In this document: in pieces, positions 1-64,000 of the stretch | Layout: the number at the start of each line of letters is the position of its first letter | How positions within the stretch are numbered: the first letter of the stretch is position 1 | DNA from: Zygnema cylindricum | Lineage: Eukaryota; Streptophyta; Zygnematophyceae; Zygnematales; Zygnemataceae | Reading direction: 5' to 3' | Assembly (NCBI GenBank): GCA_037447655.1 | Contig: JBBHKE010003473.1 | Coordinates: 1 to 64,000, forward strand | Length of the DNA stretch: 64,000 bases | Notes under the pieces: generated by a model | The model's database searches: none | The model's input: the letters and a program-made list of their open reading frames with translations, nothing else | Told to the model about the DNA's origin: nothing | Position numbers and translations under genes: made by a program

Positions 1-200
1 AATTGTATTTTTTCATCTTCACAAATAAAATCACTTGCCATAACTCATTCTTACGGTAGAGATTAAACTTGACAAGCTTTCAGGTGCCTCCATGGCCCCA
101 ATTTTTGGCTTTCAAGTCTCTCGTTTTACTAGGAGATAGAGAGGCATCTCCACTAACTTTCCCGTCCTAGTACCCTTTTTTTTCTTTCATACTCTAAGGA

Positions 201-2407
201 ATGCTCAAAAGCTTTGTTGAATGGATCCTCCTCTTTTTTTGTTGGGTCGGAAAAGAATGACCAGAGAATTAGGGCGGAAAAAAGATGTAAGCTAATGAAG
301 GCGTTGGTTTCCGCTGGTTCGAGGGATTTGCTCGATGAGAACGATAAACAGGGGATCGAGTCTGTTTTTTCGGAGATAAAAAAGTGGAATTCAATTGAAG
401 ATCAAAATGCGGTTGAGATACCAGAATCTTCCATGGAATCTGTTCTTATAAGATGGCCTCGTGAAATAAATGAGAATGACCTCTGTGCTATCATTTAAAA
501 TATAAGAGATGTGAATCTAGCTTTGAAGGTTCTTCATTGGGCTGTTGGCCGGTTTAACCTTAACATAGCAAATTTAACACAATACAGCCTTTTGTTAGGC
601 AAATGTAGGGAAAATAGTGATATGGAAAATGTAAAACTTATTCGGAGGGAGATGAAAGATAATGGAACTAAACTGAATATGAGGACATATAACAACATTG
701 CACTAGTCAGGTAAAATTCAGGTAGGGTTGATTTAGCTTTTAATGTCCTTCAAGAAATGAAAAAAGTTGGTTTTAATCCCAATTGGGTCACATACAACAT
801 CATGATAGAGGCATTGGGAAACTAAGGCAAGGCGAAAGAGGCTTTATCAATATTTAAGGAGATGAAACTCGTTGGGGTAAATCCAAAGAAAAATACTTTT
901 AGCACATTTAGTACAATTATAGATGTGTTGGAGAAGAAAGGGAGGAGAGAGGAGGTATTTTATGCGTTTAAAGAAATGACTCAGCCGACTCAGCCAGGGG
1001 TGAACCTTGAACCCAGGGAAGGCGACATTTGCCATGATTATTAAGATGTTGGGAAGGGCTGGTAGAGTTGATGAGGCTTGGTGTTAGTTTGAGAAATTAA
1101 AGAAGAGTGAATTAAAGGCAGATGTAAATGACTACGTTGATATGATTGACATTATAGGAAAAAACTGGGAAAGTTTAGGAAGCCTATAGCCTTTTTGAAG
1201 AGATGAGGAAATTTGGGTTGTCACCGGATGCGAGGAAATATCACAACTTAGTAAAAATCATGTGCGAGTCCGGTAGGGTTGACTTGTGAAAGACTTTGCT
1301 TAAGAAAATGGACCAATTAGGGAGCAAGCCTGATGCTGTGATGCACAAAATTATTGTGGACAAGACGGTAAAGGAAGACAAGGTGGAGGAGGGTTTACGT
1401 ATTTTAAATGAGATGGAACATAATGGGCTACCAGCCCCCGAGCTTCCCTACAACACAATTACCTACAACACAGTTACCTACAACATAGTTATGGATGTGT
1501 TGGGAAAGGCTAGTAGAGTTGATGAGGTTTTACTTATGCTGGATAAGATGAAAGAAGCCGGTTTTAAGACCAAGAAAAAGGTATATCACGCAGTGTTAGA
1601 AACGCTAAAACTGGTAGGAAGGGCTTCAAAAGTTTTGATGATATTTGAGAAGATGGAATATGATGGTGTCAAAATAGACGAATCCAATTACCATTCAGTT
1701 ATCAATATGTTGGTAATGATGGGTAGAGTTGATGAGGTTGCTCAAAACTTTGAGAATATGAAACAAGCTGGTTTCAAGCCAAACAAGGTGACCTAAAACG
1801 TATTGTTGAATGCTTTAGAAAATGCAATTTATCGACATTCAAGGAGATGAAACTTGTGGGGCTGGATCCAACTACGAAAACTTTTAACAAATTGATAGAG
1901 CTATTGGGGAATGCCGGATCGGTCAAAGAGGCTTTGAATGTCTTTAGGCAGAGAGAGTATTTTGATGTAAGTGTTGACACAATGACCTTTAATGTCATAA
2001 TTCGTGGTTTGGGAAAAGCAGGACGAGTTGAAAGAGCCTTGAACCTCTTCAAACGGATGAAGAAGGTAGGATTGTCACCAAATGTAAAGACCTTCGATAT
2101 TGTTATGGATTTATTGACGAAGGCCGAAAGAGTAGGTGAAGCTTTGGTAATATTTCAACAAATGAAAAAAAACGGAGGGGGAACTGAGGGGAGAGCTGGT
2201 ATAAAATCCTTCAATTCTATGATAAATGAGTTCGGTAAGCAAGGGCGACTTGACGAGGCTCTTCATGTTTTGGAAGAAATTGTTGAAGCTGGAGTGCAAC
2301 CTGACCATACAACATTAAATGTTGTTAATAATGCTTTGTTAAAAGAAGGGAAGTGGGGTAAAGTGTCTTCACTGCTTAGACACAACCGCCCTAAACTTTA
2401 TCAATAG
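201..2407 (+). pseudogene. Decayed P-class pentatricopeptide repeat (PPR) gene
   Basis: Successive blocks of about 35 residues match P-class PPR motifs, for example VTYNIVMDVLGKASRVDEVL, TFNVIIRGLGKAGRVERALN and SFNSMINEFGKQGRLDEALH. PPR proteins are nuclear-encoded RNA-binding proteins, usually of plastids or mitochondria. The reading frame is broken. Frame 1 carries in-frame stops at 496-498, 712-714 and 823-825, with clear PPR sequence continuing on both sides. Near 1030 the match moves to frame 2, which has stops in the 1080s and near 1190. It then moves to frame 3 (1196-1796, stop at 1287-1289), and near 1828 back to frame 2, which stays open to the stop at 2405. The last 186 residues (1847-2407) are intact. 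A stretch at 995-1030 does not look like PPR and may be a small insertion. With several stops and shifts this is a pseudogene, not an intron-bearing gene. No targeting sequence can be defined. Confidence 0.9.
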
Positions 2408-3062
2408 TCATATACTTTTGATAATGATTAAAGTCTATGAATTGAAATCCATGTCCACAACTAATAAAAATAGCATGCTCATCCCAATGACAAAATAAAT
2501 AACTAATGATTACCATTTTTACATAAGAATATTTAGACTCACAACAAAACAATAATAGGGAAAGAGCACGAAACAAACAATTCCCATCCCTTATAAAATG
2601 TAATAAAAAAAAATGAATTCGTGACATAATAAGCTTACCTAAAATAGAACTCCCAAAAGTCGACAAAATAAACACTACACATAAATAACAAAAAATAAAT
2701 AAACATTAATAAACAAATGAAAAAACAAAACAATTTGATTTTAATACAAAATTTCCCAAACATACAAAAATAAGGAAATAGACAAACAAAATACGATTTA
2801 TTTAAAAAGTAAAACAAAAAACACACATTAAAAAAAAAAACATAAGATAAACTTCACACAAACCATTATAAATCATTTAATATGTAAATAACCACTTACT
2901 TAATATTTAAAGCCTTCGCAAATGAATGGAAAGAGTGACAATTTGTGAAGTATAAAGAAAATTAAAAATAGACGAGGACCAGAAACAAATTCAAGGTAAA
3001 AAAGAAAGAATATGGTAGTTAATGATAATCTCTATACAAATATTATGGACCTAGATTCTTTG
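2408..3062. other. AT-rich intergenic region, nothing recognised
   Basis: Very A-rich sequence on the plus strand downstream of the PPR pseudogene. I see no conserved coding sequence, TIR pair or RNA gene. Confidence 0.6.
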
Positions 3063-3979
3063 TACGCTTGATAAGACGGTTCGAAAGCGCTACACTACAA
3101 TACAGCGACGACGACAAAGAGATCGCGACAGTTGACCCGCGGCCGACGACGTCAAGGATGGTTTGGTATGGACGGATTTGAGTCATGGGCGCTTAATCGT
3201 GAGACAACATTAATCACATCGCGACGTTTTTGTTGACGTAAGTTGACGTCAAATGCGATTCACATCCAAACAAAAAAAAGAACATTCGTTTCCTCATCTC
3301 ATTCATCATCCATTTCTAGTGTGAATGCAACAATTATACATGGTAATGTACAAAAACGAAAGGCCCTTGGCAACCAATGGGCAAAGCATCGGGTTGCCCG
3401 CGACTAGTATTTGTAAGTGCTCGTGACGTCGCATAACTATCTGTGACATTGTCGACGTACCGCGTTGCAACTTGTGAGGTTTCACGGTTGAAGAAGATGC
3501 GCTTTGCCTTTGCGTCGCCTGTCCGGTTGACGTGAAATGGCATCAAAACTTTGAGACCCTTTCAAAAAAAAAAAAAAAACCATACCGGACAAAAACAAAC
3601 AAAACAAAACAAATTGTGCAATTTTCCTCGTCATACTAAACACAAACGGACAAAACACAGGGAATTGTGTATTTTTACTCGTCGCTTGAAATCGTTTGAA
3701 ACTTATTGAGAATTTCAACAAGTGCGAATGTGTGTGCCTATTTGTTTAGCGGAAATACTTTCATTTAAAACACAACGCCGATGTGTTATAAAAAAAAGCT
3801 TGAAGATGGCGTTTATTTACATGGTTGTTAGTGGAAAAACACAAGACGACAACATGTAGTACATTTTAAGTTCAACGATAACGCAGAATGTACTTCTGCT
3901 TTTTCCGATTTCTTTGAACTATTGTAATTCATGCGATACAACGCTAAGTTTTAAAGGAAAACAATAGAAAAAAACCATT
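3063..3979. repeat. Partial copy of the 0.8-kb MITE family seen at 57.3 and 58.9 kb
   Basis: The block 3420-3540 (GACGTCGCA, TTTCACGGTTGAAGAAGATG, GTCGCCTGTC, GTGAAATGGCATC) matches 57460-57575 and 59220-59345 in the same order. The block 3725-3965 matches 57720-57960 and 59516-59765. The left end does not carry the GGGTATGTCCC terminus of the complete copies. The right end stops at the TTA where the element at 3980 begins. This is a damaged non-autonomous DNA transposon; the ORFs across it are not genes. Confidence 0.65.
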
Positions 3980-4942
3980 AGGGCACTTTCCTATGTAATC
4001 GAAATTTTAGAATTGTAACTTTGTTTCTAGCAAAGATTATCCGTACTACTTTTGGAGCATTCCCATGTAAATAAATGAAATTGTTGCTTTAGACTGTGAC
4101 GAATGTAGACGTGGGTGTAATTTGTGATGGTTATAGAAGATTACAAAACTCGCGACAATCGATGACGTTTAAAAAATAGTTGCGGTTCTAGATGTCTAGC
4201 AACTTCTTACATTGTAGATGTTTATGGTTTGTGACGTTTTGACGTCACGCTTAAATTATGAAAGCGTCGACGTCACACATTCTAAAACTTTATGCCATGG
4301 TTTTCAGATTTTATTTTAGTCTTTTCCCAATCTACTTGCCATCAAAATACGACCAAAGATAGTAAAAAGAAATCGTTTCTTGAGATCTTTCATTTCATAC
4401 CATTATTAGCGTTTTTCATTTTAAGAACAGTGAGATACACGCGGCATTGGGAGAGGGAGAAAGATAGAGGCGCTTTCACAGAATTCGCTTTTGCGAAATG
4501 GCGTCCGTTGGTCGAGACCCCATCCACGGCCCTTGTACGGAAAAAAAAACACGGAAAAAAGTCACGCATAGGTTGGAAACATGCAGTAGGTTTTCTTTTT
4601 GGTAATCCGCGCACAAAAATTGTCAAAACTTATTACAAGTGCGACAACATCTGCCAATTCACTCACCTTATGGAACTTTATTTAAAATCACCTCGCGAGG
4701 TAATTTTATATAAAGTTTGAAGATGAGTTGGAAGGACGCGAAATTGGGTCGAAATGCGCTAGACGACAAATTGCTTCGCGCTAGACAACATATTGCAGTA
4801 CATTTAAAGTTGTAAGGTAACGCAACTTGTACGGTGTTAATTTCATTTTTTTGGTACGGCTGCGGATTTTCTCCTTTTTTTCTAAGTTATGGAGGAAAAC
4901 GACAGAAAATAACTGTAACTTTAGCACATGCGAAAGTACCCT
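3980..4942. mobile_element. Harbinger/Tourist-like MITE, copy A
   Basis: The left terminus reads GGGCACTTTCCTATGTAATC. The right terminus is its imperfect inverse (...GCACATGCGAAAGTACCC). Both ends are flanked by TTA, the 3-bp target duplication typical of PIF/Harbinger elements. The interior is nearly colinear with 13534-14467 and 21539-22500. It includes a GAGAGGGAGAAAGA stretch and a short palindrome CACCTCGCGAGGT near 4690. No transposase is encoded. Exact borders depend on the TTA reading. Confidence 0.8.
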
Positions 4943-5971
4943 TAGCATGTCAAAAATGCGCGTCAGAAACTTGGGACTTCGGAGTTGCCGATCGAACATA
5001 AAACGCCGGCGTCAATTATATGAGCGCCGATTGGGCGGTCAGGATGAACTCAATTTTGTCGCGCTTTAAACTGGCCGTTAACGCCAATTAAGTGAAAATC
5101 GAGGCCAAAACCTTTGGGCGCCAAACCTATGAAAAGGTGCAAGGCGGCCTTCGATGTTTTTATTTTGTTTTGTCAAATGCTTTTCTTCCTATGTTTCTAC
5201 TGTTCCAAGGATCTTGCACGCATAGATCGCCACGTGTATAGTTGTAGAGGAACAAGAGGTCGCCACGTGTACAATTGTAGAGGAACAGTTTGGAGGTTTC
5301 AGAATGGAGATTGAGGTGCGACGTCAGTATGATTTTCTTGAAAGAATTGTGGAAAAATTCGTGCGGTTTTTTTTGTTGTTTTTTTTCCATGTGACATTAT
5401 TGTAAATTTTTATTTGAGTTTTGATTGCAATTGGTAATCAAATGGAAGTTATAAGGCTTAAATTTCTTCAGTTTTCGGCTAATTTGTGAATTTCATGTGA
5501 TGTCAATTTATAAAGCAAACTTAACATTTAATGAAACGGAAAATACAAGCAACTCTTTTGAAATTTAAGCAGATACTCTTTCTGTTGTTGTGTCTATGCT
5601 TTGACATACGTAGAAAACAAAAAAAAAACCATAAAAAACCCAAAAAAATCCTAAAAAACCCTAAACACCAAAGAAACCCAATTTTGCTTTACGCAAGAGC
5701 AGGAGTATCTGTATTTGCAAGAGTATCTGCTCTGCTTTTTTTTTATTATTTTATAAAAAATGCTCATAAAACTAAAAGCGGAGTTGGGTTCTAAAAGAAA
5801 TTTAATCTTCCTCTTGATAAATTGTACTTTGCGCTTGCGTAGACTTTTAAGGACAAAAATACTCTTTACAATTCGAAGTAATACTTGGTAGATTCTCCTG
5901 AATATTATTTTACAGACAATACGCGATGTAACCGAGGCCTCTGTAATATATAAATTTTGTTGTCCGCACTA
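4943..5971. other. Intergenic, no gene recognised
   Basis: A short direct duplication (CGCCACGTGTA...TTGTAGAGGAACA) occurs at 5229-5289. An A-rich stretch with CCCTAAA-like motifs lies at 5625-5675. No supported coding region or RNA gene. Confidence 0.5.
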
Positions 5972-5974
5972 TTA

Positions 5975-6679
5975 GAGCGTTGTTCCATTAGGCGGTCTCA
6001 GTAAACGTCAAAAAATCGTTTACTAAAGCCATGGTTCCATTGTGTCGGGTCAGTAACCGACATTTTATTTGCGTGGCGAACTTTTATTGGTCCACGTAAT
6101 AAATGAATACGATTCTAAAAATCTTCAAAGAATCTATGACAGCAAATTGCGACCACATATTTGTAACCAGCGAAGGTAAAAGTTACTCGTACAACGTATT
6201 TAATAAAATCTGTATGACCGTACGCAACTTAAGATTTGTTAAAGCGTACGAAAATGTCAGAATGGTTTGTGGATGGCAACAGACGCGTGAAACAATATCC
6301 TCCGTCAAAGATTTTTTTGCGGCTTCCTGTGGCCTCGCTTCCTCCGTGGCGGAAGGCACATGTCATATGCGACGTGTACCCACTTGGTCGCGCGGTCGTC
6401 GTGGATATTTTTTCACTTTTCCACGAGGCACGATGCTATTCGTTCAGGCGCTAATAATTGACCTACTCCGGGTCACTTGTCGCGAACTGAAAGTGTCACA
6501 CGATGGCGAATCCGATTATGCATCTGACGGTCCACGTTTACGCCCATAAAAGTGGAGAATGAAATCCCTCATTCAGTTGGCTTGTTATTTTTACATTTTA
6601 TTTTTTTTGGTACGGCACTGTACCAAACAGTACGACTTTCAGTAAACAACGGCATTTTCCCCCTAATGGAACCTTGCCC
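5975..6679. mobile_element. Harbinger-like MITE with TTCCATTAGG termini
   Basis: The left end GAGCGTTGTTCCATTAGG inversely matches the right end CCTAATGGAACCTTGCCC. Both ends are flanked by TTA (5972-5974 and 6680-6682). A second copy of the right end plus flank lies at 6700-6730, a short tandem duplication. A related element is at 20870-22516. The 148-codon ORF inside (6103-6549) shows no protein similarity I recognise and sits within the repeat. Confidence 0.75.
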
Positions 6680-6917
6680 TTAGTCTATTACAAATACATT
6701 TTTCCCCTAATGGAACCTTGCCCTTAGTCTATTACAAGTTCCTCCTGATGTAACCATACCCTAAGTGGCTCGCGAAAATCTTCCTTTTGAATCTTTTGTT
6801 TTGGAAAATCTTCAATTGTTGACCAAAATTTTACATAAACAATCAGCTTGTGACACGAGTCCATGGACATCTGTCACAGACGTTTTAAAATACCAGGAAA
6901 AAGGAAATCACTACCAA

Positions 6918-7106
6918 CCGTGAATCGTAATTAGGGTTAATGTTTTTTTCGTCTCTTAAAACACCTTTTCCCCGTACACACATGTCGGATTGTGGATCTG
7001 ACGGTTGCGATTGAAAGGTAATATTCTCAGCTTACGAATGGCGGACTTAAATTGTAATTGGACAAAAGTGTACGGAGAAAAGATGTTTCCAGTGGCTAAA
7101 AAATTA
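6918..7106. repeat. Left end of a CACCGTGAATCG-type element
   Basis: It begins ACCGTGAATCGTAATTAGGG and continues with CTTAAAACACC...CCGTACACACATGTCGG and GGATCTGACGG. This is the same body as the complete small elements at 22674-22895 and 53331-53544. Its right half stops where the long inverted repeat begins. Confidence 0.6.
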
Positions 7107-8745
7107 GGGAATTGCTAATTGCAAAGATGATTTTGCTTCGCGCAGGTAGTTGTCAGAAATTGTACATTTGAAGTACATTTTCGTACAAGCTACGTACCTT
7201 TAAGTTTAGATTTGACGGTCAATCCGTCAAACAACTTTGACTGGCGAAATTTTGTAACGACGGTTAAAAAAGTGTCCCGGTTGCGAACGTCGACCGTCAT
7301 AAAAAAAAAACAATTCACACAGCCGGCGCAAGTTACTGTAACAGAACTGCTGCAGCCACATATAAATAAAAATGGCTGCGCGCAGGTAGTTTCTCACTTC
7401 ACGTGACCTCCACACACCGACATTTGATTTAGGCACTTGGCCGCAAAATTATAATCTAATCGCGAACCGTTATAAATTATAGGATGACGTACGAAATCTA
7501 TAAACTCGCACGAAACGAAATTAACTTCAAACTCGCACGAAACGAAATTAACTTCATACCATAGTTGTTCAAATCGCGCGATTTTTTCCTTTTTTCCGAT
7601 TAAAACGTATAATTCGTGACTTTTGAATAAATCGGAAAAAAACGCGATGTACTTTCTGTCCGGTAAACTGAACGGAGAATTTACGGATTATATTTTTGCG
7701 GCTAAGGGCGTGTTCCCATGTGTTCAAATAAGGGTTTTTTTCCGTCGTTTTCACAGAAAATGGGACTTCCAACGAGAAAATATTACGCCGTACGAAAAAT
7801 GGGCAAAAACACAAGTACATTTTGCGTCATCTTGGAACTTGGAAGGTACGGCAATTTGGCGTTATTATCATCGCGACCCACTTCCAGCTCATCTTCACAC
7901 TTGCACTGGAATCAAATCACGATCTGATTTTAGTCAAAATACTACCCTATTGACGAATGGAAAACCTGGATTGCACGCGTCAAACGTTTTCAATTTTTTT
8001 TTGCGGTTGGGAGAGTACACGAAAAAAAAGGTGTTTGTCCGTTTGCTTATGTTGTCCACTTGTGGGCGTCTACAAATGTCATTTTGTAGACGTAGGCGAT
8101 TGCTTATGTCGTTCACGTGTGGGCTTCAACAAATGACAGCTGGCGTCGACAATTGTCCCAGTATGTCAGTATCTCTTTGCGGCGTACAAATGTCGGCAGT
8201 TTGTTCCGAGATCGTTGGCGTCTACAAATGTCAGCAGTTTGGGTTTCGCAAGTATTGGCGACGTGTACAGCTGCCACATATTCAAAATAATGAACGCGCA
8301 AGTAACGATTCATATAGGCACACTTTGAAAAGTACACCGTAAAATCAGCGCTAAATTCCAAAATAACGTTTCAAAATATCGGTTACATGGGAACACGCCC
8401 TAAGTGCTTAAGTCAAATGTCGGTGTGTGGAAGCTCACGTGAAGTGAGAAACTACCTGCGCGCAGCCATTTTTATTTATATGTGGCTGCCGCAGTTCTGT
8501 TACAGTAAACTTGCGCCGGCCGTGTGAATTGATTTTTTTTTATGACGGTCGACGTTCGTTACAACATTTCGCCAGTCAAAGTTGTTTGACGGATGACCGT
8601 CAAATCTAAACTTAAAGGTACGTAGGCTGTACGAAATTGTACTTCAAATGTACAATTTCTGACAACTACAGTACCTGCACGAAGCAAAAATCGTCTCTGC
8701 GATTAGCAATTCCCAAAAATTATTAACGCTAATGACGATTCACGG
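7107..8745. repeat. Long inverted repeat (arms about 320-330 bp) with an internal MITE
   Basis: The left arm (about 7107-7437) and right arm (about 8404-8725) are near-perfect inverse copies; both carry AAAATGGCTGCGCGCAGG or its complement. The right arm continues into GCTAATGACGATTCACGGTG at 8730-8745, a terminus of the CACCGTGAATCG family. The loop holds the MITE at 7706-8400 and about 260 bp of unassigned sequence. No coding content is supported. Confidence 0.75.
7706..8400. mobile_element. Harbinger-like MITE inserted in the inverted-repeat loop
   Basis: The termini are GGGCGTGTTCCCATGT and the inverse ACATGGGAACACGCCC. TAA flanks both sides (7703-7705 and 8401-8403). The 239-codon ORF at 7623-8342 runs through this element and resembles no protein I know, so it is not called. 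Confidence 0.8.
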
Positions 8746-9177
8746 TGCGTGTACAACAAAAAGCCGTTGACGGCGCTAAAAAACTGTACCACAGGTTCAT
8801 GAAGTTAATATATAACAGCAACCGTCCGTACGTTTCACAAAAATAATAGTGGACAACTGGACAAGTTCCTATGTACTCGACTGCAAAATATGCGCATGAA
8901 AACTGGAAAAACCGTAAAGTGTTTCTATCCCGTTTGTCCGGAAACGGTCGCAGTTGTTTCAATTTGTTTCCAGTCACAATTTGTTTTCGTTTGGTCCTTT
9001 TTTCATGAAATGCAAAAAGTAAAGAAATGCCGCGTGTGGTAAATTTAAATCTCTTCCCGTCGATGAGTGTAAATTTTTTACTACCCGCAATCTTGGTGCA
9101 AAACGATTCTTATGGACGCGTCAGCTTTCCATTCGTGGAAAAGAAACTATTCGATACGATTTTCATTCTCAAATTAA

Positions 9178-9638
9178 TAGTGTTGTGTATCGGTAAAAAT
9201 TTTATCGCGATATCACCGATACCGATAGTTTACGGTTATCGAACGGTCAGAGTTACCGATATATTTGTACTTTCTGTACTTTCTGTCCGGAGTACACGTG
9301 GCAGGTTTCCAGTGGATCCCAAGGAAGAAAGGGACAAAGCCATGGCGTCGAATGTGAAAGGTACATCGTTTAAACTGGATCCGTACTAAAGCCGTACATA
9401 TCTTATTCCAGCTACTGTACTTTCGGCTTGTACAAATGATCTGATTGGTGGGCACCTCGGTAGATAGGGGTTGTGAGTAGGGCGCGTCGGGGGAATAGCA
9501 CGTACAGCTGAGTGAGCTGGCCGTACGTTTATATGTTTAGTCCGTACATATATATCCGTACCGATATATCGATTATCGGCTTCCCGAAAAAAGGCCCATA
9601 TCGGTTATTGGCAAATCCTTACCGATACACAACACTAT
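9178..9638. mobile_element. Small TIR element with TAGTGTTGTGTATCGGTA ends
   Basis: TAGTGTTGTGTATCGGTA at 9178-9195 is the inverse of TACCGATACACAACACTA ending near 9638. The interior is rich in CGATA/TATCG words. The GTGTTG-type end is reminiscent of hAT elements, but I cannot see a convincing 8-bp target duplication. The ORF at 9027-9389 crosses its left border and is not supported as a gene. Confidence 0.65.
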
Positions 9639-9821
9639 CAATTTTTCGTCATGGTGCTTATTCGCCCCGTGCTAAAATTTTGCAGCAGCTGCTCAGAAAG
9701 CTCTCAATGGGACACTGGGCCAATTAGTTTTCAGCTTTTTTTTTGTACTTGTGGACGGACTACATACGTGACAGTTCCGAACTTCTGATAGCCCGGCTCC
9801 ACAGTACAGTACTGTACAGTA

Positions 9822-9979
9822 CACTGTGTATCGCTATTGGTGCTAATTGATACAGTCAATTTGATTGTGAGAATCTTACCTTTCAACCCCCACCGTCAGA
9901 TCCAAAATCTGACATATGTGTACGGAGAAAAGTTGTTTTAAGAGACGAAAAAAACATCAACACTAATAGCGATGCATGG
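9822..9979. mobile_element. Short CACCGTGAATCGC-family MITE
   Basis: The left end TA|CACTGTGTATCGCTATT and the inverse right end ...AGCGATGCATGG|TA are both flanked by TA. The interior matches the family body (TTTCAACC, CGTCAGATCC, GTGTACGGAGAAAAG). Confidence 0.65.
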
Positions 9980-10081
9980 TATACTGTACCACTGTAGAGA
10001 ACCTTTTTTTCAATCGCAATATCTGTGCATTCTGCAATAAAGTTCAAGAGAGATGACGTAGTTTCCTTTGCCTTTTCAAAG

Positions 10082-10160
10082 CCCCTAAGGTGAAACCCTA
10101 AGTTGAAACCCTAAGCTGAAACCCTAAGCTGAAACCCTAAGTTGAAACCCTAAGCTGAAA
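10082..10160. repeat. 13-bp tandem repeat containing the plant telomere heptamer
   Basis: About six tandem copies of AAACCCTAAG(C/T)TG. Each unit contains AAACCCT, the canonical plant telomere heptamer, followed by AAGYTG. The array lies about 470 bp upstream of the GIY-YIG gene. It may be an interstitial telomere-derived array or a cluster of telo-box promoter elements. Confidence 0.75.
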
Positions 10161-10628
10161 GTTGTTCTAGGGACAGCAACGATCATTCTTTGTTCGTTAA
10201 ACCTCTTCAAATACAACTTATTTTATGCAAAAGAAGCCATCAATGGTCGAAAGTCTTTCTGGAAAAAATAATTCTCCTTAAAACTTTCGTATTAGAAAGC
10301 CCTGACTTGCAAAAATGAGTCGAAGACTACATGATGTCCTCTTCATTTCAAATGTTCGTTGGTTAAGTCAATCTTTGTAAGCATCCAACAAGACGTCAAT
10401 TGCCAGTATCCCTAAAGAAAAGAAGCGTACACAAAATTCCAAAACCCTGCCAATCCCTGCATCCTTTATCCAGCATTGAAACCAGCAACTTCAAAGGATC
10501 TATGCATGGTGCAAACCAGTTTTACTGTTACAACACTTTTTTTGCTGCATTGTTGTTCATATTTAATAAAGTGAACAGCTATTCTTGATTCTGTGCCCTC
10601 TCTTGCCGTCTCGGGATAGTCTTGAGGC

Positions 10629-12650
10629 ATGAAGGCAGTAAGGCCTTTACTGTGTGTGGCAGTAAACCAAGGCCATAAGCCATGGCTGTTACAGTCGGCA
10701 GGTGTCAGATGTTGTTCTCAAATTTTCTCTAGGCCTTCAGATTTGCAGTTGCTGAGTGAGACCAATCAAATTTCAGAAACCTTGCCTTCATACCAAGGCT
10801 GTCAAAATGTTATAAGTGCGTGTAATTCCTGCAAATCTGTGAAAGACAGTTTTTACTTAAGTAGTAGAAGCAGTTTTTTGAAGAAGGATAGGGTTCGTCA
10901 GGAGGAAAACATGCAGAAAGGACGAAAAAAGTCAGCCCAAAAACGTTCAAGTTTGCCTAAAAGGAAGTATGGATTAAACATTGAAGTTGTCAACAACCTC
11001 GTTGAGACACCTATTGATGTAGGTTTTAACTTAGAGAAAAAAGGTTGTGTATCTAAACTGTCTCTTGTTTCTCCCTTGCATTTTCGAAACCAAAGAAATT
11101 GCACAGCGTTGATTCCAGCTGCTGGTTCTTCTAGGACTGAGTCTTTATCGGAAGTTGACGAGAGGGAGATTGTCAAGGACAGTGTCAAGCAAAGCAGTCT
11201 GTTGTCACTGATTAATCCTACAGTTGCAAGCACACACGTGATAAGTGAGGAAAATGCACAGACTATTCTCTGTGAAGTTGTAAAAAAACCTCGAAGAACT
11301 CTGCGGAGATTAGAAGACATTGTCGAGCAGCATGCTTTGAAGGTATGTAAAGATTTTTTGGCAGCGGCTGGCACGGAGGAAGACATACATTTCATTTTTG
11401 CAGAGGCACGACAGAGACCTCCACCTAAAGCTGCTGAGTATTCATGCATCTATTTCCTCGAGTTGCCGGGTGGATACTTCTACGTAGGACAGGTATTACA
11501 TGTGTTTTCTTTTTCCTGTTGATGTCAGCAGGTTTGTACTTATGGTTTATTCGGCCTCTAACATAGATGTGTAGACTATGTTGATCTTTTTACAGCAGAG
11601 AATACTTGCCTCATACCGTAAGTACACCCCAATTGAGCTGAAATCCCGATGGCTCGAGTTCAAACAACAAAGAATACAACATGGAGTCCAAAGAGTGGTT
11701 ATTTGAAGTACTCTGGTTCAAATTCTAGTGAAATAGATGCCGTATTGAATTTTACTACAGATTCGTTATGATGGGCTGGACCATATATGAAAAGAAAAAA
11801 TGGCCACAAGGGCTCGTATTGGCAGATTGTGCACTTGTAATTGGTGCAAACAAGTGTTTTTCATATCCTAAATGTATTGCGCGCAGGCTAAAATCAATAT
11901 TCCTAGGCCTTACGTCTTTGCAACCTTTCAAATGCGATTTTGATTCAGCAAAGTAATTATCTTTTAACATGAAACTACATTATTTTTAACAATTATCTTA
12001 TTATGTCTATTTTATTATTTTGCTTTTAATGACTCTTTTATTAATTTTTTGAATTTAGGAACATTGTCTTCCACATTCTCAATACCTTCCCAGTGTATTC
12101 AATGCAGTTGCAAGTTCAAATGTACATAAATTTTGAAGAATCCAGCTGTCTAATTTGCTGGACACAAATAAATAATCACGAAGCCCAGTTCAGTTGGTTT
12201 TCTGTTACGGTAAATGCACTGCATATGGATAGTTTTCCATTGATGAGCACTGCTGATACTCGCTCGATATATATGATTAGAACCTCCTGATCTGCCATCC
12301 TCATCCACCCACTTGCAAACTTCTGTAGAGTAATTGGCACGTGACTGATTTCCTGCTAATGGTGTTACATTAGCAATTAGCCACGACTCTTCTGTTTCTC
12401 CTTCTTAAGGTTGTTTACTTCATGTTTCTTCATTTTGCAGAGTGATAACATCTCTGCACGGATAAAAAGTCACCGGAGAAGGCTGAAGGCACCGGTCCGG
12501 TTTGCCTTCGCAATGTTGCCGTTTGGCCGAAGCCATGCACAAAAGCTCGAGAAGATGCTTATTGATAAACTGCTGCTTTGCAGAGTCCCTGTGAAGAACA
12601 TAGGAGATCAGCATCGTAAGCATTTTGGGTCTGCAACCAAAATCCTTTAG
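10629..12650 (+). CDS. MSH1-tail-like GIY-YIG endonuclease-domain protein, two exons
   Basis: Exon 1 is 10629-11492, ending in a GT donor after CAG. The intron is 11493-12440. Exon 2 is 12441-12650, and the frame is kept, giving 357 residues. The last ~100 residues match the C-terminal GIY-YIG domain of plant MSH1: the PPP-containing lead-in EARQRPPP, then CIYFLELPGGYFYVGQ, SARIKSHRRR, KLEKMLIDKL and a KNIGDQHRKHFG end. The catalytic-type Arg, Glu and Asn of the fold appear to be present. MSH1 is an organellar MutS homologue that suppresses recombination; its tail is a GIY-YIG nuclease-like domain. No MutS domain is visible here or upstream, where there are only repeats. The first ~45 residues (MKAVRPLLCVAVNQ..., basic, no acidic residue before about 43) look like an organelle presequence. 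Residues 90-110 are Lys/Arg-rich. The rest (50-230) is unrecognised. The exon-1 start is the first ATG of the open frame. Confidence 0.75.
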
Positions 12651-13530
12651 TTCGTTTTTTCTTTTGTTGGTAGGTTTGTGCCTGCTTCCGTGTTAATATG
12701 TAATATAGCTCTGTAGTTAGACTGAGGGTTAGGACGTGTTGACTAGCAACATTTGGAAGTTACATTTCTCACTGTGCTTTCCCTCTCAACTTGATTGAGG
12801 TTTTTAGAATATAATCGTGTGAATTATGTGTAATACTTTTGCCGATAGTTATCGTGAAACTGTCCAAAGTAAAGCCGGTGCGAATGTTATTACAAGTATT
12901 GTCTGATTTTGAGCTCAGGAGCTAGAAGGATCACTGGCCTAGTATTATCATTGGTTGATCATTTGTAAGTTGATAGTCCACGTGGGAGCTGTCTTTTGTT
13001 GGTGTGATCTTCAAAATTGTGATATGTATTCATCCAGCAATGTTCTCGAATGACATAAATAAAGTGTATTTTTGTAAAAGAATGAAATAGCTTTTGCCTC
13101 GCGACTTGGAATGTGTGAGAGATTCTTCAGAGGTGGCCAGATCATAATTCCTTGCAGTATCACTAATTGCAAGAAAACGATGCGAGATATCGCCTGTGAT
13201 GGTGAAATAAGTCATTTTTGTCCTGTGCATGTTTCATGTAGTCCAGGATTGGAAGTATGGTGATTGATAACTACAACAAGGATATCTACAGATGTCAACA
13301 TTATTAACGGATACTGGAAACATGAAACATCTCTATTTGCAAGAATCATTGAATGTTTGATTTCGACAAAAACCTTTCCAATGCTATCCAAACAACGAGG
13401 CAAAAGGTATTTTTGCTTTGAAAGCTCGCATGGACATCTTCATCATTATAAAAACTTTTTTTTTTCCAAGAGCAATATTTGTATCAAAATTGTAGTCATG
13501 ACTCGATTTGTCATGACGCAAATTGCACAT
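12651..13530. other. 3' flank of the GIY-YIG gene, nothing else recognised
   Basis: AT-rich sequence that probably includes the 3' UTR. ORFs here are short and show no conserved motif. Confidence 0.5.
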
Positions 13531-14472
13531 TAAGGGTGCTTTCGCATGTAACCGAAACTTTAGTCTTGTAACTTTGTTTTTAGCAAAGATTCTCCGTACT
13601 ACTTTCAGAGCATTCGTATGCGAAGAAATGAAATCGTTACTTTAGATTGTGACGAATGTAGACCTGTGGGTAATTTGTGACGGTTGTCGACAACTACAAA
13701 ACTCGCGACAATTGATGACGTTTACAAAATAGCGACGGTTGTTAAGTCGTCTATATACTTGTGACATTGTAGATGTTTAGGGTTTGTGACATATTGATGT
13801 CACGCTCAAAGTATGACAGCGTTGACGTCAGAAATTCTAAAACTTTCCACCATGGTGTCCCAATTTTTTTTTTAAGTCTTTTCACACTCTACTTGCCATC
13901 AAAATACGCCCAAAGATAGTCAAAATAAATCGTTTTTACATATCTTTCATTTGATACCATTATTGACGTTTTTCATTGCAAGGATTGTGAGATAGACGCG
14001 GTAGTGGGAGGAAGAGAAAAAAAGGCGCTTTCACGGACTTCGCTTTTGCGAAATGGCGTCTGTTGGTCGAGACCCCTCCACGGCCCTAGTACGGAAAAAG
14101 GCGCACGGGAAAAAGTCACGCACAAGCTGGAAACGTGCAGTGGTTTCTTTGAGTACTCCACGCACAAAAAATGTCAAAAACTTTTGACACCTGCCACACA
14201 ATTCGCCTATTCCCTCACTTCATGGAACTTTATTTTAAATCACCTCGCGAGGTAATTTTATAAAAAGTTTGGAGATGAGCTGAAAAGACGCGAAAGTGGG
14301 TCGAAACGCGCTAGACGAAAAAATGCATCTCGCAAGACGACAAACTGCAGTACCCATAAAGTTTCAAGGTAACGCAACTTGTACAGTGGTAATAGCGATT
14401 TTTTGGTACGGCTGAGGATTTTTTCGTTTTTTCTAAGTTATGGAGGAAAACGACATAAAATAACTTTAAATT

Positions 14473-15329
14473 TGAAATTCTGTGGTCTCCATTGACCCAC
14501 AGAATGAGCAGCCTATGTAAAGCCTCTAGGATAATATTTGCCCCTTTTACTTTCCCGCTGAATAAGCGCCGCCCAGGCACACAAATATTCTGACCACTCT
14601 CACCCCTGTGAGGACAAGACTCCCCTGAGTCAAACGCAAAAAGAATCACTGAATTTGCTCACCTGAGCAGTAAATGGCTGGTCAAAGATGACCTTTATAG
14701 TTACAAGCTCTCTTAGAGAGAGGTACCTAAATATTACTAAGTCTTGGTCTGCCTACTCACGACTACCTACTACTAAACCCTAGTCCAATAGAAACACTAT
14801 ATAATACAAGAAGGTACAATGGGCGATGTACTTATTGTACGACCATTGTACGACAAGGTCTACAAGGTGACACCTATCAAATCGGAAGCCATGGTTCCTC
14901 CTCCCATCTTCTCCGGTATCAAATAATGTGGCGCCACGTGGCACCGGGTGATGATATCTCCGTATGCCGCCAAAAGCTCACTTCGCGTGGCGGCTATAAT
15001 GTCGGCCGTCCGATCAAAACATATTTTACACGGTTCAGATTCGCGTACATGCAGAAATTGCTCCTTTTGGTTAGTCTGCTGTTAATTAGCTGTTGCGTTA
15101 ATGTTTATATATTTAACGCCTTAATGGATAAGGTGATAGGCTATAGAGAATCAATAGGTCACAGGTTCAAATCTAGACTTAGGCATCATTTTAGTCAAAA
15201 TACCGTTTACTTCAAAAACTGTCACTTTCTTAATATTGCGGCAGCCATGGCGCGCCTTTGATCCTCACTCTCTTTCTTTAAAGCAAAAGTAAAATAGGGA
15301 AGTGAACTATTAATTACCTCTTTTCAACA
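14473..15329 (-). repeat. 3' LTR of the copia element
   Basis: 857 bp. On the minus strand it is preceded by the polypurine tract AAGGGGAG (15330-15337), immediately before TGTTG. It shares the tRNA-like segment (about 15112-15182) with the other LTR. Confidence 0.9.
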
Positions 15330-15342
15330 CTCCCCTTAATTC

Positions 15343-18300
15343 CTAGTCACTTTTCAATTTTATTCCACAGTTTTCTTTGCAATAAATCAACTTAGGAGAA
15401 GGCACTGGTTTTGTCATCATGTCTGCAATCATTTCTCTATCAGTTTTATGAACCAGTTTAATAATTTTATTTTCTACCTTCTCTCTGACAAAGCTTAGTC
15501 TAATATCCATATGCTTAGCTTTGAAGTGATGTTTCGGATTAGCTGCAATAGAGATAGCAGCTTGATTATCACAAAAAACATTTTGAGTTCCTGACTTCAT
15601 GAACCCAAGTTCTTCAAGAAGAGATTTAACCCACATTAATTCTTTGGTGGCAGCACAGGAAGCCATGTATTCAGCCTCCATAGTGGACTGAGCAACTACT
15701 TTTTGTTGCTTGCTACTCCAACAACATGCACCGGATCCAATTTGCAACACATATCCAGTCGTACACCGCCTTAAAGGCACATCTCCATAACTAGCATCAC
15801 TCCAAGTGGTGATGTCAGTGTGCTCCCCTCCCAAATGCAACCATAATTCCCTTGTCCCCACCAGATACCTCATCACCCTTTTGGCAGCCTCCCAGTCTCT
15901 CTTTCTTGGTTCATTTAGATTTCTACTAAGGACACCTACAGCTGCAGCTATATCCGGACGGGTACAATTCATAAAATAAATTAAACTGCCTACAATCTGC
16001 CGATAAGGAATATTTTCCATAAATTTTCTTTATATCTCATCCATCTCATCATTAATGATAAATATTCCTCTCTCTTCACTTCCCTCAAACACTTTTTTCA
16101 AATCCATAGGAGTAGTACATCCGTTTGCTTTTTCCATATGAAATTTTTCTAGCATATTACCGATTGCTTCTTTTTGAGTGAGTCTTATAATTCTATTCCC
16201 TCTATCTCTCTCCATCTGAATTCCCAAAATGTACTTTGCTTCGCCAAGATCTTTCATATCAAAAATGCTTCTAAGATCTCGTTTTAGTTTGTTAATTTTA
16301 TCTAAGGACTTGCTTAAGACCAATAAATCATCCACATAAATAGCAATAAATATCACTCCATTCTCATCCTCAAATAAATATATGGAGTGATCTGAACTAT
16401 TTCTGATATACCCCAAACCGGTCAGAAATTCGTCGAGCTTTAATATTCCACTGTCGCGTGGCTTGCTTAAGCCCATAGAGTGATTTTATCAGTTTGCAAA
16501 CTTTATTTTCTTCCCCACTTTCCACGAATCCTTCCGGTTGCCTCATGTAAATTTCTTCTTCCAACTCTCCGTGCAAAAAGGCCGTTTTAATATCCATCTG
16601 GTGGATTTCCATATCCTCCGATGCGGCTATACTTAAAAGTATTCTAACAGAAGGAAATCTGATTACAGGTGCAAAGGTTTCTTCGTAGTCCATCCCCTCT
16701 TTCTGAGTATAACCTTTTGCAACTAACCTAGCTTTGTACCTCTCAATGGTATTATCTGGGTTTAATTTAAGTTTAAAAACCCACTTACATCCGATCGGTT
16801 TTCGGTCCGGTGGACAATCTACTAACTCCCATGTATTGACTTCCATGATAGAGGCCATTTCTTCATTTATAGTTGTGATCCACCGGCTACTTTCTGGAGT
16901 GTTTATGGCCTCTAAGTATGTTTGAGATTCATCTGGGTGAGACATCTTTGTGAGTTGGTTATTTACTTGTCTCTCTTGAAGTCATTTACTACTTCTCTAT
17001 CCCCCTTCAAAATCGGACGTCGGTATGGAAGGCATCGTTGGGTTTCGTTTAGGGAGATTTTCAGCTCCCCTATCTTCCAATTCCGGTGTCTCATCAAGTT
17101 CCTTATCGGTTTACACTTCGTATTGTGGCGTTGCCTCGGATGTTGTCCTTTCCTCCTTCTTCTTTGGTAGATCTGCAGATTTTTCTTTTTCTCCCTCTTC
17201 CTTCTCTTCATTTTCAAAATCAAAGTCAGAAAACTGATCCGTTTCAAATCTGATTTTGACTTCCTTATTATATTTGAATGGATCAATGGACTTCTCTTCA
17301 TTCATCACCACTATGTGTTTTACTAAAATTATATCTCTCTTTTTCAAGTCATACACTCGGTATCCTTTTGTGCTCTCATCATATCCTACAAGATATCCTG
17401 GCTTCCCTCTCCCCTCTAATTTCCATTTAGTCTTATCGGAATCTAAACTATAAACTTGACTTCCGAACACTCTCAAACTAGACAAATCAGGCTTTCTTCC
17501 TGTCCACCTCTCATACGGAGTTTCCTCCTTATTTGTTGAAGTTAGGACTTTATTTTTGTTGAAATTAGCATATTTCATAGACTTCGCCCAAAACTGCAAC
17601 CCTATCCTCTTATCAGTTAACATACTTCTGGACATATCTCCTAAAGTTTTATTCACTCTTTCTGCTACTCCATTTTGTTCCGGATTATAGGGAACAATTT
17701 TCTCATGATGAATTCCTTCTTCTTTAAGATATTCTTCAAATTCCCTTGAGGTGTATTCTTTCCCATTATCACTTCTTATCTCTTTTATTGAGGTTTCATG
17801 TAGTTTTTCACTCCATACTTTATACTCTTTGAAACATCTTAATACCTCTGACTTATGTCTGAGAAAGTATACCTTCGTGTATCTAGACCAATCATCTGTG
17901 ATGGTTAACATCCATCTCTTCCCCCCGTGTGAAGCATACCTAGCAGGTTCCCAAACATCAGTGTGAACTAGATCTAATACTTTCTCTCTCCTAAATCTGG
18001 TTGCCTTTGGAAATGGAAGTCTATGAATCTTTCCTTGGGCACATCCACTACAATCATCAAAGGTCTCATCATCCTCAAAAGTAATACCCTCCACTATTCT
18101 CTTTTTCTTCATTTTCTTTTATCTATCTAGATCCACATGCCCCAACCTTTTATGCCAAAGCATCATCTCACTTGCACACGAGTAGAGAACACTCTTTTCA
18201 TTGCAAAGAACAATTCTGAACATTCCTTGACTGCCCTTCTCAGCTATGAAATAAACCTCATTATCAAAGTTTGTTGTGAAGATTCCTTTCCTAGTTCCTG

Positions 18301-19755
18301 TTTCAAACTCCTTTTCATCTAGGACACCTGTTGAGACTAGGTTCTTGCTAAGCTGTGGAATGTAAAGAACGTCTGAGAGTGTTACAATTGAGGCCTTTCC
18401 ATCAACAAGAACCTTCAAGTCAACAGTTCCAACAAGACTTGTGGTCTCTACTCTACCATCTCCGTACTCTATCTCAACTGTTGGGATCTTTCTGAGTTTA
18501 GTGAACCACCGCTTATCTTTGCACATATGCATTGAAGCCCCTCAGTCTATGATCCACCCATCCTCGGGTGGATCCCTCTTACCTCCGAAAGCACACTTTT
18601 GTCTCCGTGGAATGTCGACATGCTTTTCAGTGTTTTTCGGATTAAGAAGAAGCTCCTCAAGCTCCTCTTCAGGTTCAGTTTTTCCTTCCACTTCCTCATC
18701 ATGAACTTGAGTCAGGAAATCCTTTTTCTTTTCTCCATCCCTTGAGGTTCCTTGATCATCTTTCAGTCGAAGATCTGCAAGTTTGATACAATCTGCCATA
18801 TAGTGTCTTGGTTTCTTGCAGAAGTGACATAATCCTCCTCGAGAAGTTCCTCTCCCCTGTCAATCAAATCTGCCACCTCCTTGTCCTCTTCCACCAAAGT
18901 TTCGATAGGGATCTTTCCCTCTCTCCTCATCACGCTTCCGCCAATCAGCTCCTGCAGACAATGCTTGAACATTGGGACTCCCTCTCCTAAGCTCTATGGT
19001 GCTTTCTTTCACTAAAATCATTCCCACTGTCTCATCCCAATTCCAATTGCTATCTCCTATGTCTTGCAATCGGTTAATGATATTCTCATACTCTTCAGGT
19101 AGTTTCATCATTAATGTGTTCACTCTTTGTCTCTCGGACCATGAGTTACCTGCACTCTCTAACTCTCCAAACAATGCTCCTAAATTATTGCAATAATTAA
19201 TCATACTTCCTCCTTTATAAGTATAAGCTGCAATTTTATTTTCGGCCAACTGTTGTTGCTGCAATGATCCATTTTATATTTGTTAACTAGTGATATCCAA
19301 ATCTGAGATGAAGATTTGACATGCATAAGGGGAATGGCAATGCCCTTTGCTACACTTTTAAGAATTAAGAGCTTAGCAACCTTGTCTTTGTAGTTCCACT
19401 TTTGATACTCTGATCTTTCGGTCTGAACCCTTGTCGCCGTTTTTGGTGGTGCTGCTGCCGGTATCGCCTTCGGCAATGGTGTCACTTGAGTTGCAACTCC
19501 TTCATTTTCTCCTTCCATGACAATCTCCTCTCCTTCCTCATCTTCATCCTCGGTGATGGTGGCAGCTATTCTATCAACTGTAGAGGCGGAGGTGCTAGAA
19601 AAACGTGTCCCTCCAAACCTAAGTGGAGGTGGGCATCGAATTTGTCCAGACACTATGCCCCATAGATGCTTCTCAAATAGTTCTCCCTCCATCATCATTT
19701 CCCAATAAAGAAAGTCTGATCCATGAAATATGGGCACCCTAGAGGGTGGGCCCAT
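15343..19755 (-). pseudogene. Copia gag-pol polyprotein, broken
   Basis: Gag begins MGPPSRVPIFHGSDFLYWEM (19755 downwards), shifts frame near 19270, and continues to a CX2CX4HX4C zinc knuckle (CHFCKKPRHYMADC, about 18830-18790). The protease active site reads GWIID-stop-GAS: the Ser codon of D-S-G is TGA (18542-18544). Integrase has the H-C zinc site (HKRLGH...CSGC), with a stop between (18119-18121), then the DDE core: HTDVW, SDNGKEY and, 35 residues on, Glu in ERVNKTL. It is open to the stop at 17111. Reverse transcriptase (16945-16030) shows WVFKLKLNPD, RLVAKGYTQKEGMDY, MDIKTAFLHG and an intact YVDDLL, with a frameshift near 16450. RNase H (16020-15343) has SDASYGD and MEAEYMA. Stops also lie in the linker at 17000-17113, at 18860 and at 16030. 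It cannot make a full product. Confidence 0.93.
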
Positions 19756-19759
19756 CACC

Positions 19760-20646
19760 TGAAATTATGTGGTCTCCATTGACCCACAGAATGAGCAGCC
19801 TATGTAAAGCCTCTAGGATAATATTTGCCCTTTTTACTTTCCCGCTGAATAAGCGCCGCCCAGGCACACAAATATTCTGACCACTCTCACCCTTGTGAGG
19901 ACAAGATTCCCCTGAGTCAAACGCAAAAAGAATCACTGAATTTGCTCACCTGAGCAGTAAGTTATGGCTGGTCAAAGATGACCTTTATAGTTACAAGCTC
20001 TCTTAGAGAGAGGTACCTAAATATTTCTAAGTCTTGGTCTGCCTACTCACGACTACCTACTACTAAACCCTAGTCCAATAGGAACACTATATAATACAAG
20101 AAGGTACAATGGGCGATGTACTTATTGTACGACCATTGTATGACAAGGTCTACAAGGTGACACCTGTCAAATCGGAAGCCATGGTTCCTCCTCCCATCTT
20201 CTCCGGTATCAAATAATGTGGCGCCACGTGGCACCCCGTGATGATATCTCCGTATACCGCCAAAAGCTCACTTCGCGTGGCGGCTATAATGCCGACCGTC
20301 CGATCAAAACATATTTTACACGGTTCAGATTCGCGTACATGCAGAAATTGCTCCTTTTGGTTAGTCTGTTGTTAATTAGCTGTTGCGTTAATGTTTATAT
20401 ATTTATGAAACCCATCACGTGTATCCTTTCGTAACGCCTTAATGGAGAAGGTGTTAGGCTAAAGAGAATCAAGAGGTCACAGGTTCAAATCTAGACCTAT
20501 GGTCGTATTAGCCAAAATACCCTTTACTTCAAAAACTGCCACTTTCTAAATATCGCGGCAGCCATGGCGCGCCTTTGATCCTCACTCTCTTTCTTTTAAG
20601 CAAAAGTAAAATAGGGAAGTGAACTATTAATTACCTCTTTTCAACA
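19760..20646 (-). repeat. 5' LTR of the copia element
   Basis: 887 bp, starting TGTTGAAAAG and ending AATTTCA on the minus strand. It contains about 29 bp (near 20405-20433, ATGAAACCCATCACGTG...) absent from the other LTR. A tRNA-like segment with a GGTTCAAATC B-box lies at about 20431-20498. No obvious PBS complementary to initiator tRNA-Met follows; the gag ATG lies only about 5 nt inside the LTR boundary. Confidence 0.9.
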
Positions 20647-20869
20647 AAATTTAGCACATGCGAAATTACCCTAACCTTCTTCACTTTCTTCGTATGGTTC
20701 TAACTTAAGAAATACGACGCTAAGATTTTGAGGAAAACGACAAAAAAACCCCTTACTTATGGCACATGGGGATACACCTTATGTACGATGAGCATTAAGT
20801 CGAATTGTTCTTTCTGTACATTTCGTAATTTTGTACATTTTGAAAGCAACTCACTTTTTGTGCATCTAA

Positions 20870-22516
20870 GACCTGTTCTCCATTAGGCGGTCCCATTAAA
20901 CATGCGGATACGTCTATTTCTCATGTTTACTGGCACGGCCTTCCATTATGTCGTGCCAGTATGCTAATTTTTGATTGGCGCCACATAGGCTAATTTTCAG
21001 ATTCTTAAAATCTAAAAATATTCTTCAAGCAGAAAATTTGTACGGGTGGAGGTAGTTATTAATTCGTACGAAAATTTTGCTACCAGATTTTAATTTTGAA
21101 ATTGAAAATCAAAATTCCGAAATTGAATGTCAAAAAGGCGCCGCAAACTTTTAAGGTCAGCGGATGTCAGAAGTAGCGTGCGAAGATATTTTGGTCGACC
21201 TTCATACACCATGGCGGAAAGCACATGGCATGTACGACGTGTTCGATTCTCATTGCCTGTTCTTGGTGGATTTTTTTTTTACTTTTCACGTGTACCAATG
21301 GTACGCGACCAGTTTGAAGAAACTGTCCTCGTCGAGGAGAGTCTCTTCACACTGGACGATGTGTGCAATTGCTACGCGAATCTAAAAAAGTGAAAAATCC
21401 AACGGTTGATACTTACGCCTATAATATTGGAGCCATCCAATAGACATGTTTCGTCATGTTTCTTCTAACAAAAAAAAAATGGTACGAATTTGTACAAAAT
21501 ACTACGGCATCCAGAAAACAACCCCACTTTTCTTTTAAGGGTACTTTCGCATGTAACCGAAACTTAGTCTTGTTACTTTGTTTTTTAGCGAAGATTCTCC
21601 GTACAACTTTCAGAGCATTCGTATGTAAAGAAATAAAATCGTAACTTTAGATTGTGACGAATGTAGACGTGGGTGTAATTTGTGACGATTGTAGATGTGT
21701 ACAAAACTCGCGACAATTGATGACGTTTACAAAATAGAGACCGTTGTAGACGTCTAGCTTCTTGTGTCATTGTAGATGATTACGGTTTGTGACATTTTGA
21801 CGTCATGCGTACTTATGATAGCGTCGACGTCACAAATTTAAAAACATTCCGCCATGGTTTCCCGATTTTGTTTTTTCGTCTGTTCTCACTCTACTTGCCA
21901 CCAAAATAAGCTAAAAGACAGCGAGAAGAAATATTTTTTATAGATCTTTCATTTGATACCATTCTTGCCTTTTTTCATTGCAAAAATTGTGAGATAGACG
22001 CGCTAGTGGGAGAAGGAGAGAGAGAGAGGCGCTTTCACAGACTTCGCTTTTGCAAAATGGCGTCCGTTGATCGAAACCCCCTCCATGGCCGCTGTACAGA
22101 AAAAAGCGCACGGAAAAAAGTCACGCACTGGCTGGAAACGTGCGGTGGGTTTTTTTTTGGTACTCCGCGCTCAAAAATTGTAAAAAACTTCCGGCACGTG
22201 CGACAACATCTGCCTATTCGTTTACGTGATGGAACTTTATTTAAAATCACCTCGCGAGGTGATTTTATATGAAGTTTGATGATGAGCTGGAAGGACGCGG
22301 AATTGGGTCGAAATGCGCTAGACGACAAACTGCTTCGCACTAGACGACAAATTGCAGTACATTTAAAGTTGTAAGGTAACGCAACTTGTACGGTGTCAAT
22401 TTCATTATTTTGGTACGGCTGCGGATTTTCTCGTTTTTTTCTAATTTATGGAGGAAAACGACAGATAATAACTGTAACTTCATTACATGCGAAAGTACCC
22501 TAATGGAAGTTCACCC
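20870..22516. mobile_element. TTCCATTAGG-type Harbinger-like element hosting another MITE
   Basis: The left end GACCTGTTCTCCATTAGG pairs inversely with the right end CCTAATGGAAGTTCACCC, with TAA on both sides (20867-20869 and 22517-22519). It belongs with the element at 5975-6679. The MITE at 21539-22500 lies inside, 16 bp before the right terminus. Confidence 0.7.
21539..22500. mobile_element. Harbinger/Tourist-like MITE, copy C
   Basis: The termini GGGTACTTTCGCATGTAACC and inverse ...TACATGCGAAAGTACCC are flanked by TAA (21536-21538 and 22501-22503). The body is colinear with copies A and B. No coding capacity. Confidence 0.85.
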
Positions 22517-22673
22517 TAAAATGCGTTAATTTTCAAAAATATCAGTCGATTATCGGCAATTATTACGATATCGATATTCAATTGCAAGGGCGATAATTAT
22601 CAACCGTGTCGATATTGCAATGCACCGGTTTCGCGATATAGCTTCTTCGATTTTAAATCGATATGCAGAACTA

Positions 22674-22895
22674 CACCGTTTATCGCTATTACTGTAGTGT
22701 TAATGTTATTTTTGACACTTAAAACATCTTATCTGCGTACACATCTGTCGGATTATGGATCTGACGGCTGCGATTGCAAGCTAAGATTCTCATCTTTCGA
22801 TTGGTGGTCTCTATGTGAAAATCGAACAAAAGTGTACGGAGAAAAGATGTTTTAAGTGGCGAAAAAATTATTAACACTAATAGCGATACACGGTG
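22674..22895. mobile_element. CACCGTGAATCGC-family MITE, complete small copy
   Basis: TA|CACCGTTTATCGCTATTA at the left and its inverse ...TAGCGATACACGGTG|TA at the right. The interior is itself nearly palindromic (CACTTAAAACATC...GATGTTTTAAGTGG), so the element can fold back along most of its length. Confidence 0.8.
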
Positions 22896-22899
22896 TACA

Positions 22900-24552
22900 G
22901 TAATTTCGACGGGTTTCCGCACTTTATCCCTACTGTACCTTCTGGGTTTGAACTTAGAAGTCTGAAGTTTGGACCTTCACTTTTGGAGTTTGCACTTTTT
23001 TGTCCTTTTTCCCTCTCAAAAGTTGGGGAGTTTGCGATACGTACGGTCTGAGCGTCAGCCCTAGGCCGCCGCTCCGAGCTTCCGGGAGGTGCCCGCATGT
23101 TCGGTCCACCATTTTGTCGTCACTTCGCGCTACAAGAAAGCAAGCTTGATCGACCAGTCTCATAATGGGATTCAAAATTTCAAACAGCCTTGACTTGGTA
23201 AACGCACAAACGCCGGATGTAACGGCCGCTAGTTCTGAGTCAAACCGCTAAAAGTAATTTACCTAGCGCACGCGTAATTTTTGTACTTTCGAACACACAG
23301 CGATTTTTTAGTCACCACGTACGCTGTTTCGATACGTAGTTCACACGCGCACGCCATAAAGTGTGGAAGAACGTAGATTATACGCATTTTGATTGGAGGA
23401 TCGTAATGGGACTAAACGGTAATGTCTCGTAACCGTCCATTTCGGGGGGACAGATTTTAGAAGAAAATTTGAAAGAAAGCGCGCCAGTCGCCGGTAACGG
23501 CCACGCGGCGCTGAAGGCCGTAACCACGCGTGTTGCAGTTTCGCACGCGTGAAATATTCGGTTTTAATGACGTGCGTACCAAACGAACGTGACACGACAA
23601 TGAAAGAAAAAGTTCAGAGCCAGCCATGTGTAAAGCGGGTCCTCCAAGTTTTAGCCCCTTCAATACTACAGAACCAGCTATACTTGACCAGTACAGAACT
23701 GTACGTCACAGTACGGTCTTGCACTGTACGTCTGTACTGCACTGTTCTGTCCTACAATGTACAAACTTGTCGCCGCATAGCTGGGCATAAATGCACAAAG
23801 TTCCGATCGGGTTTTCTCCTTCTCATGTCAGCGTCTCAGCGACCACACTGGTGTCGGTACAGCAACTCCTGGCCCGTCCAGATGTATATTTGACGGACAA
23901 GATGCTGTATCTACTGGCGGGATAGTATAATATACTCGACCAGAAGATCTGGCGCCAACCTTAAATCATCAAGATTTCCATACAAATTTTTTAGGAACAT
24001 GAGAGACTACTTTAACGTTTCTTATTACCTACCTGGTTAGAAATCCAGTAATCTTTTCAAGAAAAATTATAATGATAAGTTTTGTCTGACGCGGAATTTT
24101 CGTCGTCCGCTGGCCACGTGTCTTTAATTACCACGCCGTCAGAAAATCCGAGCGCCCTAGCTTTCGAAAAACACAACATTTTGAATTTTTGTCGTCGCGC
24201 ATGTCCGTACACTTTTTGTAGCAGACTGTCTGTACGGATAAGCCACTCCTTTTTATCAAGCTTCTGTGCTAAACGTACACGTCCGAGCCTGAGCCTCCCG
24301 CAAAAATAATTCTGCTGACCGACGCGCTCTCCGCGAAACAAAGCAACGAACCATCCTCGGGCAGCTTCGAAATTTGTTTGGCTGCCCGATTTTGTTGTAA
24401 CTTTTCATGGCTCTGAGACTTACCGAGCAAGCGTCTTCCCACCGCCTTTGCGTCCTTTCCGCCATGGACAGCCGTTCCTTCACGCCCTTCGTCCAAAGGA
24501 AGCTCGTTCCCTTCGCCATTCTCTCTTCTCTCTTCCTCTTATAAAATTCGCA
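22900..24552. other. Intergenic and presumed promoter/5' UTR of the NAC-pseudokinase gene
   Basis: Higher GC than the flanks. A run of GTAC-containing words (CAGTACGG, CTGTACG) lies at 23690-23770. A pyrimidine-rich stretch (TTCTCTCTTCTCTCTTCC) at about 24518-24538 immediately precedes the chosen start and resembles a plant Y-patch. An in-frame upstream ATG at 24448 would add 35 basic residues. No other gene recognised. Confidence 0.5.
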
Positions 24553-27500
24553 ATGATGAGCCAACCAAAATTCGACATGTCGGCAGCTTTAGAAGATGAC
24601 CTAGATCTGCCGGACTTGCCGCTTCTCGGACCGTTAGAGACCATAGGCCTAGGTCACATGGGAGTCCTCCATGGTTTCGCTGAGGCCACAGATAATTATT
24701 CCGAAAATATGGATTTGTCCACAGGCGGTACAACAACGCCACGTGTCATTGGAGAAGGAAGCAGTGTCTCTGGAAGCTTGAGAGCTCCTTCTTCTACTTC
24801 CTTAAACGATAGCAGCTCTCAACACTGGCAAAATTCCTTTGGAGGATCTCCTTCCATGCCTTTTGGACAGCAGGCCTTGCATTCGCTGGTAGGCTTTTGT
24901 CTTTTTAGGCTTTTGTCTTTTTAGGCTTTTGTCTTTTTAGGCTTTTGTCTTTTTAGGCTTTTGTCTTTTTCTGTTTGGTTTGATTTAGGCTTCGATTTTG
25001 GTTTCGGTTTCTGCTTAGATTCTAGGTAGAGTTTGGTGAATCGTGGCGTGTTTCAGATTTGACTTTGGTCAACGCTTGGTTGAGACCCTCCGTTTTATGG
25101 TTGTTGAGTTCTGGTTTTTTGTTTTTGGTTCGGGTTCAGTTGTTTTTCTTGATTCTCCCCAGCCTTGATAAAGGCTATTTTTTGTTCTATTCTATCTAGT
25201 GTTCCTCTGAGTTTGTGCTGGATGTTTTTGTATGATTATTTGTTGGCCTGCATTTCTATTTTGGTATGATTTTTGTTGTTCCGATAATGCTAATATTTAC
25301 GGTCAGATGTCAGTCCTTAGTCTTTCTGGTGAACGTTTTAGGGTGCTTTTTTGTTTGGGATTCTGGTTTTTTCCTCTATGCGAAGAGCGAATCAAGCCAA
25401 TTGCTGCTCCTCTTTTGTCTATCTGTACGGATATAAAGAGATACTGTTAGGTTTCAGCCAGTAATGAATACATTGCTTAGCTTAAATATATTTGAGTAGC
25501 ATGTACAGCTACTCTTCTAGCTGATTGATGGCTGTAGATTCTCCTTTTTTTTCTGTTCAATTATCAAATATAAGCGTCAGTTAATGCTGTATTTCTATGT
25601 CTTATCACTTCTTCTTGTAGGCTGACCCAAGCTGCTTCGTCTTACATCAAAACCTTTCTTGTCAATTTTTTTTCCAAAGCTTCTTTGTCAACTTTGTCCT
25701 TGCACTTCTGATACTCGAAGAGCGTTTTAAAGCTTATGGCTTTTGCCGATTTTGTGCAGCAGCTCGCTTTAAACATTGCTCGTACGGAAGAAGTTATCAG
25801 CAATATAACTCGTGAACGCAATCAATTTCAAAAGGAATATTCAAAGGCCCAGCTAGCAGCTCAAAAGCTTATGCAAGAGAAACTTCTTCTCGAGGAGAAA
25901 ATTCGAAACTATGAGGTCCTTGTGGAACGTATGGGAATGCAAGCATTTCAGGAAGCAATGCAAACACTCAGGGATGCTTTTGATCAGGTAAAGGACTAAC
26001 TGTAATAGTACTCAAACATTTCAATTTAACTCGTAGCAAAAAATACAGATGTGGGGTTGGAGTGAAAGCCTGACTTATTTCTGGAAAAGTTGTTTTTGTT
26101 TTGTGTCACAGGCTCCTATTCCAAGAGGCATTCGGTTTGCCCCCACTGATGTAGAAGTGTTTGATTATTTATCTCGAAAGCTTCGAGGCGCACAAGAAGA
26201 TGTCGGATTGGACCGCTTTTTAGTTCGGCGTTTGCGAGGAGTACAAGATTCTGAAGGTCTTATTCCAGAAGTGGAATTATTAAAGTTTCCAAGGCCATGG
26301 CATCTACCAGGTGTGTAAGCCTTTTTTCTACGTCCTTGAGTTTAGGAGAATGCTGCTTTTGTATTTCATGGGAGGTTTTAAGTTAAGAGCTCATTCTTTA
26401 AAGTTTTGCTCACTGATTTTGTCTTTTTTTGGGTTGGGAAACAGGTCTCGATGTGGCTCCTGATGGAAAGGGGCAAGTGGGATTTTATTTTGTTCGACCA
26501 GAATGGCGTCCCAATGAGAGAAGAAGAAGACGAGAGGCAGATATGGCCGCAAGAGACGGGAAACCTCCTTGTTGGAAGGAATCTTGTCAACCTACCACTT
26601 TTGACGATCTTCGACCAGGATATGGAGGTCGTCCAGAGAGGAGAATGTTTAGATTTAAGCTTCCCGGTACTCGAGAAGGACCTGCAGGAGAAAAGAAGGA
26701 AAAGTGGAAAATGTACGAGTACACTCTAAAAAGTGATGCAGAAATGTATGAGGATCGACGGAACGGTTTACAGGTGTGGGTGGTTTGTAAAGTTGTAAGA
26801 GAAGGGCCCATGACTGCAGATGAGATAGAAGAGCAGAATGAGAGGATCTTAGGTGGAGGGGGAGGAGGAGGAGGATTTCCTGGTGCAGGTAATGGAAATT
26901 TCTTTGGAGGAGGGTTAGGAAGAGGGCCTGGAATGGGCGGACAAGACGGAACATCATCATCTGGTACCGGCGGCTCAAGTATATCTGGTCTAGGACAGTC
27001 CTTCATGGGAGGAGGAGGTCCTTTTGGGGGAGGAGGGATGCAACATTCCTTCAGAACAGCAGCAGGAGCACAATCTGGAGAGGGAAATGCAAAAGGGAGC
27101 CCTCCATCTGGTTCTAAAGGGGAGGAAAAGAGCAGTAACACTGCCTCAGGGAACTCGACAAATGGAACGTCTGAAGGTTCTGGAGTAATTAAGAGCTCTA
27201 GCAGTGCAAGTAGAGGTCTTCTAGACTGGCTTCAGTCTGTACCTCCTCCAATGCCTGTTAAAGACAGAAGAACTGGATTGGCTGTGGTTTTGGAAGATGG
27301 GTCTAAAGGGGGACAAGAAGGCGAGCTTATTGTTAATGATGGGATTTCTTCTTCGAGCAGTGTGAGCTGGATGGCGAGATTTCCAGACGCTCAAAAGGTA
27401 GTAGGCTCTCTTCTTGAGGACTTCTTTGTGAGCAAGCTCGTTGTGCAGTTGAGACAGGAGGAAGTTTCTGGGAAGGGAGCCTGTTTGGAACCTCCTAGTT

Positions 27501-29709
27501 GGAGGCGAGCCTTGACCGAAGAAGACTGGAAAACGGAAGAAAGCGAGGAGGATGAAGAGTTACCTGCTTCTGAAGAAGGAGAGGAGGAGGAGGCAGAAGG
27601 AGAATATGAAGATGATGATGAACTCTGTAGACCAATGGAAGGAAGTGCTCTGGACGTTCTTGCAAAATCAATGCTAGCGGAAGTGAAGAGTTTGTCGACT
27701 GCATTATCGGATTCCTCCGAAAAAGAAATTTCTGGTCGCCTCGAAGGTTTTCTCTCAAAGACATCTGTGGTCCTTAATGAGTTCATCAGTCAGGCAGGAC
27801 GTGATGAACCGGCGGCTCAACTATGGCTAGAATCTCTTCAAGACAGTTTACGGAAAGTGAGAACTGTCATAGAAAGTCTGGCCGGGAAAGCCCAGTCTCG
27901 AATTCTCCTTCTTGTGAAGAGTCCAGAAATGGCTCAAGAGGCTCAAATGGCTGTGAGACGCTTGGCTCATGTTTTGTCTCTTTTACCTAATGTCCATTTG
28001 GACGCCATGTCAGCAGACGTTAGAAGGCAACTCGGAGAATTGAAGGGAGCCATGGTTAAGGAAAATTTTGCACCGATGGCCTCGACTTTGGAGGCCATTT
28101 GCAAATTACAACAGGCCTTGGATGCAGGAAAATCTGGGCGAAAAGGTGAAGACGAAAAGAGTTTGAAGAATTGGGGTGTGAAGGAATTGGATTTGAGTTC
28201 TGATGATATTGCGGATCTGAAGGCCTTGAACAAATTGAAGGAGGCTCTGCTTGGGTTTCCGAGTAAGACGAAGGCGAGTTCCCAAATGGGTATATCTCCG
28301 GTAATGAGCAGTTTGGTGGTGGAAGTTTTCTCTCTTGTGGGTGTTCAATGGGATTCTTCAGCTGTTTCTGTGGAGTTGGAAAGGCTGGGGAAAGTGACAG
28401 AGGCTCGAGGAGTTCAGAAAAATGTAGTGAAAAATGTAAAACCTGAAGGAGAGGACGCGGATCTTGCAGAAGGGGTTATTGCTCTCTTAAGGGCTTGTTC
28501 CACAGGTGTTGTCACCGATTACAATAGTCTCGACATCTTTCCGGATCCGAAAGTTGCGACTGGTAAATGTAAAGATTCAGTGGATTCGGGGATACCGACT
28601 CCTGCTCCTCTGGTTTACAGTTGTAAATTGTTTAACCGACAAGAGATTGACAGTGTTAAAGGGGAAAGGCTACATGATGTCTTATCCGGAAAGCTGAACA
28701 ATTTCCCTGTCAGTTTGGTTTTCCTCGACAGAACCAAAGTTCCTGAAATTGCGTTACATCGGGAAGTGGAATCTGTTGCAAATATTCGGCATCCAAATGT
28801 CGTCTCTCTTATTGGTTGTTGCCCCGAGGCAGCTTGCCTGGTCTATGAACAACTCCCAGTTGTCAGCCTTGAGGATTATCTACACCAATCAGGAGGGTCG
28901 ACTCATCGAAATCTTGGCCCAGAATTACCTCATCTTCCATGGAATGCCCGTTTTATGATCTGTTATGAGATTGCTTCCGCCCTCGCTTTCCTACACGGTC
29001 AGAAACCTGTTCAAGTCTTACATAGAGACGTTCGTCCGGCGAATGTCATGATTGGTTGGGATTCGACCAATTTTGTCGCGACGGGGCTATGGCCTACTAG
29101 CAAAGTCCTTCGAGGTAGTGTTGTGAGTAAACTTGCAGGGGTGGGAGTAGCTGCAATTGGTAGAGAACATGAGCCTGGAAAAACTCCTATGGATGGGGAC
29201 GGACTGTATTTGGACCCGTCTTTTGCGAGATCGGACTGTTTCTTTGTTCCCTCAGCCGATGTTTATGCTTTGGGAGTTATTATGGCTCAATTGTTGACCG
29301 GACGACATCCTCCGAGTGCGATAAGAGCTGTGGCTTCGACTTTCGATGGAGGAAAAAAGACTCTTGTGTCAGTTTTGGATCCAAAGGCTGGGGATTGGCC
29401 AATGGGAGCCGCTGAGGTATTTGCGAGAGTCGCGTGGAAATGTTCTATGTTGGAGAGAGCTGCTCGACCAGAGCTGAAGGAAGTGCTCCCTCTACTTGAA
29501 AAGGTGAGTTAATATGTGTGTGTATGTGTTCTTTTTTTGGATGAGTTTTTTTTTACTTTTATTATATTACCATTTTAAGTGGCGAATATGTTGAATTGCT
29601 ATTTCTTTGCTCTACGAAAGTTAGGATTTTCTGGGTGGGCGGGTGATTTTCTATGGTTGTTGTTGATTATGGGATTTTTTGTTAAATGCAGGCCGTGGGT
29701 GAATGCTGA
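24553..29709 (+). CDS. NAC domain - PUB-type helical region - pseudokinase fusion protein
   Basis: Proposed exons: 24553-24888, about 25721-25987 (first residues uncertain), 26112-26310, 26445-29503, 29692-29709. All have GT/AG borders and compatible phases, giving about 1,290 residues. Order: acidic N-terminus; a coiled coil (exon 2, RTEEVISNITRERNQFQKEY...); a divergent NAC domain with subdomain A (IPRGIRFAPTD), B (IPEVELLKFPRPWHLPG), a weak C, D (KWKMYEYTL) and E (WVVCKV). Then Gly-rich (26850-27060) and acidic (27530-27630) linkers. Next is a helical region (27640-28300) like the U-box N-terminal domain of PUB proteins (ALDVLAKS, SRILLLVKS, MSADVRRQL). Last is a kinase fold (28610-29500) close to PUB/RLCK kinases (RHPNVVSLIGCCPEAACLVY, YLDPSF, VLDPKAGDWPM). 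The beta-3 Lys is Val and the DFG Asp is Ala, so catalysis is unlikely. No U-box follows. Expected role: nuclear regulator (inference). Reading through the last donor gives ...LLEKVS instead. Confidence 0.85.
24891..24970. repeat. 16-bp tandem repeat in intron 1
   Basis: Five perfect copies of AGGCTTTTGTCTTTTT directly after the exon-1 donor. The repeat recreates TTTTTAG acceptor-like strings five times just inside the intron. Confidence 0.9.
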
Positions 29710-30960
29710 GTACTCGATAAAATAAAGGTGGTGAGGTTAAAGCTATTGGGTAAGTAGGCGAACACCAAGTACTTAGGATGAAGGGCAGGAAGGTTGTGGA
29801 ATAAACAGATTTGACTGTTTCCTGTAAATGAAAAAGTGGTTCGTTGAAAAAGGGTTCCCTGCATTGATTTCTCGCATTTCTCACAAGTTCTGCTCGATTT
29901 TCAAAAGAAATGGTAATATTTGGAAGTAGTTCTACAGCCTGGTTGATCAAAATGATACTCCGTCCAGTTTACAATATTAAAACTTATGCTTCTGCCTATT
30001 TTGGCAGTTTCTGTTTGTATTTATAGCTGTAATTAGAATACCGCCGAGAAATGAGACTTAAAAAGATATAAAACACTTTCGAAAAATCGACCAGTGCTGG
30101 ACTGTTTTTACATCTCCTTTTAAATTTCATGTCAAATTTTTGGCATGTAGGTGGTCTTAGTGTATTTATGAATAGTAATAAATTCTGGATAACCTTCTTT
30201 TTTTCTCTTTCCTTTTTTTTTTTAACTTTTAGGCTTTTAATTGCCCAAACTGTTTATTTTTAAAGCATATTAAAGCTGAAAGTCAAGCAGAAAGAGAAGT
30301 AATTCTGGTCAAGAATGCTTCAACTGTTAAACCGACGGCCAATTAGGTTTGTGCTTTTTGGTGCACACCTTAAACCATTTTGTTTTTTTTTTGTTTTTTT
30401 GTTTTATTTTTCTTAAGCTTCTTTTATATGCCTCCAATCTGGATAACTGGAGAGGGCGGCGAGGAACAGGTTGGGCTTTCTTTGTCCCTTTTTTATATAT
30501 ATATTTTTGTTTCGTCGTGGTTTTTGATTCGTGTTATTTTTTTTCTGAGCGAATGATGTGAAAAGGTGATTTTGATTTTTTTATTTGGCAATAGCTTTTT
30601 TCTTTGTGTTGCCTGTATATTAAATTGTGGGTTTAGACTTTTATAGACTTGTGGTTTTGCAATCGAAAATATTTCAAAACATTTGAAAACTGACCAGTAA
30701 AAAGTTGTGAAAGTGAAAGGATGTATTACATGTACACAAATTATGATTTTATCTTGCCTGGTTATGTGAGCTAGTAAAGAATTAACTTATTTTTCAATGA
30801 AGAAAATTGAAAACAACTTTTTGCGATATAAATGTAGCTGTTCAATTCGCATGGATTTGGACCTTTTCACTATTTTTGCTTAGTTTTTGCTGAGTTTATA
30901 CTTTTCGTAATTTTCGTATAGATTTCGCTCTATGAATTAATGTATGAAAATCTTGGGTAG
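29710..30960. other. 3' region of the NAC-pseudokinase gene, no further gene seen
   Basis: AT-rich, T-run-rich sequence. I looked in all plus frames for a U-box signature (Cys-Pro-Ile plus the Asp-Pro-Val loop) that would continue the gene and found none. Confidence 0.55.
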
Positions 30961-30964
30961 TATC

Positions 30965-31470
30965 CATAAAATAAACTCTAAAGAATCTTTAAAAATCCTG
31001 AAAAACATGGAAAATATGCACTCTAAAACCATAGAAGTAAGGAAAATGGAAGGCACTTGTACTGAAATATAAGGGATTATACGGAAATGAACTCTAACAA
31101 CCCTAAATTCCCCTAAAATAACCCTAAGAAGCATGGTAATATATGGACTCCGTATGACGTTAAAGTGCGGGAATGTAAGGCAGTTGTCCTGAAATACACT
31201 AGAATGTTCGAGCATGGACCCAAAAATCCCTAAATTCCCCCTTAAATATCCCGAAAAAGCACGGGAAAAAATCGGAAATGTACATATCTTACGGAAAGTG
31301 TACCTCAAAAACCATAAAGGTACAAAAAATGTTAGGCAGTTGTACTGATATTTGCGGTATTTTACGGAAGTGTACTCTAACATCCCCAGAATCCCTTAAA
31401 CAACCCTAAGAAAAACGGAAATATACGAACACTGTACGTCGCAAATGTTTGGGAAATGTACCGATACAAA
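30965..31470. repeat. Diverged tandem repeat, about four units of 120-155 bp
   Basis: The recurring string order is ACTCTAA-C, AA-CCCTAAATTCCC, GAAAAACATGG / AAGAAGCATGG, AAGTAAGG / GAATGTAAGG, GGCAGTTGTCCTGAAAT. Units start near 30970, 31090, 31207 and 31374. Identity between units is modest, so the array is old. Confidence 0.6.
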
Positions 31471-32205
31471 ATCGGGTACGCATTTTATTAACACCATAAT
31501 TGTTTGATGCGTAATGTACGTTGTACTAGTATATTCAATGCGTGCGTAATATGCGAATTGAACAACTATGAATGAAAGAATGCCGCTTTGTATTGGGTAT
31601 TGGAGCTAGTTTAAGCTCAGTTTTGAAATAAAACAAGACGTTTTTAAAAAAGGGTTTTCTAGGGCGCGATGAATAGGAGCAGAAGTGCGACCAAAGGGAG
31701 CCTTGAGATTCTATCATTATGTCTTGGATAGGGCAATGATTGAGGACCAACCATTGGGAGTTGGAGAAGATCTATACATATACACGTGTATATAGATGGC
31801 GCAAGATTCTTTGATCCAATGTGTCCACAATCAGAGAATAATAAAGGATTTCATGAGAAGATCGAATGGTTGAGGAGGGAATAAACAAAGAAGGAAGGAT
31901 TTTGTGGATAAGTTGCAAAAATCTCCAAGAGTGATCATCATGGGTGCAAGATGAAGGACTGTGTGGACAAGTTACAGCAACTTGTAACTTGTCCTTGGGA
32001 GATAAACCAAAGTGCATCATGAAAACCTTCACAATAACCGTTGTTAAAATGACAATAAGGATGTAGGCGTACTTGATACAACATTGGAGCTTTCAAGATG
32101 ACGCCAAAAGTGCAAAAATTAAACTCCGTCGATAACTTTTCAGTCGCGCCAAGGGTTGATCAGCGGTTATGTTGATTGGCTTCAAAGGAAAAAGGATCGT
32201 TGGAA
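31471..32205. other. Intergenic, nothing recognised
   Basis: Contains a partial direct repeat around GGATAAGTTGCAAAAATCTCC / GACAAGTTACAGCAAC (31905-32000). No gene or TIR pair. Confidence 0.45.
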
Positions 32206-32770
32206 CACCTTGCATCGCTATTAGCGTTATTAACGCTAATTCGGCGCTCCCGAATTTTGACCCTAAAACCTTAAATAGAATTAATAACACTAATTGTTAT
32301 TTTACATTAATTAAGGCACTGATCAATTAGCGTTAATAACTCCAATTTTTGGTCATCTTGAATAGAATGGTGTACGGATTGTGTCAGTCCGTACAAAAGT
32401 ACAAAACATGGATTAAAATATTCGCGAACGCACGTAAAACTGCGCTCAGAATAAAAGGCAAAATGAGATTGTACCTATTTTAGTGTAAAGACATCGATCG
32501 CGTATTAATTATACGGGAGAAAACCCAAATTAGAGTTATGAATCAATTAGAGTAAAAGGACGCGATGGTGTACGATTTTGTACTCATACCTATTTTAAGG
32601 TAAAGATCTTGATCGCAGATTCACTATAGGCAAATTGTATCCAAATTAAAGTTATGAAAAAGTTGAAGTAAAAAGTTTTTTTCCGAAACGCGAAAAATCC
32701 AAATTAGAGTTAATAACACTAATTATTTTTTTATACCAATTATTTCTTAATGCTAATAGCGATTCACGGT
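32206..32770. mobile_element. CACCGTGAATCGC-family element, about 565 bp
   Basis: The left end CACCTTGCATCGCTATTAGC and inverse right end GCTAATAGCGATTCACGG (followed by TA) define it. The interior has the family's AATTAGAGTTAATAACACTAATT blocks near both ends, extending the inverted repeat. No coding sequence. Confidence 0.65.
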
Positions 32771-33680
32771 ATACCACTCGACCATTTGCAATGACACTTG
32801 TTTTTTTTTTTTTTTTTTGGGAAGGGCGGTTGCGTTGGGAAGAGGGTTGAGGAGAACTTTTGAACTTCATAAACGGTGTGACAAGCCAAGGAGTAGCCAT
32901 GACCGTGGACAGCATTTCATTCCGTGAAGCTTACCTGAAGGAACCACGGTAAAACTTACGGTGGACAACAATTTCAATTTATTAAGCTTGTTGAAAGTAG
33001 CTACGTCGAGCATCCGCTCCAAAAGAAAAACTTGAATTTGTGTAAGGAGAGGAGACGTTTTTCTATTTCACATGTCAAGCGTACATGAAATCGTACAATA
33101 TGGGACCTTGCTGTGATGCGTGGACGAACGTACAAGAGTTGTTGACGATGATAAGGGGAGATTAAGCTTGTATTCGAGGTACAATGGACGCGTTCAAGTT
33201 AATTACATTCGATTGCCCTCGACGAAAGAGGAGCGACAAGAGTCGAGCTAAGAAGCAATGTTCATCCAAAGATCTTTGACGCATTAGATAATCTTATCTA
33301 GAGTCATTACACAACGTTATCTAGAGCCTAGGTCTTTGATTCCACATCTGATTTGGTTGCGTAGCACTCAGTCGGCCGGTCGGTCCGTCTCTTAGGCGAG
33401 GGGATTAGGACTATCATGCCCATGCAAAAATTTGGGGACCGACCTACTAGGGATGGTCGTGGACATCCAGGGCCGATGGGAAATAGGAAAGGGGGTCCCA
33501 CAAGCAAACATTTAATCCCATGGACACGTTTGGAAGAGATCACAGGTGCACATAGGTAGCGGGAGACCATCGTCGAGACCAACGCCTCCAAGAAAGAGGT
33601 AACCGAGTAGGAATCGGGGAACATGTCGCCAGGGAATGGGTTCCGAGGTAAAGGAAGGTTGAATCGGGAGGATGAACCTA
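32771..33680. other. Intergenic, nothing firmly recognised
   Basis: A T-run of about 20 lies at 32801-32819. Reading frames in 33300-33680 on the plus strand lead into the copia fragment that follows and may be more of the same element, too decayed to assign. Confidence 0.4.
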
Positions 33681-33689
33681 GGGTAACTT

Positions 33690-34060
33690 GGCACACTCCG
33701 CCATGGGCTCGACAATGCTTCTTGCCGTTCTACGGCCGGTATCCTCATGTATGCGATACAAGCCACCTGATTGGACATTGCTACTGCTGACACCAAGCTC
33801 ATTTAGTTCTTACACCGCTCCTCTCTTGATCACCTTACAACCGTTAAAAATATCTTTGGTTACCTGCAAGGAACTATATTTCTTTGCCTCGTTTACTCAT
33901 CGTTTGGTCCCACTGCTCTTCTTGGCTTTGTCGATTCTGAATGAGCCTAGGATCCACATGCTTGTCCGACATAGATCCAAAGTTTCGGCATTGCCAGCCC
34001 CTTTTTTGTACCCATGGACTCAAATGGTTAACCATCACGCTTTTTGATTAAGTCTTGGTT
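33690..34060 (+). pseudogene. Fragment of a Ty1/copia RT/RNase H region
   Basis: Read on the plus strand with stops: STAGILMYAIQAT-stop-LDIATADT, then FLHR, LTTVKNIFGYLQGTIFLCLVYS and LLGFVDSE. This is the copia order (V)GSLMYA..TRPDIA, the KRILRYLKGT-like helix and the (Y)SDADWAGD motif that starts RNase H. It is a different copia lineage from the element at 14.5-20.6 kb and in the opposite orientation. No LTRs are identified. Confidence 0.65.
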
Positions 34061-34235
34061 CATTGTATTGATATGTAGGAAGGATTCTACACTGTATAGC
34101 ACTGTTAAATTTCAAGTTTGTCTATTTGTAAATGATTTCATCCACATGTCGTTTTTCAGTTTTGGCATTGCCGCCCCTTTTTGTACCTATGGACTCAAAT
34201 GGTTTACCATCGCGCTTTTTAATAAAGTCTTGTTG
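33985..34235. repeat. Imperfect direct repeat of about 80 bp
   Basis: CGGCATTGCC, GCCCCTTTTTTGTACC, ATGGACTCAAATGGTT, ACCATC and GCGCTTTTT, followed by AAGTCTTG, occur at 33985-34065 and again at 34163-34235. Confidence 0.7.
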
Positions 34236-34239
34236 CATT

Positions 34240-34529
34240 TGAAAGATGCTTATCCAAAGCCTTTTCTTGTTTCAATATTTACTGGAGGAATATGAGATAT
34301 GCATTAAATCACAAATTGCAAAATACGATATAAACATACATGACATGGGAAAAATAGGAATATTATATTGACATATTTTAGAAATTTCAAAAAATAATTG
34401 AGGTAAATGCTTGTCACGGAATCAACTGATGGCACATCTGCTTTAGGGGTCACTAATTTTCAACCCCAACCAAAAATCCGCATCAGTGATTCTAATTTCA
34501 ACATCTTTTCATTTACTTATTTTTCTCTC

Positions 34530-34597
<68 letters not shown>

Positions 34598-35400
34598 TAC
34601 TTTAATTTCACCGAACAGTGTCAGTTTTCACAAATTTTCAGCAGAAATTCACTTCTGGCCCTCATTTTGACACAGACAAAATTCTTTTTGTTACAACATT
34701 TCCAAGGAATACTGAAAATTCCTTTGCTTTCCTCATTGTTTACGACCCAATTTTTTTAAAAAAGATGGACTAGGTAGGACCGATTGCAAAGAGAGAAGGT
34801 AGTCGGATGAGGGAGAGGAGGGAGAGGAGGGAGAGGAGAGAGAGGAGGAAGAGGAGGGAGGGGAGGAGGAAGCAGAGGGGGAAAAAAATAGAGAAGAGGA
34901 AGGAGATGAAGCTTTGCCATGTCCAACAAAGACACATCCTAATTCTCACTTCCTTCGGAAAAGGGTAACGGGGAGTCCGTCGTTTCTATGTTTTTTAGTT
35001 ATTTGAAAGACCCACAGGAGAGGGAAAAGCTGACAGCAGGAAAGTAGAAAAAAAGAGTCGCTCATAGTAAATAAAAGCATAACTCAGGCCGATATAAAAG
35101 AATCTCACAAGAGGGCAAAAAAGCCTCACGGAAGATATAAAAATTACTCTTACATGCAAGTATGTTTTAAACAACAATTATAATTATGAAAAAAACAGTT
35201 TCTTGGGGGGAAAGACTTGATAAATATATCCATTTCTTAATGATGGGATCGACACTTAGTTCGAATGCGCACAAAATCGACAAATTTACTCAATAGGATA
35301 TGTAATTAAACTTATTTCAAACATCAACCAGCTCACATTACAGACATTTAATACGCGCTATGACAAGGTAGAGACAAGATCCGTACTCATAGAAATACAT
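34240..35400. repeat. Segmental duplication flanking membrane-protein copy 1
   Basis: 34240-35200 is colinear with 43850-44850, which leads directly into copy 3. 34800-35400 is repeated in inverse orientation at 40330-40870, beyond copy 2. Shared landmarks: GACATTGGAC/GTCCAACAAAG beside ACATCCTAATTCTCACTTC, GACCCACAGGAGA, TGTTTTAAACAACAATTAT and GACAAGGTAGAGACAAGATC. A GA-rich stretch lies at 34800-34880. Confidence 0.8.
34532..34594. repeat. (TA)n microsatellite
   Basis: About 31 uninterrupted TA dinucleotides. Confidence 0.95.
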
Positions 35401-35632
35401 TCACGTAAATTATCTTACATTGCTCACACATTGATTCCCAATTGATGAACTTAATTCTCTCACAAGCTGGCTTTTTAACTTAGCCGCCAGATTGAATCTC
35501 GAAAGTTAATTCTAGAGACGTCACATTAAACTTACAAATTTACGAACGACGCAAACTGAAACTACTCAAAACGAAAAAACTAAAATTACTGTACGGGAAA
35601 TGTTACTAGCAGGAGACGAAATTACAGACTAA

Positions 35633-36400
35633 GGGTCAAGTTCCATCAGTCGTTTCTGTAATAGTACGGCTAACTCTACGGGCCATGTAAATTGAGTCGA
35701 TGTTCCATCACGTAGAGTCTGTAATCCACGTGTTCTACATTGAGGGGCACCACGTGGGTTTTGACCGGATATATAAAATCTTTTAAAAATCTTTACACCG
35801 ACAAATTTTACTTCAAATCTTCACTTTCGTACCATGTACCTGCGTAACAAGTCATAAAACGACAGAATCTTTGTACTTTCTGCAAACGCCAGTCTTTTAC
35901 GCCACCTCATTTTTTGGATTCCTGTTTTCGAACATGACGAAAATTCTTTGCTGGAAATAGTGTGACGAAAGAAATTGCGCGACGAAGGACCGTTTCGAGC
36001 TTAATTTTTTATTTTTCAGTTGCATTTTGAAAAGTACATACCATGTACAAATTTCGACAAATTTCGTTGGTTTTACATCGTGACAAGTAGCTTTTTCGTC
36101 CAGCATGTCACTATTAATTATTTTCTGTATCTGCCAGCCCACCTCTTACAGGTACGTTGGCAGCTACCCACCTCTTACAGGTACGTCGGCAGCTACAGAG
36201 AAAAACAGAGAAAAATGAAGAGAACGCTTCGCGGATGAACATCCCACGGTCAGTATTACCTCCTAGACCTTCAGAGAGTATTGGCAAGATTCTATGTAAT
36301 GTATGTTTTCGTATAAAAACAAAATAAGCGGTACGTTCTGGTGTGGATAGTCGCGGATTTCTGTAAACTACCCCAGTTTTCGTCTGATGGAACTTGGCCC
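35633..36400. mobile_element. Harbinger-like MITE with AGTTCCATCAG ends
   Basis: The left GGGTCAAGTTCCATCAGTCG pairs inversely with the right CGTCTGATGGAACTTGGCCC; TAA is on both sides (35630-35632 and 36401-36403). A ~31-bp tandem duplication (CCACCTCTTACAGGTACGT) lies at 36140-36195. It sits in the left flank of copy 1, which explains why that flank is longer than the flank of copy 3. Confidence 0.85.
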
Positions 36401-36483
36401 TAAAACTCCTGTATGAAAACTGGAACAAAACAAACCGCACCGTGCACACGAAACGGACGAACAAAAAAGGACAACCAACTAAA

Positions 36484-36660
36484 AGTACAAATGAAACAAA
36501 GTACAAATGAAGCTAAAATTACAAATGAAACTAAAAAGTACAAATGACACTAAAAAGTACAAGTGAAACTAAAACTACAAATGAAACTAAAAGTACAAAT
36601 GAAACTAAAAAGTACAAATGAAACTAAAATTACAAATGAAACTAAACGAAACGAAATGCG
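36484..36660. repeat. 16-18-bp tandem repeat, AC-AAATGAAACTAAAA type
   Basis: About ten imperfect units of (GT)ACAAATGAAACTAAAA. A similar CGAAACGAAA-rich stretch occurs at 41510-41700. It is simple-sequence in nature; the ORF across it is an artefact. Confidence 0.8.
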
Positions 36661-36814
36661 CGAGATGACGCACGACAAAATTAAACCACACTATATACGA
36701 ATCAACATTGCAACATTGAAATTGACATTGACATCAATACCCACATTGCAATCCTACCCATTAATGTATTTCAACTGTCTATTTTACATAGAATAACAAT
36801 TAACACATGAATAG

Positions 36815-37689
36815 TCATGCTATTCTATGTAGATTTAAAACTAGTGCATAAATAGAAACGCTAGTAACGCCCAAAACAATACCTGATATATATTGAAAAC
36901 ATGAAAAGAATTGAGGAATCGAATTAAGAGCTCTCATTTTAAAATAATTGCTTCCTATCTGAAACATTTTTGAAAATAGAAAAGGTGCCAAATACACTAA
37001 AATAACCAAAGCTACAAATAGGGACCTATAGAGAAGTAGGAGATTCCGATGCCCTATATTTAGTATCATCTTTCTATTAGTCGTCAAAGTCAAGAAACTT
37101 TTCTCTTCTCCTTCTCCGGCGATTTTGTTTCTTCTCTTCCTTTCTATAGCCAATATTGATCCAATGAGAAAAAGAGGAGTTGGTAGAGTAAATAAAATAG
37201 GGGAAATTAGGACAACAGATACAATTGCCATTTGTACGTTGACAAATAGATTGATAAGTAATCTCATGACATTATAAATCAATATTTTTAAAAATGCCAA
37301 TTTAGTAAAATCCGCGAGAAGGTAAAGACCTCCAATAATGGTCATTAACGCAAGAGAAAAAATTGGGACTTTGGTAATGATCTTGAAAAAAACGTTTTCC
37401 ATTTCTATGTTTCGCCGAAGCCATCGTTTTCCTGGAATTCCTCATTTTTGTCGGTTTCCCGCCCTTCGCTTCCTCGCGATCCCGCCTGCTGACGTACGTG
37501 ATGACTCGAATGTGCCAGCTGGAAGGAGCTTAAGCTGGTGTACGGGTTCCCTCTAAGCGCGCAGCGGTTTGAGGGCAGGTGACGTGACGAAAGGAAAGAG
37601 AGGCGGTGATGACGTGTCAGCGAAGGGGAAGAAGGGGAGAGGAGAGCAAAAAAAGTAGCATGATGGTGGGAGAGGAGCATGGTTGCCAT
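36815..37689 (-). pseudogene. Membrane-protein family copy 1, frame-broken
   Basis: The N-terminal 94 codons (from ATG at 37689, MATMLLSHHHATFFALL) match copies 2-5. After ...GFGET the copy-3 codon GAG is TAG, and one A is missing a few bases later. The body therefore continues in another frame from 37402 (MENVFFKIITKVPIF...) for 195 residues to the stop at 36815. The body holds four hydrophobic segments and the block TTNRKMILNIGHRNLLLLYR, shared exactly with copy 3. The intact body could still be translated from its own ATG without the transit-like part, but the simplest reading is a recent pseudogene. It is the minus-strand partner of copy 2. Confidence 0.8.
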
Positions 37690-38476
37690 GAGAAAGAGGA
37701 CTTAAAAGAACGAAAAGGGAGAGGGAGAAGGAGAAAAAAAGAGAGAGAGGAATAATTGCAGGTTTGAAATGGACAGGACTCATCATTCGGTCAGCCGTGT
37801 CCACATTATAATGTTATATTCCTTTGTGTTTCGTTTATTTCGTTTCGACCTTTATGTGTGATTGTTGTACGGATGTACTTAGTTTGTAATTTCCGTACGT
37901 TTTGGAGATTGACGCGACGTGGTGTACGGAACGTACTTCGAAGGTTTCAACTTCAAAGAAAAGCCCTTATGAGACCTTAAAAAAGAAAAGCCTCGTTCAA
38001 ATACTTTTTTGGCGGACAGAAATTACTCAAATTCGGCCGAATAGCCTCGTTCAGTTTCTTTTTTGGCGGAAATAAATCAACCTAAAAAGCCTTTCAAATT
38101 TTTTTTGGCGGAAAAACCTAAAAAAGCCTCGTTCGGATATTTTTTTTGGCGGAAATAAATTGACCTTCGGCGTCCTCGAATGTAACGACCCTGTCCAGCC
38201 TGTCACGTCACGTCCGTAACTTTTTTATTTTGGCGGAAACAAATCAACCTAAAAAGCCGCGTTCGGATATTTTTTTGGCGGAAATAAATTGACCTTCGGC
38301 GTCCTCGAACACAATTCGACCCGGTCCCAGTCTGTCACGTCACGTCCGAAACTACGAATCAGTGTAGCTCCACGTGGCAGTTGTTGCTCCAATCAAAAGT
38401 CTAATGTGCAATCACTATTTACGATGTATACACTGGATAGGACCTTTATTTCTCTCTCTCCCTCTTTCTCATACGC
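37690..38476. promoter_or_regulatory. Shared divergent promoter of copies 1 and 2 with six E2F-like sites
   Basis: This is the 787 bp between the two start codons. TTTGGCGG, usually followed by AAA, occurs at 38008, 38062, 38104, 38145, 38229 and 38274 within 45-60-bp repeats (AAAAGCCTCGTTC, GGCGGAAATAAAT, CCTTCGGCGTCCTCGAA). It fits the plant E2F consensus WTTSSCSS. CACGTCACGTCCGAAACT ends two of the repeat groups. Both leaders are pyrimidine-rich on their coding strand, and both carry a block close to ATGGACAGGAC just upstream. The same parts occur at 45.9-46.2 and 48.7-48.98 kb. Function is inferred. Confidence 0.55.
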
Positions 38477-39376
38477 ATGGCGGCCGGGCTCCTCTCCCAC
38501 CACTATGCCCCTTTCCTCGGTCTTCTCTCTCCTTCCCCCTCTTCTCCCACACGCCATGGCCGCCTCTCCGTACACTCGTCACGTCCTCTCCCCCCAGGCC
38601 ACGGCTCTTTTAGAAAGAATCCGTACACCTGCCCCACACGGTACCAGAAAGTACAGCCACGCCATTGCTTACCTCAGCAGGCAGAAATGGGAGGAGAGGG
38701 ACAGGAAATTGACAAAATTGATGACGTCAAGGAACCGGAATTCAGCAAAGATTTGGAGAGGAGATGTCTCAAAATTGTCTCCTTCATATATTTCTTTTTC
38801 ATTTTCATAATTACCTTTTCTGAAACAACTCATAGCATTTTACGCACATTATTTCCGATGGAGCTTTTCATTTATTCGCGTCAAATCGCCGATGTTTATG
38901 TAAAATTTCAGATGGCAGTTGTCCTTTTTATTATGTTAGCGGCTCCGATATTTATCGTACAAAGTCCCTTTCTTCTTTATTGTAAAACGATAAAAAAATC
39001 TGCCTCATCGATTGAAATCAATGGCCAAGAAAGGAGCAATAGAGGGGAAAAATGGAATTTCACACAGATATATGAAAAATGGTTTGGAGGAAAAGCTGTG
39101 TTTGGTTGGTATAGGGTTTTATTTTTTAGCCTAACAGCAATCTCATATTTGACTACCACCGCATTTTTGAGTTCAGGTCTCTACATAGTCGTGGGAAAAG
39201 AAGAAGTGTTTGGTGCTCTAATGTATTCTTTGGAGGAAATTTCTATAGTTGGAGTATTCTTTTCCAAGAGTTATTTACGTATGATGATTCCAGGGTTCCT
39301 TTTGGCCTTACCGATGTTAGTGTGGTTGGATAAACAGATCCAAATGCTTAGAAATGAGAGAAATCAAAAGAAGTAG
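38477..39376 (+). CDS. Membrane-protein family copy 2, intact, putative plastid protein
   Basis: Single exon, 299 residues; I recognise no family. Residues 1-69 are rich in Ser, Pro, His and Arg with no acidic residue (MAAGLLSHHYAPFLGLLSPS...), as in a plastid transit peptide. A charged linker (70-97) follows. Then come four hydrophobic segments at about 99-115, 144-168, 213-240 and 256-284, and a basic tail ending NERNQKK. A charged loop (169-200) separates segments 2 and 3. The ATG was chosen because MAAGL.SHHYAPFLGLL is conserved in copy 4 and because it follows a CT-rich leader. It is head-to-head with copy 1. The open frame and near-intact copy 4 suggest a working gene. A four-helix plastid envelope or thylakoid protein is an inference; the transit reading is from composition only. 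Confidence 0.7.
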   Translation: MAAGLLSHHYAPFLGLLSPSPSSPTRHGRLSVHSSRPLPPGHGSFRKNPYTCPTRYQKVQPRHCLPQQAEMGGEGQEIDKIDDVKEPEFSKDLERRCLKIVSFIYFFFIFIITFSETTHSILRTLFPMELFIYSRQIADVYVKFQMAVVLFIMLAAPIFIVQSPFLLYCKTIKKSASSIEINGQERSNRGEKWNFTQIYEKWFGGKAVFGWYRVLFFSLTAISYLTTTAFLSSGLYIVVGKEEVFGALMYSLEEISIVGVFFSKSYLRMMIPGFLLALPMLVWLDKQIQMLRNERNQKK

Positions 39377-40329
39377 TCTACAGAAAAAACCTGTGTTTGG
39401 ACACAATTTGGAATAAATAACTCCAATGAATTTGAGTGTACTTACATTGTTCTACTAAACCGAGAGTATGTTAAAATGAATGACCCATTGTTTATTTTTC
39501 CACGCCCGACGCAAGTATCGTAAATAGTGACGGCATTCAAAAATTCACACCTGTTCCGGACTAAGTTTATAATGCGAATATGTTGCAATTGGTTGTTATC
39601 TAGATATTTTGACTTAAATCTAAATAGAGTTATTACAATTGTAAGAATTTTAGCAATATCAGGTCACTGTTTTGTGTTTCTACTTACTCGTTAGTGTAAG
39701 CGCAGGAACTGACCCCATTTAGATATCCTAGAAGGCTTGCAAAGATCTAAATACAATGCCCAATATTAAAGCGTCAGAAATCAGAAAGAGCACTGTGCCA
39801 TGAAAATCCCTACAACATTTTCGAACCGAAATGTAGCTGAAAGTGTGTATTTTGAGAAACTTATGAAAAAATGACTGTCATGGGAAGGAGGGAGGGAGGG
39901 AGGGAGGGAGGGAGGGAGGGAGAGAGGGAGAGAGGGAGAGAGGGAGAGAGGGAGAGAGAGAGAGAAGAGAGGAAAAAAATAGCGTGTATTGGCGCAAAAA
40001 AATTCAAAGATGTGTGACACGTTCGACAACGTTTTCCTATTCGTCGCTCAACTGTTACTTTAATAAAACCGACTCGCGAGTTGATTTCAGTTTGGGGATG
40101 AGCTCGCATGACGTGGCTGTGGGTCGTTAAGAAAGTAATGCCAAATGCAGTACCTCCGAAAGTTTGAAGGTGACAAATTCTTCTTTGGTTTTCACACGTT
40201 TTTCGTACGACGGAAGATTTTGTCGTTGCAGGTCCCATTTTGTGGGAACACATCAAGAAAAAAACTCTTACTTTAACATATGGGCACATAAATTTAGATT
40301 AATCAATTAGGAATCAATGTAAACGAATT
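39377..40329. other. 3' flank of copy 2 with a GGGA repeat and a MITE right half
   Basis: 39400-39560 matches 50130-50310 downstream of copy 4. 39886-39964 is a (GGGA)n/(GA)n microsatellite. 39970-40287 resembles the right half of the copy-A MITE (ACTCGCGAGT palindrome, TTTGGGGATGAGC) and ends ATATGGGCACA|TAA; its left half is missing. No gene. Confidence 0.55.
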
Positions 40330-40870
40330 TACATGAGTGTATTTTTATTAGTATGGATCTTGTCTCTACCTTGTCATAGCTCTTATTAAATGTTTGTAAT
40401 GTGAGCTGGTTGATGTTTGATTCAAGTTTAATAACATTTCCTATTGAGAAATTTGTCAATTTTTGTGCACATTCCGATTGAGTGTCGATCCTATCATTAA
40501 TAAATGTATGTATTCATCAAATCTTTCCCCCCAAAAAATTGTTTGCTTCACAATTATAATTGTTGTTTTAAACATACGTACATCTATGAGCATTTTTGAT
40601 ATCTCTTGTGAGGCTTTGTTTGCCTCTCTTGTGAGGATTTTTTTCCTCTCTTGTGAGGATTTTTTTTCTCTCTTGAGAGACTCTTTTATATCGGTCTGCG
40701 CCTTAAAGCTCTTTTTTTTATCTACTTTCCCGTTGTTAGCTTTTCCTTCTCCTGTGGGTTTTCAAAACGGTAGGCTCCCAGCTACCATTTTCTGAACGAA
40801 GTGAAAATTAGGATGTGTTTTTGTTGGACATTTCCACTTCTCCATTTTCTCCCCCCTCTTCTTCCTCATC
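40330..40870. repeat. Inverted arm of the segmental duplication
   Basis: This is the inverse of 34800-35400: GATCTTGTCTCTACCTTGTC, ATAATTGTTGTTTTAAACAT, CTCCTGTGGGTTTTC and AATTAGGATGTGT...TTGTTGGAC. CTCTTGTGAGGATTTTT is locally tandem at 40605-40680. Confidence 0.8.
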
Positions 40871-41190
40871 CCCTCCTTCCTCTTCCTCCTCGCCCCCTCT
40901 CCCTCCTCATCTTCCTCGCCCTCCTCTTTGTCCTCTCCCTTATCCGGCTCCCGACTCTCTTTGCGGTCGGTCCTCCTCCTCTTCCCCCTCTCCTTGCTCC
41001 TCCCCCTACCCCTCCCCCTCCCCCTCTCCCTCTCCCTCCCTCTCCCTCCCTCTCCCTCCCCCTCCCCCCCCTACCCATCCTCTCCTCCCTCTCCCTCTCC
41101 CTCTCCCTCTCCCTCACCCTCACCCTCTCCTCTCCCTCTCCCACTCCCTCTCCCTGTGCTCTTGCCCCACCCCCTCCCCCTCGCCTTTGG
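40850..41190. repeat. CT-rich low-complexity tract
   Basis: CTCCCT/CCCTCT simple sequence. All long overlapping ORFs here are Pro/Ser/Leu-rich artefacts. It directly precedes the candidate exon at 41224. Confidence 0.85.
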
Positions 41191-41223
41191 TATCGGAGCC
41201 GGTTACCGGCAACGCTTGCGGGT

Positions 41224-41506
41224 ATGGCGGAGAAAGGGAAATCCCCGGCGGAACCTAGTGGAGGAGGTAGTGGGGGAGGAATTACAGGGACACAATATGA
41301 TGAGTATGACGAATGGGGGGAGAAAAATGTGAAGATGGACGAGGGAATGTTTGAACGCTTTCAAGATTTTCTCAAAACACAAGGAGATGATGGAGATGGA
41401 GGTGTAAGTGGAGACTCACACAACTCAAAGAAAAAAAAGAAAAAGAAGGGGAAATCTAAACTTTATGAGGAAGAGGAGGACAGCGAAGATGATGAAACTA
41501 CTAGAT
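41224..41506 (+). CDS. Candidate first exon of an unrecognised acidic/basic protein
   Basis: MAEKGKSPAEPSGGGSGGG, then YDEYDEWGEKNVKMDEGMFE, RFQDFLKTQ, a (K)7 tract and LYEEEEDSEDD, ending near a GT donor (GAT|GTACGT at 41507). The composition differs from the flanking simple repeats, and the middle 35 residues are not low-complexity, which argues for real coding. I do not recognise it. It could be the N-terminus of a retroelement gag or a gene fragment left at the edge of the segmental duplication. No downstream exon was found. Confidence 0.35.
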
Positions 41507-41985
41507 GTACGTCGCGCGAAACGAAACTTCTCGACGTAAGGTACTAGAAATCAAACGAAACAAAATAAATCAAATCATATCTAATCGTGTACACGTGAAA
41601 AGTACACGCACGAAATGTTATATCAAACTATACGAAACAAAACCCAAAGTACGCAAACCGACGCACGGTCAAATCTATATCCACACTAACTACGAACCAA
41701 CGTAACTTAAACGTAGATTCAAAAATTGTACGTCCTAACAGTGCTAGTTCTATGCATGAACATCTTCTAACTCATGATAGGGCTTATGATTGTTGGACCG
41801 CTTTGCAAAATGCATGAATTTCCGAACGGAACACAATTTATTACATTTTCGAGTGCATATGCTTACAACCAAACTCACAAAAAATTGCATCGGATAACGA
41901 CTGTGTAGCTGTCATGAACCCAGGATCGTTGTCATGAATCCAGGATCAAATGCAGGATAGTAGCCTATAGTGTGTGTAGTGCTAC
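41507..41985. other. CGAAAC-rich and unassigned sequence
   Basis: 41510-41700 is rich in ACGAAAC/ACACGAA words; the rest is unassigned. The pair ATGAACCCAGGATCGTTGTC / ATGAATCCAGGATCAAATGC is a short direct repeat at 41922-41955. Confidence 0.45.
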
Positions 41986-42525
41986 ACCCTCCCTCTATCT
42001 CCATCCTGCTCTAGCTACCAAGGGCACCCATGGCTTCCCTTCTCTCCTGTACACTAACATGTGATCTCCCCTGTGATCTCCCCTAGAATCAGATCTCCCC
42101 TAGAATCAAATCTCCCTTAGAATCAAATCTCCCCTAGAATCAGATCTCCCTTAAAATAAAAAATAGGAGAGGAATTATCCTTTTTCTAAATTCAATAGTC
42201 GTTAGTTTAGTAGATAGGGGTTGTGAGTAGGGCTTTAGGACTTAAGAAGTTTTTGAGTCCCTCTCTCCCAAAGAGGTTTTGTATATAAGGGCTGACTTTC
42301 AGCAGCCATAACTAACTGCAAATCAAACACTTCTTTTTGCGTTTGGCTCTAGAGAGCCTTCTCTTCAAAGAGGTGACTTTGGTTGTGTGATATTTCTGCC
42401 TAGGTGGCAGCTATTAACGGGGAAAGTAAACGGGGGAAACATTATCTAAGAGGGTTTTAGAGTTATGTATTATGTGGAGTTAATGGACCCTACTAAATTC
42501 CGTTATCGTCCTGTTTATTTCCTAA
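41986..42525 (+). repeat. Probable solo or fragmentary copia LTR related to the 14.5-kb element
   Basis: The order GTTTAGTAGATAGGGGTTGTGAGTAGG, CTTTTTGCGTTTGGCTC, GGTGGCAGCTATTAACGGGGAAAGTAAA and TGTGGAGTTAATGGACCC (all split over 42205-42492) parallels the minus strand of the full element's LTR. A TATATAAGGGC promoter-like string is at 42283. 42060-42150 is a ~20-bp tandem repeat, (A)GATCTCCCCTAGAATCA, five copies. Outer borders are uncertain and no internal region follows. A fragment of the same LTR type (GTAGATAGGGGTTGTGAGTA) also occurs at 9461. Confidence 0.6.
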
Positions 42526-43849
42526 AACTTTGAGATAGAAGTGGTAGTTTGAGAGGGAGAGGGAGAGGAGAGTATCCCCAAACAGTCTCATTCCTCGAGG
42601 GTTGCCTCGTCCCTGCGATAATTCATTCCCTCGAACTTCTCCAGGTGGAGCTTCCATTCCCTCGAACTTCTCCAGGTGGAGCTTTGGCCCCGCTGTTGGT
42701 TTTATGCGATCTCGACCGATATTTTGTACCGAAAAATACGGAAATCAGAGCGGCGATATCGTACGGACGGACGGATCGAGCTGTACGGAATTAAAGGACG
42801 ATTCCATGACATTCATTACGCATTGAAGAACTGACATATTTTGGGGCGCGGCCACCGACGGCTGACATTGTACATTTTGGTGTCCACGCATTGGACCACA
42901 TAGTGCACACATTCATCATTGAATAGGAGTGCACATGCATAAGTAGAGAGCACAGCATAGGGAGAGTTTATCTATCTTACATCACATTGTAGCAATTTGT
43001 TAAGACAATGGTGTTAACTTAGCAAGCACATTGTGGAGAGATCACAGATTAGACACTCAGTCATAGGAGGATAATCCAGCTTTATTATAGAGAAATGTCC
43101 CTGAGACAATTGTAATTTCTACCTTTATAACTCTACTCAAAAGTTGTTCAAACCTGCCTGCTCTATTGTCTAAATCTATATTTCTCCTAACTCTACACTC
43201 TTGTGAGCCACACAGTAGCACCCGTTCCAGTGTATACCCTAGATATGTCTACTCTAACTCTAGGCCAAGGGCTAGAGTGGTCGTCTAAGGTCAACACCCG
43301 CAACCTGAAATCCAAGTTTTGGCCATTTCGGAAATTGAGAGATTCTCAAGGCAACGCACGTCCGTACAGATCCAAGTAACACATAACACCAGCCTTAGAT
43401 AGTCACGGAGGTAAAAATTGCAAATATAGAGGAGGGGGTAGAGGGAATGGCAGACAAATGTGTAGACAGATTCATTTCCAGTTAAGATTCCCATTATAGG
43501 AATGAATTATAAAATCGGACAATTGTCCTGAACAATAAAGTTGATTTTACTTTCCTGTCTGAATGCTCTAAGGTGTGAATGATAAACTTGCTATCTGCAT
43601 TTTGCTCTATTTATGTAAATGCATATAAAGCTAACTAAGTGGCGGTCAAATGGCCAAATGCCATTTGTACTAACCCACCTCTAAGAATCTTAACATGGGG
43701 AACGTGCACACGTCTAATCTACAATAGAACTAATATTCTCCCGGAAATCGCGGGTAGTTTCGCCTTGATACGATTCCATGAAATAGCCGAGATCATAAGA
43801 ATTGTTGAACCGGAAGAATGGCACAAAATCAGCAGCTTCCTCAACATAG
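42526..43849. other. Intergenic, probable retroelement debris
   Basis: A ~32-bp unit (TCCCTCGAACTTCTCCAGG) is duplicated at 42627-42690. 42880-43290 has LTR-like features (AAGCTTTATTATAG-type and TCTACTCTAACTCTAGG strings) without a second copy in the window. No coding match. Confidence 0.4.
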
Positions 43850-44902
43850 ATCCAAAAATACCTATCCAAAGTCTTTTCTTGTTTCAATATTACCCGAGAA
43901 ACATGAGATATGCATCTAACCAGAATTTGCTTTATTTTGTATAAACTTACATTACCAGGTACATGGAAAAAATTGGAAGATTATATTTACATATTTTAAA
44001 AATTCCAAAAAATAACTGACGTAAATGTTTGCCACGGAATCAGCCGATGGCATATCAGCTTGAGGGGTCACTGATTTTCTCCCCCGATTGAAAATCAATA
44101 TTAGTGATTTAAATTTCCACATTTTATCATTTACTTATTTTTCACTCATACTTTCTTATTTTTGTTTTTTTTTTTTTCTTCTTTACTTTAACAACAATGA
44201 ACAGTGTAGGTCTTCATAAAATTTCAGCGAAAAGTCACTTCTGCCCCTCTTTTCACACAGACAAAAATTCCTGTTAGATACAACGTTTCAAGAAACATTG
44301 TAAATTCAATACCCGCCTATTTCAGAAAAGACGGACTAGATACGATCGGTAGCAAAGAGAAGAGGGAGTCGGATGAGGGAGAGGAGGGCGATGGGGAGAG
44401 GAGCAAGAGGAGGAAGCGGAGGACGGAAGGAGGAAGAAGAGGGGGAAGAGGAAAGAAAAGAGCAAGGAGATGAATTTTGGCCAATGTCCATCGAACATAC
44501 ATCCTAATTCTCACTTCTTTTAGAAAAGTGTATCTGAGAGCCTTCCGTTGCTATGAAAGTTTAGTCATTTAAAAGACCCACAGGAGATAGAAAAGCTCAG
44601 AAGAAGAGAGGTTAAAAACACTAGAATTACTCACAGGAAAATCAATGCATAACTCATAGCAAATATAAAAGAGTCTCACCAGAGAGGAGAAAAAAAAACC
44701 TTATTGGAGAGGTAAAAGCAACCTCACAAGAGAGATAAAAGCATAACTAATAAGAAGATGAAAATTCTGTCACAATAGAGGCAGCAAAGCCTTACGAAAG
44801 ATATTAACAAAAACTCATAGCTGTAAGTATGCTTTAAACAACAATCAAAATAGCTAAACAACAGTTTTTCCAGCGGAAAGAATTGATGATTATATCCATT
44901 TG
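43850..44902. repeat. Segmental duplication flanking copy 3
   Basis: Direct copy of 34240-35210 (TCTTTTCTTGTTTCAATATT, GAGATATGCAT, CACGGAATCA, GGGGTCACT, ACATCCTAATTCTCACTTC). It ends at the 3' side of copy 3. GA-rich at 44380-44470. Confidence 0.8.
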
Positions 44903-45799
44903 TTAACATATTCCAACTGCTACTTTACATAGAATACGAATGACATCGGTAATAATACAGCTCGATAAGTGCAAAACATACTCTGACATACAAATAAAAT
45001 ATTTAAAGAAGTAAGGAATCAAAGAAAGAGCTCTTCTTTTAAAAGAATTGCTTCCTAGCTGAAAATATTCTGAGAATAGGAAAGGTGCCAAATACACTAA
45101 AATAACCAAAGCCACATATAGGGACCTATAGAGAAGTAAGAGATTCCGATGCCCTATATTTAGTATCATCTTTCTATTAGTCGTCAAAGTCAAGAAATTT
45201 TTGGCTTTCATCTCTTCTCCTATTCCGGCAATTTTGTTTCTTCTCTTCCTTTCTAGAGCCAATATTGATACAATGAGGAAAAGAGGAGTTGGTAGAGTAA
45301 ATAGAATAGGGGAAATTATGACAACAATTACAATTACCATTTGGAGGCTAACAAATAGATTGACAAGTAATGTCATGACATTCAAACTAAGTAGTCGTAA
45401 GAATGGCGATTTAGCGTCCATTTCGAAGGACAAAAGAAATCCCAGAACGGTTATGAAGGCCAAGAAAAAAATTTGCACTTTGGTAACAATCTTTAAAAAA
45501 TCGTTTTTCCGTTTCTCCGTTTCGCCGAAGACGCCGTCTGCTGTGAATTCCTCATTTTTGTCAATTTCCTGCCCTTCTCCTCCTCCCAGTTTCGCCTGCT
45601 GAGGTAAGCGATGACTCTGTTTTGCCAGCTGGCACCAACTTAAGCTGGTGTACGGACTCCCTCTAAACGCGCAGTGGCCTGAGGGCAGGTGATGTGACGG
45701 AAGGAAAGAGAGGCGGTGATGACGTGTGAGCGAAGGGGGAGAAGGGGAGAGGAGAGTGAGAGAAGTGGCATGATGGTGGGAGAGGAGCATGTATGCCAT
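44903..45799 (-). CDS. Membrane-protein family copy 3, intact, putative plastid protein
   Basis: 298 residues from the ATG at 45799 (MAYMLLSHHHATSLTLLSPS). An in-frame upstream start at 45883 would only add a Ser-Leu repeat from the CT-rich leader, so it was not used. The N-terminus is Ser/Pro/His/Arg-rich and free of acidic residues up to the GGGEGQEIDKNEE linker. Hydrophobic segments follow: KVQIFFLAFITVLGFLLSF; a long one around LQMVIVIVVIISPILF; LLLLYRSLYVALVILVYLAP; and a C-terminal one (YFFKYFICMSEYVLHLSS). It is closest to copy 1, whose disrupted frame it explains. It is the minus-strand member of the second head-to-head pair. No homologue recognised. Confidence 0.7.
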   Translation of the reverse strand: MAYMLLSHHHATSLTLLSPSPPSLTRHHRLSFLPSHHLPSGHCAFRGSPYTSLSWCQLAKQSHRLPQQAKLGGGEGQEIDKNEEFTADGVFGETEKRKNDFLKIVTKVQIFFLAFITVLGFLLSFEMDAKSPFLRLLSLNVMTLLVNLFVSLQMVIVIVVIISPILFTLPTPLFLIVSILALERKRRNKIAGIGEEMKAKNFLTLTTNRKMILNIGHRNLLLLYRSLYVALVILVYLAPFLFSEYFQLGSNSFKRRALSLIPYFFKYFICMSEYVLHLSSCIITDVIRILCKVAVGIC

Positions 45800-46267
45800 G
45801 GGAAGTAGGAACCTAAGAGTGAACGAGAGGGAGAGGGACAGGGAGAGGGAGAGGGAGAGGGAGAGGGAGGAGGACGACTGCAAATTTAGAATGGACAGGA
45901 TCTATTTTCTTTTTTGTGTGCTTGTTGTACTTGTGTACTTTGTACTGAGCTATACCTTCCGTGATTTTTGGACGGTGACGCGACATACCGTTCCTTTCAA
46001 GTTTTAAACTTCAAAGAAAGGCCCTCATCGGACCTGACAAGTGTCCTTCAAATATTTGATTGGCGGAAAATCAACGAACCTGAAAAAGCCTCGTTCATAT
46101 ATTTTTTTGGCGGAAATAAATCTGCGGCGTCCTCTAATTACAATGACCCGGTTCAGCAGTCACGTCACGTCCGAAACTCTGAATACTTCACCTAACGCAG
46201 TTGTACCGTACAATGTTAGGGTATGTGCCCATGTAGCCGGTACTCAGAATAACTACTTTGGATTTAA
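45800..46267. promoter_or_regulatory. Promoter side of copy 3 with two E2F-like motifs
   Basis: GA-rich tract (CT on the coding strand) at 45822-45875, then AATGGACAGGATC, then ATTGGCGG (46059) and TTTGGCGG (46106) with the AAAAAGCCTCGTTC and GGCGGAAATAAAT repeats and CACGTCACGTCCGAAACT, as in the copy 1/2 promoter. A lone GGGTATGTGCCCATGTA MITE end is at 46219. The MITE after it separates this half from the copy-4 half. Confidence 0.5.
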
Positions 46268-47765
46268 GGGGGTGTCCGCATGTAATCAGTAATTTGATAA
46301 AGTATTTTGGACTGTAGTGAAGATTTTACGTACTACTTTCAAGAGCGTCAATTTGATAAAGTATTTTGGACTGTAGTGAAGATTTTCCTTACTACTTTCA
46401 AGAGCGTCCCAATCATAGTTCAAAAGTAGGAGTTTTATCGTAGGCCTTTTGTAGGCCGCCTTTAGCGTAAGTTGTGTTATGGGCTTTCCATGTGATCTTC
46501 TTAGGTCGCTACTTTGATCAGCGACCGTCAGATCGTCCGAATCTGACGCTATTCCTATCGTAAGTTGTATCACGGGCTTTTCATGTGATCTTTTTAGATC
46601 GCTACTTTGATCAGCGACCGTCCGATCGTCCAAATCTGACGGTATAAATAAAAAACACCTCAAAACTCACAAAAAAATATATTTTTTTCCGAATGTTTTT
46701 CAAAATTTGGACATGGCGTTTAATTCTCTATCGATCCATGTGCAACTCAACCCTGTTACTATATTTTTTCAGTTTGCGACCAATACAATATGGGTCTTAA
46801 GGTCATATTGTATGTTCTGCGTACAATAGGCATATTGTATGGGCCTACTTTCACCTACTTTTGAACTATGGTCCCAATGTGCGAATTTGAAATCAGAACT
46901 TTGACATGTGACGGTTGTAGACGTAGGTACAACTTTGTGACGGTTGAAGACAACTACGACACTTCCGACGGTTGGTGACGCCAAGAAAAAAAAACGACAG
47001 TTGTAGACGGCTAGTTTTTTGTAATTTTGTGACATGGCAGATGTTTAGGGATTTGTGACATTGTGACGCCATGCTCACTTGTGACAACGTCGACGTCACA
47101 CATTCAAGAACTTTCGGCCATGGCTACCCGATTTCGATTTTTCCACTTTTCTCACTAGACTTGCAATAAAAATATGCATAAAGCTAGTCAAAAGAATTAT
47201 TTTTCAAATATCTTTCATTTCATGCCAGTATATCATGCCTCATTCTAATAAGTGTGAGATAAAAGCGATAGTGTGAGAGGGAGAGGGGAGAGGCGACGAC
47301 AACGCAAAATTATGCAAAGGACATATGAATGAAAGTGGATGTCTGAGACCCATCCAGAATTTTTCCGTACATGCTCGTCTTTTCCGTACATGCGCGTGAC
47401 GGGCAAGGAGAAAAATAACGAGTACTCTCCCTCGTCCTAAAATTTTCCCACTTGTGTGGCACGTGCGTGGGTCATTTTTCATTCGCTGTTTGGGCGGTGT
47501 TTTAACTAAAAACACCCCATCAAGGTGATTTTGGATGAAGTTTTTTGATGGGGTGGATTCTCTTGTCCCGAGGTCGAAAAGAGTAAAACGCCAAAATGCG
47601 TTCACATGACGAAAAACATGCAGTACATTCAAAGTATAAAATTGACGTTCGCTATACTTTGGTAAAAATGATTTTCTCGTACGGCTGATTTTTTCTCAAA
47701 GTTCTTTGAATTTTAGGGCAAAAACACAGAGAAAAGTCGATACTTTAATACATGGGGACACCCCC
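46268..47765. mobile_element. Harbinger-like MITE of 1.5 kb, split promoter of the copy 3/4 pair
   Basis: GGGGGTGTCCGCATGTAATC at the left and inverse ...TACATGGGGACACCCCC at the right, with TAA on both sides (46265-46267 and 47766-47768). It holds two internal duplications: ~60 bp at 46290-46408 (TCAATTTGATAAAGTATTTT...) and ~110 bp at 46440-46640 (CGTAAGTTGT..., GATCAGCGACCGTC). The body is distantly like copy A (GACAACGTCGACGTCACACA). No transposase. Confidence 0.8.
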
Positions 47766-47768
47766 TAA

Positions 47769-48700
47769 GTGAAGATTCTCCAAAGTACTTCTTCGGGATC
47801 GACTTTCGACTGGCGACGCGTATGACAAGCGCTTGGGGTGACGTCGTGCTGGAGCTGTAATGTTTGTGTGGATATAAATTTGTCTACGTGTAAATTTGGG
47901 CGACCAATCACGAAACGCTTGAGATGAGGTGGTTGCCGAGATCGTACAGTTGGGACCAATTTAGAATAAGAGTTTACTCTAATACGTCATTACATTAACG
48001 CTAATACCGGTCACAAGCTGGGGAGACACACGGAAGTGCATCCATTTTAGAATTAACACACATATTAGCATGAATTCACTCTAATAAAACAAAACGTCGC
48101 GACATTATTAGAGTAAAGATCCCTTATTAACGTACATTATCGCGGTAAAACGGACAAGTGCAAAACCGTTGACACAACAAGCGTTGCTTAAACGTTAAAT
48201 CCGTACAAATTACACTTCGTACAACTGTATCAAATTTGTATAATTAACGGCGAATAGCTGACGCTTAACTGCGGTGAAATATTCTGACATGTACACTGGA
48301 ATGATTTACATTGTTACGTGACGGCGTACGATTTGAATTAAATTGTACGGGTACCTTTATTACTGTAAGCATGGTTGCGACCGACTTTTCTTTTAGTCAA
48401 AGACCCAAATTAGCGGAAGTAAACAAATAGAGTGTATGTTTTTTTCCAAAAATCTGAAATTCTCAAATAGCGTACACCATTGTAATTGGTTGTATACGGT
48501 AATGAAACCTACACGCTAATAGCGATTAGCGGTGTGAACCCAAGCTATAACGCCTACACTATGGGAAAAATGCACTCAATTTAAAGCTTTAGAGTTAATT
48601 TTTTCTCGGCGAAAGGGGTCTTGAACCCAAATTAGAGTTGATAACACTAATTATTTTTGTACATTTCTTAAACGTTAATAGCGATTCACGGTATAATTGT
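47769..48700. repeat. Remnants of CACCGTGAATCGC-family elements
   Basis: Right-end motifs ACGCTAATAGCGATTAGCGG (to ~48534) and GTTAATAGCGATTCACGG (to ~48691) plus many TTAGAGT/CTAATA words. Left ends cannot be placed, so these are fragments or an over-inserted element. Confidence 0.5.
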
Positions 48701-49022
48701 AACGTTGCTTTCAAGTTTCAACATTCAACGTCAAAGAAAGACCCCCTCATCAAACCCGGAAAGATTCAATCAGATGTTTTTTTGGCGGAATTAAATTGAC
48801 GTTGAGGCGTCCTCGAAAAGAATGGCCCGGTCCACCATACCACGGCACGTGCGAAACTCCGAATCGTTTAGCTACGCGTGGCAGTTGTCCCGAACAATGA
48901 AAATCCTCCAATCATAAGTCCAAATGTCCAATCAATATTTACGAGGCGTGTATTGAATAGGACCGACTTCTTTCTCACACTCTTCTCCCTCTTTCTCCCT
49001 CTTTCTCCCTCTTTTCTCACAC
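48701..49022 (+). promoter_or_regulatory. Promoter side of copy 4
   Basis: TTTGGCGG at 48781 with GAATTAAATTGACGTTGAGG, then CGTCCTCGAA and CACGGCACGTGCGAAACTCC, then TTGAATAGGACCGAC and a CT-rich leader. The arrangement matches 38274-38476 upstream of copy 2, with one E2F-like site in place of six. Confidence 0.5.
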
Positions 49023-49901
49023 ATGGCGGCCGGGCTCCACTCCCACCATTATGCCCCTTTCCTCGGTCTTCTCTCTCCTTCCCCCTCTTCTCTCACACGC
49101 CATGGCCGCCTCTCCGTATACTCGTTACGTCCCCTCCACCCAGGCCACGGCTTGCGCAGAAAAAATCCGTACACCTGCCCCACACGGTACCAGAAAGTAC
49201 AGCCACGTCATTGCTTACCTCAGCAGGCAGAAATGGGAGGAGAGGGACAGGAAAGTGAAAAAAATGTTGAAGTCAAGGAGCCTAAATTAAGCAGATTTTT
49301 GGAGAGGAAATGTCTTAAAATTGTCTCCTTCATATATTTCTTTTTCATTTTTACAATCATCTTTTCTAAGACAACCCGTAGCTTGGCAAGCACATTATAT
49401 CCAACTCAGATTTTTATTTATGTAAAATTTCAGATTGCAGTTGTCCTTTTTATCATGTCAGCAGCACTAATAATTGTCCTCCAAACTCCCTTTCTTCTTT
49501 ATCATACAACCATAAAGAAATCCGCCTCATCCATTGAAAAAGAGGCTCAAGAAAGGAGAGATGGAGGAGAAAAGGTGACTTTCGCTCAAATAATGTATAA
49601 TTCTTTTTTTGGAACAAAAGGTGTGCTTTATTGGGAAAGGCTTATCTTTTTTAGCCTCACAACATTCTTTTATTTTACCATCGCCTCAGCCTGGAGTGAA
49701 GTTTTATCCGCAGTGTTGAATAGAGAAGCAGAGTTTCGTGCTCTAATGACATCTTTGGATGGACTCTGTATAGTTGGGGTAGCCTTTTCCAAGTATTATC
49801 TATGTATGATGCTTCCAGGGTTCCTCTTGGTTTTACCAATATTAGTGTGGTTGGATAAACAGATCCAAATCCTCGGAGATGAAAGAAATCAAAAGAATTA
49901 G
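49023..49901 (+). CDS. Membrane-protein family copy 4, intact, putative plastid protein
   Basis: 292 residues, single exon, closest to copy 2 (MAAGLHSHHYAPFLGLLSPS; the ARY/HR-rich N-terminus and the LPMLVWLDKQIQ-like end LPILVWLDKQIQILGDERNQ are shared). It lacks about eight residues between segments 1 and 2 relative to copy 2. It has four hydrophobic segments; the charged loop is IEKEAQERRDGGEK. It starts at the same ATG context after a CT-rich leader. It is the plus-strand member of the second head-to-head pair. No homologue recognised; plastid targeting is inferred from composition. Confidence 0.7.
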   Translation: MAAGLHSHHYAPFLGLLSPSPSSLTRHGRLSVYSLRPLHPGHGLRRKNPYTCPTRYQKVQPRHCLPQQAEMGGEGQESEKNVEVKEPKLSRFLERKCLKIVSFIYFFFIFTIIFSKTTRSLASTLYPTQIFIYVKFQIAVVLFIMSAALIIVLQTPFLLYHTTIKKSASSIEKEAQERRDGGEKVTFAQIMYNSFFGTKGVLYWERLIFFSLTTFFYFTIASAWSEVLSAVLNREAEFRALMTSLDGLCIVGVAFSKYYLCMMLPGFLLVLPILVWLDKQIQILGDERNQKN

Positions 49902-49935
49902 TCTACAGACAAATTAGGTTTTTTAGGGTTTTTTA

Positions 49936-50230
49936 CAAATAAGGTCTCTACATAGTCGTGAGAGAAAAAGAAGAGTTTCGTGCTCTACTGACTTTTTTGG
50001 AGGAAATCTGTGTAGTTGGAGTAGTGTTTTCCAAGTATTATCTAAGTATGATGCGTCAGGGTTTCTTTTGGTCTTACCGATGTTAGTCTGGCTGGATAAA
50101 CAGATCCAAATGCTTAGAGATGAGAGAAATTAAAATAAGTATTCTTTAGTCGAAAATTATGCTTGAATACAATTTGGAATAAACAATTTTAGTGCATTTG
50201 AGGATGCTTCACATTCTGGTGATCATACAA
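49936..50230 (+). pseudogene. Truncated 3' copy (4b) of the copy 2/4 type
   Basis: Begins inside segment 3 (GGTCTCTACATAGTCGTG, as in copy 2). It runs through ALLTFLEEICVVGVVFSKYYL, then loses one base at ATGATGCG-TCAGGG, shifting the frame. The last residues (DKQIQMLRDERN) are readable in the other frame, and the 3' flank AATACAATTTGGAATAAA matches copy 2's. It is more like copy 2 than the adjacent copy 4. Confidence 0.8.
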
Positions 50231-50875
50231 AAATATGATAAAATGAATGCCCTGTTGTTTAGTTTTCCACAAGTGATATAATTATTGTAAATGTTGAACG
50301 CATTGCGATTGCTCATGTGGTCTAATGTTCTTTTCAAGTTTAAAATGACCCAGAGAAAGAACCAAATGTGAGTGTTTGTACCTAAGATTACACAAGTATT
50401 GTTCTTGTGGTCATCTAAACAGTTCAATCTCGCACTCCTTTGAAATTTGGCAAATTTCAGTTAATTCTTCGCTTTTAAACCATATACATAAAGAAACGGG
50501 ACAGGAGAGAAGGAAAGGGAGAGAGAGAGAGGGGGAGAAGGAGACGGAGACGAAGGTGGAGAGAGACAGGGAGGGGGGGCGATGGGAGGAGGGAAAAAAG
50601 AGGTGTTATAAGATTTATGGAATGAAATGTTTGAGAAATTGGCGCTTCGGCTAACTGGCAAGCATATCGGATCCGCGTCGGAGTCTTTCGATTCTGTCTT
50701 TTTCTTATATATGTTTGTTTGTATGGTCGGTCTTGGTGATTGTAAGTTCAGTTTCTATTTGGTCGTAGTGTAGTGTGGAACCGTAATTAAGATCCAGCTC
50801 ACAGGTTTGGTCTTGTACAGGCGTCGTAGTTTGGAAGTGTTTGGCGGGTACGCGTTTCACGTGCCGTGTACACTA
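50231..50875. other. Flank of copy 4b, GA microsatellite, nothing coding
   Basis: 50500-50600 is GA-rich simple sequence. No gene. Confidence 0.5.
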
Positions 50876-51095
50876 CACAGTGAATCGCTATTAGCGTTCA
50901 TAACGCTATTTCGGCGCCCCCAAATTTTGACCAAAATTCTCAAATAGAATTATTGATTCTATTTTGGAAAAAACCCCAAATTCCCAATTAGAGTCAATGA
51001 TTTCCTTAAAAATCCCCAGATTCCCAATCAGCGTTAATAACGTTAATTGTTTTTTAACCCTAATTATTTCATAACGCTAATAGCAATTCACGGTG
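50876..51095. mobile_element. CACCGTGAATCGC-family MITE, 220 bp
   Basis: TA|CACAGTGAATCGCTATTAGC and inverse ...GCTAATAGCAATTCACGGTG|TA. The interior has AAATTCTCAAATAGAATTA and CCCAAATTCCCAATTAGAG blocks, as in the copy at 63585-63802. Confidence 0.85.
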
Positions 51096-51299
51096 TACTG
51101 TAGTGTTGTTTGCAACGTAAGGTTTTGTAGACTAAGTGTTGGTTGAGTGAGTAAGCGAGACTTCTGAGAGGTGAAAAAGCTTTGGTTAATATAAGTATAT
51201 TTTCCAACTCTCTGCCTGTGGATGAAATGTAATGCTTCCGCTTGTTCATGCAACTATTTGGTGAATATTGTGCGCGTTTTGAGTGCTTTGTGGTGTGTC

Positions 51300-51600
51300 A
51301 ATCCTATAAAGAGGGAGAGGGAAAGATGGGGTGAGAGGGAAGGGGGAGAGAGAGAGGAAGAGACAAGGGGGGGAAGTACGAGAGAGAGGGGGAGAGAACG
51401 GGGAAGAGGGAGAGCACGAGAGGAAGAGGGGAAGAGAGGAGTAGAGGGAGAAAGGAGAGGGGAGGTAAGGGGGGGAGGGGGAAGAGCGGGGGAGGGGGGG
51501 GGGGGGGGGAAGGGAGGGGGAAGGCTTTAAAGGGGTTTGTGGGGGGAGAGGAGGGGGAGAGAGAGAGAGAGGAGGAGGAAGAGGGAGAGGGATGGGGAAG
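51300..51600. repeat. Purine-rich (GA/G) low-complexity tract
   Basis: GGGAGAG-type repeats with a G-run at 51491-51509 interrupted by few other bases. Reading frames across it are artefacts. Confidence 0.9.
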
Positions 51601-51902
51601 AAACGAGATTTACACTTGGGAAAGTTGGAGAAGCTAGTTCAATGTGGGAGGAGGACCCAAGAGAGTTAAGACAGTTCGAGTTGGTGTTCAAATATGGTTA
51701 AAAAAGTGATATGGGGTGCGATTAGTCCGGCACATAAAAATAGACACAAATAGATAAAATTTTGTGGCCAGATGAATTGTTTATAATTTTCCGATACACA
51801 TAAGTCGGGAGAAAAAAAGATGTAATTATTTCTGAATACATGCCAGCACCCATGCGACAAGTTGGGTAACGCAATGTCCCAGACTAAGATAACGAACATC
51901 GG

Positions 51903-52571
51903 TACATTTTTATTCAATTGAACATTCCACACATTGTAGACAAAAGCACATAGGTACATTTTTATTCAATTTAACATTCCACACATTGAAGACAAAAGCA
52001 CATAGGTACATTTTTATTCAATTTAACATTCCACACATTGTAGACAAAAGCACATAGGTACATTTTTATTCAATTTAACATTCCACACATTGTAGACAAA
52101 AGCACATAGGTACATTTTTATTCAATTTAACATTCCACACATTGAAGACAAAAGCACATAGATACATTTCTATTCAATTCAACATTCCACACATTTTAGA
52201 CAAAAGCACATAGGTACATTTTTATTCAATTGAACATTCCACACATTGTAGACAAAAGCACATAGGTACATTTTTATTCAATTGAACATTCCACACATTG
52301 TAGACAAAAGCACATAGGTACATTTTTATTCAATTGAACATTCCACACATTGTAGACAAAAGCACATAGGTACATTTTTATTCAATTGAACATTCCACAC
52401 ATTGTAGACAAAAGCACATAGGTACATTTTTATTCAATTGAACATTCCACACATTGTAGACAAAAGCACATAGGTACATTTTTATTCAATTTAACATTCC
52501 ACACATTGTAGACAAAAGCACATAGGAACATTTTTATTCAATTCAACATTCCACACATTGTAGTCAAAAGC
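51903..52571. repeat. 52-bp minisatellite, about 12.9 copies
   Basis: The unit starts TACATTTTTATTCAATTTAA, continues CATTCCACACATTGTAGACA and ends AAAGCACATAGG. The phase is constant from 51903; units differ by one to three bases (TTGAAC/TTTAAC, TTGTAG/TTGAAG). The last unit is partial. There are no unique spacers. Confidence 0.97.
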
Positions 52572-53230
52572 GCTGATGAAATGGGCGTTGCCATAGGTCA
52601 AAATTCTGTTGATTAGATTCACAGTGTCCGCCCTCAATGCTAACGTACAACATTTCATTCTCGGAACTCTTTCATGATACACTTGTAGATCATAAAATCC
52701 GTACAAACATCGAGGTATGACGCTCAAATTGGTTTTTCATTTAGTTTTCAGGCTTTTAAAAGAGTTTAAACGACTGACAGGTAATCTAACGACATTAGCC
52801 GTCAAAATTTGTAAAACCAGCGATTTATTGACCAATAAAATGGGTGAAAGAACTCCTATAATGGTTATCATGGCCAACAAAATATTGGGACTTTGGTAAT
52901 AATCTTGAAAAAATCGTTTTTCCATTTTTCGTTTTGCCGAAGGCGCCTTTTTCCTACAATTCCTCATTTTTGCTAGTTTCCCTCCCTTTTCCCCCTCCTC
53001 CCCCCATTTTTTATGCTGCCGTAAGCATTACCCGGCTATGCGAGTTGGATCCAATTCAACCTGACGTACTGATTCCCTCTAAAAGTGCAGTGGACTGAGG
53101 GAAGGTGACGTCATGAAAGGAAGGAGAGGTGATCATGGCGCGTGAGCGAAAGGAAAAAAGGGGGGAAGCGAGCTTGAGAAGTGGGATAATGGTGGGAGAG
53201 GAGCACGTATGCTATGGGAAAGAGGGACTT
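52572..53230 (-). pseudogene. Truncated 5' copy (copy 5) of the membrane-protein family
   Basis: On the minus strand YVLLSHHYPTSQARFPPFFL (about 53210) matches the family N-terminus. The frame then breaks, and RNCRKKAPSAKRKMEKRFFQ...ILLAMITIIGVLSPILLVNK (52970-52750) matches the linker and first hydrophobic segment of copies 1/3. The rest is missing, replaced by unrelated sequence and the minisatellite. The leader (CTCTCCCATTCC...) and the GGAGTGGACTCGAC block upstream also match. Confidence 0.8.
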
Positions 53231-53330
53231 AGGAGGAAAGGAATGGGAGAGGGAGAGAGATTGGGGGAGAGAGAGGGAGACGGAGTTCGAAAATTGCAGG
53301 TTTGGAATGGAGTGGACTCGACATTTGTTC

Positions 53331-53544
53331 AGTATCGCAATTACTGTTAATATTTTTTTTTGCCGCTTAATACATCTTTTCTCCGTACACACATGTCGGG
53401 TTGTGGATCTGACGGTGGCGATTGAAAGGTAAGGTTGTGAGCTTCCGATTGGCGGTTTCAAATTGAAAATCGGACAAAGTATGTAAGGAGAAAAGATGTT
53501 TTAAGCGGCGAAAAAATTATTAACGCTAATAGCGATTCACGGTG
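53331..53544. mobile_element. CACCGTGAATCGC-family MITE in the copy-5 promoter
   Basis: The right end TTAACGCTAATAGCGATTCACGGTG is clear; the left end (AGTATCGCAATTACTGTTAA) is eroded. The body is the CTTAA-ACATCTTTTCTCCG palindromic type of 22674-22895. Confidence 0.75.
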
Positions 53545-53698
53545 TGGTGTCCTCATCATGTATTCCTCCTTAATTCGTTTTTTACTTTTTTCTCCCCCGT
53601 TTCGTGATATTGCGTACTGTGGTACGGAATGGTTGTGAATTTTTTTCGAAAGTTTCCCCCACTTCGCGATATATCCGTACTCATTCCGTAGATGGTAC

Positions 53699-53913
53699 AC
53701 CGCCAATCGCTATTAGCGTTGTGTACGCTAATCCCGTCCCGCTTTTTTTTGTTTTTATTCTCAAATAAAATTATCCACACTATTTAAAAAAGCTCTAATT
53801 CCTAATTAGAGTAATCGATTTCTTCCAAAATTTCCAAATTCCCAATTAGCGTACACCACGCTAAATAATAATATACGCTAATCAAACCTACACGCTAATA
53901 GCGATTGGCGGTG
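53699..53913. mobile_element. CACCGTGAATCGC-family MITE variant with CACCGCCAATCGC ends
   Basis: TA|CACCGCCAATCGCTATTAGC and inverse ...GCTAATAGCGATTGGCGGTG|TA. Both ends carry the same two-base change relative to the main family. Confidence 0.85.
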
Positions 53914-54606
53914 TACTGTAACGATGGGAGTGCGCAGGACCGGAGCTGGTTGCTGGACACGTAATTTCAGGAAGATCCTTTGTTATCAGTTAGCACTAAA
54001 CCTCCACGGTTTAGGGTTCACACTGCGACGAAATTGAGAAGAAGTACGGTACTGTACGGTACTTAACTGTGGTTGTTTGCAGTTTCTGCAACAACCCTTG
54101 CTGCCAAAAAGGTCAAATATGATGCCGTACGCTGTAACTGGCATTTTTGGCGCGATACCGTAGTGAAAGTAATCTTACGGAATATTGTACAATTTTGCTG
54201 AAAACATTTAGTTTCTGTACAATTTGCTGATTCCTGGCCAATGATAGCGTACGTATATGTACTATTTCGTCATTTACTCTAAAACTTGCAAACTTCCATA
54301 CGGAAGCACCGTAAAAGCATATCCTTCGTTAACAGTCAGCGCTTGGCACTAAACAGTCGACCTTCTGCAATTGCAGTGTTCACACCACAACGACGAAATT
54401 GAGCAGCAGAAGTTATTGCAGTTTCTGTAACAATTTTTGGCAACGATTCTTCATACCAAACTTCCAGAAAATCCTTTTTGTTAAAGGTCTCATCTCTTTG
54501 GACAGGATTGTTGCAGGGATTCCTGTATTGTTGGTTGAAGTCATTTTTAAGTCTGTTGAATTCTCTTATATCTTATTCTACTAGAGCAGAAAGAAGTTTA
54601 GTGACC
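53914..54606. other. Presumed 5' region of the secreted-protein gene
   Basis: An imperfect direct duplication: CACACTGCGACGAAATTGAG at 54028 and CACACCACAACGACGAAATT at 54371, both followed by AGAAGT...GCAGTTTCTG, spaced about 345 bp. No coding evidence. Confidence 0.45.
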
Positions 54607-54994
54607 ATGTTTTCACCTCGTAAATTCTCTGTTGTGATTCTTTTGTTGTTTGTTTCAACTTTTTTGGTTTCCTTTTCTTTTGCTGAGACTGAAGAGGAAG
54701 GTTGGACTACTGTTCGGCCCGAATTTCGTCCTCTTCTCTGGGTAAGAATTTGTCTTTCTTTATATTTTGTCCTTGATTCATTTTTGGCGCTCTCTGTTCC
54801 TTTCCTGCCTTTTTCTTATATTTTTTTTTTTCTTGAAATAGATTACTTGTGCTTTTGTTATTAGTGTCCTATTTTGTTTCCGTTTCTTTTTGGTAGATGC
54901 TCTTGTTTTTTAGATACAAACGTCTTACATATGGCCGTTGTTTGTTAATCAGTGCGGAACAGGAACAGTGTATGCCTCCATCCATCGAATTCAG
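54607..54994 (+). CDS. 5' exons of a candidate secreted protein, incomplete
   Basis: Exon 1 (54607-54741) encodes MFSPRKFSVVILLLFVSTFL then VSFSFAETEEEGW..., a textbook signal peptide (basic n-region, ~17 hydrophobic residues, Ala-type cleavage after FSFA). It is followed by EGWTTVRPEFRPLLW and a GT donor (GGTAAGA). A pyrimidine-rich acceptor ends at 54913. Exon 2 (54914-54994) stays in phase 0: IQTSYIWPLF, VNQCGTGTVYASIHRIQ, then a GTATTT donor. The rest is not found in the window; further exons may be missing or the gene may be broken by the repeats that follow. I do not recognise the protein. Confidence 0.5.
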
Positions 54995-55063
54995 GTATTT
55001 TGTCTTATTTCGACAATGTTTACTTTTGGAAGTGGTAGAAAACTGCGGACTATTTTAAATCTA

Positions 55064-55221
55064 TATTGTACACATTGTGCAAATGCGCAAAAGCAATTGG
55101 AAACGCTATACAGTATGTTGTTTTGCCGTGCTGTACTATACTTGCATTGTACGGTATAATACGCGCATATTACGGAGTCATCACATATAGCGTTTCCAAT
55201 TGTTTCTGCACATTTGAACAA
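55064..55221. repeat. Fold-back sequence with ~35-bp arms inside the presumed intron
   Basis: CAATTGGAAACGCTATA (about 55095-55111) and its exact inverse (about 55186-55202) extend, with a few mismatches, to about 35 bp on each side (TGTGCAAATGCGCAAAAG / TTTCTGCACATTTGAACA). The loop is about 75 nt. It could be a small MITE or a hairpin RNA source. Confidence 0.7.
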
Positions 55222-55258
55222 CGGGTCTACATAAATCATTTTTCAGCCGTTGTTGTTT

Positions 55259-55735
55259 TTTTTTTTTTTTTTTGTTTTTTTATATATACTAATTAATCCC
55301 TAACAGTAATTTGGGTTGTCCTGAATAATAAATACCCGCCCTTTCGATGTCTACAGTAATATGTATATCTGTACAAAATCTGACAATTCATAAGCCGTCG
55401 CGCTGCTCACACGCTCGACGGACTAACATATGAGAACGTGATTTTTGTCAACGAGTTTGCATCTCTTTCTTCCAGTGCACATTCACATGTGTGCGCAATA
55501 ATGTTAAGTGTCTTTTTATGCCTTTGTAATTCAAAAAGTACAATTTAGTACGAAAGTATTTTTTCCATACGCCACACTATTTCCATTAAGTGTACTTTCA
55601 TTATTAACGCTAATTGAAAAAAAAACCTAATTAGAAAATGGAAAAAATAGAATTATGGATTGTATTTCGGGTTTTTTTTTTGGAAAAAAGGGCACCGAAT
55701 TGGCGTTATATACTCTAATAGCGACTAACGGTGTA
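55259..55735. repeat. 5'-truncated copy of the 58267-58812 element
   Basis: Colinear with 58330-58812 (GGGTTGTCCTGAATAATAAA, CGCCCTTTCGATGT, TGCACATTCACATGTGTGCG). The right end AGCGACTAACGGTG|TA is present; no left TIR. Confidence 0.8.
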
Positions 55736-57252
55736 CTATAGACCAAACCGGATGGAGATCCAATATAGCTCAGGTAGGATCTTAAGCAAAAGAGTTTCAC
55801 TTAAAATAATTCACAAAACATAAATCATTACATAGCGGAAACTCGTAAAAGACAAGAGGAATATTCAGCCAAAAGGATTTATAAGTGTTCTTGGCCGAAG
55901 CCTCTTTAAATCATCTCTCTTCTCTCTTCTTCTTCTCTCTTCAAAGATAACCTCTACACTCTTAAAAGATCACCAAAGAGTGATTACACTCCTTAACATC
56001 TCTATTCTCAAAATGGATCACTAAGGATCCTTAACACCTCTGAATTGACCACAAAGGATCTTTCTCTCTCTCTCTTAATCGACCACTAACGATCTTCCTC
56101 TCTCTCTTAACTGATCACAAAGGATCTACATCTTTACTCTTCAATTGATCCAAAGGTAAACCAAGGATACTCTGCACATGTATACTGCTGCCTATATATA
56201 CTCGCTACCCTACACAAAGAGACAACAAGATAAGACAAGCAGAACTAGCGTAGCGACGAAGTCTGTCCCTAGCTGACTGTGCACTCTTCAATGAAAGTTC
56301 CACAAAGGAAGGCGCACAAGCTTCTTCCTTCGAAACGAAAAACTCCAAACGTTGACTTAAACACGTGTCGCTCCACGAACACACTTGCACGCAAATTGAA
56401 ACATATGTACTTGAAGACAAAAGTCACGCGAAACGAAATAGTACGTTTCGTTCGCGGACGCTTCAAAAATAGTACCACGAAACTTACATCGTACGTTTCG
56501 TATGATGACGTGGTACTTCACATCAACAATTAAATGTTGGTATGACGCTTCGCGGAAACACCGCGAAACGACAATAATCCAACAGCTCAAACATTGTGAA
56601 CCACGACCTTTTCATCCCCCCCAAGTGACCACTCCAAACTGACGATGTGAACAGGTCTTCTTGATATGCACGAGCAGCTTTTGTTCAAATCGTGCGATTT
56701 TTCCCTTTTTTTCAATAGATTCGTATAATTCGTGAGTGTTGAAAAAATCGCAAAAAATCGCGATGTACTTTCTGTCCGGTACACTCAACGACTAATTTAC
56801 AAAAGATGTACGGTATTTTACGATATCCGTACGGTTTTGTACATTAAATGTACGAACTTTGACGAATAGATACGTTGCTCTTCGTATTACTTTTGTGTCC
56901 GGTAAACTGAACAAAAATTTTACGGGAAATGTACGGAATTGTACCAAAAATGTAGGAATTTTTACGAAATGATACGGAAAAATGTACAAACTGTGGTACA
57001 TGTAAAATTCATTTTTGTTTGCATGTACGAATTAGTACGGACGAAAATTCATCAATGATTCTTACGATTTTTCAAAACGTTCAATGAGTTCGTTACGTAT
57101 AATTCTTCGCAATTGAATGGTTCGCACTAAACGGTGTGAACAACTATGGCACGAGCTCTAACCTTGTGGAAATTCTATTTGAATTTTGCAACTGTGCGAG
57201 CATTTTCAGTACTCTAAAGTAAAGAAGTTTGTGGACTAACCATCTTTTAGAG
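55736..57252. other. Intergenic, possible LTR debris at 55770-56230
   Basis: 55900-56160 has a repeated GATCAC(C/T)AA(A/G)GGATC motif with CTCTCTCTTAA spacers, and TATATATACTCGC at 56194, resembling an LTR read on the plus or minus strand; no second copy is in the window. 56400-56570 is rich in CGAAACG/TACGTTTCG. Nothing coding. Confidence 0.4.
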
Positions 57253-57255
57253 TTA

Positions 57256-57998
57256 GGGTGCGTCTCTATGTACTTCAAACTTAGAGAACTTTCTTTGTTA
57301 TTTAGCGCAGATCCGGCGGACCCGGATTCCGGGTGTCCTTATGTCTGTAAGGCGTAATCGTAACTTACGCAGTGACGATTGTATACGTCGACAATACCTG
57401 TGACGGTTGTCGGCGTCTACAATCTGTGTTGACGCGCGCTGTATTTTGGAACTGCTTGTGACGTCGCATGTCTTACCGTGACATTGTAGACTACCGCATT
57501 CCAGCTTGTGTCGTTTCACGGTTGAAGAAGATGCGATTTGCCTTCGCCTCTCGTGTCCGGTCGACGTGAAATGGCATCGGAACGGATAAAACCAAACAAA
57601 TTATGTACTTTTCTTCGTCGTATGACAAGTTGAGAACGCAAACGGACAAAACATAGCGAATTAAGTACTTTTCTTTGTCCTCAAAAATCGTTTGAAAATT
57701 TTCGAAAATTACGGCACGTGCAAATATATGTTTCTATTTGTTATCGAAAATACCTAGTTTTAAAACACATCGCGCATGTGTTTTAAACGTAAGGTTGAAG
57801 ATGACGTTTTTTGTCGTGGAAGTGCCTCGAAAAACACAAGACGACAAATTTTCGTACATCCTAAGGTCGAAAATGACGCAAATTCTACTCTACAAATTTG
57901 CGATTCCTTCGTACGGTTTAAACTTACACGGTACGACTCTAAGTTTTACAGGAAAACGACAAAAAAAAACCCATACTTAAGCACACAGAGACGTACCC
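57256..57998. mobile_element. Harbinger-like MITE, 0.74 kb
   Basis: GGGTGCGTCTCTATGTACTT and inverse ...GCACACAGAGACGTACCC, with TTA on both sides (57253-57255 and 57999-58001). Colinear with 58933-59797 and partly with 3063-3979. Confidence 0.85.
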
Positions 57999-58266
57999 TT
58001 ATTCGAAAGAGTTTTTTTGACCCAGCACACATAAGCTAGAGTTTATAGTATTATTTAATATAATGGCTTATTGTAAGCTTGTAAGCCACGTGCGTAAAAC
58101 TAATTCAGTGTAGTTATTTATAACAAATAGTTTACTAATTCACTAAATCTAACTATCGATGGGCATTGTACTGTATTGTACTCTATTGTATTACACAATT
58201 GTGATCGAAACTTTAGTTCAAAATTTTAGAACGGAGACGTAATGGTCGGAAAACTAAAGTACTGTA

Positions 58267-58812
58267 CACCGTCAATCGCTATTAGAGTAAAGGAATAAAT
58301 AGCATAAAAAAAAAATAGTGTTATTAACACTAATCGGGATTTTTTTTTTTTTTTAAATATATACTAATTAAGCTCTAACTGTAAAGTGGGTTGTCCTGAA
58401 TAATAAATACTCGCCCTTTCGATGTTTACAGTATTATGTGTATTTGTACAAAATCCGACAATTGGTACGCCGTCTCGCTGTTCACACGGTCGACGAATGA
58501 ATATATGAGAACGTGACTTTAGTCGACGAGTTTGCGTCTTTTTTTTCTAGTGCACATTCACATGTGTGCGCAATAATGTTAAGTGCCTTTTTATGCCTTT
58601 GTAATTCAAAGAGTACTATTTCGTACGGAAATATCTTGTCCGTACGCAACACTATTTCCATCCCAGTGTACATCCGTTATTAATTCTAATTGAAAAAAAA
58701 AACCTAATTTTGAATAATGGAAAAAATAGAATTATGGATTGTATTTCGGGTTTTTTTTTTTGAAAAAAGGGCACCGAACTGGCGTTATATGCTCTAATAG
58801 CGATTGACGGTG
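58267..58812. mobile_element. CACCGTGAATCGC-family element, 546 bp
   Basis: TA|CACCGTCAATCGCTATTAGA and inverse ...TCTAATAGCGATTGACGGTG|TA. Ends exactly 5 bp before the next element's TA. Confidence 0.85.
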
Positions 58813-58819
58813 TACTGTA

Positions 58820-60186
58820 CACCGCGAATCGTAATTGGAGTAATGAAAAAATTAGAGTACAAAAACAAAAAAATAAAACTAGAGTAATGAAAGCTAATTA
58901 GTGTGATAGAGTTGTTTCAACTATGAAGCTTAGGGTATGTCCCCATGTACTTGTAACTTAGCGAACTTACTTTGTATTTTAGCGCGGATCCGCCGGACCC
59001 GGTTTTCAAGTGTTCCTATGGGTATGTCTCCATGTACTTGTAACTTAACGAACTTACTTTGTATTTTAGAGGGGATCCGCGGGACTCGGTTTTCAAGTGT
59101 CCCTATGTCTGTAAGGACGAAATCGCAACTTACGATTGGGACGATTGTATACGTCAACAATACCTGTGACGGTTGTCAATGTCTACAATCTGTGGTCGCA
59201 CGTTATTTTTTGGAACTGCTTTGTGACGTCGCATGTCTTACCGTGACATTGTAGACGTACCGCATTCCAGCCTGGCAGTTTCACGGTTGAAGAAGATGCG
59301 CTTTGCCCTTCGCGTCGCCTGTCGGCTCGAGGTGAAATGGCATCGGAATTTGAAGACCCCTGCAAATAAAAAATCCGTACTGGACGAAAACGGACAAAAT
59401 CAAACAAACTGTGCTTCTTTTCGTCTTATTATAACGCAAACGGACAGAACATAGCGAACTATGTACTTTTCTTTGTCCTTGGAAATCGTAGGAATTTTTT
59501 CGAAATTTACGGCACGTGCGAAAATATGTTCCTATTTGTCAATCGAAAAAACCTAATTTTAAATCACATCGCGCATGTGTTTTAAACAAAAGTTTGAAGA
59601 TGACGTTTTTTGTCGTAGAAGTGGGTCGAAAAGCACAAGACGACAAATTTTCGTACATCCTAAGTTCAAGGATGACGCAAATTGTACTCTACAAATTTGC
59701 GATTCCTTCGTACGGTTGCAACTTAGGCAGTACGGCGCTAAGTTTTAAGGCAGAACGACAGAAAAAAATCCTTACATATGCACATGGGGACACACCCTTA
59801 CTCTAATTTATTTAATTACTCTAATTTGGCACGCTAATATCCTCTACTGTAAATAAGGTTTTTGTACAAATTTGGCAAAACGTACAGTCTATCGTCACTA
59901 TGACGTTTGCACTACGCGGTTTGGTAAAACGCAGTTACATGATAACGCCCTGTATTAAATCATTATTTGTACTTTTTTGCTTAATGAAGTACAATTTTGC
60001 ACGGTAGGAGGTCGTCCGTTATCCACAATATTTAAAACGAACTTATATTAGAATTGAAAACGCTAATTAAACTTTACCTTAAATAGAATAATGAAAAATT
60101 AGAATCATTTACTCAATTTCATGTAATAGAGTCGAAATTTCGAGTGACCGAATTAGAGTAATTTACTCCAATTACGATTCGCGGTG
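58820..60186. mobile_element. CACCGCGAATCG element hosting a Harbinger-like MITE
   Basis: TA|CACCGCGAATCGTAATTGGA and inverse ...TCCAATTACGATTCGCGGTG|TA, perfect over 20 bp. About 500 bp of its own sequence surrounds the nested 58933-59797 element. Confidence 0.85.
58933..59797. mobile_element. Harbinger-like MITE nested in 58820-60186
   Basis: GGGTATGTCCCCATGTACTT and inverse ...GCACATGGGGACACACCC, TTA on both sides (58930-58932 and 59798-59800). The first ~85 bp are tandemly duplicated (58933 and about 59020). Confidence 0.85.
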
Positions 60187-60589
60187 TACAGTATGGGTAC
60201 AGTAGCGCGAGACATATTAGTGCGGTACGGATTTGATCTCGTCAGAAAACGTACGGACCATCGCTCATCGCTCGTCGATGGTGTACCTTTTTCATCGCCT
60301 GGCGACCAGTTCATGCGACTCCTGCAAAGGTGAAAATTGAATTCTGTTTTTCTATGTTCAACTTTGTCACATTTTTGGATTGTACTTCAATTTTATGTTA
60401 TTTGAAAAGTTTGTTTCTGACCGTTGCTCTTCTTCTTCCCTCCCCCTCTGCCATAATTCAGCTTCCCTCTCTTGCACACCTTCACTTAGACTGCAAGTAT
60501 TAATCTTCATCGTTTCTGTTCCGTCTTTTTGTGTAGCTCGTCCCCTCCGTCTTTCTTTTGACCTAAATTTTAGCTCTCAAGACCTCTCT

Positions 60590-60700
60590 GTCTATCTCTC
60601 TCTCTCTCCCCCCCCCCCTCTCCCTCTCTGTGTTTCTCTCTCCTTCCCTCTCTCTCTCTCCCTCCCACCCCTTCCCTCTCTCTCTCTCTCTCTCTAAATT
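60590..60700. repeat. CT-rich microsatellite
   Basis: TCTCTCTCCC-type simple repeat. ORFs across it are artefacts. Confidence 0.9.
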
Positions 60701-61487
60701 TTTCGCTCCTCTAGTTGTCATTCAAGTATCTTTTTAAAGTATTGCTGTCATCCATCTTTCCAATCTTTGGGACTCAACTTAACTCTTGTTATGCTTCTCT
60801 GTCCCTCTCGCCTTCCTTTCTATCCTTCTAGAAACATACGCACAAGCTTACAACATATACGCAAAGCATACATAGCCACATAAATGGTTTACATCCGAAC
60901 CATGCGCCCAGTTTACCTGTTAAAATGGACCTTATTGGTGTAGTTAGCTTCTTCAGGGGCTCTCTTTGACTATTCTGATAAAAAGTTCCCTGTTGAATTC
61001 ACCTTCCAAATTGCTTGCACATTTGTCCAGTTACTTATAACAAGTTTAGATGAATTATGAAAGGTAAAGAAAAGAATATTTCAACTTCAAGCTTCAGTTT
61101 CACTTTGGCAAGTCGGCATTTGGCAAAAGATGATTCTCAATCTGATTGATGATGTAAGTTTTGTAGCATCGGTGAAAGACATTGTTTTGTTTCAATTGCT
61201 ACCTCCACCATGACCGACCAAACTGTTGAAGTTCTATTGTCTTTCTGTAACATTAGGGTTGTGTGTGTGCCTCACCCGTTCAATCTATGAATTAACGTGG
61301 ACCAGGCTTAATTTATAAGCGTCATTCGTTTATGAGGGCAGAAATACATTTATGACATGCTTGTGAATACATCTGAAGACTCCATTTTAGGGTTAGTGCA
61401 CACTGCATTTGCTGATATTATTCACAGCCCAGAATCTGACTCATACGCCAACCATGTAGTGATTTGTCAATATCAAGCATATTGAGG

Positions 61488-61561
61488 CACTCTCTCTCTT
61501 ATTCTTTCTCTCCTCCATTCTCTCTCTCCCTCTCCCTCTCCCTCTCTCTCTCCCCCTCTCT

Positions 61562-61618
<57 letters not shown>

Positions 61619-61640
61619 CCGTCCCTCTCCCTCTTCCTTT
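61488..61640. repeat. (CT)n microsatellite
   Basis: Long CTCTCT run with CCC interruptions. ORFs on both strands here are artefacts. Confidence 0.95.
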
Positions 61641-62076
61641 CCTTCGCTCTCATATCTTAAACTTGTAGTTGCAAGTAGAGAAACCCTAGGTGGCAAAGGA
61701 TGCGTTATACATGTCACGACAACGAATCTTGGCGGAGAAAAATGGTGAGAGCAGATGAGTGCAGAGGGGCTTTAGTTATCAGTTTTTTTTTCGATGAAAT
61801 GGTTGGGAGGTTGGTGTGTGTGTATGTGCACACTTATGTCATCAATGGTGTTTTTAACTGGTTGTACCAGTTCTCAAATGGAATTTCTTTTTTTTGTGCA
61901 TGGCGACAGTCTATGTAGGGTTGGAAAAGGTTGCACTTGCCATTGTTTATGCCTAATTAGCATGCGTTCTTCACTTACACGTGTTTCAAATTGATTTTAA
62001 AGTTGTTCAGGATCCTTTTCCGCAGTTCTTACATTGCATGCATGGGGGTTTTTGTGATTTCCATTTCTTCCAGCCT

Positions 62077-62781
62077 TCTTTCTCGCATTTGCCATCCGGA
62101 AATTCTGTCATCATCATCCAAGACTCCCAGCCAGCCACAGAAAATGAGCCACGTCAGCGACAGACATTGCATGCGTTGAATACAAGTGTGAAGTTGTTAT
62201 GCCAACCTCAACTGCCTTTGTTGACATCAAATGGCCCTACTCTTGAGAAAAATGTTGAACACGAGTTAAGTAAATCGTTTGTTTCTAGCCACGTTCAAAA
62301 AAGTGTTGAACTTGTTCAGTCGTCAATAGTTCAACAGTCATTGAGGGTAGGATTGAGAAGGGCTGCTGACTATGCCATTCCTGATGGCGATTCGGCAAAT
62401 TCAAAAGACTTTTGTTTGCCGGAAAAGATGTCATCCTCTGTTTCTGAGCTATTTCAGCTGTTCAAAAGGCTTCCTGTGCCCAGTAATTGGGCTGCTCTGA
62501 GGATGCCTCCATTGCTTATCCATGAAGTTAAGGCAGAGGAGGAAAATCAGCCACCGCATTACATTCCCCTTCGTCGCAGTATCCTTCAACAGTTTGTTTT
62601 CTACTTCCACTCTATGGCAATTTCTTTTCTGTGTTTTTTTTTGTCCTTTTTTTTTCAGAAGAGATTTGGCCCTAAAAACCCTAAAGAACTCCAGAGACCC
62701 CAAGGAACCGTGTATGCCTCAATAAGCTTTGAAACAATGTATGAGCTGTTATCGAGCTTGCTGAATTGTCTTTTGAGTTAA
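62077..62781 (+). CDS. Candidate exons of an unrecognised gene
   Basis: An open frame (within 61981-62781) has non-repetitive, protein-like sequence. After a pyrimidine-rich acceptor (ATTTCTTCCAG, ending near 62074) it reads PSFSHLPSGNSVIIIQDSQP, HELSKSFVSSHVQKSVELVQ, LPEKMSSSVSELFQLFKRLP and EAEENQPPHYIPLRRS-type sequence. A hydrophobic stretch (FYFHSMAISFLCFFLSFFF) translated from 62600-62658 is probably a short intron, since it ends TTTTTTTTTCAG. The frame then resumes as KRFGPKNPKELQRPQGTVYA. No domain recognised. The true start, the donor near 62590-62600 and the 3' end are unresolved. Confidence 0.45.
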   Translation, partial: SFSHLPSGNSVIIIQDSQPATENEPRQRQTLHALNTSVKLLCQPQLPLLTSNGPTLEKNVEHELSKSFVSSHVQKSVELVQSSIVQQSLRVGLRRAADYAIPDGDSANSKDFCLPEKMSSSVSELFQLFKRLPVPSNWAALRMPPLLIHEVKAEEENQPPHYIPLRRSILQQFVFYFHSMAISFLCFFLSFFFQKRFGPKNPKELQRPQGTVYASISFETMYELLSSLLNCLLS

Positions 62782-63584
62782 GTGTAAATTGTTACAATGC
62801 AGCTAGCATAAGTTATAGATTCTTACGGTTCATATACAGTAATTGAAGTAGTCAAGAATAGAGTTTACTGCGTATTTCTGATGGTTCTGGGCGTTCTCTG
62901 TGCCAGAGCTTTGGTGGTCAAAACAAGTGGTTGTCTGTCAAGAAACCTTTGCAGGCATGAACATTAGATCATAAACACTTAAAACTATTTTTTACTGTTC
63001 ATGGGGATTAGCTGCTTTTATTAGAAGTTCCTTGACAGTCATCTCCAGATGAGTATTTAGTGAAGCGTCCATCACGAAATGCATGGGAGAAGGAAGGAAA
63101 TCAATGTTATTGCAAACCAACTCCAGATAATTCGAGCGACAAATCAAAGGCGACTACCTGCTGCAACGACTGCATTTGCGCGTGCGATGTCTTCCTTTGT
63201 TCTCTGTTTTTGCTCTTTTTTTTTTTTTTTTACTATTAGTTGTTCTTTCTTTCTTTTGTCTTCCTCCTTTTATCCGTTTCTTTTGTCCTCTATCCAGCAT
63301 TTTAGCTTTTTGATTTGTTTTTTGAACATATGTCATTTCTCTTGAGGTTGTTTTAGCGCCATTGCAGATGTCAAGCTTGCAGATGGAGAAAGTTCCCAGA
63401 CCGATCTCAAATTGTTAAGTCAGTCAGATAGGGATGCGTTAGGGATGCTTTTTAATTTCAATCCTCTGTTTTCTTTTTTTTCCTCCTTTGATTCTCCGTT
63501 CTATAATTTTGTATCCACTGGTTCCTGTCCTAATTTGCCCTAATTTTGTGTTACTTGATTTTTTTTATTTGAGTTTTGGTGCCA
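62782..63584. other. Downstream of the 62-kb gene, possible further exons
   Basis: Acceptor-like sites precede short open stretches (for example after CGCCATTGCAG at about 63367), but nothing can be assigned. Confidence 0.3.
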
Positions 63585-63802
63585 CACCGTGAATCGCTAT
63601 TAGCGTTCATGACTCTATTTGCGGTCCCCTTTTTTTTGACCGAAATTCTCAAATAGAATTAATAATTATATTTTAGAAAACCCTAAATTCCTAATTAGAG
63701 TCGATGATTTCCTTGAAAATCCCCAAATTCACAAATAGCGTTCATAACGCTATTTGTTTCATAACGCTATTTATTTCATTACGCTAATAGCGATTCACGG
63801 TG
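63585..63802. mobile_element. CACCGTGAATCGC-family MITE, 218 bp
   Basis: CACCGTGAATCGCTATTAGC and inverse ...GCTAATAGCGATTCACGGTG|TA; the left flank is CA, not TA. Sister of 50876-51095, sharing the internal AAATAGAATTAATAATTATA and AATTCCTAATTAGAGT blocks. Confidence 0.88.
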
Positions 63803-64000
63803 TACTGTCCTATGCTTTTGGTTGAAAACAGGTTGCTATTCAATACATGCTCCAAAGGATGTGCATGCCAGGCAGGAAAATCCAAACAAAAAGCTGTTTG
63901 CCAAAATCCGTCATTTCAGCAGCGACCATTGGCAAAAAAAAAGATTGTCAAGGTGGCTAAAGCATTTTCATTTTTGGTTTAAATCGTATTCAACAGATCA
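63803..64000. other. Window end, possible exon remnant
   Basis: After an AAACAG acceptor-like site at about 63831, a 42-codon open stretch (VAIQYMLQRMCMPGRKIQTK...) runs to a stop. Too short to assign. Confidence 0.25.

Follow-up and report, generated by a model that had tools for sequence, protein, structure and literature searches.

We have analyzed a gene of Zygnema cylindricum at positions 24553-29709 of a 64-kb window, the whole stretch of DNA under study (64,000 nucleotides of contig JBBHKE010003473.1). A five-exon model, in phase throughout and with four GT-AG introns, gives a protein of 1279 amino acids followed by a stop codon. Exon 1 (24553..24888, + strand) carries the start codon and residues 1-112, an N terminus of poor conservation (21-38% identity to the relatives described below), and is the least certain part of the model. 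Exon 2 (25760..25987, +) codes for residues 113-188, which share 16-32% identity with the relatives and, judged by eye, form a probable coiled coil. The first part of a NAC domain, subdomains A-B, is found in exon 3 (26112..26310, +), where the Pfam NAM match begins at residue 192. Exon 4 (26445..29503, +; 3059 bases, residues 255-1274) holds the remainder of the NAC domain, a linker, an acidic stretch, a predicted helical bundle and a kinase fold, and exon 5 (29692..29709, +) adds the final five residues and the stop. A stop-free frame of 1031 codons at 26417-29512 encloses exon 4, in agreement with the initial annotation, which had placed NAC subdomains C-E and the kinase part in one exon of the genomic frame. 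The same annotation took subdomains A-B from a separate exon of matching phase, and this too is borne out by the in-phase model and by the relatives, whose alignment runs without a break across both the exon 2/3 and the exon 3/4 joins. Less confidence attaches to the exon 1/2 and 4/5 joins, owing to the poor conservation of exon 1 and of the five C-terminal residues. The transcript is presumably spliced at the sites named here. Directly 3' of the splice donor, inside intron 1, a 16-base unit is repeated in five perfect copies (24890-24970).

The remainder of the window contains several other features. Pieces of a pentatricopeptide-repeat (PPR) gene lie in two overlapping frames at 1290-2407 (+), and pieces resembling a Ty1/copia-type retrotransposon extend over several ORFs at 15343-19764 (-), where 17111-18118 carries an integrase core domain and a retroviral SH3-like domain. 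Hydrophobic ORFs of 208-332 amino acids, four in number and seemingly related, are located at 36815-37441 (-), 38441-39376 (+), 44903-45901 (-) and 48957-49901 (+). They have no Pfam match at E 0.01 and sit in direct repeats of 69-90% identity set about 8.1 and 10.5 kb apart; they are probably a duplicated, local family of membrane proteins. Promoter, tRNA and Rfam scans returned nothing relevant to the gene at 24553-29709.

The NAM profile matches residues 192-349, across exons 3 and 4, with 40.8 bits against a Pfam cut-off of 27 (E 3.5e-10). The second part of the NAC domain occupies 26445..26797 (+), reaching residue 372. Over the whole NAC part the identity to seven relatives is 62-84%, and R196 and E203, which we take to correspond to the site of the ANAC019 dimer salt bridge, are invariant in the alignment with them. 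NAC proteins contact DNA through a WKATG-type motif. This motif is absent from the Zygnema gene: in the alignment to ANAC019 its usual place is occupied by WKESCQPT (26573..26596, +), where the WK pair is kept and ESCQPT follows, and the form WKESCQ(P/A)T is found in all 8 family members aligned. Among PDB sequences, ANAC019 (1ut4) is also the one that the NAC part matches best (E 3.3e-4). Judged by these alignments, the NAC domain is under strong constraint and, at the DNA-contact motif, has residues specific to the family. That the NAC core is conserved suggests that this part dimerises and binds DNA, and the letters WKESCQPT suggest that its DNA preference may have changed. A structure model of one relative, P0007, had a mean pLDDT of 40.2 and no usable NAC fold, and its fold search listed only kinases among the best 50 matches; this model was set aside as evidence.

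Downstream of the NAC domain, exon 4 encodes a Gly/Ser-rich linker (26798..27481, +; residues 373-600), an acidic stretch (27515..27625, +; residues 612-648, with a net charge of -20 over residues 601-650) and a predicted helical bundle (27650..28060, +; model residues 2-138, block pLDDT 57-87). The first helical part shares 20-46% identity with the seven relatives. The bundle is not well preserved across the family: in P0006 and P0007 just 59 of its 151 positions could be aligned. The initial annotation had likened this region to the N-terminal domain of PUB proteins; a helical bundle is indeed predicted, but the likeness finds no sequence match in Pfam or the PDB. No PUB family was matched by any of five family pieces in Pfam-A at E up to 5, three pieces (of the Zygnema protein, P0001 and P0002) gave no Pfam match to the PUB N-terminal domain at E up to 10, and a profile of the helical region matched no PDB sequence at E up to 10. 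Weak Pfam matches to the bundle disagree among members and were discounted: VBS_C3G9 (E 0.0025, in one of five pieces; in P0008 15.4 bits against a cut-off of 27), Vps53_N (0.043), Luciferase_N (0.064) and BLF1 (0.22). An NCBIfam scan gave kinase-type matches only, far below the cut-offs, and one weak match to the bundle. The matches listed in the fold search with the model of the Zygnema protein are kinases throughout and span about residues 320-619, outside the bundle.

The kinase fold, a predicted pseudokinase, lies at 28622..29503 (+) and is indicated by profile matches, the predicted structure model and its fold search. Pkinase matches residues 1023-1214 (E 4e-17) and PK_Tyr_Ser-Thr residues 1023-1269, both above the Pfam curated cut-offs; with the NAM match, both domain assignments of the initial annotation are thus significant in profile searches, with scores that rule out chance. 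The alignment behind the kinase model included three active-type kinases, which favours a kinase fold. The beta-3 lysine position is occupied by Val (28718..28720, +), the catalytic loop reads HRDVRPAN (29021..29044, +) with Asp and Asn retained, and the DFG equivalent is GVG (29138..29146, +), without the Mg-binding Asp. With Val, Asp and Gly at the beta-3 Lys, HRD Asp and DFG Asp positions, the full set of an active kinase is not present. Among nine members compared, the DFG Asp is lost in all nine and the beta-3 Lys in seven, while the HRD Asp is kept in seven and the Asn that follows the HRD motif in six, the Zygnema gene keeping both; in P0006 and P0007 the HRD Asp is replaced by Lys. The kinase part is degenerate, as the term pseudokinase in the initial annotation had implied, and the residue comparison across the nine members makes an active kinase unlikely. 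Since the Spirogloea rows retain the beta-3 Lys and the other members mostly retain the HRD Asp, no shared ancestral loss other than that of DFG is shown. At 35-48% identity to the seven relatives, against 62-84% for the NAC part, the kinase part is the faster evolving of the two. In a tree of kinase domains the nine NAC kinases cluster together (100/98) beside three U-box/USP kinases, the latter placement with moderate support (93/88). The gene had been said to carry a PUB/RLCK kinase, and what stands of this is a PUB-type (U-box/USP) kinship with that moderate support. Neither a U-box nor a Usp domain is among the six Pfam families listed for the gene at E up to 1.

Relatives were sought among about 5.8 billion proteins; 7987 candidates sharing most words were scored and 29 proteins listed. 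A profile search listed 32 of 7981 scored candidates, again those with the most words in common. Seven listed proteins, P0001-P0007, combine NAC and kinase parts, and the same seven were found again by the profile search; the architecture that the initial annotation described is thus present in related algal proteins, once in a transcript-derived one. The latter, P0001, is by its name (EukProt) the product of a Trinity transcript and carries both parts in a complete ORF. Its precomputed domain is NAM only; the kinase was found by our Pfam scan and is barely over the cut-off for PK_Tyr_Ser-Thr (23.9 against 23.1 bits) and under it for Pkinase (21.3 against 31.7). For P0002-P0007 both NAM and kinase were precomputed. 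P0003 and P0005 are from Closterium sp. Naga37s-1 and P0004 from Closterium sp. Yama58-4; we take the label Mesen1 of P0002 to mean Mesotaenium endlicherianum and the SM0000.. labels of P0006 and P0007 to mean Spirogloea muscicola. An eighth protein, P0008 (Closterium sp. NIES-67), has the kinase and starts inside the NAC domain, and is taken as a partial gene model. When relatives were scanned against Pfam, NAM was found in all four with a full NAC part (P0001, P0002, P0004, P0006) and a kinase family above its cut-off in all five scanned (the same four and P0008); NAM was not matched in P0008 or P0030. Overall, the fusion architecture is common to related algal proteins and is not peculiar to the Zygnema gene. 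Closterium, Mesotaenium and Spirogloea are Zygnematophyceae, with Spirogloea in a separate subclass. Because the fusion occurs in both Mesotaenium- and Spirogloea-labelled records, it is as old as the subclass split, provided that we interpret the labels correctly. The NAC-pseudokinase proteins form a conserved family, probably of zygnematophyte origin. No land-plant protein with both domains was among the matches listed, in a search that finds only relatives sharing short words.

P0030, added by the profile search, is a NAC-like, Spirogloea-labelled protein that has no kinase and no Pfam family; P0055 is a near-copy of it, with no precomputed Pfam family. Both read CWKVCQ where the family has CWKESCQ, and in the NAC tree they form a divergent branch whose position is unsure in view of a long-branch warning. 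A search for standalone NAC proteins (436-aa query, residues 113-385; 1529 candidates) returned these two Spirogloea-labelled proteins only; it reaches only proteins that have five-letter words in common with the query and are 0.55 to 1.75 times as long, and does not imply absence from land plants.

The locus encodes a NAC domain that continues in one exon into a kinase fold without the DFG Asp, and on balance we consider it probable that the product is a DNA-binding dimer whose predicted pseudokinase and helical bundle dock partners and do not act as an enzyme. The protein would be located in the nucleus. Its NAC part would bind DNA as a dimer, perhaps aided by the probable coiled coil that precedes it, and the Gly/Ser linker and acidic stretch would form a flexible tether that is perhaps activating. 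The bundle and pseudokinase may serve as docking sites for proteins of signalling or transcription, possibly for active kinases related to the one that gave rise to the tail. The simplest history would be that a NAC gene and a U-box/USP-type kinase fused once, before the zygnematophyte genera compared here diverged, after which catalysis decayed and the fold was retained. Against docking stand the faster evolution of the kinase part and the kinase-less P0030 and P0055, which suggest that the tail may be dispensable. These same observations, together with the very degenerate kinase of P0001, could also be read as signs of a passive remnant, in which the tail of an old fusion still folds, contributes only stability and leaves an ordinary NAC factor. 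We regard this as unlikely, given that Closterium and the records labelled Mesotaenium and Spirogloea, the last two from different subclasses, all retain the fusion and a long open frame, and that the kinase core is recognisable in all five relatives scanned.

Retention of the HRD Asp and the following Asn in most members, the Zygnema protein included, would suit a kinase that works through an unusual mechanism and has the NAC part or its partners as substrates, making a self-regulated factor; such activity is improbable where the DFG Asp is lost from every member and the beta-3 Lys from seven of nine, and where P0006 and P0007 have Lys for the HRD Asp. The order of a helical bundle followed by a pseudokinase in the model resembles the plan of MLKL, which has a helical bundle (HeLo/4HB) and then a pseudokinase, and would couple DNA binding to cell-death signalling. 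An executor of this type is very improbable, as the bundle has no Pfam or PDB sequence match and in P0006 and P0007 mostly drops out of the alignment. False chimeras do arise when large plant gene families are annotated automatically, and two neighbouring genes might have been wrongly joined here. This explanation is rejected and can be given next to no weight: a single stop-free exon covers both the kinase matches and the latter half of the NAC domain, and seven relatives, one of them named as a transcript, have the same order. Beyond the NAC-pseudokinase dimer that we prefer, a bolder and distinctly tentative extension is that an ancient class of transcription factor is peculiar to the zygnematophytes: a NAC dimer in which the DNA-contact strand is rewired and the pseudokinase reads the state of upstream receptor-like kinases and brings the signal directly to promoters without a separate kinase-to-factor relay. 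If the conserved NAC domain, predicted pseudokinase tail and altered DNA-contact letters are as described, they represent a use of NAC that we have not found described, and offer an example, open to testing, of a transcription factor coupled to a signal-reading module of kinase origin.

We found no description of a NAC-pseudokinase family among the papers listed in full-text searches, which cover few subscription journals, and a NAC-kinase fusion is not named in the accessible portions of PMC9675596, PMC11289646, PMC12820192, PMC11712027 and PMC8670195. The portion of PMC11096116 available to us puts the number of Pfam domain combinations that are unique to Zygnematophyceae at 209, and the combination of NAM and kinase may already be among them. 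The initial annotation knew of no NAC protein with a kinase fold; apart from the seven algal relatives, chimeras that combine NAC with protein kinase domains are listed in the accessible part of PMC7147800. According to the same part, Klebsormidium alone of nine algae surveyed had NAC proteins, zygnematophytes not being covered. Unlike the chimeras of that work, the Zygnema gene has no EF-hand, and no pseudokinase family is described in that part of the paper. Among the matches listed, the closest kinases outside the family are of the U-box/USP type (PUB35-like; P0009 with 140 bits and P0010 with 123 bits), the neighbours in the tree; they keep the Lys, HRD and DVG, whereas the NAC-kinase family has lost the Asp, and the Zygnema gene matches neither Usp nor U-box. 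The joining of a plant DNA-binding domain and a kinase domain in one protein is also seen in the WRKY-kinase chimeras such as AtWRKY19, which belong to a different DNA-binding family and are restricted to flowering plants according to the available text of PMC5112548. Compared with ANAC019, the Zygnema protein is like other NAC factors in its NAM match above the cut-off, its WK pair and its R196 and E203; it differs in reading ESC in place of the ATG of ANAC019, with four additional residues following ahead of the TDK position, and in a NAC part that begins near residue 190 and not at the N terminus, with a kinase fold behind it.
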